From: Aridibacter famidurans
Lineage (GTDB): Bacteria; Acidobacteriota; Blastocatellia; Pyrinomonadales; Pyrinomonadaceae
Assembly (NCBI GenBank): GCA_024103495.1
Contig: JAGFIQ010000179.1
Span: 1 to 64,000, forward strand
Direction of reading: 5' to 3'
Length of the DNA: 64,000 bases
Shown: piece after piece, positions 1 to 64,000 of the stretch
Layout: the number at the start of each line of letters is the position of its first letter
Position numbering within the stretch: position 1 is the first letter of the stretch
Position numbers and translations under genes: made by a program
The notes under the pieces: generated by a model
What the model was told of the DNA's origin: nothing
What the model saw: the letters and a program-made list of their open reading frames with translations, nothing else
Databases searched by the model: none

Positions 1-48
1 CTTCAGTAGTCCCAACTTGTTCTTGATGATTTTCTGTTCCGTAGTCAT
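1..48 (-). CDS. IS481-like transposase, N-terminal tip (runs off the window)
   Basis: Only the first 16 codons are inside the window. They read MTTEQKIIKNKLGLLK from the ATG at 48. I recognise this as the usual opening of IS481-type (DDE, helix-turn-helix plus rve core) transposases, where it begins the N-terminal HTH. A ribosome binding site (AGGAGA) lies about 12 nt upstream on the minus strand. The family call rests on 16 residues and on the IS-like end just outside it, so it is provisional. The catalytic domain cannot be seen. Confidence 0.6.
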   Translation of the reverse strand, partial: MTTEQKIIKNKLGLLK

Positions 49-129
49 CGTTAACATTCTCCTATAAAATGACGAAGCAGTTTAACCTGTTTCGTCGAGA
101 ATGTCAGATGAAGTTGTGACTAGTGCACA
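1..129 (-). mobile_element. Right-hand end of a probable IS481-family insertion sequence
   Basis: Read on the minus strand, the sequence from 129 starts TGTGCACTAGTCACAACT and runs about 80 nt to the transposase start codon. A TG... terminus and short leader fit an IS481 end. From about 126 the + strand continues directly into CATTAACTTAGCC, the middle of an intergenic repeat whose other copies carry GCGACAG before that point. The element therefore appears to have inserted into a copy of that repeat. The exact boundary (126-129) and any target duplication cannot be fixed without the other end. Confidence 0.5.
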
Positions 130-432
130 TTAACTTAGCCGTGGTCTTCAGGCCACGGTAGCGAACGATCGGCCGACCCAGCCGCGTCAGCGGCGTCATG
201 ACCAAGCCTTCGCGGGACGATGGACCGGTCGGTGTCGTTGCTACAGACATGTCGCTCCTACGGAGCTTATGCGCTTGTCGATCCCGTAGTCTATTAACAT
301 TTGGCGCCTACGGCGCCCAGCTGGGGACACCTGATCCCCGTCACCTGACACTTGATCTCAGTCCTCAGTCCTTTCCTCTCATTACTAAGATCATGCCGCT
401 GAAGCGGCTCGAAAGACTGATTGAACCAATGA
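130..432. repeat. Repeat-filled spacer (hairpin doublets)
   Basis: In order: the long hairpin CCGTGGTCTTCAGGCCACGG (about 139-158), a short hairpin AGCCGCGTCAGCGGC (about 180), an 'ACAT-GTCGC' hairpin doublet (GCTCCTACGGAGC near 255 and GGCGCCTACGGCGCC near 304), a CAGTCCTCAGTCCT phrase near 360-380, and GCCGCTGAAGCGGC near 395. The block 233-383 recurs at 878-1023 with the hairpins conserved and the 30-nt spacer between them diverged. No gene is supported here. Confidence 0.8.
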
Positions 433-837
433 CTAGTTCTTAACGTCCAGATCGATCTCAACTAAATCGCGCCCTTCAAACCAGAAGCCGGGTGAAAAGG
501 GATTCAGTACGCCTTGATTTACAAGTACGGAACTCAGCCATCCGAAAAGCCCGAAAAGTAACACGACGATTAAACACCAAAGAAAATCGGAGAACGAAAG
601 GAAATCATCCGCGCGTCTCGGTTCTGCCCAGAAGACAAGCACGAGCAAGAGCATGGAAACGCCTGCGCTGACCAAATAGACAAGTGCCGCTCCAATCGCG
701 CGACCGACTAACCTGGAAGATCGTTCACCTTCTCTAACCGCCATTGCAACGGATCTAACCATGACAACGAGGGAAAAGACAAAGAAGAACAGCCAAAGCC
801 CATACAGTGTCAGCGCTGCGGTTCCGGGACTAACCAT
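433..837 (-). CDS. Small membrane protein of unknown function
   Basis: The 134-residue protein has three strongly hydrophobic segments: about residues 8-30, 50-70 and 82-106. A basic loop (REGERSSRLVGR) lies between the first two, and the C-terminal tail is short and acidic. This predicts an inner-membrane protein with three spans. I recognise no family. It stands alone, and its flanks (233-383 and 878-1023) are two direct copies of the same composite repeat. The start at 837 has only a weak upstream purine stretch, so the true start could differ by a few codons. The clean, strongly biased hydrophobic pattern is the main reason to call it a gene. Confidence 0.6.
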   Translation of the reverse strand: MVSPGTAALTLYGLWLFFFVFSLVVMVRSVAMAVREGERSSRLVGRAIGAALVYLVSAGVSMLLLVLVFWAEPRRADDFLSFSDFLWCLIVVLLFGLFGWLSSVLVNQGVLNPFSPGFWFEGRDLVEIDLDVKN

Positions 838-1357
838 TTGCTCAAGGTCCTAGTAGCTACGCGATCGGATATTCTTGTCGGTGCCATTCCTACAGACATG
901 TCGCTCCTACGGAGCTGATGACGCGGAACGACTTCCAATGCTATTAACATTTGGCGCCGACGGCGCCCGGCTTGTGACACCTGATCCCCGTCACCTGACA
1001 CTTGATCTCAGTCCTCAGTCCTTTGTTCTAATTCCTTTTCTCCGTCGCCCCTCCGGGGCTTGGGATCGTATTCCGATCTCTTCCCCGGGGTTGCGCCTTC
1101 GGCTCCACCCCGGGCTAACTTCCGTCGCCCCTCCGGGGCGATCTCCCGCGATGTCCGATAAGCTTCAGCTTGTCGCCCGCCGAATGGCGGGTACGATCCG
1201 TTTCCTGATCGTCCGACGCCCCTCCGGGGCTTGGGATCGTATTCCCATCTCTTCCCCGGGGTTGCGCCTTCGGCTCCACCCCGGGCTAACTTCCGTCGCC
1301 CCTCCGGGGCGAAGAACACACCCAACTCAGCCAACTCAGCAAACTCAGTCGACTCCC
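838..1357. repeat. Repeat-filled spacer with a 100-bp direct duplication
   Basis: The spacer holds a second copy of the composite (878-1023). After it come two nearly identical 100-bp units at 1041-1140 and 1212-1311, which differ at only two positions by eye. Each unit opens and closes with a CGCCCCTCCGGGGC hairpin and carries CCCCGGGGTTGCG / CCCCGGGC pairs in the middle. Downstream of gyrB a CAACTCAGC microrepeat runs 1322-1346. No coding region is supported. Confidence 0.8.
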
Positions 1358-4009
<2,652 letters not shown>

Positions 4010-4840
4010 ATGCGTTTCACAGTCCTCGGAAGCGGTTCAACAGGCAACTCGGTCCTCATAACTACTGAAAACACAAGAGTTTTGGTAGATGCGGGGCTTA
4101 GCGCGAAGCAAATCCTCCTGCGGCTCGCGGAAGTCGGCGAGGATTTTGAGAAACTGGACGCCGTACTGGTCACCCACGAACACTCCGATCACGCCGGCGG
4201 GTTGAGGGTCCTTCTGAAGACCGTCAGGTGCCCGGTATTCTTGTCTGACAAAACGCAAGACGCTTATCTTCGGCCGAAGAACGGGGCAAACGGGGAGAAG
4301 GAGACCCGTTTGCGCCGGAAAGTGCTGAAGGACAACACGGTTTCGATCGAATCGGACGAGGGATTCACGATCGGCGATATCGATTTTGAGCCATTTTCGG
4401 TGCCTCACGACGCGGCGGACAATTTCGGATTTGTGGCCAAGAACAGCGGAGTGCGGGTCGCGACCTTGATGGATTTCGGGCATTTCACGCCTCTGATGAA
4501 GGAAAAGCTGACGGGCTGCGACGCGATCGTCGTGGAATCGAACCACGCCATCGATATGCTTCGCGCGTGTCCGGTTTACAGCTGGGAGCTCAAGGAGAGA
4601 ATCTCTTCGCCAACCGGGCACATTTCGAACGAGGACGTCGCTGAATGGCTGACGGAGGACTACGACGGCTCGGCGAGAGACATCGTGCTGGCGCATCTCT
4701 CGCAGAAGGCGAACGAGCCGCATCTCGCGAAGCTGACCGCGGAATACGCGCTGGATGCGCGAGGAATGTTCTTTAGGTCCGAGACGAAGATCACGCTGTC
4801 CCGGCCGGACATTCCTACGGAGTGGATCAGTTTTCAATGA
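4010..4840 (+). CDS. WalJ/YycJ-like metallo-beta-lactamase-fold hydrolase
   Basis: The 276-residue protein starts MRFTVLGSGSTGNS, the typical opening of the YycJ/WalJ group. It carries the di-metal motif HEHSDHAGG at about residues 55-63, a downstream 'VPHDA' ligand region, and the MDFGHF and VVESNHA segments. The group has nuclease-like hydrolases linked to DNA repair and cell-wall signalling in Firmicutes. The substrate here is unknown. The ATG at 4010 has no strong ribosome site but gives the family's usual N-terminus. It is transcribed away from gyrB and followed by a repeat-filled spacer, so it is probably monocistronic. Confidence 0.88.
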   Translation: MRFTVLGSGSTGNSVLITTENTRVLVDAGLSAKQILLRLAEVGEDFEKLDAVLVTHEHSDHAGGLRVLLKTVRCPVFLSDKTQDAYLRPKNGANGEKETRLRRKVLKDNTVSIESDEGFTIGDIDFEPFSVPHDAADNFGFVAKNSGVRVATLMDFGHFTPLMKEKLTGCDAIVVESNHAIDMLRACPVYSWELKERISSPTGHISNEDVAEWLTEDYDGSARDIVLAHLSQKANEPHLAKLTAEYALDARGMFFRSETKITLSRPDIPTEWISFQ

Positions 4841-5419
4841 TCAATGGTCACCGATCATCGAGCAATGGAGGAACGCACGCGTCCCGACCCGCAAGGACTG
4901 AGAGGAAAGGACTGAGGACTGAGAACCGCGTCGCGTCAGCGACAGCATTAACTTAGCCGTGACCTTCAGGCCACGGTGACAGCGTCGATGTTTTTCAGCC
5001 GCGTAGCGGCGTGCGGACCGGCCGTCGCTACGCGACTCCTGATCTCGCCACGGGTCGATTGCCACAGACATGTCGCTCCTACAGAGCTAAGATCTCTCGG
5101 CGGTTTTCCGTGCTATTAACATGACGCGCCTACGGCGCTGCGGACGCGAAGGGTAACAGGAGGCCTGGAGCATCGATCATTGCCCAATGCTCATTGACCA
5201 ATGCGCATTGACCATTGACCATTTACAATTGACCAATGCCCATCGATCATTGACCAATGAATAGCTCCGTAGGAGCGACATGTTAATAGCATTCGGTTCG
5301 CGTCCGGCACCTGAGCTCCGTAGGAGCGACATGTCTGTAGCAGGCGGCACGAATCGGTACCCGGAACGCAAGCGACGGGCCCAATCGGTACCCGGAGCGC
5401 AAGCGACGGGCATAAACAA
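4841..5419. repeat. Repeat-filled spacer with four repeat types
   Basis: The order is: AGGACTGAG phrases (4895-4920); composite hairpins GTCGCGTCAGCGAC, CCGTGACCTTCAGGCCACGG, GCCGCGTAGCGGC and GTCGCTACGCGAC (4925-5040); and an 'ACAT-GTCGC' hairpin doublet in + orientation (5064-5140). Next comes a run of CATTG/CAATG blocks (5175-5260), the same doublet inverted (5263-5345), and two copies of a 'CCGGAGCGCAAGCGACGGGC' phrase (5358-5412). The doublet copies in opposite orientation bracket the CATTG array. No gene is supported. Confidence 0.8.
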
Positions 5420-6226
5420 ATGACAGATAACCAACCCACAGAACCCCGTCATTCAAAAACCCGGCAGGATTTCGACGAAGCCCAACTCGCGGGCCTGTAC
5501 GAAGAAGGAATGGCGAACATGGCGCTTTACCATCGCCATTGCCAGGATCCAGTGATCTTCAAAGCCCTTGGCGACGTGCGAGGCAAGACGCTTCTCGACC
5601 TCGCCTGCGGCGACGGATTCTACACACGCCGGTTCAGAAAGGAAGCGGGGGCCGATCCGGTCGTCGGCATCGACCTCTCGCCGATGCAGATCGAGAAAGC
5701 CAAGGCGATCGAAGACGCGGACCCGCTCGGGATCGAGTATTTCGCGGGCGACGCGTCAGACCTCGATCTTGGCCGGCGCTTCGACATCGTTACCGCGATC
5801 CACCTTCTGCATTACCTCGAAAGCGGCGAAGAGATCGCGGGCGTCCTGGGCAGGGTCCACAGCCTGCTTACGGACTCAGGCCGGTTCGTCACGATGGTAG
5901 CGAACCCCGAGTTCGATCTCGATATACACGATCCCGAAGACTCAAAGAAGAAGTTCGCCTATTACTTTTCGGCCGCGCCTAAGGAGAACGGCGCGGTGAT
6001 GACGTTCCATCCCGGAGGCCTTGAAAAGGAACGGGAGATAACGATCGGGTTACGCCGATGGCACCGGGACTTCGTGAACGACATCGCGAGAGAGGCGGGA
6101 TTCGAACCGGAATGGCACGACCCTTTCATCAGTGAAGAAGGACTGGAAGAGTATGGCGCCGGATTTTTTGAGAACTACTTGCCGAATCCGCAGAGCAAAC
6201 TGTTGGTTCTGTACAAGCAGGACTGA
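5420..6226 (+). CDS. Class I SAM-dependent methyltransferase
   Basis: A 268-residue Rossmann-fold methyltransferase. Motif I is LLDLACGDGFYTRRF (about residues 57-71), motif II is VVGIDLSPMQIEKA, and the acidic FAGDASDLD loop and the post-motif 'FDIVTAIHLLHYL' follow. The C-terminal third (AYYFSAAPKENGAVMTFHPGG) resembles the substrate cap of small-molecule methyltransferases of the ToxA/MenG-like type. The substrate cannot be inferred. The gene stands alone between repeat spacers, with no clear Shine-Dalgarno before the ATG. Confidence 0.85.
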   Translation: MTDNQPTEPRHSKTRQDFDEAQLAGLYEEGMANMALYHRHCQDPVIFKALGDVRGKTLLDLACGDGFYTRRFRKEAGADPVVGIDLSPMQIEKAKAIEDADPLGIEYFAGDASDLDLGRRFDIVTAIHLLHYLESGEEIAGVLGRVHSLLTDSGRFVTMVANPEFDLDIHDPEDSKKKFAYYFSAAPKENGAVMTFHPGGLEKEREITIGLRRWHRDFVNDIAREAGFEPEWHDPFISEEGLEEYGAGFFENYLPNPQSKLLVLYKQD

Positions 6227-6485
6227 AGGGGCGAATCTCGGAACGCACGCGTCCCGCGTGCAGTGTCCGTAGCCCGAGCGTCAGCGAGGGCGAGAATGTG
6301 GAGCGCGATCAATGCGCGCGCAATTGGTCATTGCCCGTTGAACGTTGACCAATGAACCGCTCCGTGGGAGCGAAATGTCTGTAGCGGGCAAAGCCTACAA
6401 ATAATTCCCAGCCGCGTAGCGGCATCACGAATCAGGCGTCCGGGAATCCGGAGAGAAAAGGTCAGAATAAGGAAGAATAACGAAC
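6227..6485. repeat. Repeat spacer upstream of the SDR gene
   Basis: It contains a GGAACGCACGCGTCCCGCGTGCAG hairpin-type phrase (about 6240), GTCCGTAGCCCGAGCGTCAG (about 6266), CATTG/CAATG blocks (6318-6355), a single GCTCCGTGGGAGCG hairpin with GAAATGTCTGTAGC (6359-6385), and GCCGCGTAGCGGC (6411-6424). An AGGAAG sequence at 6469 serves as ribosome site for the next gene. Confidence 0.7.
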
Positions 6486-7256
6486 ATGGAAGATATGAAC
6501 GGGAAGGTAGCGCTCGTAACAGGCGCGAGCAGCGGTATCGGGCGGGCGACCGCTAAACTATTCGGCGAAAAAGGCGCGAGCGTCGTAGTCGCCGCGAGGC
6601 GCGAAGAAGAGTTGAAAGGAGTCGTCGAAGGCATCGAGGCCGCAGGCGGAAAGGCGTCCGCCATCAAAACGGACGTCTCGAAGGCTGAAGACGTCAGGCG
6701 GATGGTCGAACACGCGATCGAAACTTACGGCCGCCTCGATTACGCGGTGAACAACGCCGGAATCGAGGGACAGGTTTCTTCCCTGATAGATCTTGCCGAG
6801 GACGATTGGGACCGGGTCCTGGACATTAATCTGAAAGGAAATTATCTCTGCATCAAGTACGAAGCCGAGGCGATGCTCAAAGCCGGAAACGGGGGTTCGA
6901 TCGTCAACGTCGGTTCGGTGAATTCGTTTCTAGGATTCGCCGGCGGCGCCGCCTATGTGGCGTCGAAGCACGGTCAGATCGGATTGACGACAAGCGCTTC
7001 CGCCGAATTCGCACCGCAGGGCGTCAGGGTGAATATCGTATGTCCCGGCTTTGTCAAAACGCCAATGCATCAACGTATTCGCGGAGTTCTGGGAAATGAG
7101 CTGTTCGATATGGTGCTGGCCAACAGCGTCCATCTCAAGCGCGCGGGGGAATCGGAAGAGATAGCCCGGACGATCGCATTTCTTTGTTCCGAAGACGCCA
7201 GTTACATCACGGGCCAGACGCTGACACCTGACGGCGGATTTACGTTGACCGTATGA
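6486..7256 (+). CDS. Short-chain dehydrogenase/reductase (FabG-like)
   Basis: A 256-residue classical SDR. It has the NAD(P)-binding TGASSGIGRA (residues 10-19), the NNAGIEG motif, a catalytic Ser in 'VNVGSVNS', the YVASK catalytic Tyr/Lys pair, and PGFVKTPM after the active site. VAARREEE after strand 2 suggests NADP use, by family rule. It oxidises or reduces an unknown alcohol or ketone. The start at 6486 has AGGAAG 11 nt upstream; a second ATG follows three codons later. It is monocistronic between repeat spacers. Confidence 0.88.
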   Translation: MEDMNGKVALVTGASSGIGRATAKLFGEKGASVVVAARREEELKGVVEGIEAAGGKASAIKTDVSKAEDVRRMVEHAIETYGRLDYAVNNAGIEGQVSSLIDLAEDDWDRVLDINLKGNYLCIKYEAEAMLKAGNGGSIVNVGSVNSFLGFAGGAAYVASKHGQIGLTTSASAEFAPQGVRVNIVCPGFVKTPMHQRIRGVLGNELFDMVLANSVHLKRAGESEEIARTIAFLCSEDASYITGQTLTPDGGFTLTV

Positions 7257-7710
7257 CCTATTGGCCCAGGTGTCATTGATCAGGGATCAAGTGTCAGTAC
7301 CGAGAGAGCAGGGCTGAGGACCGAGCGTCGCGTCAGCGACTGCATTAGCTTAGCCGTGGCCTTCAGGCCACGGGAATCGCGGCCAATCCGCTCCCAGCCG
7401 CTTTAGCGGCTGTGTGATCTGCCGTCGCCACGCGACTTGAAATCTGTTCTGTCTTCTATTGCTACAGACATGTCGCTCCTACGGAGCTAAGATCGGTTGT
7501 CGATCCTCGGTACTTTTGACATGTAGCCCCGATGGCGCTGGTCATCGGACAATGCTCATTGAGCAATGACCGATGTCATGTCCGTCGCTGGCGCTCCGGG
7601 TTCCGATTATTGCGCTCCTTGTTTTCGCCCTTGCTGACGCGCGGGCTACTGACACGCTGACGCGCGGGCTGCTGACACCAGTGATTTAGGGTTTTTGCTT
7701 CCGAAAATCT
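7257..7710. repeat. Repeat-filled spacer
   Basis: In order: GGTGTCATTGATCAGGGATCAAG phrases (7267-7290), AGGACTGAG-type phrase (7305-7325), composite hairpins (GTCGCGTCAGCGAC near 7325, CCGTGGCCTTCAGGCCACGG near 7355-7374, GCCGCTTTAGCGGC near 7398, GTCGCCACGCGAC near 7424), the 'ACAT-GTCGC' doublet (7462-7545, second hairpin decayed), CATTG/CAATG blocks (7546-7575), a CGTCGCTGGCGCTCCGGGTT phrase (7581) and a TGACGCGCGGGCTACTGACAC phrase repeated twice (7634-7680). No gene is supported. Confidence 0.8.
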
Positions 7711-8040
7711 ATGAGTACCAGAGACGAAAGACTTAAGATCTATGACGAGGTAGTGGCGAACTGTCCCAGGTTCGAGAGGAAGGGAAAGACGATGCCTTAC
7801 ACTTCGGCCAACGGACACATGTTTTCGCAGCTGAACAAGGACGCGGAGCTTGGGATAAGGTTTTCGAAGGAAGTTCAGGAGAGATACATCGAGGAGCTGG
7901 ACACGGACTATTTCAAGTCTTATGGCGCGACGATGAAAGGCTATGTACTGATGCCCGAAAGCATCTGGCAAGAACCGGACAAACTTGCCGAGCTCCTGAA
8001 CGAGAGCTACGACTACATTATGTCGCTTGATCCGAAGTGA
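7711..8040 (+). CDS. TfoX/Sxy N-terminal-like small protein
   Basis: A 109-residue soluble protein. The central pattern (PYTSANGHMFSQLNKDAELG, then IRFSKEVQERY and YGATMKGYVLMPE) resembles the TfoX/Sxy N-terminal domain or a closely related YjbR/MmcQ-like fold, which are small alpha/beta proteins. In gamma-proteobacteria TfoX regulates competence. No such role can be claimed here because the protein stands alone and lacks a second domain. No obvious Shine-Dalgarno precedes the ATG. The family assignment is from memory of the pattern and is moderate at best. The gene itself looks genuine. Confidence 0.6.
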   Translation: MSTRDERLKIYDEVVANCPRFERKGKTMPYTSANGHMFSQLNKDAELGIRFSKEVQERYIEELDTDYFKSYGATMKGYVLMPESIWQEPDKLAELLNESYDYIMSLDPK

Positions 8041-8334
8041 GGACCAATACTGAGAATCGGAACGCACGGGTCCCGCGTGCAGTGAGCGCAGCGAAGTGTC
8101 TATACCGCAAGTGAGCAAGGGCAAGATTGGGACTGTGGAAGAATGGCAAGCAATCGGAACCCGGAGCGCCAGCGACGGGCATAATAAGAAGAGATGAGGG
8201 TATGGGACTGAGGTCTTAGGATCGTGTAGTGATGACGTATCTTAGCCGTGACCTTCAGGCCTCGGATGATCGGCAACACCCGTATCAAACCGCTTTAGCG
8301 AAATGGCTGAAATTCTGAAGGAGTGATAATCACC
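8041..8334. repeat. Short repeat spacer
   Basis: It contains GGAACGCACGGGTCCCGCGTGCAG (8059-8082), a CCCTTGCTCACTTGCGG-type phrase (about 8107-8125), 'CCGGAGCGCCAGCGACGGGC' (8161-8180), a degraded composite hairpin (CCGTGACCTTCAGGCCTCGG, 8248-8267) and CCGCTTTAGCG (8290). An AAGGAG at 8318-8323 is the ribosome site of the next gene. Confidence 0.65.
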
Positions 8335-8859
8335 GTGAAGCACCTGATCTTCTCTCTAACTATCGCCCTCCTGGTCGCTGCATGCACAACCTGGAGTACT
8401 TCCTCCTCAATCGACGCCAGCCCGACTCCATATCCAAAGCGCGAAAGGACTACAGTATTGAAAGGCGAACAGGCCGAGGCATTGTTGGAGCAGTGTTCGC
8501 GACCTGCTCCAAGCAAGATCGAGGGAACCTGGCTGCCGTCCGACGCGGAGATCGCAGAAATGGAATCAAGACTGAACGAGATCAGGAAGTTGAAGGTTTC
8601 TTATTTACCCGAGATCGCAAAGGAATTGAAAATTGAAGAGAGCCACTTGCAGTACGCCGGAATAATTGTTGAGGGTCGAAAGCTCATTTATATCAATGCC
8701 TTTCCAATCGGATATAGCGATACGCTTAAAAATATAACTGACATTGATTGGCGCCAGCATGCGGTGGAAGTCTGCGACGGAGGGTCGGCGTTCTGGGGAG
8801 TGGAGTACGACCCCGCGAAAAAGGAATTCTTCAATCTCCATGTAAATGGCAGCGCGTAA
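8335..8859 (+). CDS. Predicted lipoprotein of unknown function
   Basis: From the GTG at 8335 the 174-residue product starts MKHLIFSLTIALLVAAC, a lipoprotein signal peptide with lipobox V-A-A-C, so it is probably anchored to a membrane after Lsp cleavage. A GTG at 8323 is in frame but overlaps the AAGGAG ribosome site, which argues for 8335. A Ser/Thr-rich linker (TTWSTSSSIDASPTPYP) leads to an alpha/beta domain containing VEGRKLIYINAFP and a C-terminal 'DGGSAFWGVEYDPAKKEF'. I do not recognise a family. It lies 98 nt upstream of the Imm50-like gene, in the same direction, so co-transcription is possible. Confidence 0.7.
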   Translation: MKHLIFSLTIALLVAACTTWSTSSSIDASPTPYPKRERTTVLKGEQAEALLEQCSRPAPSKIEGTWLPSDAEIAEMESRLNEIRKLKVSYLPEIAKELKIEESHLQYAGIIVEGRKLIYINAFPIGYSDTLKNITDIDWRQHAVEVCDGGSAFWGVEYDPAKKEFFNLHVNGSA

Positions 8860-8957
8860 GGGTTTTAGAGTCTTGATCGAGAAGGATTGACGACTGAGAA
8901 ACGGAACGTACGCGTCCGGCGTGAATGACGCCTTAGTAAAGTTTCGACTACGAGCAG

Positions 8958-9395
8958 ATGGAGCCCTACGAGTTCATTATCGGCCACGAGAAGGTAACTG
9001 AAGCCTTCGGCAGGTGGCCCAGCTTCCACGACGCGGAGATACTCCGGGTCCTTCTCGAACGCGGAGAACACGGGAAGAACGACGCGAGCAGCACCTCTGT
9101 TGAATTGGTGCTCCGCGCATGGACGATCAAAAACGATCTGACGGGAACCGGCCCATACGATCAGGACAACGAATCAATAGTGCATTTTCGTTTTGAAGGT
9201 ATTTCGGATCTGGAGATTGGCGGACTCAACAACCAGAACGTCATATCCGGGCTTTCGTTTGAACTTCTTGATGGCAGCGAAAATGGGGCGCCCGTCGTCC
9301 GTGTGGACATCGGTCCTTGTTACGGATTGGCAGGGGAGTTCCGGGCCAAGAAAGCAGAGATTGTAAACGTCACTCCGGTTGAATCGATAGGGTAA
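8958..9395 (+). CDS. Imm50-like immunity protein
   Basis: A 145-residue protein. The pattern 'FGRWPSFHDAEILRVLLER' (residues 17-35), then 'VHFRFEGISDLEIGGLNNQN' and a final 'CYGLAGEFRAKKAEIV' matches what I recall of the Imm50 family. Those small proteins are predicted to neutralise polymorphic toxins. No toxin gene with a matching orientation lies next to it; the nearest polymorphic-toxin-like remnant is the RHS fragment at 33.3 kb. An orphan immunity gene protecting against neighbours is one option, and a housekeeping role for the fold is another. The ATG lacks a strong ribosome site. Confidence 0.6.
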   Translation: MEPYEFIIGHEKVTEAFGRWPSFHDAEILRVLLERGEHGKNDASSTSVELVLRAWTIKNDLTGTGPYDQDNESIVHFRFEGISDLEIGGLNNQNVISGLSFELLDGSENGAPVVRVDIGPCYGLAGEFRAKKAEIVNVTPVESIG

Positions 9396-9673
9396 TGACT
9401 TTCGTCGCCAGAGACTGCACTTCGCTTGCATTTCGGATTTTCGCCCTTGCTGACGCGCGGGCTACTGACACGGTCGCCTCTTTTTTTATGCCCGTCGCCG
9501 GCGCTCCGGGTTCCGATTGTTGCGGTCTGCATCTTCGCCCTTGCTGACGCGCGGGCTACTGACACGGTCGCCTCTTTTGTTATGCCCGTCGCTGGCGCTC
9601 CGGGTTCCAATTGTTGCGTTCCGTTTCTTCGCCCTTGCTGACGCGCGGGCTACTGACACGAATAGGAGAAATT
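9396..9673. repeat. Three tandem copies of a 94-bp repeat
   Basis: Copies begin at 9440, 9534 and 9628, exactly 94 bp apart. Each carries TTCGCCCTTGCTGACGCGCG, then GGCTACTGACACGG, and after an AT-richer stretch 'GCCCGTCGCTGGCGCTCCGG'. The third copy stops just before the ribosome site (GGAG, 9665) of the VOC gene. The same two phrases also occur singly at 7581-7680. Because 94 is not a multiple of three, no single reading frame runs through the copies. Confidence 0.85.
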
Positions 9674-10042
9674 ATGAAACTAGGTTGCTTTTCGGTGAGC
9701 CTCGCGGTGAAGGACCTGCAGGCGTCAAAAGCGTTCTACGAGAACCTCGGGTTCGAGGTATATCACGGAGAGGAGGACCAGGGCTGGCTGATAATGAAGA
9801 ACGGAAGCACGAACATAGGCCTTTTCCAGGGGATGTTCGAGGGCAACATCCTGACCTTCAATCCCGGCTGGGATCAGGATGCGCAGAACCTTGAGTCGTT
9901 CGAGGACGCCCGTCAGATCCAGGCGTCGCTCCGGGTGAACGGAGTCGATGCGGGGGCGGATATCGAGAGCGAGTCGGGCCCGGCGAGCTTTATGGTCACG
10001 GACCCTGACGGGAACACGATCCTGATAGATCAGCACGTGTGA
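9674..10042 (+). CDS. VOC (glyoxalase/bleomycin-resistance) family protein
   Basis: A 122-residue single VOC module pair: 'SVSLAVKDLQASKAFYENLG' at residues 7-26 and the closing 'FMVTDPDGNTILIDQHV'. Such proteins bind a divalent metal between paired beta-alpha-beta-beta-beta units and act as lyases, dioxygenases or binding proteins. The substrate is not predictable. The GGAG at 9665-9668 sits well before the ATG at 9674. A longer in-frame start exists upstream but would translate the tandem repeat, so 9674 is preferred. Confidence 0.85.
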   Translation: MKLGCFSVSLAVKDLQASKAFYENLGFEVYHGEEDQGWLIMKNGSTNIGLFQGMFEGNILTFNPGWDQDAQNLESFEDARQIQASLRVNGVDAGADIESESGPASFMVTDPDGNTILIDQHV

Positions 10043-10247
10043 TCAATTCTCATTGCACATTGGCCAATGAATCGCTCCATTGGAGCGCGATGTTAATCGC
10101 ATTCGGCCGACCGGCGGGCTTGCAGCATTGATCATTGCCCATTGAACAATGACCATTGAGTAGAACCGCTCTCTTTCTCCCATAAGTTCCCCGTTTTCGT
10201 GCTATTCTTCTCTGCCCGAATCAGCCCGCCGACGGAGGAATTGCACG
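10043..10247. repeat. Short repeat spacer and leader
   Basis: It holds CATTG/CAATG blocks (10048-10068 and 10122-10158) on both sides of a single inverted hairpin unit (GCTCCATTGGAGC, then GATGTTAATCGCATTCGG). The segment 10160-10247 is free of repeats and ends in GGAGGAATTGCACG, a good ribosome site for the next gene. Confidence 0.65.
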
Positions 10248-10742
10248 ATGTCAGAGGACCAGGTCACCTATTCGATCGATCATTCCACGTCGAGCGCCGA
10301 GATCGTCCTGACCTCTGAGCGGCTTCGTGTTCGAACCAAAGGCAAGGGACTCGCTGACAAGGAGCGGATCATCGATATCCCTGTCGCCGGCCTCAGGCAG
10401 TTCTGCCTGGTGCCGACGATAGGCGCACAGAACCTCGCCGGGGCGAAACTCGCACCAGATAACTCTTACGATTCAGAGTTCATTTTTTCTTATGACGACG
10501 GCGGGCGGCCGGGGAAGAAGCGTCTGTTTGTTTCGAAAGGAGACGAGGCTTTCGTACGGGTGATCGAAATGCTGGCTTCCCTGCGTCCGGACGCGAGCCT
10601 TCTGCATCTCGAGCCCGTCGAAGCGCAAAAACAGATCGGAGTTATCTCCGCAGCGAAAACGGTTTGGGTGATCGTCGCGATCATCGTCGGTATTCCCATC
10701 CTGATAGCGGCCTTCTTTCTTGTCTCGGCGATTCTCGGCTGA
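10248..10742 (+). CDS. Hypothetical protein with C-terminal membrane anchor
   Basis: The 164-residue protein has a soluble N-terminal region of about 135 residues made mostly of short strands, resembling a PH-like/bPH fold ('EIVLTSERLRVRTKGKG', 'FIFSYDDGGRPGKKRLFV'). A single hydrophobic segment (VWVIVAIIVGIPILIAAFF, about 142-160) ends the chain. That layout suggests a tail-anchored protein facing the cytoplasm. GGAGGA lies 8-13 nt before the ATG. The family is not recognised with confidence. No operon partner is seen. Confidence 0.7.
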   Translation: MSEDQVTYSIDHSTSSAEIVLTSERLRVRTKGKGLADKERIIDIPVAGLRQFCLVPTIGAQNLAGAKLAPDNSYDSEFIFSYDDGGRPGKKRLFVSKGDEAFVRVIEMLASLRPDASLLHLEPVEAQKQIGVISAAKTVWVIVAIIVGIPILIAAFFLVSAILG

Positions 10743-11404
10743 GACGGTCGGGCCGTTGCTACGGGACCTGGGGTCTTTCTTGGGTTTCGTTGCTACAGAC
10801 ATGTCGCGCTTACGGCGCTAAGATCTCTTTGCGGTTCTGGCGGCTATTAACATATCGCGCCGATGGCGCTAGAAAGGCGATGCGACCCAGCGGACTGACC
10901 GTCGCGTAGCGACAGCATTAGCTTAGCCGTGGCCTTCAGGCCACGGGCGTCGGGCCCTTCCAATTGTCAGCCGCGTCAGCGGCGTCGCGACCGGCCGTCG
11001 CTACGCGACTCGGGGTCTGTATTGGCTTTCGTTGGTACAAATGTGTCGCTCCTACGGAGCTCAAGAGCGTATGGTGACCCGACTAGCTATTAACATGTTG
11101 CGCCCATGGCGCAAGCAAGGCCAGAGGATCCGGCTGACTATCAACATTTTGCGCCTATGGCGCAAATCATTGGTCAATGTTCATTGGGCAATGAAGAATC
11201 AAAGCCCTTCCGCTCGCGTTCCGGATCTACGCCCGTGCCTACGCACGATCTGTTGACACCTCATACCTCATATCCACCCAATCCCCGATCCCGCTCTGTT
11301 GATCCCGATCAATTTCCCACTTTTCTTGTCCTGATCCGAACCGCTTTTCCGCTTCACTTTATGGAAATAATTTCTATAATCCATCCCTCGTGTAAGGAGC
11401 AAAA
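10743..11404. repeat. Long repeat-filled spacer (660 bp)
   Basis: Contents: the 'ACAT-GTCGC' doublet (10792-10872); composite hairpins (GTCGCGTAGCGAC at 10903, CCGTGGCCTTCAGGCCACGG at 10926-10945, GCCGCGTCAGCGGC at 10971, GTCGCTACGCGAC at 10999); and a second, extended doublet with three hairpins (11034-11165, the last two being GCGCCCATGGCGC and GCGCCTATGGCGC). CATTG/CAATG blocks follow at 11168-11192. The last 120 bp (11280-11404) are repeat-free, turn AT-rich (11345-11380), and end in TAAGGAGCAAAA, so the promoter of the next gene probably lies there. Confidence 0.8.
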
Positions 11405-12220
11405 ATGAACGCTAATAAAGCTTTGTGGGAGAAGGGCAACTTCTCTGAGATCGCCGCATATATGCGCGATTCGGGCCGCGAAGTCGCGGAAGGTCTGGGC
11501 ATCACGCCCGGGATGAAGGTTCTTGAACTCGGATGTGGCGACGGAACGACGGCGCTTCCGTTGGCCGAGCTCGGCGCCGATGTGCTCGGAGTCGACATCG
11601 CGAGCAATCTCGTTGCGGAAGGAAACAGACGTGCCGCAGAGGCCGGTCTGACCAACGTAAGATTCCAGGAAGGCGACGCGCGCGATCTTCGCGACCTTGC
11701 GGACGATTCGTTCGACCTTGTGCACTCTTGCTTCGGCGCGATGTTCGCGCCGGATCCGTTCGACGTCGCGAAGGAAATGGTCCGCGTTACGAAACCCAGA
11801 GGGCGCATCGTGATGGGAAACTGGATCCCGGGCGACCAGACATCTTTCGTTTCTCTTTTGCTGCAGATCGGTTCCGCCTATTCGCCTCCTCCGCCGGAGG
11901 GATTCGTCAGCCCTATGACGTGGGGCGTCGAGTCGCATATCATCGAGCGTTTCGAAGCGGCGGGAATCCCCGCGGAGAATATCGCGACCGAAAAGGGCGT
12001 GTTCACTTTCAAGTCCGATGAGAGGTCTCCGGCAGATTTCATCGACTCGATGAGGACGTGGTACGGGCCTACGATGAACGCCTACGACGCGGCAAGGAGC
12101 CAGGGAAAGGAAGACGCGCTTCACGCGGAGCTGATCGAGATGGCGAACGCGCAGAACAGAAGCGCGAACGGCTCGACCTCGATCCCGGCTACGTACCTGA
12201 AGGTGACCGTCCGGGTGTGA
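11405..12220 (+). CDS. Class I SAM-dependent methyltransferase (UbiE-like)
   Basis: A 271-residue methyltransferase with motif I VLELGCGDGTTALPLAELG (about residues 39-57), motif II 'VLGVDIASNLV', 'FQEGDARDLRDLADDSFDLV' and an 'EMVRVTKPRGRIVMGNW' post-motif typical of the UbiE/COQ5 and Methyltransf_11 groups. The C-terminal region beyond residue 160 is likely the substrate cap. The substrate is unknown. TAAGGAG sits 8 nt before the ATG. It differs clearly in sequence from the methyltransferase at 5420, so the two are not a recent duplication. Confidence 0.87.
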   Translation: MNANKALWEKGNFSEIAAYMRDSGREVAEGLGITPGMKVLELGCGDGTTALPLAELGADVLGVDIASNLVAEGNRRAAEAGLTNVRFQEGDARDLRDLADDSFDLVHSCFGAMFAPDPFDVAKEMVRVTKPRGRIVMGNWIPGDQTSFVSLLLQIGSAYSPPPPEGFVSPMTWGVESHIIERFEAAGIPAENIATEKGVFTFKSDERSPADFIDSMRTWYGPTMNAYDAARSQGKEDALHAELIEMANAQNRSANGSTSIPATYLKVTVRV

Positions 12221-12451
12221 ATGCAGGACTGAGGACTGCCGGAACGCACGCGTCCCGCGTGCAGCGAGCCGCTGGCGGCTCGAATATAGTCCTTGGGCTT
12301 ACGTATCGGAACCCGAAGCGGCAGCCGTGGGCATTTCATTGATCATTGCCCATTGAACATTGACCGATGAATTGTTCCGCGATCCCGGTCGGAAGAAGTC
12401 TGCCGGTTCATTGGCGTCCCGATCATTCAACGCGATTCGAATCAAACGAAT
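12221..12451. repeat. Short repeat spacer
   Basis: It contains GGAACGCACGCGTCCCGCGTGCAG (12240-12263), GAGCCGCTGGCGGCTC hairpin (about 12265-12280), 'GGAACCCGAAGCGGCAGCCGTGGGC' (12308) and CATTG/CAATG blocks (12336-12370). The last 80 nt carry no repeat. Confidence 0.65.
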
Positions 12452-13612
12452 ATGAATACCTGCTTCCGCTCCGTTTTGGTGACCCTTCTGGCGTTCCTTT
12501 GCTTCACCATCGCCGCCGCGGCTCAGGCCACAGTCGGGACTTCTCACGAGATCAACTCAAACGTCCTTTCCGAAAGGCGCACATACAAGGTCCAGGTTCC
12601 CGAGAGCTACCGATGGGCAAAGGACCGCAGGTATCCAGTGCTGTACGTTCTCGACGGCCAGACACAGTTCCTGCATACGGCAGTCTCCGCGGATTTTCTG
12701 GCAAGGAACGGCGAGATCCCGGAGATGATAGTGGTCGGGATCGACAGTACAGTCCGGGTACGCGATTTCACACAGACCGACTGGCCGGAGATGTGGATCG
12801 GCGGGGGCGGCGCGAAGAACTTCAAGAAGTTTCTCTCTTCAGAGCTCATCCCTGAGATCGATAAGTCTTTCCGAACCAACGGATTCCGTGCCTTGTCCGG
12901 GCATTCGGCAGGCGGGCAGTTCGTGCTGTACTGCCTGACGGGCGAGCCTTCGCTTTTCAAGGCGTACATGGCTTTGGCACCGAGCCTCGACTGGGACGAC
13001 AACCTTCCTCAGCGGTCGCTCGAGGCTTCGTTCGAGAAGACCCCGGCGTTGAAGAATTTTCTTTATGTCGCGAGATCTGACGACTTCGGGAGGCCGCTTG
13101 AGGATTACAACAAGCTCGTCGAGACCCTGAAGACAAAGTCGCCGAAAGGGTTCCGTTGGTTCGAGCGGCCGTTTCCCGGAGAGACGCATTCCGGAATGGC
13201 TTTGCTCGCTCAGATCGACGCACTTCGAAGGCTCTTTGAGGGTTACCACTTTCACAACGACGATATCCCGAAAGGATTTGCCTACGCGGAAGAGCATTTC
13301 AAAAAAGTTTCCGAGACTGTCGGATGGACCCTCCCGGTACCCGAAAGTGTAGTGAACGAGTTCGCGTACGAGGCTCTGGCGCAGGGCAGAACGGACGAGG
13401 CAATCGTTTTGTTTCGCCGGAATGTTAAGGAAAATCCGTACTCCGCGAACGCCTGGGACAGCCTCTCAGAGGGCCTCGAGAAGAAAGGCGATCTTAAGGA
13501 AGCGCTGGAGGCGGCTAGAAAAGCGGCATCTTTGGCGAAGGAGTTCGATCTTGCGAACCGGGATTACTTCGAAAGACGGGTGAAGGAACTGGTAGGGAAA
13601 TTGAAGGACTGA
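12452..13612 (+). CDS. Secreted esterase D/IroE-like hydrolase with C-terminal TPR
   Basis: A 386-residue protein. A signal peptide (about 1-27, ending AAAAQA) is followed by an alpha/beta-hydrolase of the putative-esterase family (PF00756-like, about 40-270). Visible features are VLYVLDGQTQF, the nucleophile elbow ALSGHSAGGQF (Ser near 151), an acidic residue in 'VARSDDFG', and a His in 'PGETHSGM'. Residues 300-380 form about two TPR-like helical pairs ('GRTDEAIVLFRRNVKENPYSAN'). This combination is common in siderophore-esterase relatives in the periplasm. The substrate is unproven. It is monocistronic. Confidence 0.85.
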   Translation: MNTCFRSVLVTLLAFLCFTIAAAAQATVGTSHEINSNVLSERRTYKVQVPESYRWAKDRRYPVLYVLDGQTQFLHTAVSADFLARNGEIPEMIVVGIDSTVRVRDFTQTDWPEMWIGGGGAKNFKKFLSSELIPEIDKSFRTNGFRALSGHSAGGQFVLYCLTGEPSLFKAYMALAPSLDWDDNLPQRSLEASFEKTPALKNFLYVARSDDFGRPLEDYNKLVETLKTKSPKGFRWFERPFPGETHSGMALLAQIDALRRLFEGYHFHNDDIPKGFAYAEEHFKKVSETVGWTLPVPESVVNEFAYEALAQGRTDEAIVLFRRNVKENPYSANAWDSLSEGLEKKGDLKEALEAARKAASLAKEFDLANRDYFERRVKELVGKLKD

Positions 13613-14135
13613 GGAATCTGAATTCATTGATCATTGCCCATTGAACGATGAATCGCTCCATAGGAGCGCGATGTTAATAGCATTCGGCCGACAGGCAATT
13701 CTTAAGCTCCGTAGGAGCGACATGTCTGTAGCACGCGCAGTCCCGAAATTACCCCGAGCCGCTTCAGCGGCGACAGATCGGATCAACCGCAGAGGCGCGA
13801 AGACGCAAAACTCAGAACATTCGCAACCGCGTCGCGTAGCGACAGAATTAGCTTAGCCGTGGCCTTCAGGCCACGGGTGGCGAGACAAAGCCAGCCCCAG
13901 CCGCGTCAGCGGCGTCGCGACCGGTCGTCGCTACGCGACTCGGAAATTCCATTTGGGATCCGATTCTACAGACGTGTCGCGCCTACGGCGCTCAGAAGGG
14001 TCGGGCGGTCTTGCAGGCTATTAGCATTTCGCGCCGATGGCGCTGAAATCAAGTGACTTTCTTGCTCTGTGTTCTCTGTGGGCTCTGTGGTGATTTCCGA
14101 GAACCCGGGCGGGCACAGGTCCCGCCCCTACAGAA
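13613..14135. repeat. Repeat-filled spacer between convergent genes
   Basis: Contents: CATTG/CAATG blocks (13624-13650); an inverted 'ACAT-GTCGC' doublet (GCTCCATAGGAGCG at about 13655, CTCCGTAGGAGCG at about 13706); GCCGCTTCAGCGGC (13761); a CCGCAGAGGCGCGAAGACGC phrase (13786); composite hairpins (13812-13945); a + strand doublet (13968-14046); and a CTCTGTGTTCTCTGTGGGCTCTGTGG phrase (14063-14088). The 12452 and 14136 genes converge here. No T-run terminator was found, so the hairpins may do that work. Confidence 0.75.
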
Positions 14136-14837
14136 TCACCGCCGCCCTATTGCAAAGATCTTGATCATCGCCACGCCCGCGATGAAGCCTCCGATGTGCG
14201 CCGCGTATGCCACGCCGCCGGTTCCCGCGGGAGTCAGGAAGCCGAGGATCAGCTGATAGCCGATCCAGATGCCGAGCGCGACCCACGCCGGCACGGTCGT
14301 GAACACACGGAAAATAAGCGCTTTAACCTTCCTCTGCGGGAAAAGAAGGACGTAGCCTCCCAACACGCCGGATATCGCGCCGGAAGCGCCTAGCATAGGG
14401 ATGATCGAATCCGGCGACAGCGCGATCTGCGCCAGGGCCGCCGCGAATCCGCAAAGCAAATAGAAGATCGCGAACCGGATGTGCCCGATCAGGTTCTCGA
14501 TGTTATCCCCGAAGATCCAAAGGAACAGCATATTGCCGGCGAGATGCATTATGTCGCCGTGCATGAACATCGAGCTGAGGAAGTTGAAATAGACAGGAAG
14601 CGGGGTGGCGACGTGGTCGATCTGCGCCGTCTGCCGGCCGATCTCGATCAGCTGTGGCCCCGCAAGATCGACGCCGTCGACAATCTCGCGAGGTACGAGC
14701 GAGAAGGCGTACGTGAAGGAATCATTCCCTCCCAGCCCCTGAAGGAACACGAACACAAGGACATTCACCGCGAGGAAGATGTAGTTCACCCACGGGATGA
14801 TGATCACGTCTGTGTTGTCGTCGCCGAGGGGGAACAT
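14136..14837 (-). CDS. Rhomboid-family intramembrane serine protease
   Basis: A 233-residue, six-or-more-span membrane protein. It has the L1-loop region, 'SMFMHGDIMHLAGNMLFLWIFG' (helix 2, with the HxxxN-like HLAGN), the nucleophile motif MLGASGAISGVLGG and the catalytic His in 'YAAHIGGFIAG'. Family knowledge: Ser/His dyad, cleavage of transmembrane substrates. The start is placed at 14837 (MFPLGDDNTDVIIIPW). An in-frame ATG 29 codons further upstream would add only Ser/Gln-rich sequence translated from the GGACTGA repeat array, so it is rejected. The gene is followed on the minus strand by the 13613-14135 spacer. Confidence 0.9.
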   Translation of the reverse strand: MFPLGDDNTDVIIIPWVNYIFLAVNVLVFVFLQGLGGNDSFTYAFSLVPREIVDGVDLAGPQLIEIGRQTAQIDHVATPLPVYFNFLSSMFMHGDIMHLAGNMLFLWIFGDNIENLIGHIRFAIFYLLCGFAAALAQIALSPDSIIPMLGASGAISGVLGGYVLLFPQRKVKALIFRVFTTVPAWVALGIWIGYQLILGFLTPAGTGGVAYAAHIGGFIAGVAMIKIFAIGRR

Positions 14838-14998
14838 ATCGAAAGTGATGAGTGATGAGGACTGAGGACTGAGGACTGAGGACTGAGGACTGAGGAACGT
14901 GCCAAACGCCCGACTAAGTGTCAAATTCTTATCTCAGTCCTAAGCCCTTTCCTCTCAGTCCTTTCTCAGTCCTCAGTCCTTTTATCTCAGTACTGAGA
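14838..14998. repeat. Inverted GGACTGA / TCAGTCC heptamer arrays
   Basis: 14848-14897 carries about five tandem GGACTGA units, preceded by AGTGATG units. 14930-14995 carries TCAGTCC units in the reverse orientation. The two arms could pair over several dozen bases as a long hairpin between two minus-strand genes. A further pair of such blocks (16428-16445 and 16472-16485) lies just upstream of the symporter at 16415-16542. Confidence 0.8.
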
Positions 14999-16414
14999 CT
15001 AAGCCAGCTCCGTCTGCCTCACGTTCTTCAGCAGTTCGTGGCCTTCCGAACGGGCCACGTAAGTCGCCGCCGTGATATCGCCGACGACGTTCAGCGTCGT
15101 GCGGCACATATCGAGTATACGGTCGACGCCGATGATGATCGCGATCAGAGCCGGATCAATGCCAATCATAGCCAGGATACCGATGATGAACGGTATCGAG
15201 CCCGAAGGAACTCCCGCCGTGCCTATGCCTCCCAGGATCGCCAGATACACGATCATCAGCTGCGTGGTCAGAGTCATATCGAAACCCGCAAGCTGCGCGA
15301 TGAACAGGACCGTCACGCCTTCGTAAAGGGCGGTCCCGTTCTGGTTAGCGGTGGCGCCGACCGTCAGGACGAACCGGTTGATATCCTTCGGTACTCCAAG
15401 ATTCTCCTCGGAAACGCGGATCGCGGTCGGAAGCGTCGCGTTCGAAGAACTCGTCGAAAATGCCGTAAGGATCACCGTCCGAACCCGTCGGAAAAACTCG
15501 AGCGGGCTGATCTTGGAAAGATACTTGACCGAGATCGAGTAGACGATGAAGAAATGGATACCAAGGCCGAGCAGGACCGTCCCGACGAACCACGCCAGCG
15601 ATTGCAGCAGTTCGAGCCCGAAAAGCGCGATGTTGTTGAACAGCAGACACGCCACGGCGTACGGCGCGAACTTCATTATTATGTCGATTATCTTCGCCGT
15701 TATCTGGAACACCGCGTCCATAAAACTGACGAACGGATCGGTCACCGAGTCCGGCACAAGGGTTATCGCGATGCCGACGATCAGGGCGAAGAACATTATG
15801 TGCAGCATGTTCGGGTTCGTGCCCGCGATCGAGTTGAACACGTTGCTCGGGACGATCGTCTTCACTACAGACATCAGGGGCGTATCCGACTCAGTGGCCG
15901 CCATCGCACCGGTAACACGCTCGCCGGCCTCGGTGCTGTACTTCGCTTTCAAGGCCTCTTGCGTAGCGGGATCCATCCGGTTTCCGGGTTCGATCGTGTT
16001 CGCAAGCGTCAGACCGATCACGACAGAGATCGCCGAGATGATCAGCGTGTAGCCGAAAGACTTGGCGCCGATCCGGCCCAGCTTGCGTATGTCGCCGATG
16101 CCCGCGACTCCGACCACAAGCGAGGCGAATACAAGCGGCACGACGATCATCAGCAGGAGGTTCAGGAACAGCTGGCCGATCGGGCGCGAGAAGTTCTCGA
16201 CTATCGAGACCACGCGCGGATCCTCGCCGCCCATTGTCCAGTTGACGATAAGCCCTGCGACGACACCAAATACGAGCCCGATCAGGATCTTGGTATGAAG
16301 CGGGATCCCCTTCGGCTTGTCCGGAGTATCGTCGTCAAGGTCGGTCGTCAGTTCCCGCTCGTATTCGTCGGGAGGGAGTTCTTCGTCTTCGCGTAGGTCT
16401 TTTTCTTCGGCCAT
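14999..16414 (-). CDS. Dicarboxylate/amino acid:cation symporter (DAACS, GltP/DctA-type)
   Basis: A 471-residue inner-membrane transporter of the glutamate/C4-dicarboxylate:H+ or Na+ symporter family. The signatures are STSSSNATLPTA (hairpin HP1 serine-rich motif), GATANQNGTALYE (TM7 NMDGT-equivalent, here NQNGT), GGIGTAGVPSGSI (HP2) and 'DRILDMCRTTLNVVGD' (TM8, where the Asp and the 'RTTLNV' bind substrate in the family). NQNGT in place of NMDGT is typical of some bacterial members and may affect ion choice. The N-terminus has an unusually long acidic cytoplasmic tail of about 38 residues. It is divergent from nothing; both flanks are heptamer arrays. Confidence 0.92.
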   Translation of the reverse strand: MAEEKDLREDEELPPDEYERELTTDLDDDTPDKPKGIPLHTKILIGLVFGVVAGLIVNWTMGGEDPRVVSIVENFSRPIGQLFLNLLLMIVVPLVFASLVVGVAGIGDIRKLGRIGAKSFGYTLIISAISVVIGLTLANTIEPGNRMDPATQEALKAKYSTEAGERVTGAMAATESDTPLMSVVKTIVPSNVFNSIAGTNPNMLHIMFFALIVGIAITLVPDSVTDPFVSFMDAVFQITAKIIDIIMKFAPYAVACLLFNNIALFGLELLQSLAWFVGTVLLGLGIHFFIVYSISVKYLSKISPLEFFRRVRTVILTAFSTSSSNATLPTAIRVSEENLGVPKDINRFVLTVGATANQNGTALYEGVTVLFIAQLAGFDMTLTTQLMIVYLAILGGIGTAGVPSGSIPFIIGILAMIGIDPALIAIIIGVDRILDMCRTTLNVVGDITAATYVARSEGHELLKNVRQTELA

Positions 16415-16542
16415 AGTTTTGAGTGGAAAGGACTGAGGACTGAGATCGTTACTAGAACTCGATTGGTTCTTATCTCAGTCCTTTATCAATCAAATTAAGG
16501 GAAAGCAAGTTAAGTACGTGCCTACGGAATCGCTGGAATATC

Positions 16543-16923
16543 TCAACTCACACTCTTCCGTTTTTCGATGCCCCGTCGGAGTCCGCCTAGAATCCGACCG
16601 ACTTCTCGCGAATCCCTCATCAACTCAGCAAGTTCATCGCGGGTAATGTACCCGACGTCCGATGCCAAGTACAACTGGGATCTTACTTCTGCACAAGATG
16701 CCTTGGCTATAGAAACAAACTGCGCAAATTCCGCCGGACGGCTGCGCTCGAAACCGTCGGCGAAGTTCGACATTATCGAAACCGCGGCGCGTTGGATCTG
16801 GTTGCGCAAACCGTAGTCCTTCGCGAAATCGCCGTCACCCGTAATCTCGTAGATCCGGGATGCGAGTTTCAGGGCTTTCTGCCATGCGATCAGGTCTTCG
16901 AACCGTTCAATGCGTTCTGTCAT
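16543..16923 (-). CDS. Four-helix-bundle protein (S23/IVP-like)
   Basis: A 126-residue all-helical protein. 'FEDLIAWQKALKLASRIYEIT' opens the chain, then 'GLRNQIQRAAVSIMSNFADGF', 'AQFVSIAKASCAEVRSQLYLA' and 'LMRDSREVGRILGGLRRGI'. This is the diagnostic pattern of the four-helix-bundle family first seen in 23S rRNA intervening sequences and related to the Avd proteins of diversity-generating retroelements. No rRNA gene or reverse transcriptase is in the window, so its role is open. AAGGAG 10 nt before the ATG at 16923 fixes the start. A longer frame to 17007 exists but is not preferred. Confidence 0.85.
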   Translation of the reverse strand: MTERIERFEDLIAWQKALKLASRIYEITGDGDFAKDYGLRNQIQRAAVSIMSNFADGFERSRPAEFAQFVSIAKASCAEVRSQLYLASDVGYITRDELAELMRDSREVGRILGGLRRGIEKRKSVS

Positions 16924-17153
16924 TGGGAGATGCTCCTTTCTCCCACAGAAATCGAAAATGTGATCGCTTGTGGGAGATTCATGACCCTTCAGCCAACGGA
17001 CTCCCACAATCCGTGTAGTAATCGATTTTCGACAAAATGAGAGAGAGTTTGCCCGGCCTCGGCCCTTAGTCCTCAGACCTCAGTCCTTTCCCCTCAGCCC
17101 TCTCCTTTCAGTCCTCAGTCCTGGGCCCTCAGTCCTCCCGGGCTGCGCGCCGC
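16924..17153. repeat. Spacer with TCAGTCCT phrases
   Basis: The gene-proximal part (16924-17040) holds CTCCCACA/TGTGGGAG inverted pairs (16939-16946, 16968-16976, 17001-17008), a possible stem in the leader of the four-helix-bundle gene. 17060-17140 is an array of CTCAGTCCT / CCTCAGACC phrases in one orientation, ending just downstream of nadK. Confidence 0.6.
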
Positions 17154-18017
17154 TCATCTCCCCCACTTCAGCTTGTTCCTCAGCACGTCGAAGTAGTTCC
17201 GGTTCGGCGACTGGACCATGTTGAATGTCGTCGCGCTCTTGCGGATACGGACCGAGTCGCCCGCGCGCATCTCGTGGCCGATCTGACCGTCGAGCGTCAG
17301 CACGACGTCCTCGCTTCCCTCGTTGAGGATCAGATTGATCTCCGAATCGTCAGGCATCACGATCGGCCGGTTCGTCAGCGTGAACGGACAGATCGGCGTG
17401 ATGACGACGGCGTTCATCGTCGGATAGACGATCGGGCCTCCGGCGGAGAGATTGTATGCCGTCGAGCCCGTCGGAGTGGACACGATCAGGCCGTCGGCAC
17501 GGAAACAGTTTACGTGGAGGTCGTTCAGTTCGACCTCGATCTCGATGATCCTCGCGAGCGCGGCCTTGTTGATCACGACGTCGTTCAGGACGCGGCCTCT
17601 GGCCAGCCTCTCACCGCCGCGCACGTGCTCCGCCTCGAGCATCACGCGGCGCTCGACCTTGTAGTTCCCTTCCAGGACCGCCTCGATCGAGGGCAGCATC
17701 TCCTCGATCCTCTGCTCGGTCAGGTATCCGAGTCCGCCGTAGTTCACGCCCAGGACAAGCGGCTCGTTGTTTCCGATCAGCCTTGCGGCGGAGATCATAG
17801 TGCCGTCGCCGCCGAGGACGACGATCAGGTCCGCACCGCCGAACTTCTCGGTGATCTCGCTCTCGAGTCCCGCCACTTCAGCCTCCTGACGCGGTTTGGC
17901 GACCATCGACACGCCTCGTTCGGAAAACCATTCGGCGAGCTCGCAGGCGGACGCCCACGCTTTCCGATGGTTCGGCTTCACGACGATCCCGGCGGTGCTG
18001 ATCTGGCGTTCGGTCAT
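17154..18017 (-). CDS. nadK: NAD kinase
   Basis: A 287-residue ATP (or polyphosphate)-NAD kinase that makes NADP. It shows the GGDGT motif (LIVVLGGDGTMISAAR, about residues 66-81), 'LGVNYGGLGYLTE', the conserved 'NDVVINKAA' and 'ADGLIVSTPTGSTAYNLSAGGPIV', and the 'TLTNRPIV' segment, all in the family order and at the usual length (about 290). It is on the minus strand and alone; the repeat spacer 18018-18652 separates it from the VWA gene. The start at 18017 gives the standard N-terminus (TAGIVVKPNH). Confidence 0.95.
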   Translation of the reverse strand: MTERQISTAGIVVKPNHRKAWASACELAEWFSERGVSMVAKPRQEAEVAGLESEITEKFGGADLIVVLGGDGTMISAARLIGNNEPLVLGVNYGGLGYLTEQRIEEMLPSIEAVLEGNYKVERRVMLEAEHVRGGERLARGRVLNDVVINKAALARIIEIEVELNDLHVNCFRADGLIVSTPTGSTAYNLSAGGPIVYPTMNAVVITPICPFTLTNRPIVMPDDSEINLILNEGSEDVVLTLDGQIGHEMRAGDSVRIRKSATTFNMVQSPNRNYFDVLRNKLKWGR

Positions 18018-18652
18018 TGGGGACTATTGGAAATGCGGGTAAATAATGGGGGAAAAGAGGTTAAAAGGCAAGAAATCAGTCTCCAATTGTCAGGCATCAA
18101 GGATCAAGGAACACAGTTTAGATCGGTGCCTTGACCTGCGTCGATCGCGAAGCGCGAACTCTGGCAGACATCGTGAACCAAGGCGGAAACGCGACCGTCA
18201 GGGAGCGAGCCGATCACCAAGACGGTAGCCGTCCGGATCACGCAATCGCTTCGCGATGCGCGGAAGATGCGACGCCTACCGTGGGTTCCGCTTCGCTCCA
18301 CCCACGGCTAAAAGCAGGCCGTCGCTGCGCGACTACAGACATTTGGCTCCTACGGAGCCGGGTATCTCGAGGATGCCTGTTGCTATCAACATTTCGCGCC
18401 GATGGCGCTTTTCAGTGGTCAGTGGTCAATTCGCATTGGTCAATGGTCAATGAGCATTGGTCAATGAAAGCATCCGTGTCTATCTGTGTCCGATTTCTCT
18501 CTGCGTGCTCTGCGATCGATTTCACGGCCGCTTGGCGGTGCTTTCACGGGAAGGGTTCGCGCGATGGGCTCAATGCCCGCGGGACACGGGCGTTCCGATC
18601 GTCCCGCCGATGCAGCGCAGAGCGCTGCTCTAAACGGCTCACTGCTCACCGC
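18018..18652. repeat. Repeat-filled spacer (635 bp)
   Basis: Contents: a CGATCGCGAAGCGCG hairpin phrase (18141-18155); ACCGTCAGGGAG phrase (18197); CGCAATCGCTTCGCGATGCG (18241-18260); a composite hairpin of variant type (CCGTGGGTTCCGCTTCGC at 18289, closing with CCACCCACGGCTAA, then GTCGCTGCGCGAC); a doublet (GGCTCCTACGGAGCC at 18345 and GCGCCGATGGCGC at 18397); and CATTG/CAATG blocks (18413-18466). A GTGTCTATCTGTGTCC phrase lies at 18476-18492. The last 150 bp have no clear repeat. Confidence 0.75.
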
Positions 18653-21600
18653 TCACGACGTCAGCCTTCGATATATCGCCGGCAGCTTCTCCGGCAAAAG
18701 CAGCACGTCGTCGATGATCGTGTAGCCGACCTCGCCGTAGAGGTCCTTAAGTTCCTGCTCCGAATCGCGGTCGATAGTGATGCAGAACGGCGTGATCCCG
18801 ACGATCTTCGCTTCCGTCAGAGCCTCCCTCACGTCCTCTTTCGCGTATTTCGCGTCGCCGTAATCGTGGTCATACGGCCTGCCGTCGGTGAGGATGATGA
18901 GCAGTTTCGTCCTCGATTCCTGCGCGTTCAGCTTGGCCGTCGCGTGCCGGATCGCCGCGCCGAGCCGGGTGTTGTTCTGGAATGTGATCCCGCCGATCCT
19001 TCGCTCGACCTCTTCCGAGTACTTCTCGTCGAAACCCTTGACAACATAGAACTTGACGTTGCGCCGGCCTTCGGACGTGAACCCGTTTATCGAGTAAATG
19101 TCGCCGACCGCCTCGAGCGCCTCGCTCATAAGCACAAGGCCTTCCTTCTCGATCTCGATGATCCTTCGGCCCGGATGCGTGTACGGCTGGAGCGGGTTCC
19201 GCGTGATCGTCCTCGCAGTAGATGACGACTGGTCGAGCAGAAGCGAGACAGCTACGTCGCGTTCCCTTCGGAGCCTCTTCGTGTAGAGCCTTTCGGACTG
19301 GTGTCCGTCCGCCTTGCGGTCCACGATGTGGTCGATGACCGCGTTCAGATCGTAATCCTCGCCGTCCAGCTCGCGGTTGATCCGCGTGAGGTTCTCCGGC
19401 TTCATCAGCTGGAACTGATGCCTTACGGACGAGATAACGCCGCGGTAGCGGCTGCGTGCGAGCTCCACGAAGTTCCGGTCGCCCTTTCGCACGTGCTTTT
19501 CGATGACGCGGCACCATCCCGTCCGGAAGTCGGCAAGCTCGCGGTCCCATTCGTCGTAGCTGAAGGCCTCGTCGCCCGGCTCGAGCGGCTGCTCCGGCAT
19601 CTCGTTGAATGACCAGTTCTCCTGGCTCTGGAGGTCGCGATTGTCCCCGTCTTCCTCGTCCAGCGTGTTCCACGCGTTGAAAAGGTCGCGTATGTCCTTC
19701 GTTTCCTCGGGCCTTTCCTCCCGCTTGATCTGCGATTCGGTCACCGCTTCGCCGCGCTCGTCCTCTTCGGCGCGGTCGCCCTTTTCGTCACTGTCCTCCG
19801 GCTCGTCGGTCTGCCGGTCTTCGGACGTCACGTTCTGGAAAAGCGAGTAGACGCGGCTTGTGGCCACGACCGAATCGGCGACGGTCGTGTCGCGGCCGCC
19901 GAGGAACTGTTCGATCACGGTCTCGATCTCCGAAACGATCTGACCGTAAAAGTGCTTCGCGTCCTCTGTGGCGCCGCCGCACATCGTGATCTGGAACAGG
20001 AGCTCGAACGGCACCTGTTCCATCGGAAGATCGAATATGTAAGGGCGCTTCTCCCTCAGCATGTCCTCCATCAGGTCCAGGTCCTTCACAAGGCCGCGGT
20101 AGGTCTGCCTCAGGCGCCGGTCGATCCGCGCGTTCTCCATCGTCCCGAAGATCTTTCCCGCCAGCCCGGGTTCGGGGAAGCGGCGCAGGACCTCTCGATA
20201 GCCGCCGCCCTTCGGAAAGCGGCTGCGCTTCTTCCTCGCTTCTTCCAGGTACTCCTCTTCAGAGAGCGCGGTCTCGCCTTTCTGCACGTCCTCGATGTAT
20301 CCGGCGAGCGAGAAAGCGTCGAGCTGCTCGGCGGAGGCCTCGAAGAAATCCGCAAGTTCGTCGAAGGCCGCCTTCAGCTCCGGTGTTCCGCGCGCGAAGG
20401 TGTCGAATTCGATCTGGCCGGCGCCGTGCGCGGCGAGAACCTTGTACAGGCGAAAGTCCGTCTCCTCGTCCTTGAACTCGTCGACCTTTGCCGGAAGGTA
20501 GATGGTCTTTCCGTCGCCGATCCTCGACTCCTGCGGCATTGCCGAAAGCGGCGCGATCTCGACCTCTTTTCCGGTCAGGCCCTCGATGTAGATCCTCAGG
20601 ATAGTCTGCACACGGTCGAGCGGAAGCCCTTCCTGCGCCTCGTTGAGAAGCTCGTTCGAATGCCTGGTCTCGAGAGCGAAGAACGATCGGCGGGCCTTTG
20701 CCGAAGCGTCCTGCTTCGATTCGAGGCCGGTTTCCACCCATTCCTCGAACTGATCGAGAGAAACCTTGCGAAGCGCCTTTGAGCTGGACTTGAATGCGGC
20801 GAGCGCGCTTTCGGCGTCCGTCTCCGCGATCTTTCCGATCAGTTCCAGCACGCGTCTCGAGATCCTGCCGGCATCTTCCCTGTTCTTCAGTCCGGAGATG
20901 TTCCTGAAGAATCCCGGACCGAGCCTAAGGAACGTGATCAGCACCGCGTTTCCGTGCGCGCCGAACTGTTCCGCCGCCGAGCACCATTCGTCGAAGACCT
21001 CTTCGTGCCGCCGCAGCGTCGATCCGCCCGCAGTGACAAAGTGAAGCGTCACGCTTCCGCCATACTCCAGAAACTCGGTCCCGCGCCGCATCAGGCGCTC
21101 CGCGTCGTGCGCCGAAAGATCCCGAAGCACATCCGGCAGCCCGATCCAAAGATCGGCGGTCATCCCGCCGGTCCTTTCGGCGAAAGCCCCTGCCAAGTCA
21201 AGAACCGCGTCCGCGACTATTTCGCGGTCGTCTCCAAAACCGGAAAGCGCGTCCGCGACCGCCGGTGTCGATTCAAGGAAATCCGCGCTGTGCTTGGCGG
21301 AACGATTGGCGATCTCGGATCCGAGATCCAGGATCCTTGTGAAGAGGCGGCGGTCCCCGACCCTTTCGGCAAGCTCCGGGATCCTTGCGTATGTGGCAAG
21401 CGCCGTAGAACTGGACAGAAGCAGCTGGCGCGTAGCGATCCGGAAAGCGAGTTCCCTGGCGGCGGGCTCCAGGGCCTCAAGTTCGTCAACGCCCTTCTCG
21501 AAGAACTCCACTCCGGAGTCGGCGTCGGCCATCGCGAGCCTCCGGCCGAGTTCCGCCCAGTCCCGCAGGTCTCCAGCCGAAAGCGATTCCGACGCCTTCG

Positions 21601-21769
21601 GAACGGCCTCGACAAACGCTCGGCTTACCTTCAGCGACACGGCGGCAAGCGCCGCGCTCGCTTCGATCGCGGCCTTGCGTTTCTCGGCCGGCAAGCGGCC
21701 GAGCCGCTTCGCAAGTCCCGTAAGCGTCTGGCGGGACTTTGAAGAATTGCCGTTCGGCTCTTCGGGCAT
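18653..21769 (-). CDS. Large VWA-domain protein, NorD-like
   Basis: A 1038-residue cytoplasmic protein. Residues 1-430 are almost wholly helical repeats, then comes a middle region with '[15 protein letters not shown]' and an acidic linker (about 655-730). The C-terminal VWA domain (about 820-1038) has an intact MIDAS: DQSSSTA (DxSxS), a Thr in '[11 protein letters not shown]', and '[26 protein letters not shown]'. That last segment is characteristic of NorD/CoxE-type proteins, which work with a MoxR-type AAA+ ATPase to insert metals or mature enzymes. No MoxR/NorQ gene or NO reductase is in the window. It is the last gene of a unit with the FHA protein (45-nt gap) and the Cys-pair protein. 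Confidence 0.82.
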
Positions 21770-21814
21770 ACCTGAATTTTAAGGGATGGGAGTGTTTTAC
21801 CGAAATCTGGGCAT

Positions 21815-23332
21815 TCACATCTGCGGCGGGACGCCGTCGTCGTAAATGAACACGTGGAAACAGGCGTTGACGTTGCCCTCGCGAAGCGCGTCGAGTATGC
21901 CCTCGTTCTCCATTCGAGCAAGCTCCGCCATCACGAAGTTCTGCTCTTCGGCGGTCATATGCTTTCTGGCAAGGTCGAACGCACAACCGGATGTGTGCGG
22001 CGGAAGGCTTCCCTTTCCGCGCACTTTGAACGAGTTCGCATTGGTCTTGTTGAGGAGGATCTGGTATTCCATCGACCGCGAGAGCGATGTGACGCGGAGC
22101 GGACGATTGAATCGGGCGTGGTACGCCTTCGCGAGACTTATGAGGATCGGCCGCGCGCGCGGATGGAACATTCTGAGCATCCTCTGCTTCATCTGCTTGC
22201 GGTCGGCGCCGTTGTTCATATCGTACCGGTGCCCGGAGAAGTTGGTCGCAAGCTGCGACAGCGTCACGTAGTCGGGGAACATCGGCGTGATCGTCGGCGC
22301 GTTGACGTGGTCGTCGAAATCGAACGAGGTGAATTGTTCTTCGTTGGCGCTGCTTCCGACCTCGAGAACCCAGTACTCGGTCGCCATCGGAAGCTCGACC
22401 AGCTCTCCGCTCATCCTTTTCTTCGCCAGGTCCGAGTAATCCATCGGCTGGACGTACCCTTCCTGAAGCATCTCGCGGAGCTTGGCCTTCTGCTTGATAA
22501 CGCCGTCTCCGCGCAGCTCGGGCGGGATCTTTTGCCCGGGAGGATCGTTGCCGGTCGGAGCATTCCTCGCTTCCATCGCTTTCGCCTGCTGTTTCTTGAA
22601 GAACTCGACGGTGACATTGAAGTTCTCCTCCATCGGCGCGTTCGAGTCCGATCCGGTCACGTCGTTCAGGTCCGCGACGTCGATGTCATCCTGGACCTCG
22701 AAATACTGGACAAGCTCGCCGATGTCCTCCTGTTCCTGGCCGCCGAACGGATCCTGGACCGCTATCGGGATCATCGCGCGTGAATCCATCTCCCGACGGG
22801 GCGTACCGTCCGCGGTTTCCGGGTCGCCGGGTTCCATTAAAATGAAGATAACGATAAGAGCACCAAAGATAATGAGGAACGTCGATCCCAGGGCCACATA
22901 CAGGATCAACTCCGTCTCCCCGGACCGTCGGCGGGAAGCGGAAACGGGCTTTGGCGCTGGTTTCGGAGGCGGAGATCCGGGCAGCGGCTCTTCGGCGACC
23001 TCGGCTGCAGGCTTCGCGGTTTCCCGCCGTTTGTCGCCGATCGAGACCCTTACGCGGGTGTCGAGCCCCATCTTTATCTCGTCACCGTCGAACAGCAGTC
23101 TCGGCTCGCCTTCGATCCGCTTGCCGTTCAGGAAGGTCCCGTTCGAAGAGCCCTCGTCAACGATCAGGACCTCTTCATTGTCGCGGAAGATGGTCGTGTT
23201 GATCCTCGACAGACCGGGATCGTCGATCACGATGTCGGCAAGCTCCGTACGGCCGAAGCTGATCTCGCCCTCGAGATCCAGCTCGCGGATTCCTTCCGGC
23301 GAATCCAGTTCGAGTTTGACCTTCTTTCTCAA
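21815..23332 (-). CDS. FHA domain - TM - DUF5715 (M15-peptidase-like) protein
   Basis: A 505-residue protein with three parts. An N-terminal FHA domain (about 20-98) has 'ISFGRTELADIVIDDPGLSR' and 'DEGSSNGTFLNGKRI', the phosphothreonine-binding core. A Pro-rich linker leads to one membrane span (about 143-167). The long extracytoplasmic part ends in a DUF5715-like domain (about 395-500) with 'HTSGCAFDLARK' and 'NVNACFHVFIYDD', whose His/Asp/His pattern recalls zinc D,D-peptidases of the M15 type. A cytoplasmic phospho-sensor joined to a wall-directed domain is the simplest reading. The start overlaps the previous gene by ATGA (23329-23332), implying translational coupling. Confidence 0.8.
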   Translation of the reverse strand: MRKKVKLELDSPEGIRELDLEGEISFGRTELADIVIDDPGLSRINTTIFRDNEEVLIVDEGSSNGTFLNGKRIEGEPRLLFDGDEIKMGLDTRVRVSIGDKRRETAKPAAEVAEEPLPGSPPPKPAPKPVSASRRRSGETELILYVALGSTFLIIFGALIVIFILMEPGDPETADGTPRREMDSRAMIPIAVQDPFGGQEQEDIGELVQYFEVQDDIDVADLNDVTGSDSNAPMEENFNVTVEFFKKQQAKAMEARNAPTGNDPPGQKIPPELRGDGVIKQKAKLREMLQEGYVQPMDYSDLAKKRMSGELVELPMATEYWVLEVGSSANEEQFTSFDFDDHVNAPTITPMFPDYVTLSQLATNFSGHRYDMNNGADRKQMKQRMLRMFHPRARPILISLAKAYHARFNRPLRVTSLSRSMEYQILLNKTNANSFKVRGKGSLPPHTSGCAFDLARKHMTAEEQNFVMAELARMENEGILDALREGNVNACFHVFIYDDGVPPQM

Positions 23333-23556
23333 TGGTGATGGTGCTCCTCGTCAGAGCCTTCGCGGAGCTTTGAAATGTCCAGCAGTTGCGAGAACTGCTC
23401 GAAATGGAACATCGAGTCGTCCTTGCAGTTCTCGCAGTAATAGGTCACGTCATCGCCAAGGTACATGTCCTTAAGATGAAACGCGATCAGGCAGCCGTAG
23501 CAGCGCTGAACGCGCTTTCCGAATCGTTCGATTATCTCTTCCCTGGTCGGATTCAT
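23329..23556 (-). CDS. Small protein with two Cys-x2-Cys pairs and a His tail
   Basis: A 75-residue protein beginning MNPTREEIIERFGKRVQRCY. It has CYGC (about residues 19-22) and CENC (about 41-44), a likely zinc-ribbon or other metal site, and ends in four consecutive histidines. It is first in the unit with the FHA and VWA genes and overlaps the FHA start by 4 nt. An upstream in-frame ATG at 23643 would translate the terminator hairpin of the neighbouring gene and is rejected. The family is not recognised. A role as a metal-binding or RNA-polymerase-associated adaptor would be speculation. Confidence 0.7.
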   Translation of the reverse strand: MNPTREEIIERFGKRVQRCYGCLIAFHLKDMYLGDDVTYYCENCKDDSMFHFEQFSQLLDISKLREGSDEEHHHH

Positions 23557-23605
23557 AAATTGCCTTTGAATGTTACCACACGGAATGCGGCGCGCCGGAC
23601 AGCGT

Positions 23606-23640
23606 ATAAAAAATGAGGCTGCCCTTTCGGACAGCCTCTG
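23606..23640 (-). terminator. Rho-independent terminator after the FG-GAP gene
   Basis: On the minus strand GAGGCTGTCCGAAAGGGCAG continues into a closed hairpin (stem GAGGCTG/CAGCCTC, 23615-23638) followed by ATTTTTTAT. It lies about 50 nt after the stop of the 23690 gene. Its sequence is close to that of the pilC terminator at 35584-35620. Confidence 0.85.
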
Positions 23641-23689
23641 CAAGGTGCAGGAGGATCAGTCAGCCCCTGCTCCCTGGAAGGGCCCAAGC

Positions 23690-25357
23690 CTAATTAGGTG
23701 CAGACCGCGAATAGACGGCAGGGGCCGGTTCGTCTCCGGTCGCGCCGAACTGAACCGCCTGGAAGCCGGACGTCGATCCGAAGATGTACCAGGTCAGGTC
23801 GGATCCCCGGAACACTGCCGGATCGGCCTGTCCGTCTCCGTCATAATCACCCGGAGCAGGAATGTCGCCCGTGGCTCCCCAGGGGAACGCGAAGAACGAA
23901 CTGTCTTCGGACCTGAGTACATACCACGTCGCATTGGAAGGCCTGAAGAACGCCACATCAGCGGCTCCGTCGCCTGTGAAATCCGCGACCGCGGTCTGAT
24001 CTCCCGTCTCTCCGAACTGGTAGGCGATGATGCCCGCCGTGCTTCGGAACTGCCACCACTGGCTGACCGAAGGTCTGAAGACCGCGATGTCGTCCGAGCC
24101 GTCTCCGTCGAAGTCAGCAACGGTGGGAAGGTCCTCGGCGACGCCGAACGGCACCGAAGCGGTCTGCTGGTCGGACGAGCGGAAGATGAACCACGTGCCG
24201 ATGCTCGGCCTGAAGACCGCCGGATCCGCTATGCCGTCTCCGTCGAAGTCTCCCGGTGCCGGCTTGTCGCCTGCGGCTCCGAAGGGGAATGAGAAGAACG
24301 ACTGGTCCTCGCTCCTCAGAACAAACCATTCGCTGGTCGAAGGCCTGAAAAACGCGATGTCCGTGCGTCCGTCACCCGTGTAGTCGGCGGGTACCGGGAC
24401 GTCATCGGGCTGTCCGAACGCGGCGGCGAACGTTCCGAGGTTCGAGCTGTTCAGGATCCACCACTGCGAGGTGCTTCCTTCCGGTCCTCGAAGGGGCGCG
24501 AACGAGCCCGGATTCCTTCTGAACACGCCTACGTCGGTCTTGCCGTCGCCGTCGAAGTCGAACAGAGTCGAACCGGCGCTTGACCCTGCGTTCTGCGCGC
24601 CGGGCGTCAGCATCCCTCCGGCGGGAAAATTGGAACTGAACGGTGCCGCGTACTCGACCGTTTCCTCGGGCGAGGATGCGAGCTCGCCTGAATACCAAGC
24701 GGCGGCACTGTTGATATCCGTGTTCCCGGGGAACCGTGTCGCGGCGTCCGGCACGTCCCCGAGAAAGGTCTCGACCAGGTTCGGCCCCGGCCCGTACTTG
24801 TATTGCTCTTCCGGGTTAAAGATGAAATTCACGCCGTCCAGAAAAAAGAAGGAATCGCCGTTAAGTCCCGCCTTCGACAGGCCTGTGTCGAGGATATCAA
24901 CAACGCCGTTGTCGTTCGTGTCGAGATCGGTGCCCGCGGTCAGCGTTACGTTAGTCGAAACCAGGTAGAAGCCTTCCGAGCCCTGGCCCAACGTGAGTGG
25001 ATTGAAGTAAGTAACGACGTTCGCCGCGGCGTCGAACGGCCTGTTCGGGCAATCGCCGCCGTTGGTATTGTCGAGAACCAGTATCCCGTTCGAACCGAAC
25101 TGCAGACCGCCGAGATCGACTGCGGCGTTCAGGAACCCGAAGTTCGAGGCGTCACTGTTTATCGATATGAACCAGATATCCTGACCGATCGTCGAATTGG
25201 GAGCGCCTATGAGCTCCACGTATTGGCATCTGTCGCCAACCTGAACGGGCGGGTCGACCTCGATCTCATTCAGCCAGACCGGAACACCGGCGCTGACATT
25301 GAACGCCGCTGCCAGCGGAATGACTGCCGTCCCCAAAAAGCCTAAAACTCTTCTCAT
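23690..25357 (-). CDS. Secreted lamin-tail/FG-GAP-repeat protein
   Basis: A 555-residue exported protein. A signal peptide (1-24, MRRVLGFLGTAVIPLAAAFN) is followed by a lamin-tail-like beta domain (about 28-180, 'VWLNEIEVDPP' and 'YVELIGAP'), then at least five repeats of about 47-50 residues. The repeats have the plan 'PADYTGDGRTDIAFFRPS-x-W-x-VLRS-x-F-FGA-x-GD-xP'. The DxDGDGxxD loops are calcium-binding-like and predict a beta-propeller or solenoid. A strong AAAGGAGGAAGA before the ATG at 25357 fixes the start; the longer frame to 25501 would overlap the PpiC gene. The protein is probably a cell-surface or periplasmic adhesive or structural protein. Confidence 0.85.
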   Translation of the reverse strand: MRRVLGFLGTAVIPLAAAFNVSAGVPVWLNEIEVDPPVQVGDRCQYVELIGAPNSTIGQDIWFISINSDASNFGFLNAAVDLGGLQFGSNGILVLDNTNGGDCPNRPFDAAANVVTYFNPLTLGQGSEGFYLVSTNVTLTAGTDLDTNDNGVVDILDTGLSKAGLNGDSFFFLDGVNFIFNPEEQYKYGPGPNLVETFLGDVPDAATRFPGNTDINSAAAWYSGELASSPEETVEYAAPFSSNFPAGGMLTPGAQNAGSSAGSTLFDFDGDGKTDVGVFRRNPGSFAPLRGPEGSTSQWWILNSSNLGTFAAAFGQPDDVPVPADYTGDGRTDIAFFRPSTSEWFVLRSEDQSFFSFPFGAAGDKPAPGDFDGDGIADPAVFRPSIGTWFIFRSSDQQTASVPFGVAEDLPTVADFDGDGSDDIAVFRPSVSQWWQFRSTAGIIAYQFGETGDQTAVADFTGDGAADVAFFRPSNATWYVLRSEDSSFFAFPWGATGDIPAPGDYDGDGQADPAVFRGSDLTWYIFGSTSGFQAVQFGATGDEPAPAVYSRSAPN

Positions 25358-25497
25358 TCTTCCTCCTTTAAGTGGAACATCCTGCGGCTGGTTCGTAATC
25401 GAAGCGACCCCACGCACCACCCGATAAAATTGTTGATTGAAAGATATCCTTGTCTCGTATTCCGCCCTGCGGCGATCCAATTGTTCAGGAAGGCCGT

Positions 25498-26799
25498 TCA
25501 CCTGGCCTTCGCGTTCTTCGGAGCCGGCACGCCGCTCTTGCGAGGCTTCTCCAGCTCAACCTTGAAATCCTCCGGTAGCGAGACCGGGCTCGCTTGCTTG
25601 ACCTTGGCAATGAAGGCCTCGCGCTTCTGCCTCTCGACCTCTTGCCTGGCGATCTCGACCGGCGTCATAAACGGCCTTGGGATCCCGGGAAGCTTCTTCC
25701 CGGGCTCTTCGAACTTCCTCTGGAGCACGATATGCCGGACGCTGAAAACGTATCTGCCGGTTTTCGGATCGGACCCCGAACCCTCGAACTTGAGAATGTG
25801 CCAGCCAAGCTCGGTCTCGATCAGTTCCCCGGCGATCTCACCGGGCTTCATAGTTTTCACCCGCTCCTCGAACTCAGGCCAGAGCGCTCCGATCCCGACA
25901 TCCTCGTACAGCCCGCCCCTATGGGAGCTTCGTCCGTCCTCGCTGTACTTCTTCGCGAGCTCTTCGAAGTTCTCGCCTGCTTTCACCTTTGCGAGCACCG
26001 CGCGGGCCGTTTCATATTTCCGCTTCGGGTCATACTCCGGATGATCCGCGAGATACTTCGCGACTTCGGCATCGGTCGCAAGAAGGCTCGGGTAATTCGC
26101 AATCAGATAACCGTTTGCCAGGAGCCCCGCTTCGAGGATCTTTATCCTCAGCGGTATCGCGGGCTGGGACATGAACTCCTTGTCTTTCCTCGCCATTGAC
26201 GAAAGGAATTTCGTCCTTGCGAAGTTGTCCCTTGATTTTCGGAGCGTTTCTCCCTTCGGCGCCGTTACCGGCACCTTCTCTTCTTTCGCGTCTGCCGCCC
26301 TCTTGCGAATTCTAAGAAGGGCATCCATTACCCGCTTGTATCGCGCTTCGTTTGCAGGGTCCTTCCAGACCTTTTCCATTTCCGCCGGCGGGACGACATA
26401 CAGCCGGTCCTTGCCCTCGCTCAGTTTCGCCTGGTAAAGATCGCCGAGAAGAATGTCCGTTTTGTATTCGAGGTTGATCTTGAAGTCTTCGACCTCCGCG
26501 TATCCCTCGCGCCGCGCCTGCGCCGCCAGAGCGAGATGCTCCTCAAGCCCTTTAAGGAACTCCTTCCGCCTTTCGGGGCTCTCGTTCAGTTCGCGGATCG
26601 ACGAAACATCGGCCGTTGCTTCGCTCTTCAGGACCTCTGCCAGTTCGTTCTGATCGATCTCTTTCAGGATCTCCGATTCGGTCCTCGCGGCGTTCGCCCT
26701 TTCCTGCATCACGCTCCAGACCACAAGTCCGACGACGACAAGCAGGGCAACAACGGTCACCGCGGCGACCAGTCTTGTTCTTTCTATGCTCTTGCTCAT
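25498..26799 (-). CDS. Membrane-anchored PpiC-type peptidyl-prolyl isomerase (PpiD/SurA-like)
   Basis: A 433-residue foldase. An N-terminal anchor (about residues 8-32) precedes a long helical SurA_N-like region, then a parvulin domain (about 255-345) with 'ARAVLAKVKAGENFEELAKK', 'YSEDGRSSHRGGLYEDVGIG' and 'GEIAGELIETELGWHILKFEG'. The basic C-terminal tail 'EKPRKSGVPAPKNAKAR' follows a 'VFSVRHIVLQRKF' strand. In family proteins a similar strand normally opens the domain, so the order here is unusual. GGGAGGAAAGAA precedes the ATG at 26799. It follows the TonB-receptor gene by 70 nt and probably helps fold outer-membrane proteins. Confidence 0.83.
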   Translation of the reverse strand: MSKSIERTRLVAAVTVVALLVVVGLVVWSVMQERANAARTESEILKEIDQNELAEVLKSEATADVSSIRELNESPERRKEFLKGLEEHLALAAQARREGYAEVEDFKINLEYKTDILLGDLYQAKLSEGKDRLYVVPPAEMEKVWKDPANEARYKRVMDALLRIRKRAADAKEEKVPVTAPKGETLRKSRDNFARTKFLSSMARKDKEFMSQPAIPLRIKILEAGLLANGYLIANYPSLLATDAEVAKYLADHPEYDPKRKYETARAVLAKVKAGENFEELAKKYSEDGRSSHRGGLYEDVGIGALWPEFEERVKTMKPGEIAGELIETELGWHILKFEGSGSDPKTGRYVFSVRHIVLQRKFEEPGKKLPGIPRPFMTPVEIARQEVERQKREAFIAKVKQASPVSLPEDFKVELEKPRKSGVPAPKNAKAR

Positions 26800-26869
26800 T
26801 TCTTTCCTCCCGGCCTCAGGCGGCGGCTCCATCTGCCAATGTCCGCCGCCGCTCGAGCCCGTTTTGTCG

Positions 26870-29800
26870 TCAGAACCTCACTTTGGCGCCGAACTGCATC
26901 ACGCGCGGAGCGCCAACCGTCCGCGTAATCTTTCCGAAGTCCGTTTCGTCGCTCAGATCGGCATTCGGATTCGCGAAGTTCACAAGGTTGAACACGTTGA
27001 AGATGTCCCACTTGAGTTCGAGCTCCATCTTCTCCTTGAAGAACTTGGTCGATTTCGAAAGGCTTATGTCGAACCTCTTCTGGGAAGGTCCCCGAAGAAC
27101 GTTCCTTCCGAGATTGCCGAATCCGCCGAGAGGCGAGACAAGGGCGCAGGTCTCGTCATTCGGGTCCATGCAGATGTTGAAGTACGCCTGAGTTATGTCG
27201 TCTCCCTGCTGTCGCAGAAGGTCGAGACTGCGGATGCTCGGCCTGCCGAAAGCCGTGTTAAAGATCGTTCCGCTTGCGACTCCTACGTTGTAGCGCTCCT
27301 CGCGGAACACGCCTCCCATAGGAGTGTTTCGTTCAGTCACGAGAGCGATGATCCCCAGGTACTGCCTTAGGAAAGCACCCCCGGACGCGACCGGATCCCC
27401 GAACTCCGAATCTGTTGCGAAGATGGAGAACGGCGTACCGCTCTGCCACTGACCGAGACCGGAGAGCTGCCACCCGTTGAGGAATCTGGATCTGGATCCG
27501 AAATTCGGCAAGTCCCAGGTAAAGGACGAAACGAATCTGTGGGGCCTGTCGAAGTCTGATAGGCCGCGGTTACTGTTGAGGTCCCGCTGATTGCCCTGCA
27601 CGACGAGCCCAAGGTTCGCTGTGTCGGGACGGCCGGAGGCGGCGGTGCTGCCCGGATCGGTCGAGCCTATGTCGATCGATTTCGAGAGTGTGTACGAGGC
27701 ATTGAAGGTGAATCCTTTAGAGAACCTGCGTGTCACCGTCAACTGTCCGGAGTGATAGATCGAGTACCCGATCGACTTGAGGATGACCGCGTCGGTCGGA
27801 TCGAAGCCGAGGTACGGTGTCCTGACAAGCGCCGAAATGATCGCCCTCGGGCCCTCAAAATCGAAGCTCGACAGATTGAGATCGACACCACCCGCTCCAA
27901 GCACGCCGACACACGGCAGGTGTCCGGCCGACCCGGCATAGACGGGATTGCAGGCGCCGAACGCCCTCTGGCTCGAATTCGAAGTTGTCGTTCCGCGGTC
28001 TCGCTCAGTCTGTCCCGGCATGAGCGCCGGCAGCGCTCCGGGAAACACCGCCGTGAGGGCATCGTTGATGCGCTTGTATATGTAGTCCGGCGTGTTCGGA
28101 TCGTTAAGGTCGTAAGGCTGGTTGAATCCGATGGCGAGGAGAAGGTTCTGCCCCTTTGTGCCGACGTACCGGGCCTCGACAGTCCAATCCTTAAGGAACT
28201 CCTGCTGGATCCCGATGTTCCATTGCTGAACCATTGGCGTCTTCAGGTCCCGGTCTATTGCTCGGAACTCGAGCGGCTCTGCTCCCCTAGAGGTGTTGAT
28301 GCCGAGCGAGTTGTCACGCAGAAGGTACGGCGTAGTGTCGAGCAGGCTCGCCAGTCCTACAGAAAAGGGAAGGTTGTTAATGAACGGTCTGTTCGGATCG
28401 ACATTTTGATAGGCGGTCGAACCCTGCACCGTATCCGGATTGAACAGATTCGCGGCCTCCCGGTCGGTGAAGAACGGGAAATTCGAGTACACCGTGTTGA
28501 TGAACCCTGCTGAGGGACGATCGAAGAAGATCCCGTATCCTCCCCGGATAGTGGTGCTCGCGTTCCTGAAAGGCTTGATCGCAAATCCGATCCGCGGAGC
28601 GAAGTTGTTGTAGTCCAGGCCGTTCAACGTGTGTTTCGTATCCGCGCGGGCGATGGAGTCAAGGCTGGCGTCGATCGCGTTGAACCCGGTCGGCTGGCTG
28701 TTGCTCGGGAGAATGAATCCGGGCAGGATGTTGTTTGGGTCGGCCACGCGGTCAAAGTCGAAGTTCGTAAACCTACCGTTCTTCTCGACGGGCAGTCCGA
28801 AAAGGTCCCATCGCACGCCTACATTCAGCGTCAGCCAGTCGGATACGCGCCAGTCGTCGGTGATGTAGAAACCCCAATCGTTAAAATTGAACTGCTTGTC
28901 GGAGATCCCCAAAGCGACATCCGCCTCGGGAACCTGGGTTGTCAGCAGCTGGGTGAAGTTGATCAGCCCTTCGAATTCAATTCCCTGTTCTTCCGGCAGG
29001 TTAGTGTCGAATTGATTCCGTTTGTGTTCGCCCCCGAAGCGAAGCGTGTGATCGCCCATAAGATAGGTGACATTGTTGGCGAAGGTCAGCGTTACCTGCT
29101 TTCTCTGGTTGTAGATGTCATTCGGCGCGTTGACCGAAAAGTCAGTGAGATTGCCGGCCCCGACGATGTGCGCGAGGCGCTGCGATTGCGGACCCGGAAC
29201 AAAAGCTTCGGCGGGATTGACGATCCCCTGGCCTTCGTTCGTAAGCTCCGGGGCGAGGAATCGCTCATCGAGCTTTCTGGAGTTGTTGAGGTAGAAATAG
29301 CCGAACCGCGCTTCATTGATCAGATTGCCCGAGAAAATGTGCACATCCTTGAGCGCGATCGTGCGGTTTGCGTCATCCTTGATCAGGGGAAACGGCGAGA
29401 CAAGCGTGCTGTCAGAGAACGGATCGAGCGAGGGAAAGTCCGAGAAAAAGAACGATCCCGTGAGGACGTTGGAATTGTTACCGGCGTCGTCGCCCTTCAA
29501 AAGGTTGTAGTCGAGCCTTGTGGAGAACTGGTCCTGTTTGAACTCCGCGGGGAATACGTTCCTGAACCTAACAAGCGGAAGGCCGCCCGAGATCTCGCCC
29601 TGAAAAGTACCGTCGAGCAGCGGTAGCCCATTCGGCAGACCGAACGAGGAAAAGTCCGTGACCCTCTGTCCGCCGATAAACACGCCAACATTGCGAGTGT
29701 CCAGGTAGAGCCGTTCGAATCTGCCCGCCGCGAGCGAGGGAATGATGTAGTCTCCGGTTGCCGGATTTATAAGGCTCAGCAGCCTGAATCCGACCTGTGA

Positions 29801-30970
29801 TGGATCGATGCAGGTTAGAGATATGGTCGTCGGTGTTGAAGCAGGCGTCAGCGAACGGATACAGCTCGGCCCGTTCCTGAACGCCCGTCCCACACCGCCA
29901 TTGTTCACAGATTGGACGAACGCCTGGCGTACATTCTCAGGATCGCTCCGGTCGGTAATGAAGGCGAGCGCCTCCGGAAGTACGACAAAGCTTGAAGCAG
30001 ACGGGACATATGCAGTCTTTGCGTCCGTCTTCTGGTAGCTGGCGAAGAAACGAAGCTTGTCCTTTATGATCGGGCCCCCGATCGTGAATCCGCCCTCGTA
30101 TCTCTGAGCCGCCTGCCGGTCGATGCCGTCGCGGTTAAAGAAGAAGTCGTTGGCGTTGAATCTTTCGTTCTGGAAATAAAAGTAGCCGGTGCCGTGGTAA
30201 CCGTCGTTCCCCCCTTCCTTGATCACCAACTGGAAACTGCCGCCGCCGCTTCGTCCCAGTGAAGCGTCGTAGTTGCTGGACAAGAGCTTGACCTCTTCGA
30301 CTGCTTCAGGAGCGGGGGCGGCGTTTCCGGTTAGACTGCCCGTGCCCGATAAATTGGTACCGTCGATGCCGTTGAATATGAAGCTGGAACTTCCCGGACG
30401 CGTGCCGTTGACGGCGGTTTCCGGGTTCCCCGTGCTGTTGTCGAGCGGGCTCGCGATATCCGCGCTGGTCGAGCTGTCGCGGGAAGTGAAAGCGAGCGAG
30501 TTCCTCGCCGGCTGGGGAGCTGCCTCGATGGCGCGTCCCGTAAATCTTGAAGAATTGGTCCCCGAAGTCGATTCGCTGATAAGGCTTACATCGTCCGTGC
30601 TCACTTCGACGACTTCGGTTCCAAGCCCGCCGACCTGAAGGTAAAGGTCGACGAGGTTCGTCTGTGCAGCCTGGACCACTGCCTGCGATACCGCCTTGTC
30701 GAAGCCGTCCACTTCCGCGGTCACTTCGTACGTTCCGAGCGGAAGGGTCGTGATCTTCCAGCGTCCCTGGTCATCCGACGAGGCCTTGCGGGTGGTGCCC
30801 GTAGCCGTGTTCTTGACGGTGATGGTCGCATTGGGAACGGCCGCGACCTGGGGGTCATAAACTGTGCCTTCAAGCGAACCGTTGTCGGTCGCCTGGGCGA
30901 AGACGCCGGCGGTCAGCAGTAGCATCGCCGCCAGCAGTTTGATTTGACTGATCTTTATACTTTTGAACAT
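26870..30970 (-). CDS. Oar-like TonB-dependent receptor with N-terminal carboxypeptidase-regulatory domain
   Basis: A 1366-residue outer-membrane protein. It has a signal peptide (1-25, ending GVFAQ), a CarboxypepD_reg domain (about 30-110, 'GSLEGTVYDPQVAAVPNATI', 'LPLGTYEVTAEVDGF'), a plug ('NGTRPGSSSFIFNGIDGTNL', 'EEVKLLSSNYDASLGRSGGG') and a long barrel ending in the aromatic residue of 'MQFGAKVRF'. This layout is that of the Oar/OmpA-related TonB receptors abundant in Acidobacteria. The ligand (oligosaccharide, peptide or metal chelate) cannot be told. It is upstream of the PpiC gene and the FG-GAP gene on the same strand, which may form one envelope transcript. Confidence 0.92.
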   Translation of the reverse strand: MFKSIKISQIKLLAAMLLLTAGVFAQATDNGSLEGTVYDPQVAAVPNATITVKNTATGTTRKASSDDQGRWKITTLPLGTYEVTAEVDGFDKAVSQAVVQAAQTNLVDLYLQVGGLGTEVVEVSTDDVSLISESTSGTNSSRFTGRAIEAAPQPARNSLAFTSRDSSTSADIASPLDNSTGNPETAVNGTRPGSSSFIFNGIDGTNLSGTGSLTGNAAPAPEAVEEVKLLSSNYDASLGRSGGGSFQLVIKEGGNDGYHGTGYFYFQNERFNANDFFFNRDGIDRQAAQRYEGGFTIGGPIIKDKLRFFASYQKTDAKTAYVPSASSFVVLPEALAFITDRSDPENVRQAFVQSVNNGGVGRAFRNGPSCIRSLTPASTPTTISLTCIDPSQVGFRLLSLINPATGDYIIPSLAAGRFERLYLDTRNVGVFIGGQRVTDFSSFGLPNGLPLLDGTFQGEISGGLPLVRFRNVFPAEFKQDQFSTRLDYNLLKGDDAGNNSNVLTGSFFFSDFPSLDPFSDSTLVSPFPLIKDDANRTIALKDVHIFSGNLINEARFGYFYLNNSRKLDERFLAPELTNEGQGIVNPAEAFVPGPQSQRLAHIVGAGNLTDFSVNAPNDIYNQRKQVTLTFANNVTYLMGDHTLRFGGEHKRNQFDTNLPEEQGIEFEGLINFTQLLTTQVPEADVALGISDKQFNFNDWGFYITDDWRVSDWLTLNVGVRWDLFGLPVEKNGRFTNFDFDRVADPNNILPGFILPSNSQPTGFNAIDASLDSIARADTKHTLNGLDYNNFAPRIGFAIKPFRNASTTIRGGYGIFFDRPSAGFINTVYSNFPFFTDREAANLFNPDTVQGSTAYQNVDPNRPFINNLPFSVGLASLLDTTPYLLRDNSLGINTSRGAEPLEFRAIDRDLKTPMVQQWNIGIQQEFLKDWTVEARYVGTKGQNLLLAIGFNQPYDLNDPNTPDYIYKRINDALTAVFPGALPALMPGQTERDRGTTTSNSSQRAFGACNPVYAGSAGHLPCVGVLGAGGVDLNLSSFDFEGPRAIISALVRTPYLGFDPTDAVILKSIGYSIYHSGQLTVTRRFSKGFTFNASYTLSKSIDIGSTDPGSTAASGRPDTANLGLVVQGNQRDLNSNRGLSDFDRPHRFVSSFTWDLPNFGSRSRFLNGWQLSGLGQWQSGTPFSIFATDSEFGDPVASGGAFLRQYLGIIALVTERNTPMGGVFREERYNVGVASGTIFNTAFGRPSIRSLDLLRQQGDDITQAYFNICMDPNDETCALVSPLGGFGNLGRNVLRGPSQKRFDISLSKSTKFFKEKMELELKWDIFNVFNLVNFANPNADLSDETDFGKITRTVGAPRVMQFGAKVRF

Positions 30971-31095
30971 TTTCCTATCCTCGGAACCGGATCCCCTTCA
31001 GAATCCGGACCTGTATCTTGTGAGCCCGCGCCGTCCGGGGCGAGGCGGGGTGATAATGCCCCCGCCTTTCGCCTCGCGGTCGGCCGTTCTCGTTG

Positions 31096-32043
31096 TTAGC
31101 GAATTCCTGCTCCGTTGTTCGGGATGTCGAAGCCTTCAAAGTCAGCGCAGATCGGCGTGACGAGGCATCCGGGCGTCGTGAACCGTCCGTAAGCGGGCGC
31201 GGTGAACGGGCCCGAGTTCGGATCGGCGTCGCCGAAGAGAACCTGGCTGTCCTCGAGAAGCAGAACAAGTGTTCCGTTGTCGAGGCTCGCGAGGCCCGTG
31301 TCCTCTCCGTCGGGAGAAGCGAGCAGCCTTTTCACGAAGCTCGCCCTTCCTGCATTCGGACCGGTCAGGAAGATCCTGTAGAGGCTTCCCAGATTTCCGG
31401 ATTTGGTAGCTCCGAAACGTGCTTCCGAACCATATGCGACTCCGTTCGGGAGGATCGCGAGGCCGTCAAGATAGGGATTCTCTTCTCCTCCGGCGGGACT
31501 CGAAGGCACGAGCGTTACGCCGGTCCCGACGAGCGTCGCTGCGCCCGTGGTCGGGCTGATCCTGTAGAGGCGCGAACGGATCCCCGTGGCGGGAAGCTCG
31601 TCGTCGCTCGCAATTGAATAAAGCCAACCGTCAGCTGCGTTGTAGGCCGCCGCGGCCTCGCCGCCGAAGTCGATGCAGGTCTCGCCGATCTGCGGTCCGA
31701 CACCGGTGGCGGTGAAGATCCTTACATCCGCTGCAAGTCCCGTGACCGGATCGGATCCCGTGTTGCAAAGCTCCGTATCGAACTCGGACACACCAAGAAG
31801 CACCGAGCCGGCCGAACCGAAGCCCTCATATTCGCGGCGGATGACGGGCGTTCCCGCGCCGTCGTCAAGCGTCTGGATCAGCGTCCCAACACCTGTTGCG
31901 AGGTCGATCGAGTAATACTGCTGAGCCAGCCCTGTAGCGTCGCGGTTGTTGTCCGTTACCGAATACGCGATCTGTCCGAACGCGAGCGCCGACAGCGAGA
32001 GGATCGCCGCCGCGGAAAGAAATACTCTGAAAGAAATTCTCAT
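31096..32043 (-). CDS. Secreted protein of unknown function (beta-propeller-like)
   Basis: A 315-residue exported protein. The signal peptide (1-23, LSALAFGQ) precedes a region rich in short beta repeats: 'YYSIDLATGVGTLIQTL', 'LYRISPTTGAATLVGTG', 'LYRIFLTGPNAGRASF'. The 'x-IDxxTGxxTLIxT' phrases resemble those in DUF4394/DUF6923-type propellers. A strong AGGAGGAACA precedes the ATG at 32043. It lies 125 nt upstream of the TonB receptor on the same strand. Together with the receptor, the PpiC and the FG-GAP protein it forms a run of four envelope genes. Function not known. Confidence 0.75.
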   Translation of the reverse strand: MRISFRVFLSAAAILSLSALAFGQIAYSVTDNNRDATGLAQQYYSIDLATGVGTLIQTLDDGAGTPVIRREYEGFGSAGSVLLGVSEFDTELCNTGSDPVTGLAADVRIFTATGVGPQIGETCIDFGGEAAAAYNAADGWLYSIASDDELPATGIRSRLYRISPTTGAATLVGTGVTLVPSSPAGGEENPYLDGLAILPNGVAYGSEARFGATKSGNLGSLYRIFLTGPNAGRASFVKRLLASPDGEDTGLASLDNGTLVLLLEDSQVLFGDADPNSGPFTAPAYGRFTTPGCLVTPICADFEGFDIPNNGAGIR

Positions 32044-32502
32044 TGTTCCTCCTAAAAAGATGAGCTCCTTGCTTGTCTTGATCTGATAAACACCTTTGGT
32101 CCCGGCGAATCGGAACCCGGTTCAAAAAGCCGCGAACCGGGCGCCGGAACTGACCAAACTGGACAGGATCCGCTGGCGCTCGGAGCGCAGGTTCGCTTGT
32201 AACGAGTTGTTGTCTGCAAGTCTCAGAGGTTAGGGGGTCGGTATGTCGACTCTGTTACCCGAGGATGAATTCGGTGTTAATAATCGGAGGGGGAGTGTTA
32301 CGAGGGAGTTAACTCAGCGGGATCGCGGAACGGAAGTGATGTTCGGGATCGTTCGTGAGCCGGACAAAGACGACCGTTCCGGGTGGAGGCGAATGGCCGA
32401 CCGTTCGGGATTCCGGACAAGAACTGCGTTAGCGATTTGAAAAACCTCTTGAAACGGAAAAAGATAGCGAACGGGATCGCAGTTCGAAAACAGCTCCCGA
32501 GA
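32044..32502. other. Divergent spacer without recognised repeats
   Basis: About 460 bp between the minus-strand secreted protein and the plus-strand HisIE. I see none of the hairpin or phrase families found in other spacers. Apart from a TGGCGCTCGGAGCG fragment near 32171, the sequence shows no clear structure. The stretch 32270-32310 (GGTGTTAATAATCGG) is AT-richer and could hold a promoter, but this is weak. Confidence 0.4.
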
Positions 32503-33105
32503 ATGCTTATGAAAGTAGATTTCGAAAAGTACAGCGATGGCCTTATGCCGGCGATCGTGCAGGACGCGGTGACGCTGAGGGTCCTTACCTTCGGGTTTAT
32601 GGACAAGAGGGCCCTGAAGAAGACGCGGAAGAAGGGCGTCGTTACATTCTTCAACGTCGCGGATGAAAACGCATCGTCTGCCGGGAACGGCACCGGGGCG
32701 GTCCTGAAAGTCAAAGAGATACTGACCGACTGCGACGGCGGCTCGATCCTGATCAAAGCCTATCCAAAGGGAAAGGTCTGCCATCTGGGCAAGTCGACCT
32801 GCTTTGCCGAGAAGAACAAGCCGGAGATGTTCCTCCACGAGCTGGAGAACGTGATCCACAAGAGAAAGGACAAGCCGAGCAAGTCCTCCAGGACTGCCCG
32901 GCTGTTCAACCGTGGCCATATGCAGATCGCCAAGAAATTCGGAGAAGAAGCCGTGGAACTTGTGATCGAGGGTGTGAATTCGGATGACGAGCTGTTCCTG
33001 GGAGAGGCTGCCGACGTGCTATATCACTACCTGGTCCTGCTCGCCGACCGGGATATCAGGCTGGACGAGGTGATCGAGGTGCTCAGGCAGCGGAGGAGGA
33101 AATAG
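32503..33105 (+). CDS. HisIE-like protein (phosphoribosyl-AMP cyclohydrolase / phosphoribosyl-ATP pyrophosphatase) with divergent HisI half
   Basis: A 200-residue two-domain protein for histidine-biosynthesis steps 2 and 3. HisI region: 'DGLMPAIVQDA', 'TFF...' then DCDGG and 'VCHLGKSTCF'. HisE region (about 105-195): 'FLHELENVIHKRKDKP', 'IAKKFGEEAVELVIEG' and 'GEAADVLYHYLVLLA', which matches the family well. The HisI half keeps the two zinc cysteines. It replaces the usual SRSRxxLWxKGETSGN segment by an unrelated one of the same length, and changes the third Asp of DxDxD to Gly. No other his gene is nearby. Starts at 32503 or 32509 give the family N-terminus; the longer frame from 32383 is not supported. 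Confidence 0.75.
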   Translation: MLMKVDFEKYSDGLMPAIVQDAVTLRVLTFGFMDKRALKKTRKKGVVTFFNVADENASSAGNGTGAVLKVKEILTDCDGGSILIKAYPKGKVCHLGKSTCFAEKNKPEMFLHELENVIHKRKDKPSKSSRTARLFNRGHMQIAKKFGEEAVELVIEGVNSDDELFLGEAADVLYHYLVLLADRDIRLDEVIEVLRQRRRK

Positions 33106-33301
33106 GAGGCGGGCGCATTGACCCTTGGATTTTGGCCGACTGTAAGCGCCTTCGCGGAATCGTGAGCTATCTGATCGAGTGCCCCCTCGCGCTTCATTGC
33201 CTAGATCTCCATCCATTCCTCCAAAACGAGCATCGGCAGTAACCTCCGGAGAAGGAGGTTATACGATGCCCCTCAATGGGTGGGTCATTTTTATCTGCCT
33301 G
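33106..33301. other. Spacer with a perfect hairpin
   Basis: 33240-33261 is a perfect palindrome, TAACCTCC-GGAGAA-GGAGGTTA (8-bp stem), with no T-run after it. The right arm mimics a ribosome site 3 nt before an ATG at 33265 that would give a 47-residue peptide (MPLNGWVIFICLLTGQFFML...). That peptide overlaps the RHS remnant antisense, so I do not call it. No other structure is seen. Confidence 0.5.
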
Positions 33302-33694
33302 CTAACGGGTCAGTTTTTCATGCTTGTTTACAGCAGCCGAGTCGTCCGCGAATTTCGGGGTGCTTTCCGTGTGGCACGGCGACTGGTCATAGGTCGTGCT
33401 TGTGCTTGAGAGCATTCTCCAGACTTTAGAGGAATAGCTGATCGAGATCGGTACATTGATACCCCTGCCCGGATACTTGCCGAGAGGAAGATCGATCTCC
33501 ATAGCAAGGGTTGAAGGATTTACACGACCATTTCCCTTGAGGATCTTGTCGGCGTTTGCCTCCGTGTCCTGGGAGAACACGGCTCCGGCTGCCAGCAGCG
33601 CTATGAGAAGTGCCGCCAGCGAGAGTGCGGTCTTCCTGCGATCGGAGAAAGACGGGAGATCAGAAAGGTCGCCGGTCTTTGGGATTGTCCTCTC
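33302..33694 (-). pseudogene. Remnant of an RHS/YD-repeat protein (N-terminal fragment)
   Basis: The frame encodes a signal-peptide-like RRKTALSLAALLIALLAAG, then 'VFSQDTEANADKILKGNGRV' and 'STLAMEIDLPLGKYPGRGIN' and 'VPISISYSSKVWRM'. I recognise this as the start of large secreted RHS/YD-repeat proteins of this bacterial group. It then stops after about 45 further residues at 33302, instead of running on for the usual 1000-plus residues. Upstream there is an in-frame TAA (about 33695) and no ATG before the signal peptide. Both ends are thus damaged, which points to a deletion remnant. An ATG-started frame covers only 33302-33580. Confidence 0.65.
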
Positions 33695-33778
33695 TTAGCT
33701 ACTTTTGAGAATTTCGTCACTGTGCTGCTCCTTCAAATACTGTCAACAAGCGGTCTGAGATCGTCGTTGGCTCGGCCT

Positions 33779-34911
33779 CTAACGCCTGTAGAATGCCGGC
33801 ACGGGTATGTCGCCCGATGCCCCCCACTGCTGGGTCCGGGTGGATAGATCGGAGCTCTTGCGGATGTACCACATCCCGGAAGAATCCCGCCAGACGGCGA
33901 TATCTACCTTGCCGTCCCGTCGTAGTCGTTCTGAACGGCGATGTCGGAAGCATTCTCCCAGGCGACGGTACTAGTCGTATGGGTAGAGCTGTTGCGGATT
34001 ATCCAGTTGTTAGAGTTCCGGATCGCATAGTCCGCTCTGCCGTCCCCGTCGTAGTCTCCGGGTACCGGATTCGTGCTGTTGTTGGCGAATGTGTGCCAGT
34101 TGAGGGTCCAATCCGAACTGTCGTAGGAATAAAAGGTCTTGTTCGAATCCCGCCAAACCGCAAGGTCCGCCTTTCCATCGCCATCGAAATCGTGCGGTGC
34201 GGGGAGATCGGTGGAGACGCCGAACTGGACAGTCGTCATGCCAGAATCCGTGCTGCGGAGGATGTACCAGGTCCCGCTAGAGGGTCTGTAAACGGCGATG
34301 TCGGTCTTTGAATCGCCGTCATAGTCCACCTGGGCGATCTTGTCACCCGAAGCTCCGAACGTGACGGCGTAGTAGTTGCTGTCCGAGCTCTTCATCACCC
34401 ACCACTCATTGCTGCCTGGCCGGAAAATGCAAAAGTCTGTCTTGCCGTCCCCGTCATAATCGCCGGGAGCGAAAATATCCCCGCTTCCTCCCCAGCTGTA
34501 GCTGACCTGCTGAGAACCTGGACCACCGAGCACATACCAGACACCCGAAGATGGGCGCCAGACGGCGAGATCGGCCTGGGGAGAGGCGATCGCGCCTGCG
34601 TCCTCGATCGCCACCATTCGGGAACCGGCGTAAACATGCTCTTTGGCGAGCTGAGGCATAGGGGTCGGGGAAGGATTGGCCAAAGGGTTCCAGTGGCTGC
34701 CCGTGGCGTGTTCGTTGAACTTGACACCAAACCATCCATACCTCTCGCCCGAAAACGGATCGGTCCTCGGAAGCCAGCCGTTCCGGGCGAATGTCCCGAA
34801 GACGAGAAGGAGCAGGAAGGCCGAACCGGCGATCCAGTAGATGATCTTCCGCCTTCCGGGCTTTCTTGCCGTTTCCTTCACTTCCGGCTTATCAACAAAA
34901 CGCTTTGCCAT
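33779..34911 (-). pseudogene. Membrane-anchored FG-GAP-repeat protein with a 1-bp frameshift
   Basis: The intact frame runs 34911-33904 (335 residues). It has a cytoplasmic basic N-terminus, one span (about 25-43), and five or more repeats of the 'PGDYDGDGKTDFCIFRPGS' type, as in the 23690 gene, predicting a membrane-tethered propeller. At 33915-33917 the + strand has CCC where the parallel sequence at about 34041-34060 has CCCC. The missing base turns '[18 protein letters not shown]' into 'DYDGTAR*'. Adding one base restores the repeat and ends in '[11 protein letters not shown]' at 33779, for about 377 residues. This is either a real inactivating mutation, phase variation in a homopolymer, or an assembly error. 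Confidence 0.75.
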
Positions 34912-34922
34912 ATCAGCCTCTT

Positions 34923-34970
34923 CTCAAAAGAAAAGACCGCCGGCCCGGTTACCCGGATCAGCGGCGGTCT
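34923..34970 (-). terminator. Hairpin with T-run in the leader of the frameshifted FG-GAP gene
   Basis: On the minus strand AGACCGCCG...CGGCGGTCT (9-bp stem, 34934-34970) encloses a second CCGGGTAACCCGG stem and is followed at once by TTTTCTTTT. It ends only about 12 nt before the ATG at 34911. An intrinsic terminator placed directly before a ribosome site could be an attenuator or riboswitch platform. It could also be left over from a lost upstream gene. I recognise no aptamer. Confidence 0.6.
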
Positions 34971-35583
34971 GCGAAAAATGAAGTATTGAGGACGGGAGAC
35001 CGAAAACAGGAGACGGGGGACCGGAAGGGTCCGTTCGGTAGCAGGCGCGCCGGCGAAGATCACGTCCGGAATTCGCTCCGAGCTCCGGGGGCCCATTGCC
35101 CGCGGTAGCCCGCGCTGACGCTTGGGCTTCGGACACAGCCGTGCGACATCGGACACGGCTGCGATGACGCTTGGGCTTCGGACACAACCGAGCGACATCG
35201 GACACGGCCGTGCGACGAATTTCTTTAGTGTATTGGGGGGGGCGTGCTCGAGCTCCAGGTTCCAGGTTCAAAGTTCCAAGGAAGGAGGCAGACGGTACCG
35301 ATCCGAATCACGCAACCGCTTCGCGATGCGTTGACTATTCATCGCGTTCCGTGGGTTCCGCTTCGCTCCACCCACGGCTAATTGCAGGCCGTCGCTTCGC
35401 AACTCATGAGCGGGTATGCGGATTCGCGTGCTACAGACCTGCCGCGCCTACGGCGCTGGGCTCGGTGATGAAAGTACCGAATCCAACTTTATCGTCAATT
35501 AGATCGAGGGATCTTCCGCAAACACGGCAAACTCGCTAAACTCAGCACTCAGCACTCATCACTCATCACTCAGTCCTCAGTCC
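34971..35583. repeat. Repeat-filled spacer downstream of pilC
   Basis: Contents: a GAGACCGAAAACAGGAGACGG phrase (34997); two tandem units of about 50 bp (35109-35217: GACGCTTGGGCTTCGGACAC, then GACATCGGACACGGC); CCAGGTTCCAGGTTCAAAG (35255-35275); CGCAACCGCTTCGCGATGCG (35309-35328); a variant composite hairpin (CCGTGGGTTCCGC...CACCCACGGCTAA at 35351-35382, then GTCGCTTCGCAAC); and one 'ACA-CCGC' hairpin unit (GCGCCTACGGCGC, 35441-35459). CAGCACTCAGCACTCATCACTC runs at 35547-35585. No gene is supported. Confidence 0.7.
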
Positions 35584-35620
35584 TAAAAAGAAGAGGCTGC
35601 CCGTTTCCGGACAGCCTCTT
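35584..35620 (-). terminator. Rho-independent terminator after pilC
   Basis: On the minus strand a GAGGCTGTCCGG / ...GGGCAGCCTC hairpin (35593-35618) is followed by TTCTTTTT. It lies about 25 nt after the pilC stop codon and closes the pilBTC transcription unit. The stem is nearly the same as that of the terminator at 23606-23640. Confidence 0.88.
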
Positions 35621-35643
35621 TGCCAGTGGGCCTGAGAAAGTGC

Positions 35644-36876
35644 CTACTTGGCACCTCCCGCGAGTTTACCGATGAGGGTGAACAGCGGCAGGTACATCGA
35701 AACAACGATCGAACCGATCGTCACACCCAGGAAAGCAATAAGGGCAGGCTCGATCATCGCCAAAAGGTCGGCGATGGCCGAATCGACCTCGTCCTCGTAG
35801 AAGTCGGCGATCTTGCCGAGCATCGCATCCATCGCGCCGGTCTGTTCGCCAACGCCGATCATCTGGCTCACCATTTCGGGGAAGACCTCGGTAGCCTTCA
35901 AAGGCCCGACGAAGTTCTCGCCGCGCTCGACACCGTCCCTGACCTTCATGATCGCTTCCTGGATCACGACGTTTCCGGCCGTACGGGCGGTGATCTCAAG
36001 CGATTGGAGGATCGGAACACCGGACGAGAGAAGCGTTGAAAGGATCCTTGAGAATCGCGCGACCGCGATCTTTCTCAGAATGCCTCCGAAGATCGGAAGC
36101 TTCAGCAGCACGGTGTCGACCACTTTTCGGCCCTTCGGCGTCTGGTAATAGAACTTGAGTCCTACACTGGCGCCGATCAGCGAAACGAGGATCGCGAGAC
36201 CGCCCCAGCCTGCAAGGAAGTTGCTTATCGCCATCACGATGCGGGTCGGCAGAGGAAGGATCTCGCCGGGTCCGAGAAGACCAAGGAAGATCGCCTCGAA
36301 CTGCGGGATCACCACGACCATGATAACCGCGACCGCCGCGACCGCGACGAGCACGACCGCTGCGGGGTAGATCGATGCCGACACAATGTTCCTCTTCAGC
36401 TTCACTACCTTTTCGATCAGGGTCGCGAGCCTTTGAAGAATGATGTCGAGCACACCGCCCGTTTCACCGGCTTCGACCATATGCGTGTACAGCTGGTCGA
36501 AGACCTTCGGGTGCTTCGAAAGCGCGGCGGCAAGCGTCGATCCTTCTTCCACATCCTGGCGGACCTGGTTCAGGACGTCCTTGAAGAACGCGTTCGGCTG
36601 CTGCTGGGCCAGAATGTCGATGCACTGAACGAGCGGCAGTCCCGCGTCGATCATCACTGAGAACTGCCTTGTGAACACTGCGAGTTCCTTATGCTTGACC
36701 TTCTTATTCCGGCCGAGCTTGGGGATGCGTATGTCGCGGCCCTTCTCGGACGCCGACGTCAGGATCACTTGCTCACGCTTCAAAAGCGCCCGCAGCTCGT
36801 CCTGACTCGCGGCTTCTCTTTCGCCGGAAACGACCTCGTTCAGACGGTTTCTACCTTTGTAAGTGTAAGTTGGCAT
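35644..36876 (-). CDS. pilC: Type IV pilus assembly platform protein PilC
   Basis: A 410-residue inner-membrane protein with two T2SSF domains (about 75-195 and 275-398), each with the 'FSVMIDAGLPLVQCIDIL' / 'FSRILSTLLSSGVPILQSLE' opening and a 'VEAGETGGVLD' / 'IGVGEQTGAMDAML' signature. Three spans lie at about 175-205, 225-250 and 378-402. It forms the platform between the PilB/PilT motors and the growing pilus. The N-terminal MPTYTYKGRNR is canonical. It is third in pilB-X-pilT-pilC, 34 nt after pilT, and is followed by a clear terminator. Confidence 0.95.
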   Translation of the reverse strand: MPTYTYKGRNRLNEVVSGEREAASQDELRALLKREQVILTSASEKGRDIRIPKLGRNKKVKHKELAVFTRQFSVMIDAGLPLVQCIDILAQQQPNAFFKDVLNQVRQDVEEGSTLAAALSKHPKVFDQLYTHMVEAGETGGVLDIILQRLATLIEKVVKLKRNIVSASIYPAAVVLVAVAAVAVIMVVVIPQFEAIFLGLLGPGEILPLPTRIVMAISNFLAGWGGLAILVSLIGASVGLKFYYQTPKGRKVVDTVLLKLPIFGGILRKIAVARFSRILSTLLSSGVPILQSLEITARTAGNVVIQEAIMKVRDGVERGENFVGPLKATEVFPEMVSQMIGVGEQTGAMDAMLGKIADFYEDEVDSAIADLLAMIEPALIAFLGVTIGSIVVSMYLPLFTLIGKLAGGAK

Positions 36877-36910
36877 TTTCTATCTGGCTCCTCTTGAAAC
36901 TGGATCTTGG

Positions 36911-38128
36911 TTACCTTGTCGGCGGCCGTTTTCCGATCGGACGCCCTTGGGCGTAAGGACTCGGATGGGCGCCCGGATTTCCGTTCTCGGGCCTCGGCTG
37001 TCCGCCTGTGTACGTCTGGTTGACGCCTGCGCCGCGCTCGATAAGCTCCTTGAGCTCGTCCGCGTTCGAGGTTCTCTGCATCGCCACGTCAAGAGTGATA
37101 AGCCTCTTCTGGTAGAGCGTGGCGAGGGACTGGTTGAACGTCTGCATTCCGTACTTGTCCTGGCCGGTCTGCATCATCGAGTAGATCTGGTGGATCTTGT
37201 CCTCGCGTATCAGGTTGCGGATAGCCGAGTTCGGGATAAGAACTTCCATCGCCATGCAGCGGCCGTCTCCGGATGCCTTCGCAAGCAGAGCCTGACACAT
37301 GATCCCCTCAAGGACGAGCGATAGCTGGGTTCGGATCTGCGCCTGCTGCCCGGCCGGGAAAACGTCGATGATACGGTTGATCGTCGACACCGCCGAGTTC
37401 GTGTGAAGCGTGGCAAAAGTAAGGTGTCCTGTCTCCGCGATCCTGAGGGCCATTTCGATCGTTTCGAGGTCACGCATCTCGCCGACGAGCACGACGTCGG
37501 GGTCCTGGCGGAGGGCGGTGCGTAGCGCGTTCGCAAATCCGTGCGTGTCCGCGTTCACCTCGCGCTGGTTGACGACGCAGCTCTTGTGGTTGTGGAGAAA
37601 CTCGATCGGGTCCTCGATCGTCAGGATGTGCTCGTGGCGATCCATGTTGATCTTATCGACCATCGACGCTAGCGTCGTGGACTTACCCGAACCGGTCGGG
37701 CCGGTAACGAGCACGAGACCGCGAGGCTTCTTGCAAAGGTCTTTCACGACCGGCGGAAGGCCCAGTTTTTCGAATCCGAAGATCTCGTAGGGTATCGCGC
37801 GGAAGACCGCTCCGACGGCGCCTTTCTGGTTGAACAGGTTGGCACGGAACCGGGACAGGCCTTTCAGGCCGAACGAGAAGTCGAGTTCGAGATTCTCCTC
37901 GAACCTGTGCTTCTGCGCGTCGGTCAGCACAGAGTAAGCGAGCCTCTTGGTCTCCGCGGGCGAGAATGGCGGGTATCCGTCGAGAGGCTTCAAGTGGCCG
38001 TGGACCCTGACCTGAGGCGGGCTCTTCGTGGTGATGTGGAGATCGGAGCCGCCTGCGTCCGTCATCTTCTTGAGAAGCTCGGGCAGCGTCACCTGAAATT
38101 CGGCATTGTTCTGTTCTTCAGCGCTCAT
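36911..38128 (-). CDS. pilT: Type IV pilus retraction ATPase PilT
   Basis: A 405-residue hexameric retraction motor, a GspE-family AAA ATPase. It shows an N-terminal PAS-like region, Walker A VTGPTGSGKSTTL, Asp box 'HILTIEDPIEFLH', the catalytic-Glu Walker B region 'DPDVVLVGEMRDLETIEMAL', His box 'TGHLTFATLHTNSAVSTINR', and 'AIRNLIREDKIHQIYSMMQ' (the AIRNLIRE motif required for retraction). The C-terminal tail of about 35 residues is Pro/Gly-rich and longer than usual. It follows the unknown basic protein by 62 nt and precedes pilC. Confidence 0.95.
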   Translation of the reverse strand: MSAEEQNNAEFQVTLPELLKKMTDAGGSDLHITTKSPPQVRVHGHLKPLDGYPPFSPAETKRLAYSVLTDAQKHRFEENLELDFSFGLKGLSRFRANLFNQKGAVGAVFRAIPYEIFGFEKLGLPPVVKDLCKKPRGLVLVTGPTGSGKSTTLASMVDKINMDRHEHILTIEDPIEFLHNHKSCVVNQREVNADTHGFANALRTALRQDPDVVLVGEMRDLETIEMALRIAETGHLTFATLHTNSAVSTINRIIDVFPAGQQAQIRTQLSLVLEGIMCQALLAKASGDGRCMAMEVLIPNSAIRNLIREDKIHQIYSMMQTGQDKYGMQTFNQSLATLYQKRLITLDVAMQRTSNADELKELIERGAGVNQTYTGGQPRPENGNPGAHPSPYAQGRPIGKRPPTR

Positions 38129-38190
38129 TTTTTCTCATCGCGGCCCCTGGCGGCCGCGCGTTGCGGGGCGGGAGCGGAAAAGGCGTGGGG

Positions 38191-39303
38191 TTACTCCTTT
38201 TCCGCCGGTTCTTTCCTGGCCTGTTGCGGCCGTTTCTCCTGCTGGAGGGTTTTGACCATCTGTTCGGACTTCTGCACCGCCTCGTCCGGCTCATCCTTCG
38301 GAGCGCTGGCGGCGATCCTGTAGATGTTCCCTTGCGATTCGGCGAAGTAGAACGTCTTGGCCCGTATACGGTTCTTGTCATCCGGCGCCTTCGCCACTAC
38401 GACATAGACCTTCTTTCCGTCGACATCCTTGTGGTAGTCGTTCTCGACCCATCCGTTCTCGCGGATCATCTGGTCGATAACGGTCCTTCTCAATGCGGTC
38501 GTCGAAACACCTGCAAGCGTACGCCTGCGGCCGAAATCCACGGTATCCCCCACCGCGGGGCCCACGACGACAAGGCTGACCGTGCCGTCTGAATTGATCA
38601 CGAGCTGTGTGATCTCCTGATCGGTGTTCTCTTCCTCAGCCGCCTGGGCTTCAGCCTGTTCGACGAAAGCGTATTCCTGTGCGGCCGCGTGCTGGCGCTG
38701 AAGCATCTCGCGGCGTTCCCGCATCGCTGCTTTCCGTTTCGCAAGCGCGGATTCCTGCCGCTTCTGCGCGCGATAGTTGTGCCACCAGCGTGCCGTGTAC
38801 TTGCGCTTCGCTTTGCTTGCCGTACGTCCGCCGGTCGACGCTTTGCGCCGGATCGTGCTCGACTTGCCGGCACTGCGGCTTCCCTTGAAGCGCCGTACTT
38901 TCTTGTACCGCACCTTGGTTCGAGCCTTTGAAGTACCTTTCTTGATCCGTTTCGTCCGTGTCGATCCGACCGAGCTTCTGGCTGTCCTTGTCCGCCTGGT
39001 CTTTTCGAGCTTGGGTGCCGGTTCCGAAAACACCGAATCGGCTCCCGATTCGGGAAGCCTGATCTCCGGGCGTTTCTCGGATTCATCAGCGGCGAGGAGT
39101 ACCGCGTTGCGTTTGAAGCGTTCGGACTTGCTGTAGCTCGCAAGCCTGAACCTTGTCCGGTACCGGAACTTCTCAGCTCTGTCTTTCTTCTTGAACTGCC
39201 TTGCCTGTTCTTTTGCTCCGGCTTCGGTGTGCTCGGTCGCGACAGGGATCATCATCCCTATCGCCACCACAACCACCATTGCCAGTATTACTGCTCGCAG
39301 CAT
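38191..39303 (-). CDS. Unknown Lys/Arg-rich anchored protein within the pil operon
   Basis: A 370-residue protein located between pilB and pilT on the same strand, 13 nt after the pilB stop... in transcription order pilB (ends 39317) then this gene (starts 39303). It has an N-terminal hydrophobic anchor or signal (MLRAVILAMVVVVAIGMMIP). A very basic low-complexity stretch follows (about 95-215: 'TRTARSSVGSTRTKRIKKGT', 'SSTIRRKASTGGRTASKAKR'). A Gln/Glu-rich helix (about 200-225) leads to a folded alpha/beta C-terminus with 'LVINSDGTVSLVVVGPAVG' and 'GKKVYVVVAKAPDDKNRIR'. I recognise no family. Location suggests a pilus-assembly accessory, possibly binding peptidoglycan or nucleic acid. Confidence 0.75.
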   Translation of the reverse strand: MLRAVILAMVVVVAIGMMIPVATEHTEAGAKEQARQFKKKDRAEKFRYRTRFRLASYSKSERFKRNAVLLAADESEKRPEIRLPESGADSVFSEPAPKLEKTRRTRTARSSVGSTRTKRIKKGTSKARTKVRYKKVRRFKGSRSAGKSSTIRRKASTGGRTASKAKRKYTARWWHNYRAQKRQESALAKRKAAMRERREMLQRQHAAAQEYAFVEQAEAQAAEEENTDQEITQLVINSDGTVSLVVVGPAVGDTVDFGRRRTLAGVSTTALRRTVIDQMIRENGWVENDYHKDVDGKKVYVVVAKAPDDKNRIRAKTFYFAESQGNIYRIAASAPKDEPDEAVQKSEQMVKTLQQEKRPQQARKEPAEKE

Positions 39304-39316
39304 AGATCCTCCGGGG

Positions 39317-41155
39317 CTATATCACCGTTTCCTTGACGACCTCCTCGATCGTCGTAATTCCTTCCCTGAGTTTTGTGAGACCCGATTCGCGAAGAGTTAC
39401 CATCCCAAGCTCGACCGCTTTCTTCCTGATCTCGATCGAGCTCGCGCCGATGATTATCAGTTCGCGCAGTTCGTCCGTGATCTCCATTACTTCAAAAAGA
39501 CCTACCCGGCCCTTGTAGCCTGTGTCGTTGCACCGCGCGCAGCCTTTGCCCTGATAAACCTTGAGCTCCGCGGCCTCGTCTTCCTGAAAACCGATCTCGA
39601 CCAGCGCCTCGGGCGGAACGCGGTGCTCTTCCTTGCATTCAGCGCACACGCGCCGGATCAGCCTTTGGGCCTGGACGATGTTCACCGACGTCGCGACGAG
39701 GAACGGCTCGATACCCATATTGACGAGCCTGGAAACCGTGGAAGGAGCGTCGTTGGTGTGCAATGTCGATAGCACGAGGTGGCCTGTGAGGGCGGCCTTG
39801 ATGGCGATCTCTGCCGTTTCGAAGTCGCGGATCTCACCAACCAGGACGATGTTCGGGTCCTGACGCAGGAACGAACGAAGGGCAGCGGCGAAGTTCAGGC
39901 CGATCTGTTCCTTCATCTGCACCTGGTTGATGCCGGGCAGGTTGAACTCGACCGGGTCCTCGGCCGTCATAATGTTCGTTTCGGGCTGGTTCAGCGACTG
40001 GAGCGCCGAGTAAAGAGTGTTCGTCTTACCACTACCGGTCGGACCGGTGACCAGGACCATTCCGTAGGGCTTCGCGATGTTCCGCTGGAACATTTCCAGG
40101 CTCTCGGGCTCGAAGCCGAGCTTCGTCATATCGAGCATCAGCTTCTCTTTGTCGAGAAGCCTGAGCACGACCTTTTCGCCGAAAAGTGTGGGGAGAGTCG
40201 AAACGCGGAAGTCGAGTTCGCGCGAACGGTCGTCGATCTTGACCTTGATCTTGATGCGGCCGTCCTGGGGAAGCCTCTTTTCCGAGATGTCGAGCTTGGC
40301 CATGATCTTCAAACGCGAGATCAAAGCGTCGCGCATCTTCATCGGCGGATGCATCACGTCGTAAAGCAGTCCGTCGATCCTGAACCTGATGCGAAAATCT
40401 TTTTCGTAGGGCTCGACGTGTATGTCGGACGCGCCGCGCCGAAGCGAATCGACAAGAAGGACATTGACGAGCCTTACGACCGGCGCGTCTTCACTCGCTT
40501 TTGCGAGTTCGGCCAGATCGATCTCGTCGTTCTCCTCGATGACCTCGACATCGCCGCCTTCGGACTCGTCGAAACGGAACTGGCCGAGCGAGACCTTGAG
40601 GTCCGAATCGGTCAGCTTGTCGTCGACCTCGTTCTTTTTTCTCAGCTTGCCGTTACCGCTGGCTGCGACCCTTGTACTGACGTTTCCGAACTCGCTTTCG
40701 AGATCGAAGCCGGCGAGTTCGAGTTCCTTGCTTGAGCTGTAGTACTCCCCGATCGATTTCTGGATCGAAGCCTCCGATGCGATGACGGGTTCGACATTTA
40801 GTCCGGTCATGAACTTGATGTCGTCCATCGCGAACACATTCGTCGGGTCGGCCATCGCCATCGTAAGCGTCGAACCGACCTTCGAAATGGGCAGAACGGA
40901 ATACTTGACGGCGACCTCGTGGGAAATGAGCTTTACGGTCTCTTCTTCGATGTGGAAGAGTTCGAGGTTGATGGAGGGAACGCCGTACTGGCGCGAAAGA
41001 ACGGAAGTAATGACCTCGTCAGAAATGATGCCGAGCTTGATGAGGTTCGAACCGAGTCGTCCGCCGTTGGTCCGTTGGTAGTCGAGCGCCTCTCGCAATT
41101 GCTGCGAAGTGATGAGATTCTCGCGGACTAATATTTCTCCGAGTTTTGCAGACAT
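39317..41155 (-). CDS. pilB: Type IV pilus extension ATPase PilB (GspE family)
   Basis: A 612-residue extension motor. An N-terminal MshEN domain (1-150: 'MSAKLGEILVRENLITSQQL', 'QYGVPSINLELFHIEEETVK') is followed by a linker and the ATPase core. The core shows Walker A VTGPTGSGKTNTLYSAL, 'IMTAEDPVEFNLPGINQVQM', 'DPNIVLVGEIRDFETAEIAI' and 'LSTLHTNDAPSTVSRLVNMG'. A tetracysteine zinc motif is present: CAEC ... CARCNDTG. The MshEN domain in related proteins binds c-di-GMP, so extension may respond to that messenger (inference). It heads the pil unit. The upstream spacer 41156-41333 probably contains the promoter. Confidence 0.95.
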   Translation of the reverse strand: MSAKLGEILVRENLITSQQLREALDYQRTNGGRLGSNLIKLGIISDEVITSVLSRQYGVPSINLELFHIEEETVKLISHEVAVKYSVLPISKVGSTLTMAMADPTNVFAMDDIKFMTGLNVEPVIASEASIQKSIGEYYSSSKELELAGFDLESEFGNVSTRVAASGNGKLRKKNEVDDKLTDSDLKVSLGQFRFDESEGGDVEVIEENDEIDLAELAKASEDAPVVRLVNVLLVDSLRRGASDIHVEPYEKDFRIRFRIDGLLYDVMHPPMKMRDALISRLKIMAKLDISEKRLPQDGRIKIKVKIDDRSRELDFRVSTLPTLFGEKVVLRLLDKEKLMLDMTKLGFEPESLEMFQRNIAKPYGMVLVTGPTGSGKTNTLYSALQSLNQPETNIMTAEDPVEFNLPGINQVQMKEQIGLNFAAALRSFLRQDPNIVLVGEIRDFETAEIAIKAALTGHLVLSTLHTNDAPSTVSRLVNMGIEPFLVATSVNIVQAQRLIRRVCAECKEEHRVPPEALVEIGFQEDEAAELKVYQGKGCARCNDTGYKGRVGLFEVMEITDELRELIIIGASSIEIRKKAVELGMVTLRESGLTKLREGITTIEEVVKETVI

Positions 41156-41333
41156 TGGTTTCTAGAAGAAGCTCCGGTGGAGTAGCTTGAAGGGGCTTTC
41201 GGGAAGTATTCAGAAGATCACGCTGAAGAAAGAAACAGTGGTAAACACTGTTGAATGCAATGATAGTATGTTTAACGAAATACTGTCAAGGCATTATTTG
41301 GGCGGGCACGCAGGCCTCAATGGGCTTCGGGGG
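41156..41333. promoter_or_regulatory. Leader/promoter region of the pil operon
   Basis: About 180 bp free of the repeat families between pilB and the terminator of the TPR gene. 41210-41300 is AT-rich (TAAACATACTATCATTGCAT on the minus strand) and is the likely promoter. A TGGCN7TTGCA-like sigma-54 site was looked for without a convincing match. Confidence 0.35.
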
Positions 41334-41368
41334 CAAATAAAAAGCGCCCGGCAAAAGTGCCGGGCGCG
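41334..41368 (-). terminator. Rho-independent terminator after the TPR gene
   Basis: On the minus strand GCGCCCGGCACTTTTGCCGG closes a perfect GCGCCCGGC/GCCGGGCGC hairpin (41344-41367) followed by TTTTTATTT. It lies about 27 nt after the stop codon of the 41395 gene and separates it from pilB. Confidence 0.92.
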
Positions 41369-41394
41369 CGGTAATTATCCCTTCGGATCGGAGG

Positions 41395-42684
41395 CTAGTT
41401 GATCTTTTGGGGTTTCATCTTCTCGGTCGTTTTGAGGTAATCAGCCAGACCGGCGATATCGGCCCTAAGCTGATGGTCCTGAGGCGCTGTGTTCAGATAA
41501 GCTTCCATAAAGTTCAGGCTTTCCTGCTTCATCGAAGCGTCCTGCTTGTCCTCGGCAACCGTATAAAGCGCCAGGCTGAACTTGGCAAGAACGTCGGGGT
41601 CCTTCGGCGAGAACTGATATGCCTTCCTGTATTCAGTAACAGACGCGTCGAAATCACCGCCTTCGAACAGGTAAGCAGCAAGACTCGCCTGAGCCTGGGC
41701 CTGCTTCTCCTTGTTCGCTTCCGATTCCAGGTACTGTCCGATGACCTGCTTCGCCTCTTCGACCCGGTTCGCGTCGACCGTCTTGATCAAGACCATGAGT
41801 CTGACAGAATCCCTTCCTCCGTCAGCGGAACTCAACTTGTCCGCTTTTAGATTCGCCGGCGTTCTGATCTGATCTGCGCCGGGCTGGGAAGCTATCTCAA
41901 GGGCCCTTGCGAATGCGCCGAGCGCTGCGGAGAGATCCTCACCCGCTGATTTCTTAGCGGACGCGAGCTGACCTGCATCACCGCTCTTTGCTCCGGCGTT
42001 GTAGGTGTTGACCGCCCTTTGTTTCAGAGCGAGTCCCTTGTTGTTAAGAAGAAGCGGAGCGCTTCCCGCAAAGTCCGGATCCGCCTGAACGCCTTCATCG
42101 AACTTCGCGATCGCTGTGGCATAGTCGCCCGCCTTGTAAGCAGCCTCGCCTTCCCTTAAAACGCGCTCGATCAAGGAGTTCTTTTCCTCGATCTTTTTGT
42201 TCTTCTCGGTTACCTCGGCGAGTTTCTTTTCGTATTCCGCCTGCGCCTTCTTCTGCTCTTCCGTCAACTCACCGGTCGCACCCGCCGCCCATTCAGCTGC
42301 GAGCCTGCGCGTTTCGGCCTCATCGATAACGGAACCGTCGCCTTCGACAACCTCGATCTCGATCTTGTCCTGGCCGGCCTTGATGCCGGGATAAACGGTA
42401 GGATTAACGCCCGGAGCGCTGACCGCAAGCGCGACAGTTCCGTTGAACGGAATGCCGAGGATCGTGAATGTGCCGTCTTTGCCGGTTGTCGTGGAACGGC
42501 ACGCGAGGTCGGTGTCCGTCCGGTAACAATCAACCTTCGCATTCTCGACCGGGGTCAGGCCACCGTCGGCGGCCTTAAGCTGGACCCGGCCGACGATCGG
42601 GGCTGTCTGCCCCATCGCCGAGAATGCTCCTGCGGCGATCAGGGTAACGATAAATAGTGGTGTAAAAACTCTTCTGCGCAACAT
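41395..42684 (-). CDS. Secreted protein with carboxypeptidase-regulatory-like domain and TPR repeats
   Basis: A 429-residue exported protein. The signal peptide (1-25, ending SAMGQ) precedes a CarboxypepD_reg-like beta domain (about 30-110, 'VGRVQLKAADGGLTPVENAK', 'GKDGTFTILGIPFNGTV'), then a coiled coil (about 145-180, 'KKAQAEYEKKLAEVTEKNKK'), then TPR repeats ('GEAAYKAGDYATAIAKFDEG', 'AYLFEGGDFDASVTEYRKAY', 'SLNFMEAYLNTAPQDHQL'). It is probably a periplasmic or outer-membrane-associated scaffold. It is upstream of pilB on the same strand but separated by a terminator, so it is a separate transcript. Confidence 0.8.
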   Translation of the reverse strand: MLRRRVFTPLFIVTLIAAGAFSAMGQTAPIVGRVQLKAADGGLTPVENAKVDCYRTDTDLACRSTTTGKDGTFTILGIPFNGTVALAVSAPGVNPTVYPGIKAGQDKIEIEVVEGDGSVIDEAETRRLAAEWAAGATGELTEEQKKAQAEYEKKLAEVTEKNKKIEEKNSLIERVLREGEAAYKAGDYATAIAKFDEGVQADPDFAGSAPLLLNNKGLALKQRAVNTYNAGAKSGDAGQLASAKKSAGEDLSAALGAFARALEIASQPGADQIRTPANLKADKLSSADGGRDSVRLMVLIKTVDANRVEEAKQVIGQYLESEANKEKQAQAQASLAAYLFEGGDFDASVTEYRKAYQFSPKDPDVLAKFSLALYTVAEDKQDASMKQESLNFMEAYLNTAPQDHQLRADIAGLADYLKTTEKMKPQKIN

Positions 42685-42898
42685 CGCGAGCCTCCAAAAA
42701 GTGTGTTCTGAAATATGGTGAGAAACCGCGGGCTACGATGTCCCACCCTGCTATCCCGTTGTTAGAGCATTCGCCATCTTATCGTATCCGCACAGAATTT
42801 TAAATTCGGAGACCCTCCTGTCCGTGCCTCTTCGAGGCGTGCTTCAGCTGTGTTATTCTTTGCTTTCCCCTGGACCTCGGACTCAGAGAAAACCGAAT

Positions 42899-43987
42899 AT
42901 GGCAGAAAGAATATTTAACTTCAGCGCGGGCCCGGCAACACTTCCGGTCCCCGTGCTCGAGAAAGCGAAAGAGGAAATGCTCTCTTTCAACGGTACGGGT
43001 ATGAGCGTGATGGAAGTAAGCCACCGCTCAAAGCACTTCGCACCAGTCATCGAGGGCGCTACCGAGGGTATCCGCGAAGCGATGAACATCCCCGACGGAT
43101 ACCAGATCCTGTTCCTTCAGGGCGGGGCGACGCTTCAGTTCTCGATGGTCCCGATGAACTTCCTTGGCGAAGGCGGGAAGGCCGATTACATCGTCACCGG
43201 GGCGTGGGGAGTGAAGGCGCTGAATGAAGCGAAGAGGCACGGAGATCCAAACGTGATCTTCTCGACCGAGGACGAGGGGTTCCACTCCGTCCCGTCGCAG
43301 GATGAATTGCGGTTCTCGGACGAAGCGAAATACGTTCACTACACCTCGAACGAGACGATCGAAGGCGTCGAGTTCAAATACGACCTTGAGGCGGACGGCA
43401 TCCCGGTCGTCTGCGACGCGTCGTCGAACATCCTTTCGAAGCAGATCGACGTTTCGAAATACTCTCTGATATACGCAGGCGCCCAAAAGAACATAGGCCC
43501 GTCGGGAGTGACTCTGGTAGTCGTCAGCGACGAGATGCTGGAAAAAGTCCCCGAGAACCAGTACACACTGCTCGACTACAAGGTGATCGCCGCCAAAGGC
43601 TCGATGCTTAACACCCCGAACACGTGGGGGATCTACCTGATCGACCTTGTGTGCGGTTGGCTTAGGGATCAAGGCGGCGTGGAAGAGATGGAGAAGAGAA
43701 ACGTGGCGAAGGCTCAGATCCTCTATGACGCGATCGATTCTTCGGACGGGTTTTATAAAGGACACGCCGATCCTTCGGCCCGCTCTGTGATGAACGTGAC
43801 GTTCAATCTGCCGAATGAGGACCTTGAGAAACGGTTCGCGGAAGAAGCGGCGGCCGTCGGGCTGGACGGACTCAAGGGCCACCGAAGTGTCGGCGGGATC
43901 CGCGCCTCGATCTACAACGCTTTTCCGGTCGAAGGGGTCAGGGCGCTTGTCGATTTCATGGGAGACTTCGCGGAAAAGAACGGTTGA
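42899..43987 (+). CDS. serC: Phosphoserine aminotransferase
   Basis: A 362-residue class V PLP aminotransferase. It converts 3-phosphohydroxypyruvate and glutamate to phosphoserine in serine synthesis and also serves pyridoxal-phosphate synthesis. Visible are FNFSAGPATLP, 'GTGMSVMEVSHRSKHF', 'ILFLQGGATLQFSMVPMNFL', 'GAWGVKA', 'VCDASSNILSKQIDV' and the PLP lysine in 'YAGAQKNIGPSGVT', with 'KGHRSVGGIRASIYNAF' closing the fold. The start at 42899 (MAERIFNFSAGP) fits the family; 25 upstream in-frame codons do not. It converges with the desaturase-like gene, with 16 bp between stops. serA and serB are not nearby. Confidence 0.95.
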   Translation: MAERIFNFSAGPATLPVPVLEKAKEEMLSFNGTGMSVMEVSHRSKHFAPVIEGATEGIREAMNIPDGYQILFLQGGATLQFSMVPMNFLGEGGKADYIVTGAWGVKALNEAKRHGDPNVIFSTEDEGFHSVPSQDELRFSDEAKYVHYTSNETIEGVEFKYDLEADGIPVVCDASSNILSKQIDVSKYSLIYAGAQKNIGPSGVTLVVVSDEMLEKVPENQYTLLDYKVIAAKGSMLNTPNTWGIYLIDLVCGWLRDQGGVEEMEKRNVAKAQILYDAIDSSDGFYKGHADPSARSVMNVTFNLPNEDLEKRFAEEAAAVGLDGLKGHRSVGGIRASIYNAFPVEGVRALVDFMGDFAEKNG

Positions 43988-44003
43988 CCGTCGTTCTTGA
44001 ACA

Positions 44004-44852
44004 TCACAAGGCCTCTCCAGACCGGATGTTCAAACCCCTTCTGCCGACTTCCGCGATCCTTTCGGTGACGGCGTTCATTCCGTCGAATCCCGGGAGCACA
44101 CGCACCTTGTCGGTGACGAGCCGGTCGATCCATTCAACGCCTTCCGAGTCTCCAAAAAGGACCCCGACCGTGTAGTCTGTCAGAGGCTTTGAACGCGTGC
44201 CGCTCCCGACGGGCTGCCAGAACCAGTCGATCACGAACCTCGCGATCTTCCTCGCGAAACGGCTCTGCTTCAGCTCCAGCCGCGCGACGTTGAGGTAGAA
44301 CTGCGTGTGAACGCTCTCCTCGCGGATGATCCCCTTTAGTATGTGCGTCAGGACGGGATGGTCGGCAATCTCGATCAGCCTCCGATAGCTTTGAGCCGCC
44401 GAAAGCTCGTTGATCGTCCCGTAGGTCATATGCGTGGCCGTGAAGCTCTTGCCGACGCAGTTCGTCAGAGTCGTCAGAATCCTCGCGTATGCGTGGTAGT
44501 AACTGGAAACGCTCCGTGTGATCTCTTCTTTCCAGCTGCGCGGAGTCTCGACTCCTGCCTCGTTGATGAAGCGGTTGATGAGCTCGCCGTGGGTGATCTC
44601 TTCAACTCCCCAGCGCTCCATGAACTTGCTGATGACGGGGTCTTTTCCCGTGGGGGTGCGCAGAAGCTCCTGATGGTACATATCCGTCAGGATCTCTATG
44701 TCGCGCATATATAGAAGTACTGGGATCAGGCGCTGATCGAGCGGATGCTCGTTGACCTGCCCCCAGGGGATCTCGGAAATGTATTCGTCGGTGAGGGCTC
44801 GGGGCTGGCTTTCGTACCAATCAAGAACGTCCCGGTTTGTTTCGAAGGGCAT
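44004..44852 (-). CDS. Acyl-ACP-desaturase-like diiron (ferritin-like) protein
   Basis: A 282-residue helical protein. Two carboxylate-bridged diiron motifs EExxH are present: 'VEEITHGE' (E84, E85, H88) and 'REESVHTQ' (E178, E179, H182), with further candidate ligands E53 and E149 on the other two helices. 'ERWGVEEITHGELINRF' and the surrounding helices match the soluble fatty-acid (stearoyl-ACP type) desaturase family. Such enzymes insert a double bond in ACP-bound acyl chains and need a ferredoxin; a 2Fe-2S ferredoxin lies at 63.7 kb, too far to be linked. Substrate chain length cannot be predicted. Confidence 0.8.
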   Translation of the reverse strand: MPFETNRDVLDWYESQPRALTDEYISEIPWGQVNEHPLDQRLIPVLLYMRDIEILTDMYHQELLRTPTGKDPVISKFMERWGVEEITHGELINRFINEAGVETPRSWKEEITRSVSSYYHAYARILTTLTNCVGKSFTATHMTYGTINELSAAQSYRRLIEIADHPVLTHILKGIIREESVHTQFYLNVARLELKQSRFARKIARFVIDWFWQPVGSGTRSKPLTDYTVGVLFGDSEGVEWIDRLVTDKVRVLPGFDGMNAVTERIAEVGRRGLNIRSGEAL

Positions 44853-45050
44853 GGCGATGTCTTCGTTTCGGTATGCGGATCGGATGCGGTTCCGGCGGCG
44901 CTTTTAAGGGATTTTACCCGCATTTCCCGGAATTCCGAAAACCTTTTTTGATAATCCGGCATTCTCGATGGCCGGGAGGCGCCCCTTCACTAAGCGAATT
45001 CGGGGCAAAATGTTAGGATTATTGAAACCCATTTCGATCGATTAAGCATT

Positions 45051-46094
45051 ATGAGAATCATTCTATGTTTTGCCGCAGCGCTCGCGCTGACGGCTTCGAT
45101 AGCCGCACAAGGGGAAGGCCTTCAGTTCGAAGGAGAGAATCACCTCAAGAACATAAAACAGCTGACTTTCGGAGGAGAGAATGCCGAAGCTTACTTTTCG
45201 CCGGACGGAAAGAAACTTATCTTCCAGTCGAAGCGCGACGGCATGGGCTGCGACCAGATCTTCACTATGAATATCGACGGTTCGAACCAGAAGATGGTCT
45301 CGACCGGCAAAGGCCGCACGACCTGCTCCTTCTTTATGAAGAAGAGCAAGCGGATCATTTACGCTTCCACGCATCTCGGCGACCCGGAATGCCCCCCGAA
45401 CCCCGACTTCTCGCAGGGGTACGTATGGGCGATCTATCCGGACTACGACCTGTTCACCGCAAAGCCCGACGGATCGGATGTGAAGCGCCTTACGGACACC
45501 CCGGGCTATGACGCCGAGGCGACTCTTTCGCCGGACGGCAAGAAGATCGTCTTTACGTCGACCCGCGACGGCGACCTGGACATTTACGTGATGGACGCGG
45601 ACGGAAAGAACGTGAAGCGGCTGACTACCGAGCTGGGTTACGACGGCGGGCCGTTCTTCTCGCCCGACGGCAAGAAGATCGTCTACCGCAGCTATCATCC
45701 GAAGACCGAAAAGGAGATCGAGCGCTACAAGGACCGCCTGGCGAACGACCTCATCGAGCCGAACAATTTCGAGCTCTGGATAATGGATGCCGACGGAAGC
45801 AACAAGAAGAAGGTCACGGATCTTGGCGACGCGTCTTTCGCCCCGTATTTTCATCCTGACGGAAAGAGGCTTATCTTTTCCTCGAACCACCTTGCGAAGG
45901 ATCCCCGGAAGCGGAACTTCGACCTGCTGATGGTCAACATCGACGGGACCGGCCTGAAACAGATCACGACCTTTGAGTCGTTCGACGGCTTTCCGATGTT
46001 CTCTCCGGACGGCAAGAAGCTGGTGTTCGCCTCGAACCGGAACGCGGCAAAGGAAGGCGACACAAATGTGTTCATCGCGGATTGGGTGGAGTAG
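45051..46094 (+). CDS. Secreted TolB-like PD40 beta-propeller protein
   Basis: A 347-residue exported protein with signal peptide (1-20, ASIAAQ) and about six PD40/WD40-like blades of the TolB type: 'QLTFGGENAEAYFSPDGKKL', 'RLTDTPGYDAEATLSPDGKK', 'RLTTELGYDGGPFFSPDGKK', 'KVTDLGDASFAPYFHPDGKR', 'QITTFESFDGFPMFSPDGKK'. It lacks the TolB N-terminal domain, so it is probably a stand-alone propeller in the periplasm rather than TolB. It overlaps or abuts the next gene, with which it is probably co-transcribed. Confidence 0.87.
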   Translation: MRIILCFAAALALTASIAAQGEGLQFEGENHLKNIKQLTFGGENAEAYFSPDGKKLIFQSKRDGMGCDQIFTMNIDGSNQKMVSTGKGRTTCSFFMKKSKRIIYASTHLGDPECPPNPDFSQGYVWAIYPDYDLFTAKPDGSDVKRLTDTPGYDAEATLSPDGKKIVFTSTRDGDLDIYVMDADGKNVKRLTTELGYDGGPFFSPDGKKIVYRSYHPKTEKEIERYKDRLANDLIEPNNFELWIMDADGSNKKKVTDLGDASFAPYFHPDGKRLIFSSNHLAKDPRKRNFDLLMVNIDGTGLKQITTFESFDGFPMFSPDGKKLVFASNRNAAKEGDTNVFIADWVE

Positions 46095-46117
46095 CAATGG
46101 TCAATTCTCATCGATCA

Positions 46118-46708
46118 ATGATCAATGCGCGTGTTCTGTCCGGGATACGCGCATTGTCCGTGTTAGGTGTGCTGATTTCATCCGTTTTCGCGGCACATGC
46201 ACAGGAGGCGAACGACCAGAAGGTCGAGCGGATCCGTAAGATCTACTCGGAGACGTCGGCCAAGATCGAGAAGGTCGAGGAAGGCAGCGACGAAGACAGG
46301 CTTGCCGGGGTCGCGGTCAACGAGCTCGTAGTTAACAAGACCGGAAAGAGCTGGCCGGCGGTCGGAAATTTCCGAGAGGTTTATCGGTTTTACTACGACT
46401 CCGACGGCGAGAGCCCTTATCCATCGAGGCTCCTGAAGATATCGAAGGCGACCGAGTCGGCCGCTCGGAAATACTTTGAAGAGTTTGTCTTCGACAACTC
46501 GGGAAATCTGATCTTCTATTTCGAAAGAACGGAGGACGGAGACGCGCCGCTCGAACGCAGGGTGTATTTCGATTCCGGCAAGGCGTTCAGGTTCATCGAT
46601 GACGGCAAGACCCGCGACAAGCTGTCCGAGGAAGACGAGATCGTGGCGAATGACATACTGGCGACGGAGAACACGCTGCGGGGAATATTCGAGGCTACGC
46701 TGAACTGA
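46118..46708 (+). CDS. Secreted protein of unknown function
   Basis: A 196-residue exported protein from the ATG at 46118 (MINARVLSGIRALSVLGVLI, signal peptide ending AAHAQ). Two in-frame ATGs further upstream (46082 and 46097) add only residues translated from a CATTG/CAATG repeat array. The repeat has therefore moved into the 5' end of the gene, and start choice is uncertain. The mature part has an alternating charged pattern ('FREVYRFYYDSDGESPYPSR', 'YFERTEDGDAPLERRVYFDS'), perhaps a beta-rich fold. The gene begins at or inside the end of the TolB-like gene. No family recognised. Confidence 0.7.
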   Translation: MINARVLSGIRALSVLGVLISSVFAAHAQEANDQKVERIRKIYSETSAKIEKVEEGSDEDRLAGVAVNELVVNKTGKSWPAVGNFREVYRFYYDSDGESPYPSRLLKISKATESAARKYFEEFVFDNSGNLIFYFERTEDGDAPLERRVYFDSGKAFRFIDDGKTRDKLSEEDEIVANDILATENTLRGIFEATLN

Positions 46709-46999
46709 GTCTTAAAAGAGGACAAACAGGATAGGCAGGATAACAAGGATGGCGGGATGACCAGTGTCCGGTGCGACCGGCTTCGTTTGGTAAGATCAAG
46801 TCTCGAGTACCCGCAAGCGTGCGAAGCACGCGGTACAATCCAGCTCCACGCGTGAGCGTGGAGAACCAGACGAAGCGATTCGATAGCGTGCAAAGCACGC
46901 GGCACAAACCAGCTTCACGCGTGAGCGTGGAGACCGGCACGGAGCTGATTGACAATTTGAGAGAAGACAGCCGCCTCATTCGGCTGAAGGCAAGTAGAT
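46709..46999. repeat. REP doublets upstream of the transposase (inverted relative to downstream array)
   Basis: Two units at about 46805-46865 and 46878-46935. Each has hairpin 1 (GCGTGCGAAGCACGC or GCGTGCAAAGCACGC), a 13-16 nt linker with CAGCT, then hairpin 2 (CACGCGTGAGCGTG). The reverse complement of the downstream units (47438-47780) matches this order, so these face the other way. A short CAGGATAGGCAGGATAACAAGG phrase lies at 46729-46750. The transposase ATG at 47000 follows 60 nt later. Confidence 0.85.
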
Positions 47000-47437
47000 A
47001 TGTCCCACACAAACCTCGTCTACCATTTCGTTTTTGCGACCAAAGGTCGCATTCCATTCATCACCGATGATCTGAAGCCTCATCTTCACAGATATCTCGG
47101 CGGTACGGTAAAACGGCTCGGTGGAACCGCATATGCCGTGAACGGCATGAGAGAACACGTACACCTGCTTGTCCGCCTTAAGACCGTACACCGACTCGAC
47201 TATTTCGTAAGGGATCTCAAATCGAACTCGTCAAAGTGGGCCAAGGGCCGAACAAACGGTCGTTTTCAGTGGCAGCGCCGATTCGGTGCATTTACCGTCA
47301 GTAGATCACAAATGGCGGCAGTCAGGCGATACATTGAGAACCAGGAAAAGCACCATTCGCGGATGAGCTTTCGGGAAGAGTACGAGGAAATCCTTCGCGC
47401 GAACGGGATCTCGACCGAGTACATTTGGAACGACTGA
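47000..47437 (+). CDS. REP-associated tyrosine transposase (RAYT; IS200/IS605-like Y1)
   Basis: A 145-residue Y1 HUH single-strand transposase. It opens 'NLVYHFVFATKGRIPFI' in the Y1_Tnp pattern. The HUH motif is HVH (H53, H55) in 'GMREHVHLLVRL', the 'WQRRFGAFTVS' strand follows, and the catalytic tyrosine is probably Y111 in 'VRRYIENQEKHH'. There is no TnpB gene. Single-copy, flanked on both sides by REP doublets in opposite orientation, and lacking IS-like subterminal ends of its own, it fits the RAYT class that recognises and disperses REPs rather than a free IS200 element. No strong ribosome site was seen. Confidence 0.88.
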   Translation: MSHTNLVYHFVFATKGRIPFITDDLKPHLHRYLGGTVKRLGGTAYAVNGMREHVHLLVRLKTVHRLDYFVRDLKSNSSKWAKGRTNGRFQWQRRFGAFTVSRSQMAAVRRYIENQEKHHSRMSFREEYEEILRANGISTEYIWND

Positions 47438-47805
47438 TCCGGGCAGTCTACACGCTCACGCGTGTAGCTGACGTGTTTCGCGTGCTTCGCACGCTGGCGA
47501 TTCGTGGCGCGCTTCCCTACACGCTCGCGCGTGTAGCTGATATGTTTCGCGTGCTTCGCACGCTGGCGATTCGTGGCGCGTTTCCCTACACGCTCGCGCG
47601 TGCAGCTGATATGTTTCGCGTGCTTCGCACGCTACTGAATACGTCCTTCCCTATCTACACGCTCACGCGTGTTGCTGGAGTATTTCGCGTGCTTCGCACG
47701 CTGGCGAATGGATGCGTTCCGCTTCTACACGCTCACGCGTGTAGCTGGTATTTTTCGCGTGCTTCGCACGCTGCCGAATTGGCCCGACGTCACTCCGACA
47801 TTTTA
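47438..47805. repeat. Array of five REP doublets downstream of the transposase
   Basis: Five units of about 65-70 bp between about 47445 and 47780. Each has ACACGCTCACGCGTGT (or CTCGCGCG variants), then GCTGA-T/C-GTGTTTC, then GCGTGCTTCGCACGC and a variable 15-30 nt tail such as GGCGATTCGTGGCGCG. Units 1-3 share the GGCGATTCGTGGCGC tail, showing tandem duplication. Orientation is opposite to the upstream units. The array ends 25 nt after the stop of the DoxX gene, which reads towards it. Confidence 0.88.
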
Positions 47806-48273
47806 CTAATCCTGTCCATCCTGTTTGTTCTTCCTCAACCCGAAATACCAAACCCACGCGATGAAGAAGATCTGAAGCGGCACCCGGAACAGCAAGTACC
47901 AGGGGCCGTACGAGGTTCCCCCGATGCCCTCGGATTTGAGACTCCCGGCGATGTTCGCCGGCAAGACCGCGACGAAAAAGACGATCAGCAAAACCGATGT
48001 CAGCCTGACCACTCTTGGCCAAAGCAGGCCGATCACGGCAGCGAACTCACACGCGCCAGTGAGCCAGACCACCTCGCGTTTGTACGGCATAGCCTCCGGC
48101 ATCATCTGCACCATCGCCTCGGTGCTTGTGAAATGCGCGATCGTGGTCACGAGAAGCATCGCCGCCATCGCGCCCCGGCCTGTCATCGAGAGTCCGAGCT
48201 TTCCTTTGATCACAGCACGATCGATCGCGAACAACACGAAAAAGGCGACGAGTAGGACGACTAACGGGACCAT
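47806..48273 (-). CDS. DoxX-family membrane protein
   Basis: A 155-residue inner-membrane protein with four spans (about 2-20, 36-58, 66-105 and 128-147). The pattern 'RGAMAAMLLVTTIAHFTSTE', 'MVQMMPEAMPYKREVVWLTG' and 'ACEFAAVIGLLWPRV' is that of the DoxX/DoxD-like family, whose members act in quinone-linked redox or oxidative-stress complexes. The exact role is unknown. CAGGAGCAAATCC precedes the ATG at 48273. It converges with the RAYT region and diverges from dapF at 48378. Confidence 0.82.
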   Translation of the reverse strand: MVPLVVLLVAFFVLFAIDRAVIKGKLGLSMTGRGAMAAMLLVTTIAHFTSTEAMVQMMPEAMPYKREVVWLTGACEFAAVIGLLWPRVVRLTSVLLIVFFVAVLPANIAGSLKSEGIGGTSYGPWYLLFRVPLQIFFIAWVWYFGLRKNKQDGQD

Positions 48274-48377
48274 CGTTGGATTTGCTCCTGAAAAGGCTTA
48301 TTATCGGGGGCATTAAATTCGATTTCCGTCAATGAGGCAAATCCTGATCTCTAACGGCGGCCTGCCGCACATCCCGC

Positions 48378-49253
48378 ATGGCCAGTTTCGACTTCTGTAA
48401 ATTCCACGGATTCGGGAACGATTACATCGTGATCGAGAGTAAGGCTTTGCCCAAAAGCACGGACGTTTCCGAACTCGCCCAAAGGATGTGCGAGCGCAAC
48501 ACGGGCGTCGGCTCGGACGGTATCGCGCTGATCGAAGAGAGTGAGGACGCGGATTTCCTTTGCCGGATCATCAATCCCGACGGCAGCGAGGCCGGATTCT
48601 CCGGAAACGGCACGAGATGCGCCGTGGCCTACCTGTATTTCAAAGGTATATGGGGAGACGAATCATTGCGGCTTGAAACGCTAAGCGGAGTAAAGAACTA
48701 CACGTTCCTCGGCCGTTCCGGTAATTCGTTCAGGTACCTGGCCGAACTCGGTTCGCCGAAATTCGCATCCCGCGACATCCCTTTCCTTCCGGATTCCTCC
48801 GGGACGGAGCTCGAGGAAGTGATCGATCATCCGGTCTCCGCAGGAGTCAGGAACCTGCAGGTGACTTTGGTTAACGTGGGGAATCCTGTTTGCGCCGTAT
48901 TCGTAGACGATTTCGATTTCAACTGGCGCCGCGTAGGCAGAAAGCTCGAGAGCCACCCTCAGTTCCCCGAGCGCACGAACGTCGTCTTCGTAAAGGTAGT
49001 AGACCGGGAGCGGATCGAGATAAGGATCTGGGAACGAGGTGCCGGTGAAACCGCTTCATCCGGGACCTGTTCGATCGCCGCGGCGGTCGTCTCTGCGCAC
49101 ACCGGACAGACGGAGCGGAAGGTTTCAGTCGAAGCGCCAGGGGGAACGACCGAGGCCGTCTGGCGCGAGGACGGGGAGATGCTGATCGAGGGAACGGCCG
49201 AACTCGCCTTCTGCGGAACGTATGAATTTCTTCACAGGGATGAAGGGGGTTAA
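48378..49253 (+). CDS. Diaminopimelate-epimerase homologue with both catalytic cysteines replaced by serine
   Basis: A 291-residue DapF fold: 'KFHGFGNDYIVIES', 'NTGVGSDGIALIEE', 'NPDGSEAGFSGNGTRCAVAY', 'VNVGNPVCAVFVDD', 'PERTNVVFVKVV', 'IWERGAGETASSGTCSIAAA'. In characterised DapF the two acid/base cysteines sit in CGNG and in ACG(T/S)G. Here they are S75 (SGNG) and S228 (SSGT), while the neighbouring C81 and C231 are non-equivalent positions. The His of GNPH is also Val. The fold assignment is firm, but LL-to-meso-DAP epimerisation is doubtful. It may act on another substrate or use a different base. It is divergent from DoxX and stands alone. Confidence 0.8.
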   Translation: MASFDFCKFHGFGNDYIVIESKALPKSTDVSELAQRMCERNTGVGSDGIALIEESEDADFLCRIINPDGSEAGFSGNGTRCAVAYLYFKGIWGDESLRLETLSGVKNYTFLGRSGNSFRYLAELGSPKFASRDIPFLPDSSGTELEEVIDHPVSAGVRNLQVTLVNVGNPVCAVFVDDFDFNWRRVGRKLESHPQFPERTNVVFVKVVDRERIEIRIWERGAGETASSGTCSIAAAVVSAHTGQTERKVSVEAPGGTTEAVWREDGEMLIEGTAELAFCGTYEFLHRDEGG

Positions 49254-49403
49254 GGAGATGTACGGATCTTCCCGGAAAACAGATATCGAGTACTTGTCAG
49301 GTTCATTTCTGCCGTAAACATTCCCAATGTCCAGCTCCATCGCTGATTTGGAATGTGGAACCTGGATTGTCCTCTTTCAAGATCAATTAGGAACATTACC
49401 AAG

Positions 49404-50765
49404 ATGACACGACTTTTTACCTTTTACCTTTTACTTTTCACTTTGCTGACTTCGTCAGCTGCCGCCCAGAACCCTTATTTTCCGAACGTCCTCCCGATGC
49501 GGGAGCGCGCAGAGGTCATCGACCGCCTTCTCGAAGAGCGTGTGCAGACGGTACTGCCTCCGCTGATGAAGCGCACGGGGATCGATATGTGGATCATAAT
49601 CTCGCGCGAGTACAACGAGGATCCGGTGCTGAAGACCTTTTTGCCTTCGACGTGGCAGTCCGCGCGCAGGACCACGATCCTCGTCATCCACGACCCGGGC
49701 GAGGGGCAGAAGCTTGGAACGTACGCGATGGCCCGGTACGCGGTCGGGAAAATGTTCGTGAAGGCGTGGGACAAAGAGAAAGAGCCGGACCAGTGGAAGG
49801 CGCTCGCCGAGTTCGTAGCGGAGAAAAACCCGAAACGGATCGGGGTCAACAGATCTGCGACCGACGCGCTTGCCGATGGCATCTCGGCATTTCACTTTGA
49901 CAGGCTGATCGAATCGCTTTCCGAGCCATACCGTTCAAGGGTCACCACCGCAGAGAACCTTTCGATCGGCTGGCTCGAGACCCGGACCGAAAGCGAGATG
50001 GCGATCTATCCGAACATCGTCCGGATGGCGAAACAGATCATCGCCGAAGGTCTTTCGGAGAAGGTGATCCAGCCCGGCGTGACGACGACGGACGATGTCG
50101 TCTGGTGGTACCGCGAGAGGATCAAGGAACTAAAGCTGGAGACCTGGTTCCATCCGTCCGTCTCGGTCCAGAGGAAGGATCCGGAATCATTCGAGCATCT
50201 CCGCGCCTTTTCAGACAGGCCGGAGAACCAGGTGATCCTGCCCGGCGACCTGATCCACGTCGATTTCGGCATCACCTATCTTCGCCTCAACACCGATACG
50301 CAGCAGCATGCGTATGTGCTTAGGCCCGGCGAAACCGAGCCGCCGGCTTTTCTGAGAGATGCATTCAGAAAAGGAAACCGGGTCCAGGACATCTTGACCG
50401 GGAATTTCAAAACGGGAAGGACCGGCAACCAGATCCTCGCGGCGTCTTTGGCTCAGTGCAAGGCGGAGAACATCAAATGCTCGATCTACACGCATCCGCT
50501 GGGATTCCACGGTCACGCGGCGGGAACGACGATCGGGCTCTGGGACCAGCAGGAGGGAGTGCCTGTCGCGGGCGACTATCCCCTGTACCCGATGACCGCG
50601 CATTCGATCGAGCTGAACGCGGCGAGTTATATCGAGGAATGGGGAAAGGAGATCCGCATAATGCTCGAAGAGGACGCTTTCTTCGACGGGACTACGGTGA
50701 GGTACATCGACGGACGTCAGACCGAGCTGATGGTGATCCCGAGGCCACTGCCGCCGAACAGGTGA
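49404..50765 (+). CDS. Secreted M24-family metallopeptidase (Xaa-Pro aminopeptidase-like)
   Basis: A 453-residue exported protein. A signal peptide (1-21, SSAAAQ) is followed by a creatinase-N-like domain, then a pita-bread catalytic domain (about 215-450) with ligands in 'DLIHVDFGITYLRLNTDTQQ', 'HPLGFHGHAAGTTIGLWDQQ', 'AHSIELNAAS' and 'IMLEEDAFFDG'. The order Asp, Asp, His, Glu, Glu is that of di-metal M24 enzymes. It probably removes N-terminal Xaa-Pro residues in the periplasm; the specificity is unproven. The start at 49404 gives the signal peptide; an in-frame ATG at 49353 adds 17 residues with no family match. Confidence 0.88.
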   Translation: MTRLFTFYLLLFTLLTSSAAAQNPYFPNVLPMRERAEVIDRLLEERVQTVLPPLMKRTGIDMWIIISREYNEDPVLKTFLPSTWQSARRTTILVIHDPGEGQKLGTYAMARYAVGKMFVKAWDKEKEPDQWKALAEFVAEKNPKRIGVNRSATDALADGISAFHFDRLIESLSEPYRSRVTTAENLSIGWLETRTESEMAIYPNIVRMAKQIIAEGLSEKVIQPGVTTTDDVVWWYRERIKELKLETWFHPSVSVQRKDPESFEHLRAFSDRPENQVILPGDLIHVDFGITYLRLNTDTQQHAYVLRPGETEPPAFLRDAFRKGNRVQDILTGNFKTGRTGNQILAASLAQCKAENIKCSIYTHPLGFHGHAAGTTIGLWDQQEGVPVAGDYPLYPMTAHSIELNAASYIEEWGKEIRIMLEEDAFFDGTTVRYIDGRQTELMVIPRPLPPNR

Positions 50766-51003
50766 ATCGATTCTTGTGAATGGTAAATCGTGAATCGTAA
50801 ATAGTGGGGCGCAGCAGGTAGTCAAAAAGGCCTTCGTGAAATACACAAAGGGATTTCTCAGTGTCCTTCGTGCAAACCTCCGTGTGCTTTGTGGTAATTC
50901 TTTGTTCCGCGCGTGGCGCATCGCTATGCATTTGTGACTTACCGAAGACGTCAGGTGGGAAGGTAATGTCGAATCGCATTTTCGGATTTTCCGTTTCAAA
51001 GGG
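50766..51003. repeat. Spacer with AAGG/CACAAAG phrases
   Basis: 50770-50810 holds a GAATGGTAAATCGTGAATCG phrase. 50836-50900 holds ACACAAAGGGATTTCTCAGTG, then CTCCGTGTGCTTTGTGGTAA, one arm of the 'ACCACAAAG' phrase family. The last 60 bp show no repeat. Confidence 0.6.
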
Positions 51004-51471
51004 ATGTCAGAATCTATCGCCAAGCATATCGAATCAAAAGAAGAACTGGAGAAAGTACTCTTCTACCTGCCAGTTGACGACGATGGCTATCCGCCTTACT
51101 CCTATGAATCGCTCTGGGCAGAAAGAATCGGCGGTGATGCTTTTCGAATCGACAACATTCCCTTCTTTGTCAGGGAGCTTTGCGTGGAAGATATCGTAAC
51201 GGCCTTGGACGAGGACGGCTCGTTGTACTTCCAGGAAGTAGTCGAATATTCGCAGCACAACACCGTCAGGATAGTGGTTATTGAAAAAGAAAGAACAACA
51301 CAGTTAATCTCGGGGTTAAGAAAGCTCGGACTCGCATTTGAAGGCCTCGATAACTACCTGTTCGCGATCGATGTCGTTGATCCAGAGAAAATGGCGACGC
51401 TGGTTCACTTTCTAGCTGACGGTCAAGAAAAGGGTTGGTGGGAATTCGAGGAAAGTGCTTTAAGGCTTTGA
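51004..51471 (+). CDS. DUF4265 family protein
   Basis: A 155-residue cytoplasmic protein. The opening 'KVLFYLPVDDDGYPPYSYES', then 'LWAERIGGDAFRIDNIPFFV' and 'ALDEDGSLYFQEVVEYSQHN', 'TVRIVVIEK' matches the DUF4265 pattern as I recall it. No function is known for the family. An AAAGGG lies directly before the ATG at 51004, tight but usable. It is alone between phrase-repeat spacers. Codon usage looks less GC-rich than that of its neighbours, with many AAA/GAA/TTC codons, so recent acquisition is possible. Confidence 0.8.
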   Translation: MSESIAKHIESKEELEKVLFYLPVDDDGYPPYSYESLWAERIGGDAFRIDNIPFFVRELCVEDIVTALDEDGSLYFQEVVEYSQHNTVRIVVIEKERTTQLISGLRKLGLAFEGLDNYLFAIDVVDPEKMATLVHFLADGQEKGWWEFEESALRL

Positions 51472-51716
51472 TCTCTCTTTGCGGGACTTTGCAGCTTTGC
51501 GCCTTTGCGTGAGCTGATTCGCAAGGCGTTGATCAAGTCAGAAGATTTGAACCACAAAGAACACAAAGAATTTCACAAAGGGCAGGAAGAAGGCCCTTTG
51601 TGTTCTCTGTGAAAACCTCTGTGTCCTTTGTGGTTGATTTACTACTAAAGAACTCAGAACTCAACCAGAAAGTCTCCCGCAAAGCCGCGAAGACGCAAAG
51701 TGCCGCCAAGAAGAGA
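51472..51716. repeat. Long inverted repeat of ACCACAAAG phrases
   Basis: 51550-51635 is an imperfect inverted repeat. The left arm starts AACCACAAAGAACACAAAGA and the right arm ends TCCTTTGTGGTT, about 35 nt each, around GGGCAGGAAGAAGGCCC. 51473-51510 and 51675-51705 carry TTTGCGGGACTTTGCAGC and its inverse-type phrase CGCAAAGCCGCGAAGACGC. These flank the inverted repeat and form a second, outer inverted pair. Confidence 0.75.
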
Positions 51717-52610
51717 TCAGTTCGAGGAATTCGCAGGAAATAAAAACTTCAACGCCTCAGGCAGACGCTTCGCCCAGGCATCCTCGTGATGGACGGCGCA
51801 TTTCTCGACTACGACTTTCAGGCTTCCTTGAGAGAGGCCTTTTCTCTTCAGGATCGACTCCAGCCGGCGCAAGTCGGTAACCGCCTCTCCACCGTCCGAA
51901 TCATCGTCGCATTCCTTCGCTCCCATCTCATTCGTTCCGACTCCAAGATAGACCTTTAGCGGAAGTTTCTCGGCAGTCTCGGCCATTGTCAAAACTTTCG
52001 CATCGCTGACATAAAACGAAGGGCTTTCGAGAAGCAAAGATCCGAACAGCTCCGGTTTCTCTAATGCCGAGTACAAGGCGATGAGCGCACCGTAGGACGA
52101 TCCACCCAACGCTCGGCCGCCTCTCATCCTGCTGACACTATATCTCGACTCGACGAAAGGGATGACCTCCTTCTCGAGAAACTCGGGGTAAAGCGCTCCC
52201 TTCGGATCGGGCATCGGCGGCGAGAGAAACTCGTCCTCCCACGGAAGGTACTCGTTCGCCCGCATCTTCTTTCCTGCGTTGTCGATGCCGACCACGATGA
52301 CCGGCGGGATCTTGCTTTTCGCGATCAGTTCGTACACGGTCTCATCTACCTTCCACTCGGCTTTGTTGAAGATCGAATCCGCTTCGTCGAAAAGGTTCTG
52401 GCCGTCGTTAAGATAGAGGACCGCATACCCTTCCTTCCTTCTTTTCTTTTCATATCCCGGAGGCAGAAGGACTCGGATCTTGCGCGTGTTGTTGAAGATC
52501 TTGCTTTCGAGAGTATGAACGCGAAGGTCCCTTTTGGGCGGTGACAGAGAGATCGCACCAGCTACAAGCAGTGCGATCAGCAAGGGGAGCAGGACCAGTC
52601 GTTTCGTCAT
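51717..52610 (-). CDS. Secreted alpha/beta-hydrolase (putative esterase, PF00756-like)
   Basis: A 297-residue exported esterase. Signal or anchor 1-22 (LLPLLIALLVAGAIS), a strand 'YAVLYLNDGQNLFDEADSIF', 'PPVIVVGIDNAGKKMRANEY' with the 'LPWEDEFL' loop, the nucleophile elbow ALGGSSYGALIAL (Ser), an acidic residue near 'YLGVGTNEMG', and His in 'AVHHEDAWAKRLPEALKFL'. It is a sister of the 12452 esterase in fold, but without TPRs. The substrate is unknown. The start is at 52610; in-frame codons upstream translate AAGACGCAAAG repeat phrases. Confidence 0.82.
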   Translation of the reverse strand: MTKRLVLLPLLIALLVAGAISLSPPKRDLRVHTLESKIFNNTRKIRVLLPPGYEKKRRKEGYAVLYLNDGQNLFDEADSIFNKAEWKVDETVYELIAKSKIPPVIVVGIDNAGKKMRANEYLPWEDEFLSPPMPDPKGALYPEFLEKEVIPFVESRYSVSRMRGGRALGGSSYGALIALYSALEKPELFGSLLLESPSFYVSDAKVLTMAETAEKLPLKVYLGVGTNEMGAKECDDDSDGGEAVTDLRRLESILKRKGLSQGSLKVVVEKCAVHHEDAWAKRLPEALKFLFPANSSN

Positions 52611-52815
52611 CTCGTTTGCTCTTTTTGTCTTCTCTGCGGTCCTTTGCGACTTCGCGTCTTTGCGGGAGACTTCACGGCCGAGGACTGAGTTCTCCGCCTG
52701 CAGATAAACCACAGAAGGCACGGAGGTCCTCACAGAGGACACAGTTGCTTTGCGGTAGCCCAGGGGTCAAACAATCACGACTCCAAAGAATAAGTCCAAC
52801 AAAATGTCATGAAAT
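52611..52815. repeat. Phrase-repeat spacer
   Basis: It contains CTTCGCGTCTTTGCGGG (about 52648-52668), an outlying part of the CGCAAAGACGCGAAG phrase family, and AACCACAGAAGGCACGGAGG followed by CACAGAGGACACAG (52708-52742). No gene is supported. Confidence 0.6.
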
Positions 52816-53352
52816 CTATAACGAACCATGAGCTTCGACCCCATACAGGAATTCGTTTACCTCTCTCGTGGTCCTGAGCCTCATATACGGTATCGAAGAA
52901 TACTGCGGCTCCTTCAACAGACCCTCGATCCGCCTCCGCCTGTACCAAAAGGTCTTTGCAACATAGTAGATCATCGAATCCCGGCTAAAGACCGCGTTGG
53001 ATAAGGTCTCCCGGTTACCGGCGCAAACCTCCTCCCCGGTGATAACGCGCCGAGCGGTTCTCCAGATCGTCCTCAGATAAACGACCCTGAACGGAAGATC
53101 GAGCCAGATCACCAATGTGACCCTTGGCCAGACAAGATCACGTGTTTTCGTGTAGTTCCCGTCGATGATCCACTCTTCGGCCGAAGCTTCACGGCCGATC
53201 AATTCCCGAAGTTCCGCAGTGGGCCGTTCCTGCCAGTTCGGCAGATGGCTGTATTCGTCGATCGGGACGTGCTTTACGCCAGTGATCTCCGACAGCCTTT
53301 TCGAGAATGTGGTCTTGCCGGAACAGCTGGAGCCGACGACGGAAATCCGCAT
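52816..53352 (-). CDS. P-loop kinase (FlaR/adenylate-kinase-like, topology-modulation family)
   Basis: A 178-residue P-loop protein. Walker A is GSSCSGKTTFSKRL (residues about 7-20), then 'EITGVKHVPIDEYSHLPNWQ' with the D/E pair, 'EWIIDGNYTKTRD' (NTP-binding motif), and 'VIWLDLPFRVVYLRTIWRTA' and 'RRRIEGLLKEP'. The pattern is that of 'DNA topology modulation protein FlaR'-type proteins, which are adenylate-kinase-like. Biochemical substrates are unknown. It lies 83 nt after rnhB on the same strand and may be the last gene of the operon. Start at 53352; alternative starts lie at 53361 and 53370. Confidence 0.82.
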   Translation of the reverse strand: MRISVVGSSCSGKTTFSKRLSEITGVKHVPIDEYSHLPNWQERPTAELRELIGREASAEEWIIDGNYTKTRDLVWPRVTLVIWLDLPFRVVYLRTIWRTARRVITGEEVCAGNRETLSNAVFSRDSMIYYVAKTFWYRRRRIEGLLKEPQYSSIPYMRLRTTREVNEFLYGVEAHGSL

Positions 53353-53435
53353 TGGACTGGTCATTTTCAAGGTTCAGGGATCAATGGTCAATGAAACATG
53401 ATACCGGTCTCCCGTCTCCTGTCTCCCGTCTCCTG

Positions 53436-54068
53436 TCATTCAAATCCCAGTTCCGGTTGTATAACACCGCGGAAGGACATTCTGTGTATCGGGCAAGGGC
53501 CGTGGATTCGAAGCGCGTCGAGATGCTCGGGGGTTCCGTAGCCGACGTGGCGGGCGAATCCGTATTGTGGATACAGCGAATCGATCTCGGCCATCAGACC
53601 GTCCCTGTGGACCTTGGCGATGATCGAGGCGGCGGCGATCGAAGCGGAAGCCGCGTCGCCCTTAATAATGGAATTCTGAGGAAGGGGACACGCCGTCAAT
53701 TGAACGGCGTCGATAAGAAGAAAATCGGCCGCGGGATCCAGTTGACCCACGGCCGTCATCATTGCTAGCTTTGTCGCTTCGAGAATGTTTATGCGGTCGA
53801 CCTCGCCGGGTCCCACTTCGGCTATAGCCCAGGTCAGCGCGGTTTCTCTTATCCGTTCGGCGAGCTCTTCCCGCCTCTCTTTAGCGACTTGTTTGGAGTC
53901 GTTGACGCCGTCCGGGATCCTGTCCTCCGATTCGAAGACGACCGCGGCGGCGACGACTCCTCCGGCGAGGCATCCTCTTCCGACCTCATCGACGCCGGCT
54001 ACGACGGCGAAACCGTCGGCCTTCGCCTTGTTCTCGAAATCGAAATTTGCGAGGGAAGGTGAGGGCAT
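53436..54068 (-). CDS. rnhB: Ribonuclease HII
   Basis: A 210-residue type 2 RNase H that cleaves RNA in RNA/DNA hybrids, including single ribonucleotides. The core motif is VVAGVDEVGRGCLAGGVVAA, with V replacing the usual A in GVDEAGRG. Then come 'GVNDSKQVAKERREEL', 'FLLIDAVQL', 'IIKGDAASASIAAASIIAKV' and 'YGFARHVGYGTPEHLDAL'. The Asp/Glu/Asp/Asp catalytic acids are present. It follows rplS by 91 nt, the usual operon order. Start at 54068; an in-frame ATG at 54089 is also possible. Confidence 0.94.
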   Translation of the reverse strand: MPSPSLANFDFENKAKADGFAVVAGVDEVGRGCLAGGVVAAAVVFESEDRIPDGVNDSKQVAKERREELAERIRETALTWAIAEVGPGEVDRINILEATKLAMMTAVGQLDPAADFLLIDAVQLTACPLPQNSIIKGDAASASIAAASIIAKVHRDGLMAEIDSLYPQYGFARHVGYGTPEHLDALRIHGPCPIHRMSFRGVIQPELGFE

Positions 54069-54159
54069 CGGCTTTTCCGATCGAAGCACTCGCGGATCCG
54101 TTTAGCCTGCCCACTTGTGGGCAGGTCAGACGCACAAATCCGCCGGCCAATCACAGGAG

Positions 54160-54537
54160 TTACTGCTTCGCGGCCTGTTTCTTCTTTTTCTGGCGCATGT
54201 CGCGCTCCGGGATGCGCGCCGCCTTTCCGCGCAGGTCGCGGAGGTAGTAGAGCTTGGCGCGCCTCACCTTTCCGTAGCGGACCACGTCGATGTGATCGAC
54301 GATCGTCGCGTGCAGCGGAAAGATCCTTTCGACGCCTACGCCGAAGCTGGTCTTGCGGACGGTGATCGTCTCGCGGGCGCCGCCGTGCTTGCGCGCGATG
54401 CACACGCCCTCGAAAGCCTGGAGCCTTTCCTTGTTGCCTTCCTTGATCCGGACGTGCACGCGGACGGTGTCGCCCGGCTGGAATTCGGGGATGTCGTCCC
54501 GAAGCTGAGTCTGTTCAATTGCGTCTAAACGGTTCAT
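54160..54537 (-). CDS. rplS: 50S ribosomal protein L19
   Basis: A 125-residue L19: '[20 protein letters not shown]', '[17 protein letters not shown]', '[20 protein letters not shown]', '[20 protein letters not shown]' with a basic C-terminal extension (KKKKQAAKQ). The protein sits at the 30S-50S interface. It is preceded by trmD (40 nt) and followed by rnhB in the canonical order. Confidence 0.96.
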
Positions 54538-54577
54538 CTTATTACCCGCGACGAATGTCCGGCCAATGCGGCCCCGA

Positions 54578-55288
54578 TCATCCGTCGGCTCCTTTATCTA
54601 TCAGATCTTTTCTTACTCTTCTCGTCTTCTCAAGCGCTCTTTCGCGTCGCCACGCCTCGATCTCGGCGTGATTTCCGCCGAGCAGGACCTCGGGAACTTC
54701 CATCCCTCTGAAGACCCTCGGCTGGGTGTAATTCGGAAAATCAAAAATCCCATCGGAGAACGAATCCCTTTCCGCCGAAGCCTCGTTCCCCAGCGCCTCC
54801 GGCAAAAGCCTTATTATCGCATCGGCGAGGACCACGGCCGCCGGTTCGCCACCCGACAGGACGTAATCTCCTATCGAGATCTCATCGGTGACGAGCGCCT
54901 CGCTCACGCGTTCGTCGATGCCTTCGTACCTGCCGCAGATGATCACGAGCCGGCCCTGTTCTTCGGCAAGCTCCTTCACGATCGACTGGTCCAGCTTTCT
55001 CCCCTGCGGCGTCAGCAACACGACCTTCGCGCCTTCGGGATAATCATCTCTGACGGCCGTTCCGAGAAGATCCTCGACCGCGAGAAAGATCGGCTCGGCC
55101 TTCATCACCATCCCCTCGCCGCCGCCGAATGGCCTGTCGTCGGTCTTCCGGTGCTTGTCGGTGGCAAAGTCGCGTATGTCGGTGACGCCGATCTCGACGA
55201 TCCCGGCCTCGCGCGCGCGGCGGATGATGCCGAAATCAAATACCTCTCTGAAGTACTCGGGAAATATGGTCAGTATGTCGATTCGCAT
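54578..55288 (-). CDS. trmD: tRNA (guanine-N1-)-methyltransferase TrmD
   Basis: A 236-residue SPOUT knot methyltransferase that makes m1G37 in tRNAs reading CNN/CGG codons, preventing +1 frameshifts. The motifs are [13 protein letters not shown], '[14 protein letters not shown]', '[13 protein letters not shown]', '[13 protein letters not shown]', '[17 protein letters not shown]' and '[20 protein letters not shown]'. It has the standard length, and all knot residues I can name are present. It follows rimM by 24 nt. Confidence 0.97.
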
Positions 55289-55312
55289 ATTTTCCTTGTC
55301 CTTCGGAATCGC

Positions 55313-55897
55313 TCAAAGATCCAAAAGGCCTTCGGGGATCTCGGCCCGTATGACCTTGTTCTCTATGTCCACCTCGGCGCAGATCGCCTCGACGAACGGT
55401 ATCAGGTAATCCTTCTCGCCATTGGAAACCTCGAGGTTTTCGTTTCCGCCGGTCCTCATCACGCCCGTCACGGTCCCTATCTCTTTCCCGTCGGCCATTA
55501 CCTTGCAGCCTTCCAGCTGCCAGTCAAAGAACTCGTCCTGCTCAAGTTCGACCGCCTCGGACTCGGGAACGCAGATCTCAAGTCCCACGAGGCCTTCGGC
55601 GAGATCGACCGAGTCGAACCGCTTGAACCTAAGGATCACGCGGTCCTTCTGGAACCAGTGGTCTTCGATCGTGAGGTCCGTCCGGTCGCCTTTCGGTCCT
55701 ACGCCGACGACCTTCTCGAGCCCTTCGAACCGTTCGGGAAAGTCCGTAAGTATCTCGGCTACGAGCTCGCCTTTCAGCCCCCGCGTCCGGACGGTCTTTG
55801 CGATCGCGATCAAGTCTGTCGAGTCTGTCGGGTCTATTGAGTCGAGCGAGTCTTTCGAGTCTGTCGAGTTTCTTGAGTTTTTCGAATCCGAACCCAT
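55313..55897 (-). CDS. rimM: 16S rRNA processing protein RimM with a repeat-encoded N-terminus
   Basis: A 194-residue RimM, the S19-binding factor for 30S head maturation. The N-terminal domain starts 'IAIAKTVRTRGLKGELVAEI', then 'EGCKVMADGKEIGTVTGVMR' and the PRC-barrel 'GGNENLEVSNGEKDYLIPFV'. The first 28 residues (MGSDSKNSRNSTDSKDSLDS plus DPTDSTD) are not RimM-like. They come from a GA-C-TC-G minisatellite that continues upstream to 56025. A TTG at 55813 would skip this extension. It is either an alternative start or a repeat turned into protein. Confidence 0.93.
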   Translation of the reverse strand: MGSDSKNSRNSTDSKDSLDSIDPTDSTDLIAIAKTVRTRGLKGELVAEILTDFPERFEGLEKVVGVGPKGDRTDLTIEDHWFQKDRVILRFKRFDSVDLAEGLVGLEICVPESEAVELEQDEFFDWQLEGCKVMADGKEIGTVTGVMRTGGNENLEVSNGEKDYLIPFVEAICAEVDIENKVIRAEIPEGLLDL

Positions 55898-56020
55898 TTC
55901 ATTGATCCTTCTGGCGGCCGCCCTTCGCCGTTCAATCTCAAAGACACTATCGACTCAAAAGACCCGACAGACTCACTAGACTCGAAAGACCCGCAAGACC
56001 CGACAGACTCAACAGACTGA
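55898..56020. repeat. GACTC/GAAAGACCC minisatellite between khpA and rimM
   Basis: Degenerate 9-10 nt units such as AGACTCGAAAGACCC, then GCAAGACCCGACAGACTC, run at 55954-56025 inside the operon. Inverse-orientation units (GTCTGTCGGGTCT, GTCGAGTCTGTC) run at 55815-55880 inside rimM. The two blocks are inverted with respect to each other across about 75 nt. They could pair in the mRNA at the rimM start. Confidence 0.75.
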
Positions 56021-56254
56021 CTAGTCTTCAATGATCTGCAGATTGAACCGCCGGTTCTGCTTCTGGCCCGCGAAGTATAGGATCGAACGGATCGCCTTGA
56101 CCGTTCTCCCCTGGCGGCCGATCAGGCGGCCCATGTCGCTCTCGGCCACGCGGACCTCGAACGTCGTCGTGTTGCCGTCTTGAAACTCCGACACTTCGAC
56201 CGCGTCCTTGTCGTCAGCGAGCGCGTATACGATCTTCTCGACGGCTTCTTTCAT
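56021..56254 (-). CDS. khpA: KH-domain RNA-binding protein KhpA
   Basis: A 77-residue KH protein. The KH core is 'TTFEVRVAESDMGRLIGRQG', with the GxxG loop in G-R-Q-G, then 'RTVKAIRSILYFAGQKQNRR'. It is the standard KhpA/YlqC found between rpsP and rimM in many bacteria, where with KhpB it binds many transcripts and affects cell-wall synthesis. It is 50 nt after rpsP. Confidence 0.93.
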   Translation of the reverse strand: MKEAVEKIVYALADDKDAVEVSEFQDGNTTTFEVRVAESDMGRLIGRQGRTVKAIRSILYFAGQKQNRRFNLQIIED

Positions 56255-56304
56255 AACAGGCAGAACCCGGGACCGGGCGCGTCAGCGCCACGGCCCCTAT
56301 GAAC

Positions 56305-56928
56305 CTATTCGGACTTCTCTTCTTCAGCTTCCGCGGCCGGCTCTTCAGCAGCGGCCTCTTCAGCAGGCGCTTCTTCGGCTGCTGCTTCCGCCGGAGCGGC
56401 TTCAGCTTCTGCTGCCGGAGCTTCTTCAGCTGCTGCTTCGGGAGCAGCGGCTTCCGCTTCAGCGGCGGGCGCCTCTTCTGCAGGTGCGGCCTCAGCTTCT
56501 TCGCCTTCTGTCACTGCTTCCGCAGCGGCCTCTGCATCAGCCTTTTCGGCGGCGAGTGCCTCGGCAGCGGCTTTTTCAGCGGCTTCCTTGGCAGCCTGCG
56601 CCTTCTCAGCGCGAGCTTTTTCTTCCGCTTCCTGCTTTGCGGCGATCTTCGCCTTGCGCTCGGCTTCCCACTTCTCGCGCTCTTCCGGGGTCATCTCCGG
56701 ATTGTTCTTGATCAGGCTGGCGACCGTCTCGGACGGCTGAGCGCCCTGGCCGATCCAGTACTGGATCCGATCGTGATTAAGCGTAACCTCCGGCGGATCG
56801 GTCATCGGGTTATACGTACCCAGATTTTCGAGATACTTGCCGTCGCGCTTCGAGCGCTTTTCCTTAACAACGACCCTGTAGAAGGGGTTCTTCTTCGCGC
56901 CCCTCCTGGTCAGTCTGATTCTAAGCAT
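56305..56928 (-). CDS. rpsP: 30S ribosomal protein S16 with a long Ala/Glu-rich tail
   Basis: A 207-residue S16, whereas the family is normally 80-90 residues. Residues 1-76 are a standard S16: MLRIRLTRRGAKKNPFYRVV, 'SKRDGKYLENLGTYNPMTDP', 'DRIQYWIGQGAQPSETVASL'. Residues about 77-125 are helical with 'EEREKWEAERKAKIAAKQ'. From about 125 to the end there is an Ala/Glu/Pro low-complexity tail with AAEEAPA-type repeats and net strongly negative charge. The tail could be a flexible acidic arm. It follows ffh by 23 nt; ffh itself ends in a poly-Lys tail. Confidence 0.95.
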   Translation of the reverse strand: MLRIRLTRRGAKKNPFYRVVVKEKRSKRDGKYLENLGTYNPMTDPPEVTLNHDRIQYWIGQGAQPSETVASLIKNNPEMTPEEREKWEAERKAKIAAKQEAEEKARAEKAQAAKEAAEKAAAEALAAEKADAEAAAEAVTEGEEAEAAPAEEAPAAEAEAAAPEAAAEEAPAAEAEAAPAEAAAEEAPAEEAAAEEPAAEAEEEKSE

Positions 56929-56951
56929 AGAAAACTCCGTTCAGGTCCTAC

Positions 56952-58454
56952 CTATTTCTTCTTCCTCTTTTTACGTTTCTTCTTTCTTTTTAACCGTTTC
57001 GCCAACGAAGCCGTCGTCTCGTCGGGCTCGTCGTCAAAATCTTGTCCGCCGCCGAACATTCCGCCCGGCATTCCGCCGCCGCCGAGCATGTTGCCCAGTC
57101 CGCCGGCCATTCCGCTCATCATCCGCTTGCCAAGCCCGCCGAGCAAACCGCCGCGGTTCATCTGCTGCATCATCTTCCGCATCTGCTCGTACTGGCGCAG
57201 AAGACCGTTCACCTCGGCGATCGTCGATCCGGACCCGTTCGCGATCCTGGTCTTGCGGCTGGCGTTAATGATCGTGTGGTCTCGCCGCTCCTGCTTCGTC
57301 ATCGAGTCGATCATCGCCTCGGTGCGCTTCAGGTTCGCTTCGACCTCTTCCGACTGCTCGTCCGAAAGCGACATTCCGCCGAGCATCTGTTCCGGAAGCA
57401 TTTTCATGAGCTTCGACATCGAGCCGAGCTGTTTGAACTGCCGAAGCTGGTTGCGGAAGTCCTCCAGAGTGAACCGGTTCTGGACGATCTTCTCGAGCTG
57501 CGCCTGCGCCTCTTCCTCGTCGACCTTCGACTGGACCTCTTCGATCAGGGTCAGGACGTCGCCCATCCCGAGGATGCGCTGGGCAAGCCTGTCGGGATAG
57601 AAGGGCTCGATCGCGTCGTACTTTTCGCCGACGCCGACGAACTTCACGGGCTGGCCGATGACCTGTTTGATCGAAAGGGCCGCGCCGCCTCTCGCGTCGC
57701 CGTCCATCTTGGTCAACACGACGCCGGTGATTCCCACGCGGTTGTGGAACTCCTCGGCGGATCGCACTGCGTCCTGTCCGGTCATCGCGTCGGCGACGAA
57801 CAGCACCTCGACGGGCTTGGTCTCTTCCTTGATCTGCTCAAGTTCGACCATCAGCTCGTCGTCGATGTGAAGACGGCCTGCGGTGTCAATGATCAGCGTG
57901 TCGTAGCCGAGCTCTTCTGCGTGCTTTCGCGCACCTTTGACAAGCGTCAACGGGTCGTCCGATTCGGGGTCGGTATACACCGACTGCCCGACCGCGTCGC
58001 CAACGACCTTCAATTGTTCTCTCGCCGCCGGCCTGTAAACGTCGACCGACACGAGCAAGGGCTTGCGCTCCTGATTCTCGGCAAGCCACTTCGAGATCTT
58101 TCCCGTCGAGGTCGTCTTACCGGATCCCTGCAGGCCAACGATCATCACCGTGTTCGGCGCCTGCTTCGTGAATACGAGCCGGGAAGATGTTCCTCCGAAA
58201 AGGTTTACAAGCTCGTCGTAGACGATCTTGACCACCTGTTCGTGCGGTTTGAGGTCGTTCCAGACCTCCTGGCCCTCGGCTTTTACGCGTACTGCCTCTA
58301 CAAAATCCTTCGCAACCTTGTAGTTAACATCCGCCTCAAGAAGCGCCATCCGGATCTCCCGGAGGGCCGCATCCACGTGCTCGGGAGTGAGCTTCCCCTG
58401 GCCGCGCAGATTCTTTAATGTTTTCTTGAGCTTATCGGATAATGATTCGAACAT
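56952..58454 (-). CDS. ffh: Signal recognition particle protein Ffh with a basic tail
   Basis: A 500-residue SRP GTPase that binds 4.5S RNA and signal sequences. N domain 1-90; G domain with GLQGSGKTTSTGKISKWL (G1), 'VSVDVYRPAAREQLKVVGDA', 'TLIIDTAGRLHIDDELM' (G3), 'TKMDGDARGGAALSI' (G4/G5) and 'FVGVGEKYDAIEPFYPDRLA'. The Met-rich M domain ('GSMSKLMKMLPEQMLGGM', 'GGLGKRMMSGMAGGLGNMLG') follows. The last 15 residues are KRLKRKKKRKKRKKK, longer and more basic than usual, possibly increasing RNA affinity. It is the first gene of the ffh-rpsP-khpA-rimM-trmD-rplS-rnhB run. Confidence 0.97.
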   Translation of the reverse strand: MFESLSDKLKKTLKNLRGQGKLTPEHVDAALREIRMALLEADVNYKVAKDFVEAVRVKAEGQEVWNDLKPHEQVVKIVYDELVNLFGGTSSRLVFTKQAPNTVMIVGLQGSGKTTSTGKISKWLAENQERKPLLVSVDVYRPAAREQLKVVGDAVGQSVYTDPESDDPLTLVKGARKHAEELGYDTLIIDTAGRLHIDDELMVELEQIKEETKPVEVLFVADAMTGQDAVRSAEEFHNRVGITGVVLTKMDGDARGGAALSIKQVIGQPVKFVGVGEKYDAIEPFYPDRLAQRILGMGDVLTLIEEVQSKVDEEEAQAQLEKIVQNRFTLEDFRNQLRQFKQLGSMSKLMKMLPEQMLGGMSLSDEQSEEVEANLKRTEAMIDSMTKQERRDHTIINASRKTRIANGSGSTIAEVNGLLRQYEQMRKMMQQMNRGGLLGGLGKRMMSGMAGGLGNMLGGGGMPGGMFGGGQDFDDEPDETTASLAKRLKRKKKRKKRKKK

Positions 58455-58942
58455 ATAAACGCACTTTCGCCATTAGAGCCGAAACCATAAATACTAGGGG
58501 GCAGAGGGAGATGTGTCAAGAAACGGCGAGCAGTTAGCGGTGAGCGGTGAGCAGTAGGTGAGTGTTAGGGATCATATATCGGAAATCAGGTATTGAGCAT
58601 ACGCAACAAATCGTCGTAAATAACAATTCAGCGATCGCGAATAATCGACATTAAATCTCTGATCCATGACACCCGATCCTTGATACATGTTACGCGTCGG
58701 TAGCCTGACCGTCAGGGAGGGCGCGAATCGTCTCGCGGTTTTCGTCGCGTCAGCGACAGCAGTATTTTAGCCGTGGCCTTCAGGCCACGGTAGTGGCCGG
58801 AACATATTCTGGAGCCGCGTAGCGGCGTGATGTTAGATCGCGGCCTCGTGTCGGTAGCCCGACCGTGAGGGAGGGCGTGAATCGCCTCGCGTGAAGATTC
58901 ACCACGGAGAACGCGGAGAACACGGAGGCAAACCGGCCCCTA
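58455..58942. repeat. Repeat-filled spacer upstream of ffh
   Basis: The leader 58455-58530 is AT-richer and may hold the ffh promoter. 58529-58560 has AGCAGTTAGCGGTGAGCGGTGAGC. 58590-58680 is repeat-free. Then composite hairpins: GTCGCGTCAGCGAC (58746), CCGTGGCCTTCAGGCCACGG (58771-58790), AGCCGCGTAGCGGC (58812). TAGCCTGACCGTCAGGGAGGG occurs at 58692 and again at 58855. An ACCACGGAGAACGCGGAGAAC phrase ends the spacer (58901-58928). Confidence 0.75.
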
Positions 58943-59515
58943 CTATCTGAGTAATTCCTCGTCTTCCTCAGGCACGAACCGGTGCCAGTAATTCTCTACC
59001 GCCCTTTGAACGATCCTCCGGTCGCGGGTTTCAAGGTCCAACAGGATCGGTAACGCGTTCAAGAAAGAGCCGATCGCAGCCATTTGTTCATGGGTAAAAA
59101 CTGAGTAATTGGAACTGTAGGATTCCCAGCTGATTTGCTTGTCATTCTTCCTTGGATAGAGAAAGCTCAATGTCGATATGACCCTCATTGACGAAGAATC
59201 ATATTTGTCCAGCAGACGCAGCATTAACGCAGGGAGGTAGTATCTCTGGCCTTTGTCATACAGGAACACCATAGAAATGTGCTCGTCGTCCGGCTCTCTC
59301 GACCAGTCGATCTTCTCCCAATTGTCGATGACTCCGGCTGTCCTCAGCCTTTCCCATTCTCGACCGGAGACCTCATTACCTTCTTCATCGCACCCATAGT
59401 TACTAACCAGTATCTGTTGATGAAGGCTGTACCCTTCGCCGAGCTTCACGCCTTTGAACGCTTCCCGGATCCGCTTTTCAACCCTGTTCCTGAGTGCTCG
59501 CTTCTTCCAGTTCAT
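58943..59515 (-). CDS. DUF6714-like protein
   Basis: A 190-residue cytoplasmic protein. 'IREAFKGVKLGEGYSLHQQI' at the start, an 'REPDDEHISMVFLYDKGQRY' then 'YLPALMLRLLDKYDSSS' segment, and a C-terminal 'FTHEQMAAIGSFLNALPILL' fit my recollection of the DUF6714 family. Its members often occur near toxin-immunity or other accessory loci but have no known function. The base composition is less GC-rich than that of neighbouring core genes. The ATG at 59515 has no clear ribosome site; an in-frame GTG at 59530 would add five residues. Confidence 0.72.
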   Translation of the reverse strand: MNWKKRALRNRVEKRIREAFKGVKLGEGYSLHQQILVSNYGCDEEGNEVSGREWERLRTAGVIDNWEKIDWSREPDDEHISMVFLYDKGQRYYLPALMLRLLDKYDSSSMRVISTLSFLYPRKNDKQISWESYSSNYSVFTHEQMAAIGSFLNALPILLDLETRDRRIVQRAVENYWHRFVPEEDEELLR

Positions 59516-59667
59516 AGGAAAATCAACCACGAAAGCACACGAAGTATCACAAAGGGAGACCGGCAGTGCGGAAGCTAGTCCATGATCGCAGACACCTGCT
59601 CAGTCCTCAGTCCTTTCTTCTCAGTCCTCGAAGTAGCCCTCCCTGACGGTCGGGCTTCGGACACGAT
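59516..59667. repeat. Short phrase-repeat spacer
   Basis: It contains ACCACGAAAGCACACGAAGTATCACAAAGG (59528-59555), 'GACACCTGCTCAGTCCTCAGTCC' (59588-59610), a TCTTCTCAGTCCTCGAAGTAG junction and CCTCCCTGACGGTCGGGCTTCG (59636-59660). The last three elements occur again in the same order at 60510-60595, as a copy of about 80 bp. Confidence 0.65.
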
Positions 59668-60018
59668 CTACCCACGCTTTCTGATAAACTCGAGTTCTTC
59701 AATCAACCCGGGAAGATCGGAATCCAATCGTCCTGCTACAACAAAATCACGCGCTCTTTGGTAATGATCTGGGATCTCCTCACAGACAGAGACGGACCAA
59801 ACCTGCTCTCCCTTTGCTCGCTCTAAATCGCATAGCGGATCGACCTTCAAGAGGAGATATGCGCTTCTACCCTCTCGATCTCCTAACGGAGTCAAGCGAT
59901 ACACCTCATCCAGCCACCAATCGAGATCATCTTCGTCTAAGGCTTCTGCCTGCCAGCCTCTCTTCTCGATCTCGACAAGAATCTTGTTTCTGTCATTAGG
60001 TATTGCCAGGTATTTCAT
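59668..60018 (-). CDS. Hypothetical acidic protein, coupled to the TGA-containing gene
   Basis: A 116-residue soluble protein: MKYLAIPNDRNKILVEIEKR, then an acidic 'GWQAEALDEDDLDWWLDEVY' and 'ERAKGEQVWSVSVCEEIPDH', 'GRLDSDLPGLIEELEFIRKR'. No family recognised. Its ATG at 60018 overlaps the stop of the preceding frame by ATGA (60015-60018). It therefore depends on translation through that frame, including its second half beyond the internal TGA. This is a strong argument that the second half of the upstream gene is translated. Confidence 0.72.
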   Translation of the reverse strand: MKYLAIPNDRNKILVEIEKRGWQAEALDEDDLDWWLDEVYRLTPLGDREGRSAYLLLKVDPLCDLERAKGEQVWSVSVCEEIPDHYQRARDFVVAGRLDSDLPGLIEELEFIRKRG

Positions 60019-60413
60019 TCCTCACGCTCTAACGTGCCCACAACACAAGACGCGTGGCCATCCACTATGTCCCCTTCCTTCAATCTCGAAGGCGTCGGTT
60101 TCCAACCTCTCTCTAACCTCGCTTCAAGCAACTCGTCCGCCGTCGGTGTGTGGTCCCAGACGGCGACCGCCGTCACGGCTCCGAGTCAGGTGATGCCGTA
60201 AACGATTACGAGTCCGTCCTTCCAGGGCACGATCGCGTCGTGGGTGTACTCGTCCTGCACGATGACGTCCGACACAACCTGCTTCAGGGTGTCGCCTTGG
60301 GGTTGTTTGGCCGCCCACGCGAGCACCTTTGCAAGCGAGTCGTGTCCGGCTATCTCTCCCGTGATCGATCCGATCAAATCTTCGGGGCTTTCTGTTCTGT
60401 TTTCAACGCGCAT
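60015..60413 (-). CDS. Single gene interrupted by in-frame TGA: candidate selenoprotein (or nonsense mutation)
   Basis: From the ATG at 60413 the frame gives 75 residues (MRVENRTESPEDLIGSITGE ... WKDGLVIVYGIT), then TGA at 60188-60186. It continues in the same frame for 56 residues ('LGAVTAVAVWDHTPTADELL', 'EARLERGWKPTPSRLKEGDI', 'VDGHASCVVGTLEREE') to a TGA at 60017-60015 that overlaps the next start codon. The second half looks fully protein-like and has no plausible start of its own except GTG at 60176. Eleven nt after the internal TGA the mRNA can form GACGGC-GGUC-GCCGUC, a 6-bp stem with a G-initiated loop, at the distance found in bacterial SECIS elements. Selenocysteine insertion, a point mutation, or an error in the sequence are all possible. 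No family recognised. Confidence 0.6.
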
Positions 60414-60772
60414 TGGCAGAAGAAAGATTGAACCACGGAGAATCACAAAGAAACACGAAGGAAGACTTGCTGGGCCGAAGAAATTTCAGCTGCTGATCCA
60501 TGACCCGCGATCGCAGACACCTGCTCAGTCCTCAGTCCTTTCTTCTCAGTCCTCGAAGTAGCCCTCCCTGACGGTCGGGCTTCGGACACGCTCCGCCGCT
60601 ACGCGGCTGGATATTCGGTGGTGCCGATACCGTGGGTGGCGCCCTTCGGGCTTACCTACGGCTAAATGCACATGACCGCTGCGCGGTCGGCCATGTCCGT
60701 CGCTTGCGCTGCAGGTTCCGATTCTGCCCGTCGCTTGCGCTCCGGGTTCCGATTCATTGGTCAATGACCGCC
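60414..60772. repeat. Repeat-filled spacer
   Basis: Contents: an AACCACGGAGAATCACAAAG phrase (60431-60450); the 80-bp copy of 59588-59660 (60510-60595); CCGCCGCTACGCGGC (60593-60610); a variant composite with hairpin CCGTGGGTGGCGCCCTTCGG ... CCTACGGCTAA (60629-60665), then GACCGCTGCGCGGTC (60674-60690); and two copies of 'CCGTCGCTTGCGCTCCGG' (60698-60755). CATTGGTCAATG occurs at 60753-60765. Confidence 0.7.
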
Positions 60773-61285
60773 CTACCTCTGTACCGAGGCGTTAGCATAG
60801 GTGATCATCCTTGCGAAGTGGCTGGCGGGCAGTTTGGCTTCAACCGCGTCCTTGGGGCCCGGGTAAGGGTTATTGAAGTAAATATATCCCTGGCCCTCGT
60901 CGTCATACCGTTTCGCGACGACGATGTGATAAGAATCGCTGCTTATCTTCCTCGAAACCCAAAGCGGCCCTTTCTTCAGCACGGTGAGAAGCGTCTCGGC
61001 GCCGTCAGACAACCCGACGTCATACCAGCTGCGCTCCTGGTTGAAATGCTCGCCTTTCCATCCGTCAAGCCCGAGCGCGGTGGCGCACTTAAGATAGTCC
61101 TTATCGACGAGGCCGTTCTTCATTGCGTCCGCGAAATCGATCACGTTCGAGAGTTTGTCCTTGATCGAATTCGTGTTCAGGCCCTTGAATGTGTAGATCA
61201 TTTTGTACGACGCATACCAGCACTGCTGGAACGTTGCCTGCCCCATGCCGCCTGTCGGCACGTCGTGACTGATGTTGTCGGCCAT
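60773..61285 (-). CDS. Papain-like cysteine protease domain protein
   Basis: A 170-residue single-domain protein. The Cys nucleophile is probably C22 in 'TFQQCWYASYKMIY', preceded by a Gln (oxyanion) as in papain-like enzymes. The His is H120 in 'ISSDSYHIVVAKRYDDEGQG', and an Asn follows in 'YIYFNNPYPGP' (N138/N139). The order Q-C...H...N matches the papain_like_cys_pept/C39-like family. A stand-alone domain of this size can be a bacteriocin-processing peptidase or a secreted effector. No signal peptide is seen. AGGAAAACC precedes the ATG at 61285. Confidence 0.78.
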   Translation of the reverse strand: MADNISHDVPTGGMGQATFQQCWYASYKMIYTFKGLNTNSIKDKLSNVIDFADAMKNGLVDKDYLKCATALGLDGWKGEHFNQERSWYDVGLSDGAETLLTVLKKGPLWVSRKISSDSYHIVVAKRYDDEGQGYIYFNNPYPGPKDAVEAKLPASHFARMITYANASVQR

Positions 61286-61518
61286 AGGTTTTCCTCGCGA
61301 TCCGGATTTGGAAGTCGCCCCATTCTGTATCTGAAAGGAGCAGGAATCAAGGGGCGATTCAGTTCCAGGTTCCAGGTTCCAGGTTCAAAGTTCAAAGGCC
61401 AAGGTTCAAGGTTCAAGGTTCAAGGTTCAAAGAGACCTGCTCCCGCGTCGGGATTCTTTGAATCTTGAACCTTGAACCTTGAACCTTGAACCTGGAACTT
61501 TGAACCTGGAACCTGGAA
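61286..61518. repeat. Inverted GGTTCAA / TTGAACC arrays
   Basis: 61350-61430 is an array of GTTCCAG and GGTTCAA heptamers (about ten units). 61455-61516 is the same array inverted (CTTGAACC units, then CCTGGAAC). The two arms are complementary over roughly 60 nt, around a short GAGACCTGCTCCCGCGTCGG loop. The array starts immediately after lipA's stop (61519). Confidence 0.85.
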
Positions 61519-62451
61519 CTACGAGATCTCGGCTTGTTCTCTCGCGTGGTAGGAGCTGCGTGTGAGGGGCGACGATTCGACGTGTTTGAATCCCATCCCT
61601 TCGCCGATCTTCTTCCATTCGGCGAACTCTTCGGGCGTGACGTAGCGCTCGACCGGAAGGCGCTTCTCGTAGGGCTGGAGATACTGGCCGATCGTCATAA
61701 TGTCGCACGAGACGGCACGGAGGTCTTTCATCAGTTCGACGACCTCTTCGAACTCCTCGCCGAGCCCGACCATTATCCCGCTCTTCGTGAACATCTCCGG
61801 GAACTGCTCGTCGCGGTACTTCGCAGCGCGCTCGAGGAGCTCCATCGATTGCGCGTAAACAGCGTCGGGACGCACGCGCCGGTAAAGCCGTGCGATAGTT
61901 TCCGTGTTGTGGTTGAGGACCTCGGGCCGCGCGTCGAGAACGGTGTTCAATGCCTCTTCGTTCCCTTGAAAATCTGGGATGAGGACCTCGACCTTGCATC
62001 CGGGATTCAGCTCGTGAACCGTGCGGATCGTCTCCGCCCAGTGAGCGGCGCCGCCATCCGAGAGATCGTCCCGATTCACGGAAGTGATCACCGCGTGGGC
62101 GAGATCGAGATGCTTCACGGCTTCCGCAACGTGCCGGGGCTCCTCGGGATCGAGCTCCATCGGCTTGCCTTTGTTCACCGCGCAGAATCCGCAATGCCTT
62201 GTGCACGTGTCGCCGCCGAGCATGAATGTCGCCGTCTTGTCCGTCCAGCATTCGAATATGTTCGGACAGCGCGCTTCCTGGCAGACGGTGTGAAGGTTGA
62301 GCCCGTCGATGAGCTTCAGGACCTGGTTCTGGTTCGTGGGATCGCCGATCTTGATCTTCAGCCAGTCGGGTTTCTTAAGGCGCTCGCGCTTGCGGCTCTT
62401 CCCGTTCTTCTTGGCTATGAAGTCGTCGATCAGCTGTTTCTCTTGGATCAT
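61519..62451 (-). CDS. lipA: Lipoyl synthase
   Basis: A 310-residue radical-SAM enzyme that inserts two sulfurs into octanoyl groups on lipoyl-carrier proteins. It carries the auxiliary cluster cysteines C57, C62 and C68 (CQEARCPNIFEC) and the radical-SAM CxxxCxxC at C83, C87 and C90 (CTRHCGFC), and closes with the conserved R-S-S-Y-H (about 297-303, 'PLTRSSYHARE'). Motifs such as 'VITSVNRDDLSDGGAAHWAE' and 'TVLDARPEVLNHNTETIARL' are in place. LipB is not nearby. The minus-strand sodX gene lies 20 nt upstream (stop at 62472), so the two may be co-transcribed. Confidence 0.97.
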   Translation of the reverse strand: MIQEKQLIDDFIAKKNGKSRKRERLKKPDWLKIKIGDPTNQNQVLKLIDGLNLHTVCQEARCPNIFECWTDKTATFMLGGDTCTRHCGFCAVNKGKPMELDPEEPRHVAEAVKHLDLAHAVITSVNRDDLSDGGAAHWAETIRTVHELNPGCKVEVLIPDFQGNEEALNTVLDARPEVLNHNTETIARLYRRVRPDAVYAQSMELLERAAKYRDEQFPEMFTKSGIMVGLGEEFEEVVELMKDLRAVSCDIMTIGQYLQPYEKRLPVERYVTPEEFAEWKKIGEGMGFKHVESSPLTRSSYHAREQAEIS

Positions 62452-62471
62452 TTCCCGCTTTCCGGCACTCG

Positions 62472-62810
62472 TTACGAGAGCCGCGATGTAACTTTGCCTT
62501 TTATGTATTCTAACGAAACGGGCCCGAATCTGCGACTGTCGGTGCTTTCGTCCGAATTGTCGCCGACAAGAAAGAACTTGCCGTTGGCGTCGATGGCGGT
62601 GATGCGCTTCGCCATTTCCACGCTCTCTTTGAACGGATGCCGCGCGATCACCACGTCGCCGATACGGACCTGTGCCCCTTCTTCGACCAGCACTTCCTCG
62701 CCGTTCTTCAGGATCGGGGCCATAGAATCGCCCTCGATCCGATAGACCGTCCTCAGCCCGAGAACCAAAAGCGCCTTTTCATAAAGACCAGCCGAAGGGA
62801 TCTCGTTCAT
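62472..62810 (-). CDS. sodX: Nickel-superoxide-dismutase maturation peptidase (SodX, S26-type)
   Basis: A 112-residue signal-peptidase-like protein. The nucleophile is in 'RIEGDSMAPILKNGEEVLV' (Ser29), the general base Lys in 'EMAKRITAID' (about Lys68), and the 'GDVVIARHP' and 'FLVGDNSDESTDSRRFGPVS' segments are typical of S26 peptidases. It lies 85 nt after sodN, the usual partner, whose pro-sequence it is expected to remove. The start is not certain: an in-frame GTG at 62840 would add ten residues. It lacks a transmembrane anchor. Confidence 0.88.
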   Translation of the reverse strand: MNEIPSAGLYEKALLVLGLRTVYRIEGDSMAPILKNGEEVLVEEGAQVRIGDVVIARHPFKESVEMAKRITAIDANGKFFLVGDNSDESTDSRRFGPVSLEYIKGKVTSRLS

Positions 62811-62895
62811 ATCGTTCTCGGCGGAACCGACCTTAGACACGAATGAGCGGCGGGCGCGAGGCTCGCCGCTCAGATCCGGTTCGGTAGGGTCCGGT

Positions 62896-63357
62896 TCAGG
62901 ACGCGGTGTAGTACTCGACGTCGCGGTCCTTGGTGCCCCAGAAGATCCCGTGAATCTCCTCGATCGCATCCATAAGCTCTTCAGCGTGCTCTCTGCTGAC
63001 TTCGACCTTGCACGCCGAGCAAAGCTTGGCGGCCTTCCAGAACTTGTCGTGCAGGTCCGGATTGCTTTCAAGATGGACGGGCTTGAAGTAATCGGTCCAA
63101 AGAATAAGAAGCTCGTCCTTGGCGACTTGCGCCTGCTCTTCCTTGATGGCGATGTACCTCGACATCGTGTTCAGGTACGAGGCCATCGCTTTCGAGTCTC
63201 CGTCCGAAGGCGGTGTCAGATCGAGTATCTTCTTGGTCATCGAGAGCACGGCCTCGGCCGCGATCCTCGCGGAAGCCGGATCGTAAACGCCGCACGGCCC
63301 GTCGCAGTGAGCCTGCGCGATCTTGATATCCCTGTTCTTAATGAGCTTGTTTATCAT
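62896..63357 (-). CDS. sodN: Nickel superoxide dismutase
   Basis: A 153-residue Ni-SOD. A 16-residue pro-sequence (MINKLIKNRDIKIAQA) precedes the Ni-hook HCDGPCGVYDP, whose H17, C18 and C22 bind Ni after cleavage before H17. The rest is a four-helix bundle ('RIAAEAVLSMTKKILDL', 'DELLILWTDYFKPVHLESNP', 'AHAEELMDAIEEI'-type helix, 'CSACKVEV'). Two extra cysteines (CSAC, about 114-117) are not part of the hook. GAGGAGAAAC before the ATG is a strong ribosome site. It dismutates superoxide; sodX follows. Confidence 0.95.
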   Translation of the reverse strand: MINKLIKNRDIKIAQAHCDGPCGVYDPASARIAAEAVLSMTKKILDLTPPSDGDSKAMASYLNTMSRYIAIKEEQAQVAKDELLILWTDYFKPVHLESNPDLHDKFWKAAKLCSACKVEVSREHAEELMDAIEEIHGIFWGTKDRDVEYYTAS

Positions 63358-63726
63358 AATGTTTCTCCTCGGTCACGATTCGGAATTCAGGATCCGTATG
63401 ACTGTTACGCGGTCTGACCTGTGTCTTTCATTCCGCCGCTAATGCGGCTCGATAATTACGGGCGCCTTTGTACCGTGGGTGGCGCCCTTCGGGCTTACCC
63501 ACGGCTAAATGCATATGACCGCTACGCGGTCGCCGGTCTTCTGTCTTCTGTTTTCCATTCCGCCGTTAAAGCGGCTCGATAACTCGATAATTGGGGGCGC
63601 CTTTGAACCGTGGGTGGCGCCCTTCGGGCTTACCCACGGCTAAATGCATATGACCGCTACGCGGTCGGTTATGCCCGTCGCTAGCGCTCCGGGTTCCGAT
63701 TTGTTCGTCGCTTGCGGTCCGGGTTC
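63358..63726. repeat. Repeat-filled spacer with two copies of a composite unit
   Basis: Two copies of about 130 bp (63433-63540 and 63560-63670). Each contains a GCCGCTAATGCGGC-type hairpin with CTCGATAA, then CCGTGGGTGGCGCCCTTCGG ... TTACCCACGGCTAA, then GACCGCTACGCGGTC. The unit then gives way to 'CCGTCGCTAGCGCTCCGGG' and 'GTCGCTTGCGGTCCGGG' near 63675-63725. This is the same composite as at 60600. Confidence 0.8.
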
Positions 63727-64000
63727 TCAATCCTCCGGTCTCGGTCCCGGATCGATACCCTGCACGCTTGCCTGGTTAACCACCTTCACGTGAAGGTCGT
63801 CGTTCAGTCGTATCTGGCACGAAAGCCGGCAGTGATCGTCCATGTCCGGCTTGGTCGCCAGGATCGCCCTTTCGGCATCGCCGATCTCTCCCGGATCGCC
63901 CGAAAGGACCTCGACGCGGCAGGTCGTGCAACGCGCGTTCCCGCCGCAGCGGTGCAAGATGTCGACCCCACCGTCTTCAAGGCAAAGTACAAGTTTCTTG
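63727..64000 (-). CDS. 2Fe-2S ferredoxin, partial at the window edge
   Basis: The frame continues to the window end without a start, so the N-terminus is missing. Visible: '...VLCLEDGGVDILHRCGGNAR', CTTCRVEVLSGDP with cysteines spaced C-x5-C-x2-C, then a Cys in 'DDHCRLSCQIRLNDDLHVKV'. This is the adrenodoxin/plant-type 2Fe-2S pattern with the last ligand about 30 residues on. It is probably an electron carrier. It is on the minus strand, 370 bp upstream of sodN, and the intervening repeats make co-transcription unlikely. Confidence 0.88.
   Translation of the reverse strand, partial: KKLVLCLEDGGVDILHRCGGNARCTTCRVEVLSGDPGEIGDAERAILATKPDMDDHCRLSCQIRLNDDLHVKVVNQASVQGIDPGPRPED

Follow-up and report, generated by a model that had tools for sequence, protein, structure and literature searches.

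A Y1 transposase gene between inverted arrays of paired hairpins

The locus lies at positions 46709-47805 of a 64,000-nucleotide stretch of Aridibacter famidurans DNA (the window, by which we mean the whole stretch analyzed; its genome is designated G000 in our comparisons). It consists of a Y1 HUH transposase gene set between two upstream and five downstream copies of a REP-like doublet, an arrangement first noted in a preliminary description of this DNA. The coordinates of its parts are:

46719..46761, + strand: outer AACAGGAT-type arm, probably outside the element, in intergenic sequence (one half of an inverted pair)
46814..46864, - strand: upstream REP doublet U1 (H2 at 46817-46831)
46883..46933, - strand: upstream REP doublet U2 (H2 at 46886-46900, with a single loop change)
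47000..47437, + strand: Y1 HUH transposase, 145 aa (Pfam PF01797, 3e-24; NCBIfam IS200 model; motifs)
47447..47497, + strand: downstream REP doublet D1 (H1 at 47448-47467, 12-nt linker, H2 at 47480-47494)
47516..47566, + strand: downstream REP doublet D2 (tail in common with D1)
47585..47635, + strand: downstream REP doublet D3
47654..47704, + strand: downstream REP doublet D4
47724..47774, + strand: downstream REP doublet D5
47789..47831, - strand: outer arm, partner of 46719..46761 (ATCCTGT repeats adjoining the DoxX gene, ancestral)

In most copies of the doublet the first hairpin, H1, reads CTACACGC-TCAC-GCGTGTAG with an 8-bp stem, and is followed after 12 nt by H2, GCGTGC-TTC-GCACGC. The stem-to-stem linker is 12 nt in all doublets, and successive downstream doublets are spaced at 69, 69, 69, and 70 nt. 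The preliminary description had rightly recognized two unlike hairpins at constant spacing, but its linker of 13-16 nt was too long, and the second hairpin that it named is larger than claimed (8 bp). Matches to the H2 motif GCGTGCTTCGCACGC with up to two mismatches number 7 in the window; shuffled sequences gave an expectation of 0.34 (maximum 3). Both H1 and H2 are predicted in silico to fold on either single strand (z of -2.5 to -3.8), and compensatory change is seen at two helix positions in a comparison that includes a relative's copy.

The upstream set is, as had been described, the reverse complement of the downstream set, with arms of 117-121 nt that are 76-78% complementary over two units; with two inverted REPs upstream and five downstream, the gene has the flanking by two or more inverted REPs that is expected of a canonical RAYT. 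Read on the strand that places the tag 5' of the hairpin, CAG precedes most H1 and many H2 copies; the tag in the window is CAG or CCAG, and not the tetranucleotide GT[AG]G. A common tail of the downstream doublets had been taken as a sign of recent tandem growth. This tail is shared over its whole length only by D1 and D2 and is less extensive in the other downstream doublets, and recent tandem growth is plausible for that pair.

The outer AACAGGAT arms were considered as candidate ends of the element and discarded, as the right arm, with its ATCCTGT repeats, adjoins DoxX in a genome of the same genus (G002) from which the unit is absent. Because the right arm exists there without the unit, the outer inverted pair (46719-46761 and 47789-47831), made up of short tandem repeats, consists at least partly of ancestral intergenic sequence; the sequence after the M28 peptidase gene in G002 loosely resembles the left arm.

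A transposase of the IS200-like class

The preliminary description assigned the gene to the RAYTs as known from gamma-proteobacteria and Pseudomonas, and this assignment does not hold. The window protein, a clear Y1_Tnp match, passes the NCBIfam IS200 model (NF033573; 59.5 bits, cut-off 55) and fails the RAYT model (NF047646; 27 bits, cut-off 80). Its motifs EHVH, WQ, and YIENQEKHH give the signature Y---Q--HH, shared by almost all relatives in which the motif can be read; the class 2 signature Y---NP is absent from the window protein, which has YIENQ at this point. The IS200 model picks up 60/60 family members at E <= 0.001, the RAYT model 38/60, with weak scores. Solved IS200-type transposases (PDB 2fyx, 2ec2, and 2f4f) are related to the window protein in sequence, and no tnpB adjoins its gene.

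The genome carries seven Y1 copies, the other six being 34-49% identical to the window protein, and the maximum identity among own-genome copies of the gene is 79%; no close copy of the window unit was found in this genome or in same-genus genomes. The motif set, the length of ~145 aa, and the low identity among the seven copies point to TnpA-Y1 subclass 1.2, an assignment made by motifs and NCBI models, with a tree that holds no reference RAYT or IS200 protein. Quentin et al. (2018) describe subclass 1.2 as having Y---Q--HH, ~148 aa, and a low number of diverged copies, and report it mostly from Cyanobacteria and Bacteroidetes (PMC6006769). Purifying selection, seen only in sibling gene pairs, is strong (dN/dS ~0.01-0.08).

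Inverted flanking repeats across subclass 1.2

The same survey lists subclass 1.2 as "REP: no"; its automatic REP search demanded GT[AG]G 5' of the hairpin (PMC6006769). We scored the flanks of each gene by local alignment and counted an inverted pair at a score of at least 25, a simple threshold though the contrast is large: inverted flanking repeats occur at 60 of 74 same-class loci (81%) vs 7 of 451 other genes, all from the own genome, that served as controls (1.6%), and mismatched flank pairs reached the same score in 1% of cases. A clear inverted pair is missing at 14 of the 74 class loci. In other phyla 25 of 40 loci have such flanks; by group, the counts are 12/23 in Bacteroidota, 5/7 in Poribacteria, and 3/3 in other Acidobacteriota. 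Subclass 1.2 is clearly REP-associated, contrary to its published classification. A universal GTAG tag was rejected, GTAG being enriched 5' of the repeats (14 of 62 related loci vs 11 of 400 control segments) yet far from general. At four loci (L059, L085, L090, and L100), long direct repeats with alignment scores over 300 stand on either side of the gene and represent composite tandem arrays.

Correspondence between transposase and repeat

Among 2701 pairs, flank repeats are common to 65% of those with protein identity >60% and to ~1% of those below 45%. The seven Y1 copies of the own genome have separate hairpin repeat sets, of which only those of the two most similar siblings are related. 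Allowing one mismatch over 22 nt, the window H1 was found in only 4 of the 162 class genomes: at the window locus, beside homologues in G022 and G028, and in a solo doublet in G082. The CTACACGC/GCGTGTAG stem is present with different loops at the homologues in G082 and G084, both of them beside a downstream gene that seems to be the one found in G028.

The H1 stem is kept next to homologues 50-55% identical to the window protein in four other genomes. Unrelated doublets in genomes carrying close homologues, which the preliminary description had named as fatal to its reading, are therefore not what is seen. The five proteins flanked by the H1 stem form a single clade (support 96/68; 98% of bootstrap trees; 0/500 label shuffles). 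Because G022 conserves H1 while its H2 differs, H1 may be the specificity part of the doublet. The earlier view of a transposase with its own cognate inverted REP-like doublets is upheld in this part; protein-REP co-variation and solo doublets in relatives are likewise supported.

Doublets away from the gene

By pattern searches, good doublet copies in the own genome lie only at the window locus. A covariance model overturned the conclusion that no copies exist elsewhere: beyond the seven doublets at the locus, it detects three diverged ones in other parts of the genome. In relatives, it matched G002 four times (once at an H2 remnant), G006 once, and G003 once, marginally. The cognate REP of the window, at 7 copies at the locus and 3 diverged ones, is not abundant genome-wide, and confinement to the surroundings of the gene, which had also been held to count against the original reading, largely describes this doublet. 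The solo doublet in G006 stands between two genes, carries compensatory changes, and lies ~2 kb, by gene order, from the position of the unit in G000.

Doublets without a transposase gene occur in the own genome (in the sibling families) as well as in relatives. Counted in a 421-kb sample of the own genome, ~87% of which is in ORFs, the sibling REP families occupy 31 dispersed places, 24 of them outside ORFs. The window itself contains dispersed REP-like units that match the flanks of the other six Y1 genes, mostly outside ORFs (131-158, 239-266, 1082-1136, 1253-1307, 4923-4976, 10899-10946, 13830-13876, 18239-18359, 35309-35405, 63472-63531, and 63607-63666). The REP arrays of a sibling Y1 gene at L007 (943-1052 and 2317-2461) are bordered on both sides by 7-nt tandem repeats of the TTGGTCA type.

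Insertion history and whole-unit copies

In the same genus the genes run lipoprotein, M28 peptidase, DoxX (those without a Pfam match were named by inspection), with a solo doublet in G006 and the H2 remnant in G002 between lipoprotein and M28. In the window (46709-47805), M28 is missing, and lipoprotein and DoxX have the Y1 unit between them; the 421-kb sample of the own genome holds one weak M28 match elsewhere. Where the unit sits in G000, G002 has an intergenic spacer of ~70-90 nt, but G002 differs also by the presence of M28, and no exact empty site for the window unit was obtained. As the loss of M28 and the gain of the unit go together, the precise course of insertion is beyond reconstruction from the genomes compared, which are partly drafts with assemblies broken at repeats.

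Whole units are seen in multiple copies in other genomes. G008 has three, with 87-91% nucleotide identity, at unrelated sites; their similarity begins and ends at the outer hairpins CAACCC-GAA-GGGTTG ... CAACCC-TTC-GGGTTG, GTAG stands ahead of the inner hairpin, and a little sequence beyond the left hairpin is common to two of the three copies. A similar trio of whole-unit copies occurs in G004. The flanking genes of one G008 site are found without the unit in G035, which we considered as an exact empty site and rejected; the gap there is filled by other sequence and does not support precision of insertion. A sibling Y1 gene (L004/L179), 99% identical in protein and ~93% in nucleotide sequence between G000 and G002, lies by flank matches on different sides of a neighboring gene in the two genomes, which suggests a local hop.

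Proposed mechanism and alternatives

We consider it probable that the locus is a REPtron-like element whose enzyme is an IS200-like TnpA of subclass 1.2. In a mechanism modeled on TnpA-REP and IS608 (PMC8266576), the transposase would recognize its cognate H1 (the CTACACGC/GCGTGTAG stem and, 5' of it, a short xAG tag) as single-stranded DNA; the tag would pick the cut site, and the tyrosine would cut next to the H1-linker-H2 doublets, with the strand re-joined by HUH/Tyr chemistry. Doublets would thereby be copied or moved, mostly locally, building arrays by local amplification, with occasional dispersal of solo doublets to intergenic places. Relatives show the doublet-gene-doublet unit as a whole to have entered new sites, its ends formed by the outer H2 hairpins. 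Binding and cleavage, like the choice of strand and of recognition hairpin, are inferred. A search of the accessible literature found neither biochemistry for subclass 1.2 nor recent literature on REPs associated with it. Local accumulation near the gene is on record for Marinomonas and other RAYTs, where it was read as recent arrival (PMC2817692, PMC8266576).

The view taken in the preliminary description, that of a canonical domesticated RAYT/REP system in another phylum, we now regard as unlikely. It would account for the inverted REP arrays, species-specific hairpins, low copy number, low inter-copy identity, and protein-REP co-evolution, all of which are known of RAYTs (PMC2817692), but it is at odds with a protein that scores far below the RAYT cut-off in a family matched more fully by the IS200 model, with the presence of Y---Q--HH in place of Y---NP (PMC6006769), with a window doublet that lacks high-copy dispersal, and with the duplication of whole units in G008 and G004. 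The sharp edges of those whole-unit copies, the passing of the IS200 protein model, and the sibling on different sides of a neighboring gene in G000 and G002 would all be expected of an IS200/IS605-like insertion sequence with unusual inverted and duplicated ends, its solo doublets being MITE-like derivatives. We find this quite unlikely too: IS200 has non-inverted subterminal hairpins and near-identical copies, whereas the copies here are at most 79% identical, each with its own repeats; no tnpB is adjacent; and doublets are found without the gene.

That the hairpins are bystanders, either terminators or target sites found near many genes and without functional link to the transposase, would fit their intergenic location and the ancestral repeat in part of the surrounding sequence, but is highly improbable given how rarely control genes have inverted flanks in comparison with the class loci and given that the repeats follow the protein clade. 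Returning to the REPtron-like element, we raise as a real if tentative possibility, which we would not yet favor outright, that subclass 1.2 TnpAs are an independent REP-propagating lineage drawn from the IS200-like class and not from the known RAYT class, and that a unit still inserting whole may be a living intermediate between insertion sequence and domesticated RAYT.

If most subclass 1.2 members carry doublets of their own, then REP systems arose in the IS200-like class as well as in the RAYT-like one, and a likely source enzyme could be named for many of the palindromic intergenic repeats in Acidobacteriota, Poribacteria, and Bacteroidota. With units that still move whole beside units that only scatter hairpins, the passage from insertion sequence to domesticated transposase would be open to direct test.

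Comparison with known systems

The closest counterpart of the protein is TnpA-Y1 subclass 1.2 itself, with which it shares Y---Q--HH, WQ, H[VI]H, a length of ~145-150 aa, few and diverged copies, and an IS200-like core; that subclass was reported without REPs, whereas most members here have inverted hairpin arrays (PMC6006769). With IS200/IS605 elements (IS608, ISDra2) it has in common the sequence relation to solved IS200-type transposases and the Y...Q motif, but the locus differs from them in having no tnpB, inverted and not same-strand hairpins, and no near-identical copies of the window unit. TIRYTs (Di Nocera et al. 2013) also have inverted repeats flanking a Y1 gene (PMC3733652), but they belong mostly to subclass 2.1 and have HTH tails, and their terminal inverted repeats are not typical hairpins (PMC6006769).

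In organization, the locus can be set beside the REPtron, or RAYT with BIMEs, in which a Y1 gene likewise lies amid inverted palindromes, with gene-specific REPs and co-evolution, and in which REPs accumulate locally near the gene in Marinomonas and other marine gammaproteobacteria (PMC2817692, PMC8266576). It departs from that model in having a class 1 protein where REPtrons have class 2 (PMC2817692, PMC8266576), a tandem doublet of two different hairpins, an xAG tag in place of strict GTAG, whole-unit copies in some genomes, and little dispersal of the window doublet.

What the first reader, a model, noticed from the sequence alone, without database searches (positions are those of the whole stretch)
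60015..60413. In-frame TGA followed by a SECIS-like hairpin: candidate new selenoprotein
One reading frame runs from 60413 to 60015 with a single TGA at 60188-60186. The 56 codons after it look like real protein, and their stop overlaps the next gene's start (ATGA). That layout only makes sense if ribosomes traverse this region. Eleven nt after the TGA the mRNA can form GACGGC-GGUC-GCCGUC. In E. coli fdhF the SECIS stem also starts 11 nt after UGA and its apical loop carries GGUC. The stem could be chance in GC-rich coding DNA, and a simple nonsense mutation or sequence error is the rival explanation.
Basis: partly seen in the sequence, partly recalled or inferred. Interest (0 to 1): 0.85.

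Follow-up and report, generated by a model that had tools for sequence, protein, structure and literature searches.

The report
New selenocysteine-dominated bacterial selenoprotein family
The apparent stop codon in this small gene is very probably read as selenocysteine: about eighty relatives in several bacterial phyla keep the same in-frame TGA and a matching RNA hairpin, and together they form a selenoprotein family that I found in no catalogue, library of solved structures, or paper I could search.

Summary
The frame 60413..60015 (minus strand) has one TGA at 60188-60186 and then 56 codons, with a perfect 6-bp hairpin (60174-60159, loop GGUC) 11 nt downstream. Of 81 non-redundant full or partial close homologues (Acidobacteriota, Myxococcota, Gemmatimonadota, Planctomycetota and others), 80 have TGA at exactly this column and one has Cys. 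Two distant families with no TGA have Cys there. The hairpin covaries at synonymous third positions: among 56 genes that all encode TAVAV, pair 12-27 has the highest mutual information of 153 wobble pairs, reached by 0 of 20000 permutations. The close Cys homologue has lost the hairpin. A 15-gene subgroup uses a second hairpin 6 nt further on, also supported by covariation. selA, selB, tRNA-Sec and selD are in the genome, and its selD itself carries a TGA. The segment after the TGA is under purifying selection. No Pfam, NCBIfam or PDB match exists. A confident AlphaFold model (pLDDT 93) has no Foldseek match at E<=0.001. The 2026 review's 119 selenoprotein families do not include it. Biochemical function is inferred only: a stand-alone selenol/thiol oxidoreductase or peroxidase. 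No direct proof of selenium insertion exists.

The parts
60015..60413 (-). Selenoprotein gene: ATG at 60413-60411, 75 codons, Sec-TGA, 56 codons, stop TGA at 60017-60015; 132 residues with Sec
   Evidence: alignment of 63 homologues; purifying selection on both sides of the TGA against L015: dN/dS about 0.13 before and 0.10 after
60186..60188 (-). In-frame TGA read as selenocysteine (residue 76, motif [D/G]-x-T-U-L-G)
   Evidence: TGA in 80 of 81 non-redundant close homologues and Cys in one; Cys in distant families
60159..60174 (-). Proximal bacterial SECIS hairpin GACGGC-GGUC-GCCGUC (6 bp plus a covarying G-C across the loop), 11 nt after the TGA
   Evidence: covariation 0.303 against 0.115 in shuffles, 0/500; loop closing pair G-C/A-U covaries; wobble-pair mutual information; 58/80 pass the bSECIS rules against 16.4 expected
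60249..60254 (-). Invariant Asp54-Glu55 (QDEYTHD motif), candidate active-site acids
   Evidence: 63/63 in A1
60045..60047 (-). Cys123 (GHAxC), possible resolving cysteine
   Evidence: Cys in 51/63 homologues; role inferred
59668..60018 (-). Downstream ORF (116 aa, no family match) overlapping the stop by ATGA; not part of the conserved unit
   Evidence: no counterpart downstream in L015

Best explanation
The gene encodes a small (about 125-132 aa), probably cytosolic selenoprotein of a family I could not find described. Shown by comparative genomics: the in-frame UGA is conserved as a coding position, and an mRNA hairpin starting 11 nt after it is maintained by compensatory changes. Inferred from the established bacterial pathway: SelB carrying GTP and Sec-tRNA(Sec) binds the GGUC-loop hairpin and delivers Sec at the UGA, while termination competes. 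Inferred function: Sec76 lies in the turn of a beta-hairpin after an almost invariant Thr and acts as the reactive selenol of a stand-alone redox enzyme, most likely a peroxidase-type or thiol/selenol reductase. Asp54/Glu55, Trp86, Arg99 and Trp104 would shape the site, and Cys123, where present, would resolve the oxidised selenium. I put Sec insertion at about 0.95 and the redox-enzyme assignment at about 0.5; the substrate is unknown. The confidence given below is for the selenoprotein claim.
For: Same-column TGA in 80 of 81 non-redundant close homologues from unbiased searches whose query had X at that site. Conserved protein on both sides with real stops 50-60 codons later and low dN/dS on both sides. 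Sec/Cys pairing: Cys in L004 and in two distant families; profile-profile 97.4%, E 1e-11, with the Sec column on Cys. SECIS covariation and loss of the hairpin in the Cys form. selA, selB, tRNA-Sec and selD present, selD itself with a TGA. In Myxococcota selA is in 14/15 carriers and 24/50 non-carriers.
Against: No experiment shows selenium insertion. One carrier genome (G552) has no selA match, which could be a gap in the assembly. G788 has a 4-nt deletion at the Sec codon, so the gene can decay. The window gene has no clear ribosome-binding site. The redox function rests on Sec chemistry and conservation alone: no fold match, no conserved operon, and Cys123 absent in 12 of 63.
Confidence: 0.93

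Rival explanations
1. Nonsense mutation, pseudogene or sequencing error in this one genome.
For: The genome is a fragmented assembly (188 contigs, 93% complete), and a lone TGA would look the same.
Against: The same TGA is at the same codon in about 80 genomes, several of them finished genomes or cultured strains such as Nannocystis and Limnoglobus. dN/dS after the TGA is as low as before it.
Confidence: 0.01
2. The TGA is a genuine regulated or leaky stop: near-cognate readthrough (UGA followed by C is a leaky context) gives a short form and a long form, without selenocysteine.
For: TGA is followed by C in 63 of 80 genes, and the long extension is conserved.
Against: Replacement at the column is by Cys only. 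The downstream hairpin covaries and fits the SelB-type SECIS, and the Cys form loses it. The residues around the TGA form one continuous high-confidence fold with Sec in a hairpin turn.
Confidence: 0.04
3. TGA is a sense codon in these organisms (reassigned code, for example Trp).
For: None found.
Against: Many members, the window gene included, also use TGA as the terminal stop. Homologues have Cys, never Trp, at this site.
Confidence: 0.005

Closest known systems
E. coli fdhF SECIS / bacterial SECIS model (PMC13188914)
   Same: The stem starts 11 nt after UGA, the apical loop is GGUC with a covarying closing pair, and spacing and stem length fit the published constraints.
   Different: No bulged U in the proximal stem, and the loop sits 1 nt closer to UGA than in fdhF (fdhF details from memory). 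A 15-gene subgroup uses a different hairpin 6 nt further on.
Known prokaryotic selenoprotein families (119 in PMC13188914 Table 1)
   Same: Single Sec, Cys-containing relatives, SECIS immediately downstream.
   Different: No listed family matches by Pfam or NCBIfam model or by motif. [quoted passage not shown] No thioredoxin-fold match.
Unnamed Cys family in Myxococcota and Acidobacteriota (A3, QGEFHHD...TNCNGGVKEV; L097, L099-L111, L126)
   Same: Predicted helix-helix-strands-turn-strand-helix core with Cys at the Sec column; profile-profile probability 97.4%.
   Different: Only about 22% identity, a different C-terminal half (HWFDPC...DARSE...GGGW), no TGA and no hairpin. It was itself unmatched in Pfam (4 members scanned).

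Membership tests
Bacterial selenoprotein | In-frame UGA conserved as a coding position across homologues | tested here: met
   80 of 81 close homologues, same column
Bacterial selenoprotein | Cys-containing homologues aligned at the Sec column | tested here: met
   L004 Cys; distant families A3 and L131/L132 Cys
Bacterial selenoprotein | SECIS hairpin just downstream of UGA meeting the published model | tested here: met
   Window gene passes; 58/80 pass against 16.4 expected; covariation
Bacterial selenoprotein | Genome encodes selA, selB, selC (tRNA-Sec) and selD | tested here: met
   G000: selA 531 bits, selB 400 bits, tRNA-Sec 73 bits, selD 356 bits
Bacterial selenoprotein | Selenium is actually incorporated | not testable with these tools
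   Needs 75Se labelling or mass spectrometry
Any catalogued selenoprotein family (Pfam/NCBIfam models, 2026 review list) | Match to a family model or listed motif | tested here: not met
   No significant Pfam or NCBIfam match for any of 63 members (best NCBIfam E 0.041, best Pfam E 0.008, scattered single hits); not in Table 1
Thioredoxin-fold selenoproteins | Thioredoxin fold and CxxU/UxxC-type motif | tested here: not met
   No Foldseek PDB match at E<=0.001; motif is TTULG with no Cys at +3 or -3

The most novel reading that the evidence does not exclude
This is an undescribed selenoprotein family in which Sec, not Cys, is overwhelmingly the rule. It has a fold with no solved counterpart and a SECIS that exists in two alternative positions within one family. 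If so, it performs chemistry for which Cys is a poor substitute. Discovery methods that require close Cys homologues, such as deep-Sep (PMC12013277), would be expected to miss it.
Probability: 0.6. Interest if true: 0.8.

Novelty: new member of a known kind. Interest (0 to 1): 0.73.

Why it matters
New selenoprotein families are usually found through abundant Cys relatives. This one has almost none close by, occurs in at least four phyla including cultured myxobacteria, and appears to have a new fold, so it points to a blind spot in selenoproteome surveys. It also gives a testable case of a Sec-preferring enzyme. The two SECIS positions within one family show how a SECIS can move while the protein is kept.

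Tried and rejected
Sequence error or pseudogene, code reassignment and plain readthrough were considered and rejected (see rivals). Significance from the single hairpin was rejected: 42% of synonymous recodings also pass. The ATGA overlap was rejected as evidence. A conserved operon partner was sought by all-against-all comparison and by simple gene calling, with none found. PDB sequence, Foldseek PDB and viral for the Sec model, and Foldseek PDB for the Cys-family model gave nothing. Rfam gave only chance hits. Phage and plasmid collections had no homologue. The tree does not place the Cys form L004 firmly, so the direction Sec to Cys is not shown. Deng et al. 2026 (groundwater genomes, cited in PMC13188914) lists further candidates that I could not read, so prior mention there is not excluded.

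Full report
OBSERVATION. The minus-strand frame 60413..60015 has one internal TGA (60188-60186) followed by 56 codons. Its terminal TGA overlaps the next ATG. The hairpin GACGGC-GGUC-GCCGUC lies at 60174-60159. The stated coordinates and spacing are right.

HOMOLOGUES KEEP THE TGA. I searched with X at the TGA so that neither Sec nor Cys was favoured. In 396 genomes of the window's phylum, 14 had the gene: 13 with TGA and one (G026, L004) without. A scan of about 85,000 species genomes gave 63 loci, all with TGA, in Acidobacteriota, Myxococcota, Gemmatimonadota, Planctomycetota and one Bacteroidales assembly. A profile search of 284 genomes of the Nannocystis phylum gave 15 strong hits, all with TGA. 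After removing duplicates, 80 close homologues (including one partial) have TGA at exactly the same column and one has Cys. The frame runs on for about 50-60 codons to a genuine stop in nearly all of them. One planctomycete copy (G788) has lost 4 nt exactly at the Sec codon.

THE PROTEIN IS REAL ON BOTH SIDES. Alignment A1 (63 sequences) has the invariant residues D54, E55, Sec76, P90, L96 and G119, and the near-invariant T75, G78, W86, R99, G103 and W104. Against the 80%-identical L015, dN/dS is about 0.13 before and 0.10 after the TGA.

SEC/CYS PAIRS. L004 has Cys at the column. The profile also found two distant families without TGA: A3 (QGEFHHD...TNCNGGVKEV; 15 members, mostly Myxococcota) and a planctomycete pair (VATCSG/AVTCDG), all with Cys at the Sec column. 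Profile-profile comparison of A1 with A3 gives 97.4% probability, E 1e-11. The two AlphaFold models share the order helix-helix-strands-turn(U/C)-strand-helix.

SECIS. In 80 TGA genes the 6-bp stem has a covariation score of 0.303 against 0.115 in shuffles (0/500) and at most 0.127 when slid. The pair across the loop (G-C to A-U) covaries too. The cleanest test uses the 56 genes that all encode TAVAV, where only third positions are free. Positions 12 and 27 after the TGA switch between G-C and C-G with mutual information 0.856; the next best of 153 wobble pairs is 0.41, and 0 of 20000 permutations reach it. Third positions 15, 18, 21 and 24 inside the hairpin have entropy 0.26-0.43 bits, against 1.1-1.9 elsewhere. 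58 of 80 genes meet the published model against 16.4 expected from synonymous shuffles. Permutations do not remove relatedness between sequences, but the slid controls do and agree. The Cys homologue L004 and the distant Cys families do not form the hairpin.

A SECOND SECIS POSITION. A 15-gene subgroup (Kofleriaceae-like, Corallococcus, and others) lacks the proximal stem (48.9% of cells paired, no covariation). It forms a distal hairpin, GGUCUC-CGUGU-GGGACC, 6 nt further on: 94.4% paired, covariation 0/500 in shuffles, at most 62% when slid. Its energies are weaker than the published threshold, so this position is likely but less certain.

SEC MACHINERY. The genome G000 has selA (C51), selB (C72), tRNA-Sec (C174) and selD (C10). 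The selD gene itself carries a TGA, which I take as an internal positive control. All 13 TGA carriers tested in the first set have selB over cut-off. In the Nannocystis phylum, selA is present in 14 of 15 carriers and 24 of 50 non-carriers. Several genomes with the A3 Cys family lack a full selD.

FUNCTION. No Pfam or NCBIfam model, PDB sequence or PDB/viral fold matches, although the model is confident (pLDDT 93, pTM 0.87). There is no conserved neighbour and no phage or plasmid copy. A stand-alone redox enzyme using a Sec selenol is therefore the default inference. Cys123 (51/63) may resolve the oxidised selenium, but 12 members lack it. This step is inferred, not shown.

NOVELTY. The 2026 review lists 119 selenoprotein families, and none corresponds. 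[quoted passage not shown] The deep-Sep paper says its method may discard selenoproteins lacking Cys homologues and that all known ones seem to have them. This family, about 80:1 for Sec among close relatives, falls in that gap. A candidate list from groundwater genomes (Deng et al. 2026) could not be read.

Noticed in passing
window 60501-60610 and 59584-59668: A near-identical direct repeat (about 85 bp shared, 98.8%) flanks the selenoprotein gene plus the following ORF; shorter pieces recur elsewhere in the window.
   Followed up: partly
window 60773-61285 (-): Small ORF matching papain-like Peptidase_C70 (E 2.6e-8, above cut-off), conserved at about 62% identity in the same place in L015.
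   Followed up: partly
window 58943-59530 (-): DUF6714 gene (E 2.7e-23), with no counterpart at this position in L015.
   Followed up: partly
window 62896-63357 (-) and 62472-63071 (-): Nickel superoxide dismutase-like ORF (HCDGPCG near the N terminus) next to a signal-peptidase-like ORF; recognised by eye, not searched.
   Followed up: no
L097, L099-L111, L126: Uncharacterised Cys family (TNCNGG ... HWFDPC ... DARSE ... GGGW) with no Pfam match in the 4 members scanned.
   Followed up: partly
L013, L014, L045-L047, L054, L056, L057, L059, L060, L062, L063, L067, L068, L072: Subgroup with the SECIS hairpin shifted 6 nt downstream, including compensatory changes at non-synonymous positions in L072.
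   Followed up: yes
G565 contig C71: selA lies about 3.3 kb from the selenoprotein gene in this genome.
   Followed up: no
window about 61380-61500: Runs of GGTTCAA-type short repeats upstream of the peptidase ORF.
   Followed up: no
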